This document shows positions 1 to 21,495 of a stretch of 21,495 nt of DNA, in pieces. Position 1 is the stretch's first letter. Each line of letters starts with the position of its first letter. Source of the DNA: Stramenopiles sp. TOSAG23-6 (taxonomy: Eukaryota; Sar); NCBI GenBank assembly GCA_900128565.1, contig LT636028.1, positions 1-21,495 on the forward strand, written 5' to 3'. The translations under genes were made by a program, and so were the position numbers. The notes below the pieces were generated by a model, which saw only the letters and a program-made list of their open reading frames with translations, had not been told where the DNA came from and ran no database searches.

Positions 1-225
1 AAACAGATTGTTAAAGTAGCAGAAACACCAGGTGCTCGTTGTAAAGGCCGAGTTATCTCCGTTCTAGAAGGCGGATATGACGTATCCCATTCTGACGCCC
101 TTGCTCTTTCTATACTAGCTCATGTTCAAGGTCTTCGCTATAATTCTGAAAATTCAATACGTAGAGATGATGTAAGTCATTCAATTTCTAATGAGTTGGT
201 TGGGGCTACCTCTGTGGAGAAGTGA
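1..225 (+). CDS. histone deacetylase (class II-like), C-terminal fragment
   Basis: The window opens inside an open frame (frame 1) of 74 codons ending at TGA 223-225. Near its start it reads KGRVISVLEGGYD, the signature near the end of the catalytic domain of class II histone deacetylases, followed by a helical stretch (ALALSILAHVQGLR) as expected for the last helices. The family removes acetyl groups from lysines of histones and other proteins using zinc. The catalytic His and Asp residues lie upstream of the window and cannot be checked. The last 30 residues are Ser-rich and not recognised. The following coding frame overlaps the stop and has no ATG of its own, so this enzyme may really continue into the PDZ/IQ protein (see findings). 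A canonical-looking GTAAGT at 172 was tested as a donor; no downstream AG restores frame 3. Confidence 0.75.
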   Translation, partial: KQIVKVAETPGARCKGRVISVLEGGYDVSHSDALALSILAHVQGLRYNSENSIRRDDVSHSISNELVGATSVEK

Positions 226-3200
226 AACAAAAAGATGAAATCGTTCAACCAAAGAGCTCTACAACTTCGCCAGTATCTACGAAAGCCGAAGAAACTTCTC
301 CTGAAATCAGTGTCTCGGGTAAAAAAACAAATATATTACCTCTTCCACTTGATGAACTGACACCCAACTTGACCGCAATAAAAGATGAAAAAGAGCACAA
401 TACAATACAACACATCAAAGAACATATTCAAGAAACAGAAAAAGATATCGTCCAAAGTGCGAAAAATATCAAAACGCGTATTCAAGTAACAGAAAAAGCC
501 ATCGTCAAAAGTGGAAAAAAGGTTGCTACATTTCTTACTCACCACGGTACAAATCACACCGCAAACTCAGAGGATTCTCGTACTGTTGGCTTATACTCTG
601 GTGGAAATTCTTTGCCATCTTCACCGTATCTTTATCTTCCGGAAGAAAACTTTGATTCCAAAGATATGTTCATCTCTCTGTTAAATGCATGCATGAAAGA
701 CTATGAAAGACTTTCTGTAGGTGCAGCAAATCAACCATGTAGGCGAGAACTTGAACTCATGTATAAAATAACTCCTGGTGTTAGTCTTATTCAAGCTGCA
801 AGTGGTATAAAATCGTTATCTGAGGGAGGAAATCAATGGAAATGCATCCGATGTGGTCTTTCTTTACCCCTTTCAATAAGCCCAAGTGGTATGCTTTGCG
901 ATATATGTACGTTTTCAAAATTTTATTTAAATTTTGATTTTTTTTTTTGTACTACATTTTGTAACTAACAAATTTCTAATTTGAAATATTATTTCACAAT
1001 ACATGCTCTGCTACTATAAATGCCTCAGATGCAATTTCTCATGTACACAAACCCCATTTGCTCGATAATTTGAAACGGCAAGCTTCTAGAATGTTCACTA
1101 ATACACAAGAAAAGTCTAAACAAAACAAACAATGGAAAGAAAATGAAAGAGAATTTGTTCGTTTTCATCACTACTTTCAAATTTTCTTTTTTTCATAGAA
1201 AATTCCGTACCTAATGAATTTCGAATTTGACATATTTTTTCACAGTACATGCATTGCGCGAACAAATTTTGAATGATGAGAAAGTATATAGAAAACTTTT
1301 GGCGGAACCTGTCAATGAATTAGATAAATCTTTCAATAATACAAATGATGCTGGGGATCTAACTAATCAACAGTTCACACCCCGAACACAGAAATTTTAT
1401 GATGCTTTAAATTATAGACAACTTAGAATGGAAAAAAAATCAAATAGATTGAAATACTATTATGGTGGAAATGTTGAAATGTTGAAGACGTTTGATGATA
1501 GTTATGTTGAACAAGATAGTAAAGAAACTGGAGAGATGGATATAGTTTGTTCAGATTTAACTAAGCGACTACAAGGTCTTCATCACCGAAAATTCCAAAA
1601 AGGCAAACGAAAGAAAATTGATGTATTAGTAAAAGATAAAGCACCATCTGGGATAGTTCTTAGGCATACTGGAATGACTGGAGCTGTTGTAAAGAATATA
1701 TTGAATAATAGTGCTATTGCAAAAGATGGGCGGATCAAAGAAGGTATGCGGTTAATTTCAATTGATGGTCATGAAGTTGAAACCGCACTCTTTGATGAAA
1801 TACTTAGCATGTTAAAATCACGACAAATGCAAGAGCGAACGTTAACATTTGTCTCAGATACACAGTATAGAGGTTGGGGTGTCAGAGGTCCGTGGCCATC
1901 TTTTCGAGAAAGTGAGTCCTCGTGTACAAAGATTCAATCTTTATGGCGTGGTAGAATGACAAGGATAGCAACGGTTAATGCATTGGCCAATATTGAAAGT
2001 ATGGTTGTATCAACAATAAGAGATGATCTTTTACATTTACTGCCTTCGCTCGAATCCGAAAATGAAAACAGTGCAATTATTATTGATGCTAAAGGAAAAG
2101 GACTCTCCACACATTTTGGCGATGCTTCGATTGATGCTGAATTTGGTACAAAATTGTTAAAACCATTCACATATACTCACGTTATTCGTAAAGATAATAC
2201 AATAAAAATGTTACCACGGTCCAATGCTGCTAAAAGAATAGTAGGAAGTTACCTACGTATGGTAAATGATTTAGATACAACGACGTTGTCACACGAAAAA
2301 ACAATGCTACACATTCAACGAATTGAGAGTAAACGTAAACACTGTAGGTTAGTTTTCCATAGGCACTTACCAAAAGCATCAAAACTGTCTCATATAGGTA
2401 TTAAACTTGAACGAGAGTCAAAATTTGTTCATCGCTTACGTAGTGATTTATTGCAAGCTCATGAGAATAAGCACACAGGTTTCTTTCACCATGGTTGGTT
2501 TGATTCCATCAAAGAAAAAGCTACTAATTTAGAGCATACTATTGAGCACAGCGCAGCCAATTTAGAGCATAATATAGAGCGTGGCGCAGTCAATTTAGAG
2601 CATACTATAGAGCACAGCGCCGCTACAATACTTCACCATAATCAATTACCAAAACCTATTGTATTACATTTAAAGCCAGGACCTCTTGGTATTGATATCG
2701 TGCAATGTAATTCAAATGGAGGTGCAATAATTACAAAGTTCGTACCATTAAAATCTAAAACATCTAATAGAATCGTGTATAGTACTATTGCATTAGATGG
2801 ACGAATCCGACCTGGAATGATACTATCAGCAATTAATGGTGTTGATTGCACCCAAGAAAGTTTTCATTCTTTGCAGGAATCACTTTCGCAGTCCCTGACA
2901 AGTGAGCAAGTTTTGAGTTTTCGCGCTTTATCAAAAGAGGAATTAAAGCAATTGAGTATTTTCAAAATGCATGAAATGCATCCGATAAATCGCGCAGCTA
3001 TCAAAACACAGAGAGCTTATCGTGCAATATGTCACCGACGATTACAACGTAATGGTACATGGAAAATTGAGTTTGAACCAAATAAACTTTTGAACCCAGG
3101 TAAACTTAGTAGCTTGGGTATAGTATTTGATATTCCAAAATTAGGTTTTGGGGCAAAAATAGTTCAATTTAAAACGGTGAAAAAGATGGAGAAAAATAAA

Positions 3201-3614
3201 AACGAAGTAGAACACATTCCGCAAACTAATGATGTCGAAAAAAAGAAAAAAAAGAAACACACAAAACGTGAAAAGGGTGTAAAAGATGAAAAAGAAGAAA
3301 AATATGGAAGTCAAAAAGGTATTGTTGAAAAAGGTGGCGTGCTTCCAGGAGCGTTTTTGATCAAAATCAACAAACGTGATGTTTCCTTTTTAAAATTTAC
3401 CCAAATTCTTGTGTTACTTTGGATGTTCAAACGAAAAGAAAAATTGACTCTTGAATTTGCAATGCAGACAACAGAGACGGCTAAAACTTTTGCAGCTGCA
3501 GAAGCAATGAGAAAGACTCTCGCTTTTGGAACAAATCGTATTGATAAAATTCGAGAGTCGTACACCAGAGCAGGTTTGTTGTACCAGAAAACTAATTTCT
3601 ATAATAGAGTGTAA
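222..3614 (+). CDS. multi-PDZ, IQ-motif scaffold-like protein with Cys4 zinc-finger-like segment
   Basis: Proposed exons 222-906, 1005-1156 and 1251-3614 give 1066 codons before TAA. The 5' end is unresolved: the frame opens after a stop at 192-195, has only GTG (222) near its start, and the first in-frame ATG is well inside, so the protein probably continues from upstream. Seen in order: Lys/Glu-rich low-complexity sequence; an imperfect repeat (IQETEKDIVQ / IQVTEKAIVK); a C-x2-C ... C-x2-C segment (CIRC ... CDIC) whose last Cys is completed across intron 1; a first PDZ-like domain (about nt 1615-1860); an IQ motif (KIQSLWRGRM, nt 1930-1970); three 11-residue NLEHTIEH repeats; a second PDZ-like domain (2640-2935); a second IQ-like helix (IKTQRAYRAICHRRLQR, 3000-3050); and a third PDZ-like segment interrupted by a Lys-rich insert (3055-3475). 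PDZ domains bind C-terminal peptides and IQ motifs bind calmodulin, so a membrane or cytoskeletal scaffold is inferred. The family is not recognised. Confidence 0.75.
907..1004 (+). other. introner-like intron 1 (98 nt, phase 1)
   Basis: Starts GTACGTTTTC, has a branch-like GTAACTAACAA and ends CACAATACAT before G. Joining 906 to 1005 completes a Cys codon and gives CDICSATIN, so the second CxxC pair survives. The frame-compatible downstream AG (1027-1028) would delete residues and lose that Cys. Because ATG occurs at both edges, the exact cut could shift by up to two bases left (AT-AC at 905-1002) or one right without changing the mRNA. Confidence 0.8.
1157..1250 (+). other. introner-like intron 2 (94 nt, phase 0)
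   Basis: Starts GTTCGTTTTC (the only copy with GTT), has GTACCTAATGAA as branch-like motif and ends TTTCACAGTACAT before G. Exon 2 ends at codon TTT (1154-1156) and exon 3 resumes at GCA 1251, giving EREF then ALREQIL. This copy does contain an AG (CACAG, ending 1245), but using it breaks the frame. Only TG is shared between the two edges here; an AT-AC register would change Phe to Tyr. Confidence 0.75.
2526..2624 (+). repeat. three tandem 33-nt coding repeats
   Basis: Three units (2526-2558, 2559-2591, 2592-2624), each beginning AATTTAGAGCATA, encode NLEHTIEHSAA, NLEHNIERGAV and NLEHTIEHSAA. They lie between the first IQ motif and the second PDZ-like domain, probably forming a helical spacer. 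Confidence 0.9.
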
Positions 3615-4049
3615 CAAATAGAAATAAGTGCAGAGGAGTGGCAGAGGAGTAGGCCTTAGAAGTAAACTTCGTAATATGATAAATAATCACTATGTATTTT
3701 TTTCCTTTTAATGTAAAATGTAATACAAAATAAATGTAATGTAAAATGTAATGTTAATGTAAAATTTAATGTAATGTAAAATGTAATGAAAATGTAAAAT
3801 GTAATGCAATGTAAAATGTAATACAAAATGTAAAATGTAATGTAAAAAAATACAAGACGGCGCGGGTTAGGGTTGTTGCTGACTCGATGATATTTTTTAA
3901 TCGATATATATGTATTACTATATAGTTATAGTCTCTCATTATTACTCTATCAATGACCCAAATCCAGCTGTAAACTTTTGAACCGGATAACTTTATAATG
4001 CACTATTATTTATTGTAAAATTACAAGTCAAAAGTTCATTTCCTCTACT
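3615..4049. other. intergenic region with minisatellite and telomere-like motif
   Basis: 435 bp between two same-strand genes. It contains the AATGTAAAATGT minisatellite (3710-3847), then GGGTTAGGGTT at 3864-3874, about 180 bp before the next ATG. The remainder is AT-rich and should hold the 3' UTR of the upstream gene and the promoter of the downstream one. No RNA gene was recognised. Confidence 0.7.
3710..3847. repeat. AT-rich minisatellite, degenerate AATGTAAAATGT units
   Basis: About 138 bp built from alternating AATGT and AAAATGT blocks, with variants such as AATACAAAATA and AATTTAATG. Unit length drifts between 5 and 12 bp. There are no unique spacers, so it is not a CRISPR array. It looks like slippage or unequal-exchange expansion. 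Confidence 0.85.
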
Positions 4050-5456
4050 ATGACTCTTGGTGTATTAAAACATATTTGCAAATCATTAACACCAAAGGTC
4101 TATACGAATCTGCAACGACAAGGCTATGCTGTAGTTGATAATTGTATTGATATAAATCATGTAAACATTTTAAGAAAGGAAATCAATCAGTTAAAACAAA
4201 GAAACGCACTTCATTTAAACTCAACGCGCATGGTGACGCAATGTGGCGAAAATAATCATCTTCAGAAAGATAAAATATGGGAGCTTGATCTTTTTAACGA
4301 CGAATTGCTTGATTGTGAAAATCTAGCTGCTCTTAACTCCGAAACTTGTTTAATAGAACACTTGAGCCAGAATCTCTTTACTTCTCACAATAAAATACAA
4401 ACCACACAAAGACTTAATCTACAAACAGCAAAAGTTCAGTTCAATGAAGGGGCAGGTGGTTGTTTTCCTTGGCATTTTGATACAGACCCGTTGATAGACT
4501 CGCGACGTATTACAGCAATACTTTACCTTAATCATGAGTGGGATGTGAAACATGGAGGTCAGCTATGCTTGTCTCCTTGGCCAGAGCCAACAATTAAAAT
4601 AGACCCCGTAGGTGGTCGCATTGTTCTATTTAGTTCCGCAGATATTGTGCATCGAGTCTTACCCTCTAGTGTATCTCGTTATTGTTTAACTCTTTGGTTT
4701 TGGGCGAATGACAAAAGTTCCGTAAAGCATCAAGCAACTTTCAAAGAAAATAGAGAAAATCAGGGACAAATCTCAATGTACAAACAGTGGAGAGGTGCAA
4801 ATGTTTGTACACAAACGTTAGATATGCTACAGGAAAGTATTAAAAGTCATACCGCTGAAGAAGCGGATGAAGTTTTGCGTAGAAAATGTCCAAACAAGTT
4901 AGGTTTAGATAGCGAAAAATACAAAATAGACAAGAATGATTTGTTTGCTGCACTACAAATTCTTCTTCAACCTCAGTATCGTCGACATTTGATCCGATGG
5001 GCTATTGGAGAAGAATGGGCTCAGTCCATCATTGAAAGTCATGGAAAAGGAATAGCTACTGATAAAGCTGTACAACAAATGTACGTTTTAAATGAATTTC
5101 TAATTTAATTTTTTTTCATACGAAATTTTGTACCTAACGAGTTTTTTTGAAATATTTTTTCACAATACATGTACACAGAACTTGATATCATTGAAAATAT
5201 TCTTGTTAAACTAATACAAAACTCTACGGTAATCAAAGGTTACACTTCTTCAACACCATCCAGGTTGTCATCAAAAAATGATGAAATACAGAATTCTAAT
5301 TATGCGAAAAATTTACTTCAATCATTAAGGAAATCACAGGAGTTGGAAGACTTACTACTACCTTATTATAAACGAATGAATACATTGTTGACTGATGATG
5401 ATGATGTCCAAACAAATTTACCTTTGATAGATTGGTTTGAGAAATATAATGTTTGA
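4050..5456 (+). CDS. EGLN/PHD-type prolyl 4-hydroxylase (2-oxoglutarate/Fe(II) dioxygenase)
   Basis: Exons 4050-5080 and 5171-5456 encode 438 residues; ATG 4050 is the first in frame. The double-stranded beta-helix fold is clear. The iron triad is H142-x-D144 (PWHFDTDP) and H201 (DIVHRVLPS), with the 2-oxoglutarate-binding Arg210 nine residues after the distal His. The block AILYLNHEWDVKHGGQL followed by LTLWFW closely resembles animal HIF prolyl hydroxylases (IYYLNKDWD ... ITVWYF). Such enzymes use oxygen and 2-oxoglutarate to hydroxylate proline in target proteins; in protists they act as oxygen sensors (Skp1 in Dictyostelium, for example). The substrate here is unknown. The C-terminal 220 residues, including all of exon 2, match nothing I recognise. 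If intron 3 is retained, translation stops eight residues past Met344. Confidence 0.88.
5081..5170 (+). other. introner-like intron 3 (90 nt, phase 2)
   Basis: Starts GTACGTTTTA, has GTACCTAACGA and ends TTCACAATACAT before G. ATGTAC is present at both edges, so the junction can slide over six bases without altering the mRNA; any of these gives QQMYTELDI. The nearest AG (5177-5178) leads to an immediate in-frame TGA, so canonical splicing is excluded there. Exon 2 has an open frame of 95 codons that begins exactly at this junction. Confidence 0.8.
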
Positions 5457-5522
5457 GAAAATAAAAAATATTTGTCGACTACTAGCAGTAGTTATTAACT
5501 GATTTTGGTTCCAACATTTTGT

Positions 5523-8500
5523 TTATTTATTCGGAGAAATAATTTTTTTCTTACTTTTTATATTGTGAAGTCTATTTGTATCTTTTTGATCACTGTCTAT
5601 TACTAATCGATGTCTCAAATTCATGCTTCTTCCTATGCCCGGAACTTCTCTATGGCTTATTACATTTTGATTTGCAGTTCTTATTTTAGTTTTATCATTT
5701 TTAGAAACAAGTTGAATATATGATGAGATTTCTGATTTGTCGCGGTTTGAAGGTATCTTCAATCGCAACTGTGAGGTCGGTTTACTCCTTCCTTCTTTAT
5801 TGGGATTCCAAGACGCAGACTTTCCATAAACTGGTGGTGTTGCTTTTGCATTTAGATATGATAAAACTGGCTCTGAAATTAATTCCCTTTTGTTTACATC
5901 TTTTATATCATTTGCAATTGATTCAGCAATTTGTTTGGATGACATATTTTGAATATTTGTGATATATCTGTCCAATATTGATGTATCTTGTATATCTCGA
6001 AATACATACTTCTTTTTCGTTGTATCATTCATCAAAGAGTTATTAACGTTGACTATCGGCTCATTTTCAATGATATTCATCGATGAGAAAGATGTTGACA
6101 AGTTACCTCTTAATTTGGTTTCATTTGATTTGGTTTCACTTAATTTCGTCTCCGTGCCCTTTTCCAGTATTCTCTGTTTTGTCTTGATTAAACGCTTTTG
6201 TTTTCGTACTTTTCTAGATCCATGTTTAGGAAGAGCCCTCCACTTTGGCATTTTCCATTGCCAGCCTGGAAATTGACGCCACCATCCAGGAGAAACGCAT
6301 GGTGCTCCGCTTGCAACTCCTGGTCTAAGTGCAAACCAAACATGAACAATTCCACCATCTGATGTACTACACTTACGTTTACTCTTCCTTGTCGCAATGT
6401 TAGAAGAACAAGATGAAAGTGTGCGGATTCCTTGAAACATACGCGAAAAAACACGCGTATCCTGAATGACATCAAATTGTCCCTTTACACCACCATCATC
6501 TTGAAAGACTGTCTTTGTTAGTGACGGTGGCTTGTCCCCTGGTTCATACTTGAGTGATGGTTTCCTCGTACTATAGAATGATTCCATCGGTTTTGAAGGC
6601 CATGATAATACATCAAAGGGATCGAGCCATTTATGTTGTGATTTTGGAAGTAAACGAAGTAGTGTTTCTTTTTTTCCATTTGTTTCTTTTGATGTATTTT
6701 TGCTGCGGTTGATATACACCAAAGCATTTAGAATACTCAGTATTGGTGGTTGTTGTAATACCCAATGCCAACCTGACTCATCGACAGATATAGATGTCAT
6801 GACTGCTGCACATCCGCGTAATTTGGCAATCATTTGAATAGAGCGGAATAAAGCACTTCGTAAAATACTTTTAACACGAACAGCTTCAGATTTTAGCTGT
6901 AACATTACTTGTTTACATTTTTCGTTTGAGAGATATTTTTCGGATGATAAATCAGACGAAAAACATTCACCTACACTTGCTATTTCCCATATGGTGCCTC
7001 CATTACTACAGTGTTCGCGAATAACTAATGCAGCAGTAGCAATTCCATCATAACAATTGTTACCTTTTTCATTCGTTTTTCTTTTATCGTAAACTTTGTC
7101 TATTGCATCGTTTGTTTTGCACTTCAAAGTCAGGGTAAATATGGCAGATGGCAACGAAGAAGTTTGGCCTTTTGATGTCAAACCGTCGCGAAGTATTTTT
7201 TCAAGCGTTTTTTCTTGGAATTTTCTTTGAATTCTATTTGTTTTTTCGAGTTTATCTATTTCTATCGAGGGTGTCGATGAGGATTTGGAAGATTCTGAAG
7301 ATGCATTTCCTAAAATACCAAAACAACGAAGCATTTCGCGCACATGGTCAGGTGAGGTATGATCACTTTTGTCTAATGTCGGTGCTCCAATGATCAATTC
7401 TAGATGACAGTCACTGAATAATCTTTTCTCTCTACTCGGAATTTCAACGGAAGCAATTCTCGTTTTTCTTGATCTCTTTTTCATGTATTTTGGTAAATTC
7501 ATAACAACTGGATTCGGATTCATGATTTGAGATGTAGCACCCATCAACATAAATTTCATTGCCTCTTTAGTAAAATTTAGTGTTTTATTTTCTTCCGTAA
7601 TTGCATTTATTTTATCGGTATCATGTATTGTTTTGCAAAGGACCACATTATCATGTCGCTCTAGAACTAGGTTCTTCATACAGTTGTGTTGTCCTCGCAC
7701 ACTGCTGACAATCATCTGCATATCTCTTCGGAATTTTATCAAGTCTTTTTTTCTCTTCCTTTCTATTGTGACTTTTTTCCAAAATGTACCTATTGCCTTG
7801 GCTGTCTGAATAGTTTTTTCTCCGTATACGAGAGCTTTGGAACGTTTATTATCAGAATCATTTGATAATGAATTCGAACTATCATCATCATACACATGAA
7901 ATAGTTTAAGTGCATTAACTTCGTTTCTTGCTTCATATGAAGCATGCGTATTTTTCACTTTTGTTACAAAAGATGAAAAACCTTTTGATAATGTTCCAAC
8001 TTTTCTACCAGCAGCAAGTGCACCCCGAAGCATGCGGGATGCACGAGGGCCATTGCTATTACCACTAACGCATTTTGTTCTACTTGATTTTTTTCTGATG
8101 TTTCTGTGATTAATGAAACCGTGACTTATTATTTTTTTCTTCTCACTTAATTTGTTAAGGCTGCGTTCTTCGTGTATTATAGGTTTGGTTTTATGCTCAT
8201 TATTAGACGTATTCAAAACTGTTGTTTTACTATTCATGGTATTATCATTATCCTTGATTCCATTTTTTGCTTCCTTAACATCCATGATTTGGTTTTTGAA
8301 TTCACCCTTTTCTAATATATCACTGGCGGTAGTACATATCATAGAATTAGGTACAATAATCTTCTCTACACAACGCGATGTTTTCTCCGATGTCTTTACT
8401 TTATGCTTATTTTGTATTAAATGCCTGTAGTTCAAACCTATATCACCAATTCTTTCTACTGCTGGTCGTCGTAATGCTGCAGCTTGTAATATTTGTTTCA

Positions 8501-9533
8501 AAACATCAAATTCAATGGTACCCCCTCGTACAGAATGACAAAATATTTGCGATGTTCCGTTTAGTTCTATAATGCAACCTCGCATTGGTGATCTGTCTAA
8601 ATGACCACCCCATTTACTATCAAGCTCATTAGGCGGTCGAACTGGTTGTCGGATATCTCCAATAAAATCTGCGCCAATACAACGATGTCTTGGAAATAAC
8701 GATCCAATCCTACGAAACATTGCCAGGTTGTCAGGATGGATGCTACTTACTAAAATTTTTACAGCCAAGCCTCCAAGAGAAACATTTGCTTTATTCTGAA
8801 CAAATCTTCGAAAATTTTTAATTGGTACATCATAAAAAGGGCCCAATGCTTTATCTAATTTGATTATTGGCATTCGACAGCTTCGTCTTTTTCTGTTTGC
8901 TATTTCAACTAACTGTCTTGTTGTGCGACGCCCGTCGCCAAAAACACTTGCAGGAATTCGCCGAGCAACATCAATAACTTCTCCATCAAGAATTAAAACT
9001 CGATAATCTTTACCAGGGACAAATTCTTGAATTTGAACGTGTTGTAGTTTTGGTATTTTTTTTGTTCCTATGAAGTCAACAGGCCTGACCATTGAGTTTA
9101 CAATTTTTATGACCTTATCTTCATTTGGTACAAGCAATGTTACACCATCCCCTTTTGTTCCACATATTGGTTTAACTACAACTGGATATCTAAGTGCTGT
9201 ACTATGAGCACGAAACTCCTCTCCTTTTCGAATGAAGACGGAGCGAGGTACTGGAATAGAGTACTTCATTAAAAAGTTATTCGTTCGTCGTTTATCTCGC
9301 ATCCGTCGTATTGACAGCGAATGATAAAGAACTTTACAGTTATGTTTCCGTATTTCAAATGGCTCCACCCCTGGCGGATGAACTAGTATACGGCTCTCTG
9401 CTTTTGATAAAATGGTGACCTGCCAGCCGAGGTACGATGCAGCTGTTGCATAGAGATCAGTGTAAGGGCTACGACATTGACGAGGTACAGATTCCCAAGC
9501 ACGCATCATATTTTCTTCTGCCCAGCAAGCCAT
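5523..9533 (-). CDS. large protein with cyanophycin-synthetase-like ATP-grasp domain
   Basis: One uninterrupted 1336-codon frame, ATG at 9533, TAA at 5523. Residues about 75-345 form an ATP-grasp ligase domain: a DKRRTNNFLMKYSIPVP segment resembling the CphA/GshF entry to the fold, YPVVVKPICGTKGDGV (ATP-phosphate-binding Lys and Gly-rich loop, 116-131), EFVPGKDYRVLILDGEV (170-186), IPASVFGDGRRT (193-204, very like the VPAHVVGDG block of cyanophycin synthetases) and metal ligands D289 and IELNGT (E323, N325). This family joins an amino group to a carboxylate through an acyl phosphate. The other CphA half, a Mur-ligase-like domain, is absent; instead about 950 residues of mostly basic, Ser/Lys-rich sequence follow. 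These include a Trp-rich conserved-looking block (about nt 6235-6350, GWWRQFPGWQWKMPKW) and a C-terminal basic tail. Substrate unknown. It converges on the hydroxylase gene with 66 bp between stops. Confidence 0.8.
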   Translation of the reverse strand: MACWAEENMMRAWESVPRQCRSPYTDLYATAASYLGWQVTILSKAESRILVHPPGVEPFEIRKHNCKVLYHSLSIRRMRDKRRTNNFLMKYSIPVPRSVFIRKGEEFRAHSTALRYPVVVKPICGTKGDGVTLLVPNEDKVIKIVNSMVRPVDFIGTKKIPKLQHVQIQEFVPGKDYRVLILDGEVIDVARRIPASVFGDGRRTTRQLVEIANRKRRSCRMPIIKLDKALGPFYDVPIKNFRRFVQNKANVSLGGLAVKILVSSIHPDNLAMFRRIGSLFPRHRCIGADFIGDIRQPVRPPNELDSKWGGHLDRSPMRGCIIELNGTSQIFCHSVRGGTIEFDVLKQILQAAALRRPAVERIGDIGLNYRHLIQNKHKVKTSEKTSRCVEKIIVPNSMICTTASDILEKGEFKNQIMDVKEAKNGIKDNDNTMNSKTTVLNTSNNEHKTKPIIHEERSLNKLSEKKKIISHGFINHRNIRKKSSRTKCVSGNSNGPRASRMLRGALAAGRKVGTLSKGFSSFVTKVKNTHASYEARNEVNALKLFHVYDDDSSNSLSNDSDNKRSKALVYGEKTIQTAKAIGTFWKKVTIERKRKKDLIKFRRDMQMIVSSVRGQHNCMKNLVLERHDNVVLCKTIHDTDKINAITEENKTLNFTKEAMKFMLMGATSQIMNPNPVVMNLPKYMKKRSRKTRIASVEIPSREKRLFSDCHLELIIGAPTLDKSDHTSPDHVREMLRCFGILGNASSESSKSSSTPSIEIDKLEKTNRIQRKFQEKTLEKILRDGLTSKGQTSSLPSAIFTLTLKCKTNDAIDKVYDKRKTNEKGNNCYDGIATAALVIREHCSNGGTIWEIASVGECFSSDLSSEKYLSNEKCKQVMLQLKSEAVRVKSILRSALFRSIQMIAKLRGCAAVMTSISVDESGWHWVLQQPPILSILNALVYINRSKNTSKETNGKKETLLRLLPKSQHKWLDPFDVLSWPSKPMESFYSTRKPSLKYEPGDKPPSLTKTVFQDDGGVKGQFDVIQDTRVFSRMFQGIRTLSSCSSNIATRKSKRKCSTSDGGIVHVWFALRPGVASGAPCVSPGWWRQFPGWQWKMPKWRALPKHGSRKVRKQKRLIKTKQRILEKGTETKLSETKSNETKLRGNLSTSFSSMNIIENEPIVNVNNSLMNDTTKKKYVFRDIQDTSILDRYITNIQNMSSKQIAESIANDIKDVNKRELISEPVLSYLNAKATPPVYGKSASWNPNKEGRSKPTSQLRLKIPSNRDKSEISSYIQLVSKNDKTKIRTANQNVISHREVPGIGRSMNLRHRLVIDSDQKDTNRLHNIKSKKKIISPNK

Positions 9534-9595
9534 GGTATTTGTTCTTTAGAAATCTAATTGCTATTCCACAGCATACTTCATTCAATTAGTATATT
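9534..9595. promoter_or_regulatory. short divergent intergenic region
   Basis: Only 62 bp separate the ATG of the minus-strand ATP-grasp gene from the ATG of the 59-codon plus-strand frame. If that small frame is real, the space must hold both 5' UTRs and a shared promoter; if not, the divergent spacing to the next gene is about 256 bp. No specific motif recognised. Confidence 0.35.
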
Positions 9596-9775
9596 ATGTC
9601 TTGGAAAACGAACTTTTTGCGTATACATAAGCAAAAGAGTAATAAAGCAAAGCTTCGTTATTTTCCTACAGTTACACAAGAAAAAGTGATTTTTGAGTCA
9701 GCGCGAAAAGATATTTGGCCCAATTTGGACGTCGACCGATTTTATACCATTAGGCTACCCATACTTTATGCTTAG
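9596..9775 (+). CDS. possible small basic protein, 59 residues
   Basis: ATG 9596 to TAG 9773-9775. It begins MSWKTNFLRIHKQK and contains FPTVTQEKVIFESARKDIWP; the composition looks like real protein (mixed polar/hydrophobic with Trp and Pro) rather than the translation of AT-rich spacer. It could be a stand-alone gene, an upstream frame in the leader of the next gene, or a first exon whose donor I cannot place. It would be the only gene here to end in TAG, a mild argument against it. Not recognised. Confidence 0.35.
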   Translation: MSWKTNFLRIHKQKSNKAKLRYFPTVTQEKVIFESARKDIWPNLDVDRFYTIRLPILYA

Positions 9776-9789
9776 TATTAGTGTTTGGC

Positions 9790-10935
9790 ATGGTAAAGTT
9801 CAATCACCCATCGATATCTATATCAGTATGTCTGACGTGTTTTATATTTCATAGTCTTCTTGATATTTCAGTTGCTGGCCGAAGAAGAATCTCAGCTGTT
9901 CCTCGGATAGAACCTCGTCAAGAATCGACGACAAAACTGCATTCTCTACATTTGACACGGTTGGATGATCAGTTGGAGGATGGTTTCTTAGTAATCCCAT
10001 CATCTTCTAGAAAGAAAATAAAGAAATATCCTTGTATAGCAGCGTTTTGTGACGCTTTATTGACTGACTCGTTGTGCCGCGTCATACCATGTTGCGTTGG
10101 TATCTTCATGACTTTTTTTCTTCCGGCAGTGTTAGGGTCAGCATCAATCGTAGAGGATGCAGTAGAGGATGCAACCATAGAGGATGAAAACGAAAAGATT
10201 AGGATGAAAACATTTACTATTCTTCTTTCAATGATTGCATCATCATGTGGATGCTCATTTTTGCGGATGTTGTCGTCATTGTTATTTCGTTTTTCATGTG
10301 ATTCAGTGTTTTGCGAAAACGTTGGGTCAAGAGACATCAGGTACAGCGACCAAGTACACAGGTATTTTGGGGACTATAGTTGCATTTATTTAGAAGTCTG
10401 TGAATGCAGAGGCTGCAACGATCCATTTGTATCGCTTAGACCTTTCGTGTACTCCGCTCCTAAAAGTAGAGAGAGAAGTTCGCGTGATGTGCATGCGTTT
10501 ATTTGTGATCAGTTGGAGTTACAGTTGGCTCAAGGTAGGCTAGCCATGGCATGGGTATTAGAAGAAGCTTTTAAATTGCTTGGTCGAGATGTGGCTCAAA
10601 CTATAGAAAGATTATTACAGAATTCAGGAGTTCATAAAAGGCAATTTCTGCAACTGAAGTTTCGACTGCATTTTCTAATGGAACACTATGACCTTTACCG
10701 TGGAATTCCTGCGGAAGATGTTAAGCGCTATAATGAACAAAACGCAAGAAGAAAAGACAATATATTTTTGGAAAATAATAATGATCTTGAAATTGTATCT
10801 ACATACCAAAAAAATAAAAGGATGGCAGAATCTAAAGAAAATCAGAAGCTGAGGCTTTCTAAATTGAAAGTTTTGGAACCAGAGTATAGTGATTATCATG
10901 ATTTCTACCCGGGAACCCCAGCCTTAACTCCATGA
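9790..10935 (+). CDS. unrecognised protein with signal-like N-terminus and two hydrophobic segments
   Basis: ATG 9790 is the first in frame and gives 381 residues to TGA 10933-10935; the open frame itself begins slightly earlier. Residues 1-30 (MVKFNHPSISISVCLTCFIF onward) resemble a signal peptide or anchor, followed by basic residues. Two further hydrophobic stretches lie near nt 10070-10150 (VIPCCVGIFMTFFLPAVLG) and 10205-10300, separated by a short acidic repeat (VEDAVEDATIED). The middle is Cys-rich (CECRGC). The C-terminal half (nt 10480-10700) is a confident-looking helical domain, then a Lys/Asn-rich tail ending in YHDFYPGTPALTP. Strong AG acceptors (TTTCATAG near 9855, ATTTCAG near 9873) leave open that the 5' end is spliced differently. 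Function not known. Confidence 0.6.
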   Translation: MVKFNHPSISISVCLTCFIFHSLLDISVAGRRRISAVPRIEPRQESTTKLHSLHLTRLDDQLEDGFLVIPSSSRKKIKKYPCIAAFCDALLTDSLCRVIPCCVGIFMTFFLPAVLGSASIVEDAVEDATIEDENEKIRMKTFTILLSMIASSCGCSFLRMLSSLLFRFSCDSVFCENVGSRDIRYSDQVHRYFGDYSCIYLEVCECRGCNDPFVSLRPFVYSAPKSRERSSRDVHAFICDQLELQLAQGRLAMAWVLEEAFKLLGRDVAQTIERLLQNSGVHKRQFLQLKFRLHFLMEHYDLYRGIPAEDVKRYNEQNARRKDNIFLENNNDLEIVSTYQKNKRMAESKENQKLRLSKLKVLEPEYSDYHDFYPGTPALTP

Positions 10936-11143
10936 TGTAAAGCCAATAATAATGATCACAGTCAGTCTTTTCTTTCAAAGCAAGGATTCCATTAACTTTT
11001 CCCCCTTTAGAATAAGTGAATTTTCAGAAAAGATTCTCAATTTATAAAGAAAGTGTATCACAATAATTTATTGTACAATAACTCATATCATAACTCAATC
11101 TATACAAGACCTAAAAGAATTCAATAAGACTACTTTTTGTTTT
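10936..11143. other. convergent intergenic region
   Basis: 208 bp between the stops of two converging genes. AT-rich, with TTTATTGTACAATAA near 11068; nothing beyond 3' UTR sequence is apparent. Confidence 0.5.
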
Positions 11144-14100
11144 TCAGTCATCAGAGTCGGATTCAAAATCACTATCACCAGAAGTATTTAGTGAATCAAT
11201 TGCATTGGAACTATTTGCCACATTTTTCACAACATCCGAATCTTCAAAATCAGAATCGTCATCAAAGTCATCACTAGATCCATCTTCATTTAACGATGCC
11301 TCAATTGTACTTTGTATTGCTTCTTTTTGCTGAAGCTGGTTTTCTTCTTCCTTTTGAGCAATTCTTTCAGCTTCTAGAGCACGCTGATTTTCTATCTTTA
11401 TCTCAAGCTGTCTTTGCTGTTTTGTTGATTCGTGTTGTTGGTGGTGTTGTTGGCGATGTTGTTGTTGGTGATGCTGTTGGTGATGTTGTTGGCGATGTTG
11501 TTGGCGATGTTGTTGGTGTTGGTGTTGTTGGTGTTGGTGTTGTTGGTGATGTTGTTGGTGATGTCGTTTGTGATGCCGGTGATGTTGCTTTTCTATTTCT
11601 TCTTTTCGCCGGCGTTGGCGTTCTTCTTCCTCCTCCTGACGTTTTGCATTTGGTTCTTCTTCTTGCGCATCTCTTTCAGTTTCTATAGTACGTTGTGTTT
11701 GTCTCTCAACCTCTCGCCGTCGTTTTTGTTCTGCTGATTGTTGTTGTATTTTTTTCGTCGCTGCTTCTTCATCTTTTATCGCAACTTCCGAATCTTCAAA
11801 ATCTGAATCGCCATCAAAGTCATCACTAAATTTATCTGCGTCTAATGATGCAGATATATTTTCAGTTAGTTTTTTCTTTTTCTCTATCTCATTTGAGGTG
11901 GAATTTGATGAAGTTGAAGATGAAGAGGAATCAGAAGAGGAATCAGAAGACGAAGAGGAATCTGAAGTTGAAGTTGATGAAGAATCCGAGGACAAAGTTG
12001 AAGATATGGATGACTTAATTTGGTTACCTTGATTTGAAGTTTGTTTTGCCCTCTCCACTGATGATTGCTGATGCTTTGCTTTTGCTTCTGCTTCGGTCTT
12101 TCTTTTTGCCTCTCCTGCCTTTGCTTTTGCTTTCGCCTCGGCTTCCGCCTTTGCTTTTGCATCTGTTTTGGCTTTTGCATCTGCTTCTGCTTTAGCCTTT
12201 GCTTTTGCTTTTGCTTCTGATTCAGCCTTTGCTTTTGCTTTAGCATTTGCTTTTGCTTCTGCTTTAGCCTTTGCTTTAGCCTTTGCTTTTGCTTCTGCTT
12301 CAGCCTTTGCTTTTGCTTCTGCTTTAGCCTTTGCTTTTGCTTCTGCTTTAGCCTTTGCTTTTGCTCTTGCTTCCGCCTTTGCTTTTGCTTCAGCTTTTCT
12401 TTTTACATCTGTTTTAGCCTTTGCTTTTGCTTCTGCTTCAGTCTTTGCTTTTGCCTCGGCTTCCGCCCTTGCTCTTGCTTCTGCTTCAGTCTTTGCTTTT
12501 GCTTTAGCCGCTTCCCGTTGTTGATTTGAAAGCTTTTGTCTTCGTCTTGCTTCTTCCTTCTTCATCGCTTCGTTCTGTTTTGCGATTCTTTCTTTTTCTT
12601 GAATCGCTGCGTCTTCATCATTTAATTTTTCAGTAAAATATTTTTTTTCATTTTCTGCTTTATTCTTTTTTTTCATACTTTGATTTGCTTTAATTTCCAT
12701 ATTCCATTTCTTGATCTCATCTGCAGTAGGAAGTAGACTATGTTGGAGATATTGAAGTTGTAGAGCTTTTTCCTTATTAATATCTAAAATCTTGAAAACA
12801 ATTCGGGCATTTTTTTCATGTAAATGTAAACTCACAGCTGGATGTGAAAGACCCACGAGAAATTCCCGAAATGTTATGGAGCTACGACGACCGTCAACAC
12901 AAAACCCAAAAAATGATTCTGATGACACGTGCCGTCTCCAAAGTCTCCGTTTTACTTTCAAAAGTAATGACTCTTCTTTAAGCTTTCTATCTTGTCTTTG
13001 TTTTTCTCTTGTGACTTTGACGTCATCATTCGTCGCCTTGTCACTCGATTTAAGGTGTAATCCAAGTTCACGTCGCCTTTTATTTATATCCAATCTATGC
13101 TGAATCGATCTTCGTCTATCATGTTTTTTTCTTTTTCTTTTCATCAAATCTTCTAATGTTTGAACTTTAGATTTTACTTTCAATTCATTCTTACGAAGAT
13201 TCCGGAGTTTTTGTTTCGCAGACTTTGCCTCCGCCTTTTTTGCTACTTTCATTTCTCGTTTCACTCTTTTCGCAAGTTCTTTACGTTTGAGGTATAGTTT
13301 TCTTTGAATTTGTTTCTTCTTTTTTGTACTAATCAATTGTTTTTCTGTTCGATGTTGAAGCCTAGTTCTTTCAACCTTTGTTACCTTTAACTTATGTGCT
13401 AATTCTCGACTTATCCTTTCTTTTATCATCAGTTCTTCTTCTAATTGTTCAATTTTCGACTTTTGTACTTGAACATTGCGATCCAAAATTTGATTCCCAA
13501 TTCCACCTCCCCAAGGTTTTTTATATTGTAATTTATATTCTATTGTGCTACTATTCAAGTCAGTGTTTTTTTTGGTTTCATGGATCTTGTTCTTTTTCAA
13601 TGAAGGTAATAAAGCAGGACTAGTTTTATAACCTACCAATTTACCTCTTCGATTACGACGACTCTCTGTTAGGGCAAACATGCCTGATTCTGATCTAAAT
13701 GCAGAAATACCATTTGGATACTTTTTGGAGCCACCGTAGATAACGCCAGCAGTTCGAAGATCTCGAGCATCTTTTCGTGTACCGTCTTTGCTACTAATTC
13801 CGACTCCTTTACTAGGAACATCTTTTCGTGTACCGTCTTTGCTACTTATATCTATAATTCGTTTTTGAGTTTTATTTGTCTTGTTTAATTTACTTATATG
13901 TGATTTCCATTCATTATTAAGAGGAATTTGAGGGTATTTTGGTATACTATTCAGAGACTTTTTTCTCTCTTTCTTAATTTTTGCTGGAAAAAATAGAGTC
14001 TTTTCTATTAAATTACTTTCTATTTCAGTTCTCTCTGCTTCAAGTTTCAACTTCTGGCGACGATCAATTGTTTCTAGATAATTCTTGTATGGTATTTGTT

Positions 14101-14446
14101 GTTGTTCAATTTGTATGTATTTTTTTTCATTCTTTTTTAGCTTTGCCCTCCTAAATTTGTGAAACAAAGCGGTAGCAGTCATTAGAACTTCTGTCTTACT
14201 AAAGTCTAAATTGAGTTCTTTTATGATGCTTTCGAATTCTGTATATTTGACAAAACCGCTGGAACTAGAGTCATAACTAATAAAGGCACGGAGAATATTA
14301 TCAATACATACGTTATCATTTTCCATTTTGCTCAATATAGCACTTTCAAAACGCGATAATACGGCGGCGTGAATTACTTCATGCCCTGGAAGTTTCCTTC
14401 GTTTACGTCGCTTGTGGCGTCTACCAGCCTGTACCTGAGACCTCAT
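11144..14446 (-). CDS. EF-hand, coiled-coil protein with Lys-Ala, Ser-acidic and His-Gln repeats
   Basis: A 1100-codon frame, ATG at 14446, TGA at 11144-11146, no intron seen. After a very basic N-terminus comes a good EF-hand loop D59-SSSSGFVKYT-E70 with flanking helices, so calcium binding is plausible. A second, degenerate EF-like unit (ILDINKEKALQLQY, around nt 12770-12800) lacks the final Glu. Between them are a 17-residue tandem duplication (ISSKDGTRKD), a GG-containing block (KPWGGGIGNQ) and a long basic coiled coil. The C-terminal third is low complexity: alternating Lys/Ala/Glu (nt about 12080-12520, probably one long charged helix), Ser/acidic (11895-12010), Arg/Glu, His/Gln (11430-11595), and two copies of an acidic DSDFEDS element near the end. 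Repeat content will inflate similarity scores; only the N-terminal 500 residues are informative. A cytoskeletal or flagellar role is a guess. Not recognised. Confidence 0.75.
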   Translation of the reverse strand: MRSQVQAGRRHKRRKRRKLPGHEVIHAAVLSRFESAILSKMENDNVCIDNILRAFISYDSSSSGFVKYTEFESIIKELNLDFSKTEVLMTATALFHKFRRAKLKKNEKKYIQIEQQQIPYKNYLETIDRRQKLKLEAERTEIESNLIEKTLFFPAKIKKERKKSLNSIPKYPQIPLNNEWKSHISKLNKTNKTQKRIIDISSKDGTRKDVPSKGVGISSKDGTRKDARDLRTAGVIYGGSKKYPNGISAFRSESGMFALTESRRNRRGKLVGYKTSPALLPSLKKNKIHETKKNTDLNSSTIEYKLQYKKPWGGGIGNQILDRNVQVQKSKIEQLEEELMIKERISRELAHKLKVTKVERTRLQHRTEKQLISTKKKKQIQRKLYLKRKELAKRVKREMKVAKKAEAKSAKQKLRNLRKNELKVKSKVQTLEDLMKRKRKKHDRRRSIQHRLDINKRRRELGLHLKSSDKATNDDVKVTREKQRQDRKLKEESLLLKVKRRLWRRHVSSESFFGFCVDGRRSSITFREFLVGLSHPAVSLHLHEKNARIVFKILDINKEKALQLQYLQHSLLPTADEIKKWNMEIKANQSMKKKNKAENEKKYFTEKLNDEDAAIQEKERIAKQNEAMKKEEARRRQKLSNQQREAAKAKAKTEAEARARAEAEAKAKTEAEAKAKAKTDVKRKAEAKAKAEARAKAKAKAEAKAKAKAEAKAKAEAEAKAKAKAKAKAEAKANAKAKAKAESEAKAKAKAKAEADAKAKTDAKAKAEAEAKAKAKAGEAKRKTEAEAKAKHQQSSVERAKQTSNQGNQIKSSISSTLSSDSSSTSTSDSSSSSDSSSDSSSSSTSSNSTSNEIEKKKKLTENISASLDADKFSDDFDGDSDFEDSEVAIKDEEAATKKIQQQSAEQKRRREVERQTQRTIETERDAQEEEPNAKRQEEEEERQRRRKEEIEKQHHRHHKRHHQQHHQQHQHQQHQHQQHRQQHRQQHHQQHHQQQHRQQHHQQHESTKQQRQLEIKIENQRALEAERIAQKEEENQLQQKEAIQSTIEASLNEDGSSDDFDDDSDFEDSDVVKNVANSSNAIDSLNTSGDSDFESDSDD
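11430..11595 (-). repeat. His/Gln-encoding trinucleotide-rich repeat
   Basis: On the minus strand this reads CATCAACAA-type units encoding HHQQHHQQHQ-like sequence; on the plus strand it is GTTGTTGGTGATGTT. Interruptions keep it imperfect. It is likely length-variable between strains. Confidence 0.85.
12080..12520 (-). repeat. Lys-Ala-Glu-encoding hexanucleotide repeat
   Basis: About 440 bp made mainly of AAAGCA/AAGGCT/GAAGCA units (minus strand), encoding KAKAEAKAKAEA runs of roughly 145 residues. Occasional Asp, Ser, Thr or Arg codons interrupt. The composition predicts a continuous solvent-exposed alpha helix. Confidence 0.85.
13768..13846 (-). repeat. 28-bp direct repeat with 51-bp period
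   Basis: An identical 28-bp segment beginning CATCTTTTCGTGTACC (plus strand) occurs at 13768-13795 and 13819-13846. In protein it gives SSKDGTRKD twice, 17 residues apart. Exact identity over 28 bp points to a recent in-frame tandem duplication. Confidence 0.9.
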
Positions 14447-14770
14447 TAGTTCAATTAGAATTTCTATACACTATATATATACCACATCATCTTCTAAAGA
14501 TTTCTAATATATTGAAAATGGTTCTCTTTTCAATCTAAATCTAACATCCTGCTCAAAGTATCAAAGTTTACAGTGCCACTCCAAAAAAACTCCTGTAACG
14601 TACGTCTAACGGTTAATAATTGATTGGTTGTACTACACCCACCCACAAAAATGGGTCTCACTGACTACACCTACTATTAATCTACAGTACCTACAGTAGC
14701 TAGTACTAGCTGCGATGTATTTTATGTAAACGACTCACCCTAGGTCCAGAGCAATATCACCAAGAGCATA
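14447..14770. other. divergent intergenic region
   Basis: 324 bp between the start codons of the minus-strand repeat protein and the plus-strand membrane protein, so it should carry two promoters. It contains a run with short direct repeats (CTACAGTACCTACAGTAGCT and TAGTACTAGCT, 14692-14712). No TATA box or RNA gene could be assigned. Confidence 0.5.
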
Positions 14771-15244
14771 ATGACGCGTCCTACTCCCTCCACCCTTATG
14801 GAAATCCTGAAACTAATCCTCAAAGTCTGTGCTGCGCTTGTCGTCCTCCGATTGCTTGGGGGTTGGCCTCTTCTCATTCTTGTGGTGTCCTTCATTCTCT
14901 TCATCATCATGGGCGTGCTCGACTTGCCTGTAGGCCCATCGGCTGCGCAATCCAAATATCAAAGATACAAATATCCGTTTACCATCGCCGTCGCGTATAG
15001 CGTGCTGCCGTCGGAATACGAATGGTTGAAGCCGTGGTGGGCAGTAGTCATTGCGAGTGTAGTACTCGGAATTATCTTGTTCCATAGCTACTCTTACTTG
15101 CAAATGGAGCTTGGTACAGCTATGATCAACTACTCTTCACAGCGCGAAATCGAAAGGAGGAAGAGACTTGGGAAACCTTTGACAGTCCCATTATTTGGTG
15201 GAAACAGCCAGGGATGTGGCTACAAGGAAAAAGGGAAGATGTGA
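14771..15244 (+). CDS. three-helix membrane protein, 157 residues
   Basis: ATG 14771 to TGA 15242-15244. Three hydrophobic segments: residues about 10-28 (ILKLILKVCAALVVL), 32-52 (PLLILVVSFILFIIMGVLD) and 88-110 (WWAVVIASVVLGIILF). An amphipathic, basic C-terminal tail (QREIERRKRLGK) should lie in the cytosol or matrix and is followed by a Gly-rich end. Between helices 2 and 3 is a polar stretch with several Tyr. The codons are visibly richer in G and C than in neighbouring genes (ctc, ctt, gtc, gcc, cct frequent). Not recognised; a small organelle or ER membrane subunit is possible. Confidence 0.7.
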   Translation: MTRPTPSTLMEILKLILKVCAALVVLRLLGGWPLLILVVSFILFIIMGVLDLPVGPSAAQSKYQRYKYPFTIAVAYSVLPSEYEWLKPWWAVVIASVVLGIILFHSYSYLQMELGTAMINYSSQREIERRKRLGKPLTVPLFGGNSQGCGYKEKGKM

Positions 15245-15626
15245 AAATCACTTTGTTCTGTTAGGGTTAGGTTTTGTTTAATATCAACTAATTGATCAGC
15301 GACAAAAGCAAAACAATGTTTAAACAAAAAATTTATAGAAGTGAAAGTAGTAATTTTTGTAGTAATAAAAGGAATATTTCCATTTCATGTAGAACTACCG
15401 GTACTACGAAATATATTCTATACTTCCTTTAAGCTAATTCCGCTTCTTTCTAACTTCGGATCCGGAAGAGCTATAAGAGAGGTAGCTAGTGAAGAGAAAA
15501 AAAACGTGTGCACATAATGGAACTACTCTATATTGTGAAGAAATATGTTTTACAGTTTAAAATTTGTTATTTTCGTGACACTACAAATATTGATTCTCAT
15601 AGATATACATTTAAAAAAAAATGAAA
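15245..15626. other. convergent intergenic region with telomere-like repeat
   Basis: 382 bp between two converging genes. TTAGGGTTAGGTT lies at 15261-15273, just after the upstream stop. Downstream is AT-rich sequence with no coding frame of note; TTACAGTTTAAAATTTG near 15551 vaguely resembles part of the introner but lacks the branch motif and ends. Confidence 0.55.
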
Positions 15627-16037
15627 TTAAATAATGAAAACGTATGCCCAACTTCCATCCCTTACAGCACTTTCAGGACGCCAAGGCTTTCCAAGATATG
15701 TTGAACCAAGAGAAAGTGCCCAAACCAAATTGTATAGTGTCGCAAAAGCATTCATACGTTTATCATCTTTAAGGCACGCAAGCAGCAAACCATAAAAAAT
15801 AATTACACTACCAAACCATTCAAAGGCTAACGTTTCGTACCCAGAGGACGGTGTGTAGCCATTTAGTAGACCAGCAGGGTTTAAAATAAAGGTCACTCCT
15901 GCAAAAATCTCAAAAGCACTCGAACCATAAGTGGCATATGTCAATAAAGTCATGCTAACAATAATTAAGACTTTCAACAATAAAAAAACAGAATGAGGAG
16001 AAAGAAGATGTTCTTCATCAACTTTGTCTTTGAGTGG
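15627..16037 (-). CDS. small multi-pass membrane protein
   Basis: The open frame runs from after a TAG (16040-16038) to TAA (15629-15627), 136 codons. The first in-frame ATG inside it is at 15953 (108 residues), yet the upstream part (LKDKVDEEHLLSPHS) looks coding, so a first exon is likely. A candidate is ATG 16115 to 16074, joined across a 36-nt GT-AG intron (16073-16038, ending TTATTTTAG), giving about 150 residues beginning MTDRTLVVVV. Three to four hydrophobic segments follow (LLKVLIIVSMTLLTYATYG; FEIFAGVTFIL; FEWFGSVIIFYGLLLACL; NLVWALSLGSTYLG), separated by short loops, with a conserved-looking C-terminal YLGKPWRPESAVRDGSWAY. The spacing resembles small DoxX/DUF-type four-helix proteins, but I cannot name the family. 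Confidence 0.6.
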   Translation of the reverse strand, partial: PLKDKVDEEHLLSPHSVFLLLKVLIIVSMTLLTYATYGSSAFEIFAGVTFILNPAGLLNGYTPSSGYETLAFEWFGSVIIFYGLLLACLKDDKRMNAFATLYNLVWALSLGSTYLGKPWRPESAVRDGSWAYVFII

Positions 16038-16115
16038 CTAAAATAATGACAGCAGAGTACTAGCAAAACGAACGAAAAGATGGCCGACGACGACGACGAG
16101 GGTTCGGTCAGTCAT

Positions 16116-16264
16116 CAGATTCTGGATAAGAATATAACTACTACGTAGAGTATGAATGATAATAAATTATTCCGAAGGAACACTGTTAATTTACAGGAAT
16201 AACCCTGATTTAAGTTATATCTAGTTTACTCTCAAGTATATCTCTGGTCTGTTCATATTGAACA
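16116..16264. promoter_or_regulatory. divergent intergenic region upstream of the AFG1 gene
   Basis: About 149 bp between the candidate first exon of the minus-strand membrane protein and the AFG1 start. It should contain both promoters. AT-rich; no motif assigned. Confidence 0.4.
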
Positions 16265-18374
16265 ATGATGCAAATTTCTCGCGTTTTCTCAAGAGTTACT
16301 GTGGCATCTTTGACACAAACGCGTCTTCTTCGTGAACGTAATGTTACTTTTTTTTCATCACTGTCGGATGGTCCACTTGTAAGGTATAATAAAATGGTTT
16401 CCACAAAAAGATTGACTCATGATGATGCACAAGCGGCTGCTCTAGTTCCTCTACAGAGGCTTCATGAAGAACTTGAAGGATACGAGGCATCCGAAGTTGT
16501 AATACCTGAAGAAATGGACGATACGAGTGCGTTGAGTGGGATGTTTTCCACCGTCACAAATTTCTTTGCTTCGGCTGTAGATGCTCGTAACTCAAAACAG
16601 CGATACGACCCAGCAACACGTACGTGGTCCCATGTAAATACTGAGAAAGACACAGAAAGAACGAAAAAACGGTCTGAAGCTATAAGTGATGCCATTGAAG
16701 AAGCACGGAAAGACATGCCTCTTGGTGTGTATCTTCATGGTGGTGTTGGCTGTGGCAAGACAATGTTAATGGATATGTTCTTCGAAGGAGCCTCTCCAAA
16801 ACTGAAACGCCGAGTCCATTTCCATGCGTTTATGCTTGAAGTTCATGAAAGAATGCATACCTTGCGTAAAAATGGGCTTGAAGGCGACCCAATCCCAACG
16901 GTCGTAAAGGATATTAGTCAAAATTGTTCTTTACTTTGCTTCGATGAGTTTCAGGTAACTGATGTTGCTGATGCCCTAGTTATGCGTCGGTTATTTTCAC
17001 TATTAATAGATTATCATGGAGTCATTGTTGTAGCAACATCAAATCGCCCACCAGATGATTTATATCACAATGGAATTCAAAGGGATTTATTTCTTCCTTT
17101 CATTAAAAGATTAAAGAAATGCACACATGTTCATGATATGGAATCACCAACAGATTTTAGATTATTAGGCACAGACGCTAGATCAATGTATTTACTTCCT
17201 TGCGATTCTCGAGAAAAGCAAATCGAATCACTTTTCCAAAAATTGACAAAAGGAACAGAAACGAAATCTGCAACTTTAACATCCCAAGGACGTCAAGTCC
17301 ATGTATGTTTTATTTTTTTTTTAAACAAAAAAATCGATTTTTTTTCGTACGAAATTTTGTACGTAACGATTTTTTTTTTGAAATATTTTTCCAAAATACA
17401 TGCCCCATGTGTAAGTGAGAATAATGTAGCTAAGTTTACTTTTGCACAACTGTGTCGCGAACCACGTGGTGCAGCAGATTATATCACACTTTCAAAGGCT
17501 TTTCATACATTTTTCTTATTGGATGTTCCTGTTCTAGGTCCAGATGATATTAATCCAACTAGACGATTCATCACACTGATTGATGCATTATACGAAGCTA
17601 GAGTGAAGCTTGTCGTTTCTGCTGCTGAAGTTCCCGAAAAATTGTTACGAGAAGAACATTCGAGTCAGTCAAGTGGAGGACCTAGAGGAGATTTAATAGG
17701 AACTGATGACTATGTATGTTTTATTTTTTTTCAAATTTGATTTTTTTTTTATAGTAAATTTTGTACCTAACGATTTCTTTTTGAAATATTTTTCCAAAAT
17801 ACATGTTCCTTTCCAAAAAGATGAAGCATTTGCTTTTGATCGAACGATATCTCGATTGATTGAAATGCAAACTATTCAATACATAACAGCAGCTCACCGA
17901 CGAGATGGTGGTGAGAGTCAAGTAGAAGTATTAAAAACAGTTTTGTTTAAACGCTCCAAGAGTGGTTCTTCTTATAATCTATCCAAATCATCTAATATTA
18001 ATCAACAACAATTGAGAGAACTATTTGATACATATGATGTTGACTCGGATTTGGTGTTGTCAAGAATAGAAATGCAGCAATTGTTAGAAGATTTTTCTTT
18101 TATACGACATGTACGTTTTCATCTTGAATTTATTTTTTTTTCGAATTCATTTTTTTTCGTAGTGAATTTTGTACCTAACAAATTATACAAAAAATAAATT
18201 TTCACTATACATGGACACAGATCTGTTGATCTTGATTTAGTAGATAAATTATTTGATATAATAGATATAAATATGAATGGTTCGTTGGATTTTGAGGAGT
18301 TTAGTACATTTTCTGAAAAATTTGGACTTGCTTCTTTGACAAAATGGCTACCAACAACAAGTGTAAAAAAATAA
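16265..18374 (+). CDS. AFG1/LACE1-family mitochondrial ATPase with C-terminal EF-hand pair
   Basis: Exons 16265-17302, 17402-17713, 17805-18110 and 18213-18374 encode 605 residues. The N-terminus (MMQISRVFSRVTVASLTQTR) is basic, Ser/Thr-rich and non-acidic, as in mitochondrial presequences. The AFG1 P-loop domain is clear: Walker A GGVGCGKT (159-166), HFHAFMLEVHERMH (185-198), Walker B LLCFDEFQVTD (223-233), sensor region ATSNRPPDDLY, then FTFAQLCREPRGAADYI and RRFITLIDALYEARVKL, finishing FAFDRTISRLIEMQT. AFG1 proteins act in mitochondrial protein quality control and cytochrome oxidase subunit turnover. After the usual end of the family come two canonical EF-hand loops, DVDSDLVLSRIE and DINMNGSLDFEE, so calcium probably modulates the ATPase. 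Intron 6 splits the EF-hand pair. Three introner-like introns fall in the 3' half only. Confidence 0.9.
17303..17401 (+). other. introner-like intron 4 (99 nt, phase 0)
   Basis: Starts GTATGTTTTATTTTT, contains the palindrome TTCGTACGAA and branch-like GTACGTAACGA, and ends CCAAAATACAT before G. CATG is present at both edges. Joining 17302 to 17402 gives GRQVH-APCVSENNVAKFTF, placing Pro where the family has its VP. A frame-compatible AG at 17418-17419 would delete six residues including that Pro. The intron is 99 nt with no in-frame stop, so unspliced RNA would still be translated through it. Confidence 0.85.
17714..17804 (+). other. introner-like intron 5 (91 nt, phase 0)
   Basis: Starts GTATGTTTTATTTTT, has GTACCTAACGA and ends CCAAAATACAT before G. 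ATGT is shared at both edges. Joining 17713 to 17805 gives DDY-VPFQKDEAFAFDRT, restoring the family's conserved DE-FAFxRT block. The next AG (17819-17820) is out of frame. Confidence 0.88.
18111..18212 (+). other. introner-like intron 6 (102 nt, phase 0)
   Basis: Starts GTACGTTTTC, has GTACCTAACAAA and ends TTCACTATACAT before G; CATG at both edges. Joining 18110 to 18213 gives SFIRH-GHRSVDLDLVDKLF and keeps the normal spacing between the two EF-hands. The next AG (18219-18220) is out of frame and leads to TGA. This copy is the most diverged in its 3' third (ATAAATTTTC in place of GAAATATTTTTC). Confidence 0.85.
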
Positions 18375-18577
18375 AAATATATGAAAAATACACAAATTTG
18401 AATTTTTTTACAATTGTCATTGAAATAAAAATGTCGGCAGAGTACCGGGAAACCGGGTAAAGAAAAATTTTAAAAATTCTTTGAAAAATAACGCTCGAAA
18501 AATGTTTTCAAAAAATATATCTAGTTGTCTAGCAGTGTATAATCTAATGTGTGTATCTTACAAAGCGAGATGAATAA
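18375..18577. other. intergenic region between AFG1 and CEP131 genes
   Basis: 203 bp, very AT-rich. It contains ACCGGGAAACCGGGT at 18443-18457, a short direct repeat of ACCGGG. It should hold the 3' end of the ATPase mRNA and the promoter of the next gene. Confidence 0.5.
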
Positions 18578-20749
18578 ATGAGGTCAATGATAGAATCAAA
18601 GACAAGTAAACGACCGCGGTTTATCCTAGATGGTAACTCTCGTCTTGAACAGAAGATGCGCTCAGCTCGAGAGCGACAGTTGGAGGAGAAACGTACAGGT
18701 ACATTGGATGACGGACAAGTTAACTCTAACAGAGTTGGAAAAGAAACAACTGCAGATCATTCTCAAATGAGGGAAGATATTTTAAAAGTATCGCCTACAT
18801 TAGGTAGCAAACATGCAAAACGTGTCGACGAAGTCAGACAGTCTCGGGGCACTCTGAAAAAAAATTCCTTATTAAACTATCTAGATGAACTTGAAGATGA
18901 AGACAGAAATGCCGGTGAGATAAAGATAACTAACTCAATTACACCTCGAAGTCGTGCTGCTGCTAGTCGTGCCGCCTTGCGTCATCAAAAGAAAGAGGAA
19001 ACAACTTTGAAAAAAGGCGAGAAGAAGAATTTTAGAGACAAAACTTTACATCAGAAAAATACGTCAAGAAACTCTCCAAGAATGAAAACTGTGTATAATT
19101 CTCCTGAAGCACTTTCTCGAGAAACTGATCGCGGTATGAATAATTCATTCAATGGAGTAAAGCAAAAACTTGTGGCTTTAAAACAAAAAGTAGAATCAGG
19201 AAAAAGAAAGAACAACCAACTTACGGAAGCTTTAGAATCAGCAGAAAATGAGTGTAAAAAAATACGAAAAAACTCTGAAAAAAAATTACAAGTTCAAAAA
19301 GAGGAAGCTGAAAACACCATCAGAGAACATTTAAACTTTATCGACCAGTTACTCACAGATAAGCAATCTCTTTCTAAACAATGTGAAAAACTGACAACGA
19401 AAGTTTCAGGTTTGGAAACTAAATATTCTGAAAAAATCGAAAGTGTCAGAAATCAATTTGAAGCACTCATTGCCAAGAACCGAAAAGATTGGTTTGCAGG
19501 GGAGAAGCGGCGCCGAGAAAAATGGAGGATTAAAAAGATGGAAGAAATCAAAGCAAATACAATAAAAGGTTTAGAGCCTCAGATTCAATCACTTTTAGAT
19601 AAACATAAAGATCAAAGAAGGAATGCCGCCGAAGCACACCAAGTAGAATTGCGATCACTGAAAGAGGATATTGAGAATCGCCACTCTACCGAACTTCGGA
19701 AGTTGAAAAGGATGATGCGGGAAGACGCCGATGCTCAAATTTCTGAAGAAGTGAAGAAAGAAAGATCAAGATGGTCTACACTAAAAGATGGACATGATGA
19801 TGAGGTCTTGGCAGTTCGTGAGCGATGGAGGAAACAGTTGAATGATGAAAGAGACCGGAATGATGATGAAAGACGCCAGCTAATGGAGAGACATGCAAAG
19901 GAAATTGAAATAATGAAACAAAATGAAGAATCTCGAATGCTCGAACAAGAGCGCAAATTTGAAGAACAAACTGCTGCTATTTTTCGTAGACATAAAACAG
20001 AGACTGAACAAGAAGCTAAGCGTGCACAAATTGAGCGTGAAGAATGGCAAACTCGTATATTAGCGAAATCTGAATCTAAGAATGCAGAGGTACTCGAAAG
20101 ACAACGAATGATTTTAACTGCACAACAGGAAAAGGATATGGCCATGGTTGTTGAAAGATTACATATAGACAATGATGAGACATTAGATGAACACAAACGA
20201 AAGATTGAAAAAAGGGCACGACGTGCTCAAAACGAAGCTGAGCAAGAGGCGAATAGAGCTCGAGCAGCTGAAGAAGAATGGAGTAAAAAGTATCTTCGAC
20301 TTATGGATATTCATTCTCGCACAGAAGAAAAAGCATCTTCTGCAGAACAAAAATTAGCTGGTGTGGAAAAGAGATTTGAAGCCGTTGTTGCAGAGAAAGA
20401 TGCAGCACAGAGTTCGTTGAACCGCGTGACTGCCCGATGGAATGAATATGATTCACAATTAATTCAAAAGCATGAAGCAGAAATTGCTGGGTTACGAAAA
20501 CGACAAAAGACAGAAATTAAAAGACTTGCTCAAGATAGAGAAAACGAAAAAGAATATTATAGAGAGATAGAAGCAAAGTGGACCAAAGACAGAGCTTCAT
20601 TAAAAAGGCAGCATGCCGATGAACTTGAAGCAATTAATTCGAGGGTTCGTCAAACTATGGCAAAACGTAATGCTACAACTTTGAAACTTCAGGAGCAACT
20701 ACAAACTGCAGAAATGAAAATTTCTGAACTAGAAAGACTTCTACAATAA
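18578..20749 (+). CDS. CEP131: centrosomal protein CEP131 (AZI1) homologue
   Basis: One exon, ATG 18578 to TAA, 723 residues. After a basic, low-complexity N-terminal third comes a long coiled coil with signature blocks of CEP131: residues about 305-347 (WFAGEKRRREKW, then TIKGLEPQIQSLLDKHK), matching WLQAEKARREKW and TVKGLEPEIQKLISRHK of the animal protein; EKDMAMVVERL (about 518-528), matching DKEIELVIHRLE; and a C-terminal RVRQTMAKRNATTLKLQEQL (about 690), matching RVKTALARKEEAVSSL. CEP131 is a centriole and centriolar-satellite protein needed to build cilia, so the organism should be flagellated at some stage. It is shorter than the human protein (about 1080 residues), mainly at the N-terminus. 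No intron is visible. It converges on the next gene with 21 bp between stops. Confidence 0.85.
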   Translation: MRSMIESKTSKRPRFILDGNSRLEQKMRSARERQLEEKRTGTLDDGQVNSNRVGKETTADHSQMREDILKVSPTLGSKHAKRVDEVRQSRGTLKKNSLLNYLDELEDEDRNAGEIKITNSITPRSRAAASRAALRHQKKEETTLKKGEKKNFRDKTLHQKNTSRNSPRMKTVYNSPEALSRETDRGMNNSFNGVKQKLVALKQKVESGKRKNNQLTEALESAENECKKIRKNSEKKLQVQKEEAENTIREHLNFIDQLLTDKQSLSKQCEKLTTKVSGLETKYSEKIESVRNQFEALIAKNRKDWFAGEKRRREKWRIKKMEEIKANTIKGLEPQIQSLLDKHKDQRRNAAEAHQVELRSLKEDIENRHSTELRKLKRMMREDADAQISEEVKKERSRWSTLKDGHDDEVLAVRERWRKQLNDERDRNDDERRQLMERHAKEIEIMKQNEESRMLEQERKFEEQTAAIFRRHKTETEQEAKRAQIEREEWQTRILAKSESKNAEVLERQRMILTAQQEKDMAMVVERLHIDNDETLDEHKRKIEKRARRAQNEAEQEANRARAAEEEWSKKYLRLMDIHSRTEEKASSAEQKLAGVEKRFEAVVAEKDAAQSSLNRVTARWNEYDSQLIQKHEAEIAGLRKRQKTEIKRLAQDRENEKEYYREIEAKWTKDRASLKRQHADELEAINSRVRQTMAKRNATTLKLQEQLQTAEMKISELERLLQ

Positions 20750-20770
20750 AATTAAACACTAAAACTTTCT

Positions 20771-21495
20771 TTATAGAGGAGATGAAATAAATCTAAAAAA
20801 ATCAATAATGTCATTACATTCTTCATTAGAGATCATATTACATTTGTTTACATCATTAGCTACTGGAGAATTTGGAGATGGCTCTCTACTACTGCTATTT
20901 CCTTCACTCCCGCTTGTTAATTCAGATGCCCGAGTACTACACATTTTATTAGGGTTAAGATTTCCTTTCAAANAGGNTTTTTTTNCNAGGTCTCGTTTTT
21001 TGCTCATTTCTGATAAATGCAATTCGCTGAAGTTTGCTACCATTCCAATATGGATTTTCCATGTCATTTGGATGAGGGGAAATCAGCATATTATGACGAT
21101 GCTGTTTTTTTAATGACATTATAGAAGATGATTGTCGTATGGGTCGCCCGCCAGGACTTCTTCGTGTCTGTTGTGACATACGTTGAGCAGCTGGTAAGCG
21201 ACGAATTGGATTAGGCCTCTTGGCAGAGCCAAAAAAATTTGGTGAATCGTTTGCTGTTGTATGGGGTGTTGGTAACTTTGGTTTACCGCTATTTATAAGT
21301 CGTTCTGTTCTATTTCGAGGAATCGTAAATATTGGATATTTCGTGGAAAAATATTTACGATCAAAACATTCGTTAGGTATGCGGTTTTCATAGTAAAAAA
21401 AAGTAGATAAAAATTCAATTCTGAAAACATACACCGTGTATTTTGGAAAAATATTTCAAAAAAAAATTCGTTAGGTACAAAATTTCGTACGAAAA
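20771..21495 (-). CDS. unrecognised protein, 3' part (5' end outside window)
   Basis: The last exon runs on the minus strand from about 21335 to TAA 20773-20771, preceded by two introner-like introns. Its predicted sequence is basic and Pro/Ser/Asn-rich (LINSGKPKLPTPHTTANDSP, RRSPGGRPIRQSS), then a better-ordered block (MENPYWNGSKLQRIAFIRNE), then an acidic C-terminus (NEECNDIIDFFRFISSPL). Four undetermined bases at 20973, 20977, 20985 and 20987 sit in a homopolymer, and the frame changes across them, so an indel there is very likely an assembly artefact. No domain recognised. Confidence 0.55.
21336..21432 (-). other. introner-like intron 8 (about 97 nt)
   Basis: On the minus strand it starts GTATGTTTTCAG (from 21432), has CATACCTAACGAATG and continues TAAATATTTTTCCACGAAATAT. 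The end is diverged: no ATACATG is present. The nearest equivalent end is AATAT at 21336; a slightly later end, or an AG farther downstream (AATAG, 21316-21312 region), cannot be excluded because the upstream exon is not available to fix the frame. Confidence 0.6.
21436..21495 (-). other. introner-like intron 7, 3' part
   Basis: The minus strand enters the window within the conserved core (TTCGTACGAAATTTTG then TACCTAACGA) and ends CCAAAATACAC before G. It is nearly identical to intron 4 over about 58 bases. The end reads ACAC in place of ACAT. Its 5' half lies beyond the window. Confidence 0.75.

Follow-up and report, generated by a model that had tools for sequence, protein, structure and literature searches.

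Introner-like repeat elements in a presumed marine stramenopile: ordinary 5' splice and branch signals with a probable 3' site that lacks AG

Through analysis of the window (the whole stretch of 21,495 nucleotides, contig C78), six forward-strand segments have been recognized as members of one repeat family, which is spread across an assembly of 8.03 Mb in 408 contigs. The initial annotation had placed introns without a 3' AG at these positions, and indeed none of the six ends in AG (0/6). These elements are most probably introners, MITE-like and bordered by a 2-bp target-site duplication, which U2-type splicing would remove despite their unusual 3' site. The family, the duplication, the sense orientation and the restored join are visible in the sequence itself; the evidence being genomic DNA and not transcripts, the splicing of the elements from RNA by U2-type machinery is what we infer. 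As is characteristic of introners, many similar copies occupy unrelated genes as putative introns, a role assigned from the reading frame. The host appears to be a member of the marine single-celled plankton that carries hundreds of mobile-looking elements as introns in its genes. The segments and the genes concerned are listed below.

907..1004, forward strand: intron 1 of 98 nt (GT...TACAT); its gene is PDZ-like, a name given by reading; edge copies AT/AT; the join restores CDIC
1157..1250, forward strand: intron 2, 94 nt, a diverged copy with a GTTCG donor, a CTAAT branch-like motif and the repeat TT/AT
5081..5170, forward strand: intron 3, 90 nt, in the 2OG-Fe(II) oxygenase gene; repeat AT/AT
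17303..17401, forward strand: intron 4, 99 nt, in the AFG1 gene; the restored residues APxVSEN are present in relatives
17714..17804, forward strand: intron 5, 91 nt, in the AFG1 gene
18111..18212, forward strand: intron 6, 102 nt, in the EF-hand part of the AFG1 gene
225..3614, forward strand: gene with a provisional start, split by introns 1 and 2 and open once both are removed
4050..5456, forward strand: 2OG-Fe(II) oxygenase, 438 aa without intron 3 (PF13640)
16265..18375, forward strand: AFG1-like ATPase carrying EF hands at its C-terminus; 605 aa without introns 4-6 (PF03969, E 5e-92; PF13499)
21436..21495, reverse strand: 3' portion of one more element, which the contig end truncates; its ATAC is followed by AC

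The six segments start with GTACG, GTATG or GTTCG and end in TACAT^G (^ marks the junction); a CTAAC-like motif is found in each, with the variants GTAAC (17303) and CTAAT (1157). On the reverse strand another element starts with GTATG at 21432 and runs downwards, three bases past the AC copy of the 21436 element. These two elements thereby stand nearly head to tail with GGT between them, and a similar tandem seems to be present in L007. The window also contains long coding repeat runs, mostly of 12-base spacing, inside a 1100-aa minus-strand ORF (11394-12571), and an intergenic AATGTAAAATGTAATG-type repeat tract (3707-3850).

The design shared by the six segments and the family is NN^GTAYGTTTT...TTTTGTACCTAAC...TTTTTYCAAAATAC^NN. 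The element body (GTAYGTTTT…TACCTAAC…AAAATAC) is T-rich and mostly about 85-110 nt long. Genome-wide, the branch 15-mer TTTTGTACCTAACGA has 526 exact copies (0 for the reversed control), and the 14-base 3' terminus TTTTTCCAAAATAC has 603 copies in all. Near-identical contigs or inverted duplicates occur in the assembly (C13/C14, also C27 13950/14390 and C2 7551/26522), and since some contigs, such as C13 and C14, are near-duplicates, the 603 terminus copies are not 603 independent events. Several contig ends (e.g. C38, C54, C208, C233) fall about 40-60 bases inside an element, an indication that copies of the family interrupt the assembly. The bases following the terminus are AT in 538 copies; AC, AG or AA in 36 (15, 12 and 9, respectively, by the author's count from the match listing); and C, G or T comes first in 29. 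The terminal AG expected of a U2-type intron thus follows in only 12 of the 603 copies. Searches of IMG/VR for viral carriers with two exact family patterns gave no match; one pattern returned 40 stretches there, 5 of them matched by a loose motif.

The 5' end and branch motif had been read as ordinary major-spliceosome-like signals, and in agreement with this both GTAYGT and TACCTAAC are conserved across the family. (i) The position weight matrix (PWM) of the 5' site, built from 84 elements, gives G.94, T.90 and A.95, then G.96 and T.97, in accordance with the U2-type form GT(A/G)NGT; (ii) TACCTAAC is exact in 97 of 110 reads, many of those elements having been located via a looser form of the motif; (iii) the distance from the branch A to the 3' end has a median of 37 nt (10th-90th percentile 34-46 nt, 61 elements). 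U2-type branch motifs follow YTNAY and lie some 18-45 nt from the 3' end, a pattern to which TACCTAAC at 34-46 nt conforms. The proposal that only the final splicing step may be altered is consistent with the conservation of GTAYGT and TACCTAAC. A minority of elements (L051, L054, L062, L064, L085, L094, L099, L110) start with ATATG or ATACG in place of GT, some of them among the frame-tested copies; these copies may reflect additional loosening at the 5' side, or else a boundary that has moved.

The origin of the last two bases is indicated by the edges of the elements. Element ends were located by PWM for 84 of 122 branch-motif hits within about 208 kb (an earlier regex pass had located the two ends for just 32 of the 122); the stretches used for statistics come mostly from contigs listed as carrying the motif, and a few elements with a miscalled 3' end (e.g. 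GAAATAT in L007 and L049) were kept in the counts. The dinucleotides before GTAT and after ATAC are identical in 61/84 elements. Among distinct elements the figure is 60/81, compared with a permutation mean of 42.5 and a largest value of 52 in 10000 permutations. As a control for the abundance of AT, 40 loci were chosen solely by a non-AT 3' copy. The 5' end was found in 34 of these, and 18 have identical edges (the pairs being TT, AC, GT, CT, AG and AA); for distinct elements this is 16/31, where permutation gives a mean of 3.7 and at most 10. The direct repeat is two bases long (NN), mostly AT, and not the three-base ATG reported in the initial annotation; the exon continues with G in 53% of the 104 distinct elements whose frame is confident. 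Ten dinucleotides were called as the last two bases of the intron, AT being by far the commonest. Given the matching edge dinucleotides, the element looks inserted with a 2-bp target-site duplication, as introners are, and the last two bases of each segment are then target DNA. The missing AG would accordingly be a by-product of insertion, the final two bases of the intron coming from the duplicated target. AG-ended copies with an intact terminus and both ends visible amount to 9 distinct elements, 6 of which carry AT as the 5' copy; this would suit an AT-to-AG change within the intron, although the numbers are too small for a test.

The removal of the elements from coding sequence was evaluated with frame calls on both flanks, using a codon model for which 59 long ORFs served as the training set. 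The flanks were sufficient for 77 elements, and in 65 of these each flank scored positive. Removing GT...ATACNN keeps the frame in 58/65 (a third expected; binomial p about 1e-20), the other two classes holding 3 and 4. Some of the 7 misfits have badly called ends, but in L056 8834 (AT/AT) and L064 7661 (GG/GG) the ends are well formed and the frames clear, and these two count against the model. The flanking sequence is sense on both sides in 62/65 cases and antisense on both in 0/65. This orientation bears on excision at the DNA level, which would make splicing unnecessary. Ciliate internal eliminated sequences are removed precisely with one target copy left, and the exact removal deduced here matches them in this respect; the present elements are, however, strongly orientation-dependent, contain splice-like internal signals and come from records whose names point to a stramenopile, so that such excision has a negligible probability.

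With stricter margins, removal of the element plus one repeat copy leaves 55/61 in frame without a stop. The first AG past the branch keeps the frame in 16/61 (13 without a stop) and the nearest AG in 17/59 (16 without a stop); joins at an AG found by either rule were rejected, their frame fit being no better than chance. Element lengths are evenly spread modulo 3 (22, 20 and 19 of 61). Retention and translation of the segments was likewise discarded, as only 20/61 are a multiple of 3 and 42/61 contain an in-frame stop. An AG between branch and 3' end is present in 30/105 elements, with a mean of 0.31 per element and a composition expectation of 0.68; it is rarer than expected, yet tolerated.

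The joined proteins agree with their relatives. It had been claimed that frame or conservation fixes the AFG1 joins, and the ACAT^G join does produce an open frame and a protein gapless at 3/3 introns in comparison with relatives at 61-62% identity. At intron 4, QVH^APCVSEN aligns to LVKAPRVSEN, and the family Pro that the non-AG join was said to keep is nearly invariant at that place among relatives; at intron 5, GTDDY^VPFQKDEAFAF aligns to GTAEYVPFQKDEAFAF, and at intron 6, FIRH^GHRSVD to FLRVGHRNVD. The putative zinc-ligand Cys at intron 1 is recovered as well, the ACAT^G join restoring the second CxxC of a CxxC...CxxC motif. Further joins are gapless in PP1 (FDNAGG^MM, compared with solved PP1), in an AAA ATPase at Walker A (FLFY^GPPGTGKT) and in HSP70 on contig C83, where three family introns are each bridged without a gap in the alignment to solved HSC70. 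Three joins of an ATP-grasp-like protein are in register with 79 homologues; close to the joins some homologues carry insertion columns, among them a run of 12 that follows the Gly, and at the second join a Thr stands where 70/75 homologues carry Pro.

Public gene models give different joins. The AFG1 and HSP70 proteins of this genome match EukProt records named GSMAST32.ASY1.ANO1 at 99% identity across the aligned residues. The source of these records is inferred to be the MAST-3 stramenopile single-cell genome of Seeleuthner 2018 (PMC5778133), although the label GSMAST is absent from the main text of that paper. These models (P0001, P0135) contain forced AG joins, and conserved residues are dropped or changed at 6/6 of them (three in AFG1, three in HSP70); stretches are also lost elsewhere, within open exons. 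Due to the losses at the joins and elsewhere, the models are taken as prediction errors and not as RNA evidence. With models wrong at all six joins compared, the public gene set of this ocean protist is probably damaged widely. The same models could be cited for splicing at an ordinary AG near the element ends, with wrong frame calls on our side: they use AG joins in the same organism, if they stem from PMC5778133 the pipeline there also used transcript alignments (according to part of that paper), and 23/61 elements do have some frame-keeping, stop-free AG within -25 to +30. This explanation is nevertheless very improbable, since the scanned or nearest AG stays at chance for frame, and residues that AFG1 and HSP70 relatives conserve are missing from the AG-based models.

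The exact register of the cut is a separate matter, because with identical repeat copies it can shift by up to two bases silently. In the AT-AC register, ^NNGTATG...ATAC^, the elements would resemble U12- or U2-type AT-AC introns; this is silent and equivalent wherever the repeat copies match (61/84), and the 3' end would become a constant AC, while the 5' dinucleotide would be arbitrary. The copies differ in 34/110 distinct elements, 30 of them with a confident frame. Keeping the 5' copy (GT...ACNN) produces 0 stops in these 30 introns, a one-base shift 3, and keeping the 3' copy (AT-AC) 4, two of the last in introns that do not end in AG. In L064 2380 (copies GC/AT, intron ending in AT) the 5' copy encodes a Gly present in 70/71 homologues with a letter there, whereas the AT-AC register yields Asp; a one-base upstream shift also gives Gly. 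In L058 2402 (AT/AG) the NH of solved SET-domain relatives is kept only with the 5' copy. U12-type introns have the 5' site RTATCCTT and the branch TTCCTTAAC close to the 3' end; the family has GTAYGTTTT, TACCTAAC and a median of 37 nt from the branch A to the 3' end, a longer distance than in U12 introns. The preference for GT-AT over AT-AC expressed in the initial annotation is thus upheld by the stops and the conserved Gly. To judge from the genomic sequence, AT-AC as a general rule is refuted, and as an explanation of the family it is quite unlikely. Between the GT register and its one-base neighbour, the former is favoured in a non-AG intron by one case only (L064 5438), whose own 3' end is mutated.

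Removal independent of the spliceosome, through pairing of the ends as in euglenid nonconventional introns, is somewhat less improbable but still unlikely. The elements have inverted ends, although short ones (GTAT...ATAC, then TTTT/AAAA past a bulge), and direct repeats at their edges; at least 4 end pairs form in 37.5% of 112 folds, compared with 11.9% of shuffles, and the mean energy is -9.7, compared with -7.8. This pairing is weak and depends little on the individual element, with -1.40 kcal/mol for an element's own ends and -1.23 when ends are swapped between elements. The compensation expected of euglenid introns is absent, position 4 being a C opposite A in 27/112. In euglenid nonconventional introns a strong 5' site and branch motif are not known to be conserved, unlike in the present family.

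U2-type splicing remains the favoured explanation, and components of the machinery are recognizable in the assembly. Prp8 is strongly conserved across 1466 matched residues. A U2AF65-like ORF of 654 aa (L071 1105-3069, reverse strand, contig C376) begins with an RS-rich region, contains two RRM1-like domains and closes with a UHM-like part; TIGR01642 and PDB searches gave no match at the position we assign to RRM2. This protein could bear on 3' site choice. Searches for U6 snRNA, U2 snRNA and U2AF35, run without a positive control, found no match in the assembly, which is probably partial. A GT-AG intron outside the family was identified at L066 6710-6808 (AG^GTAAGT...TTACAG^G), across which the three internal 32-residue repeats of the host protein are in register, as judged by eye; ordinary AG splicing is therefore very probably present in the same nucleus. 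The scan for other introns left 24 non-element candidates to be read by eye; several were missed family members, and one was a clear GT-AG intron. A stricter scan gave 3 AG candidates and 3-8 for other endings, that is no excess of AG, and missed the L066 intron.

The following sequence of events is proposed. A short MITE-like element would insert with duplication of a 2-bp target, AT before G being preferred. The U2-type spliceosome would then remove the element from pre-mRNA: GTAYGT would be recognized by U1 and U6, and TACCTAAC by U2. At the 3' side the cut would come two bases past AAAATAC, which is conserved, at a distance of some 37 nt from the branch A, and would be largely indifferent to the identity of those bases, these being the second target-site copy. 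The missing AG would be tolerated by a spliceosome that probably still handles ordinary GT-AG introns. The 3' choice may depend on a relaxed or altered U2AF, or on a second step guided by AAAATAC and branch distance, a guess modelled on the U2AF paralogues of Fritillaria as partly described in PMC13326754. More tentatively, and with somewhat less than even confidence, the 3' site may be picked without any terminal dinucleotide, being measured from the branch and AAAATAC with any NN accepted. If so, such an intron could invade almost any site, free of AG, beside normal GT-AG introns.

The intron-terminal AG is among the most conserved eukaryotic signals, and its selection in the second step is still debated. 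One family that keeps its 5' and branch signals while the last two bases vary would be a ready-made experiment on AG selection, and an insertion that sets the ending of the intron would be a simple route to dispensing with AG. A literature search restricted to open-licence papers found no title on such introns in MAST, and term searches of PMC5778133, PMC8163842 and PMC12614181 found no description of them in the parts of text returned.

The comparison with known systems rests on parts of the cited papers. The closest precedents are the introners of Amoebophrya and the introns of Fritillaria. The RNA-seq-backed introners of Amoebophrya A25/A120 (Farhat 2021, PMC7789003) form many families in genomes where U1 was not detected. 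They resemble the present elements as introns of a repeated kind whose edges bear direct repeats and whose ends are inverted, and in their non-canonical sites and mobile-element-like spread. However, they have no clear terminal dinucleotides, inverted repeats of 8-20 nt and direct repeats of 3-5 nt, whereas here one main family with near-constant GTAYGT and TACCTAAC and a 2-bp repeat deviates mainly at the 3' end, in a host taken as a stramenopile. In Fritillaria borealis (PMC13326754) divergent U2AF paralogues read non-canonical 3' ends; the large-scale loss of the 3' AG to AT and AC is a shared feature, as would be the U2-type spliceosome and the implication of U2AF changes. The differences relate to its AG/AC and AG/AT introns, altered 5' sites and YAY triplets, demonstrated on RNA, in contrast to the ordinary GT deduced here from DNA. 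The TIR/TSD introners of Gozashti 2022 (PMC9860276) also derive splice sites from the duplicated target, and in some of them the element carries the 5' site and co-opts the 3' site; in the portion of that paper compared, GC and GA 5' sites are named as rare variants and no AG-less 3' site is described. In euglenids and hemistasiid diplonemids (PMC12621601), noncanonical introns share direct repeats (euglenids) and end pairing, and a MITE origin has been proposed for them; they are reported to lack U1-pairing 5' sites, while in the present family the 5' site and branch are strong and the pairing is weak. Introners, splice sites derived from a TSD and mostly AG-less genomes are thus each already known singly, as far as these portions of PMC7789003, PMC9860276 and PMC13326754 describe them. 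What is new is the lineage, together with the combination of strong, ordinary 5' and branch signals and a 3' end formed by nothing but the target duplication.
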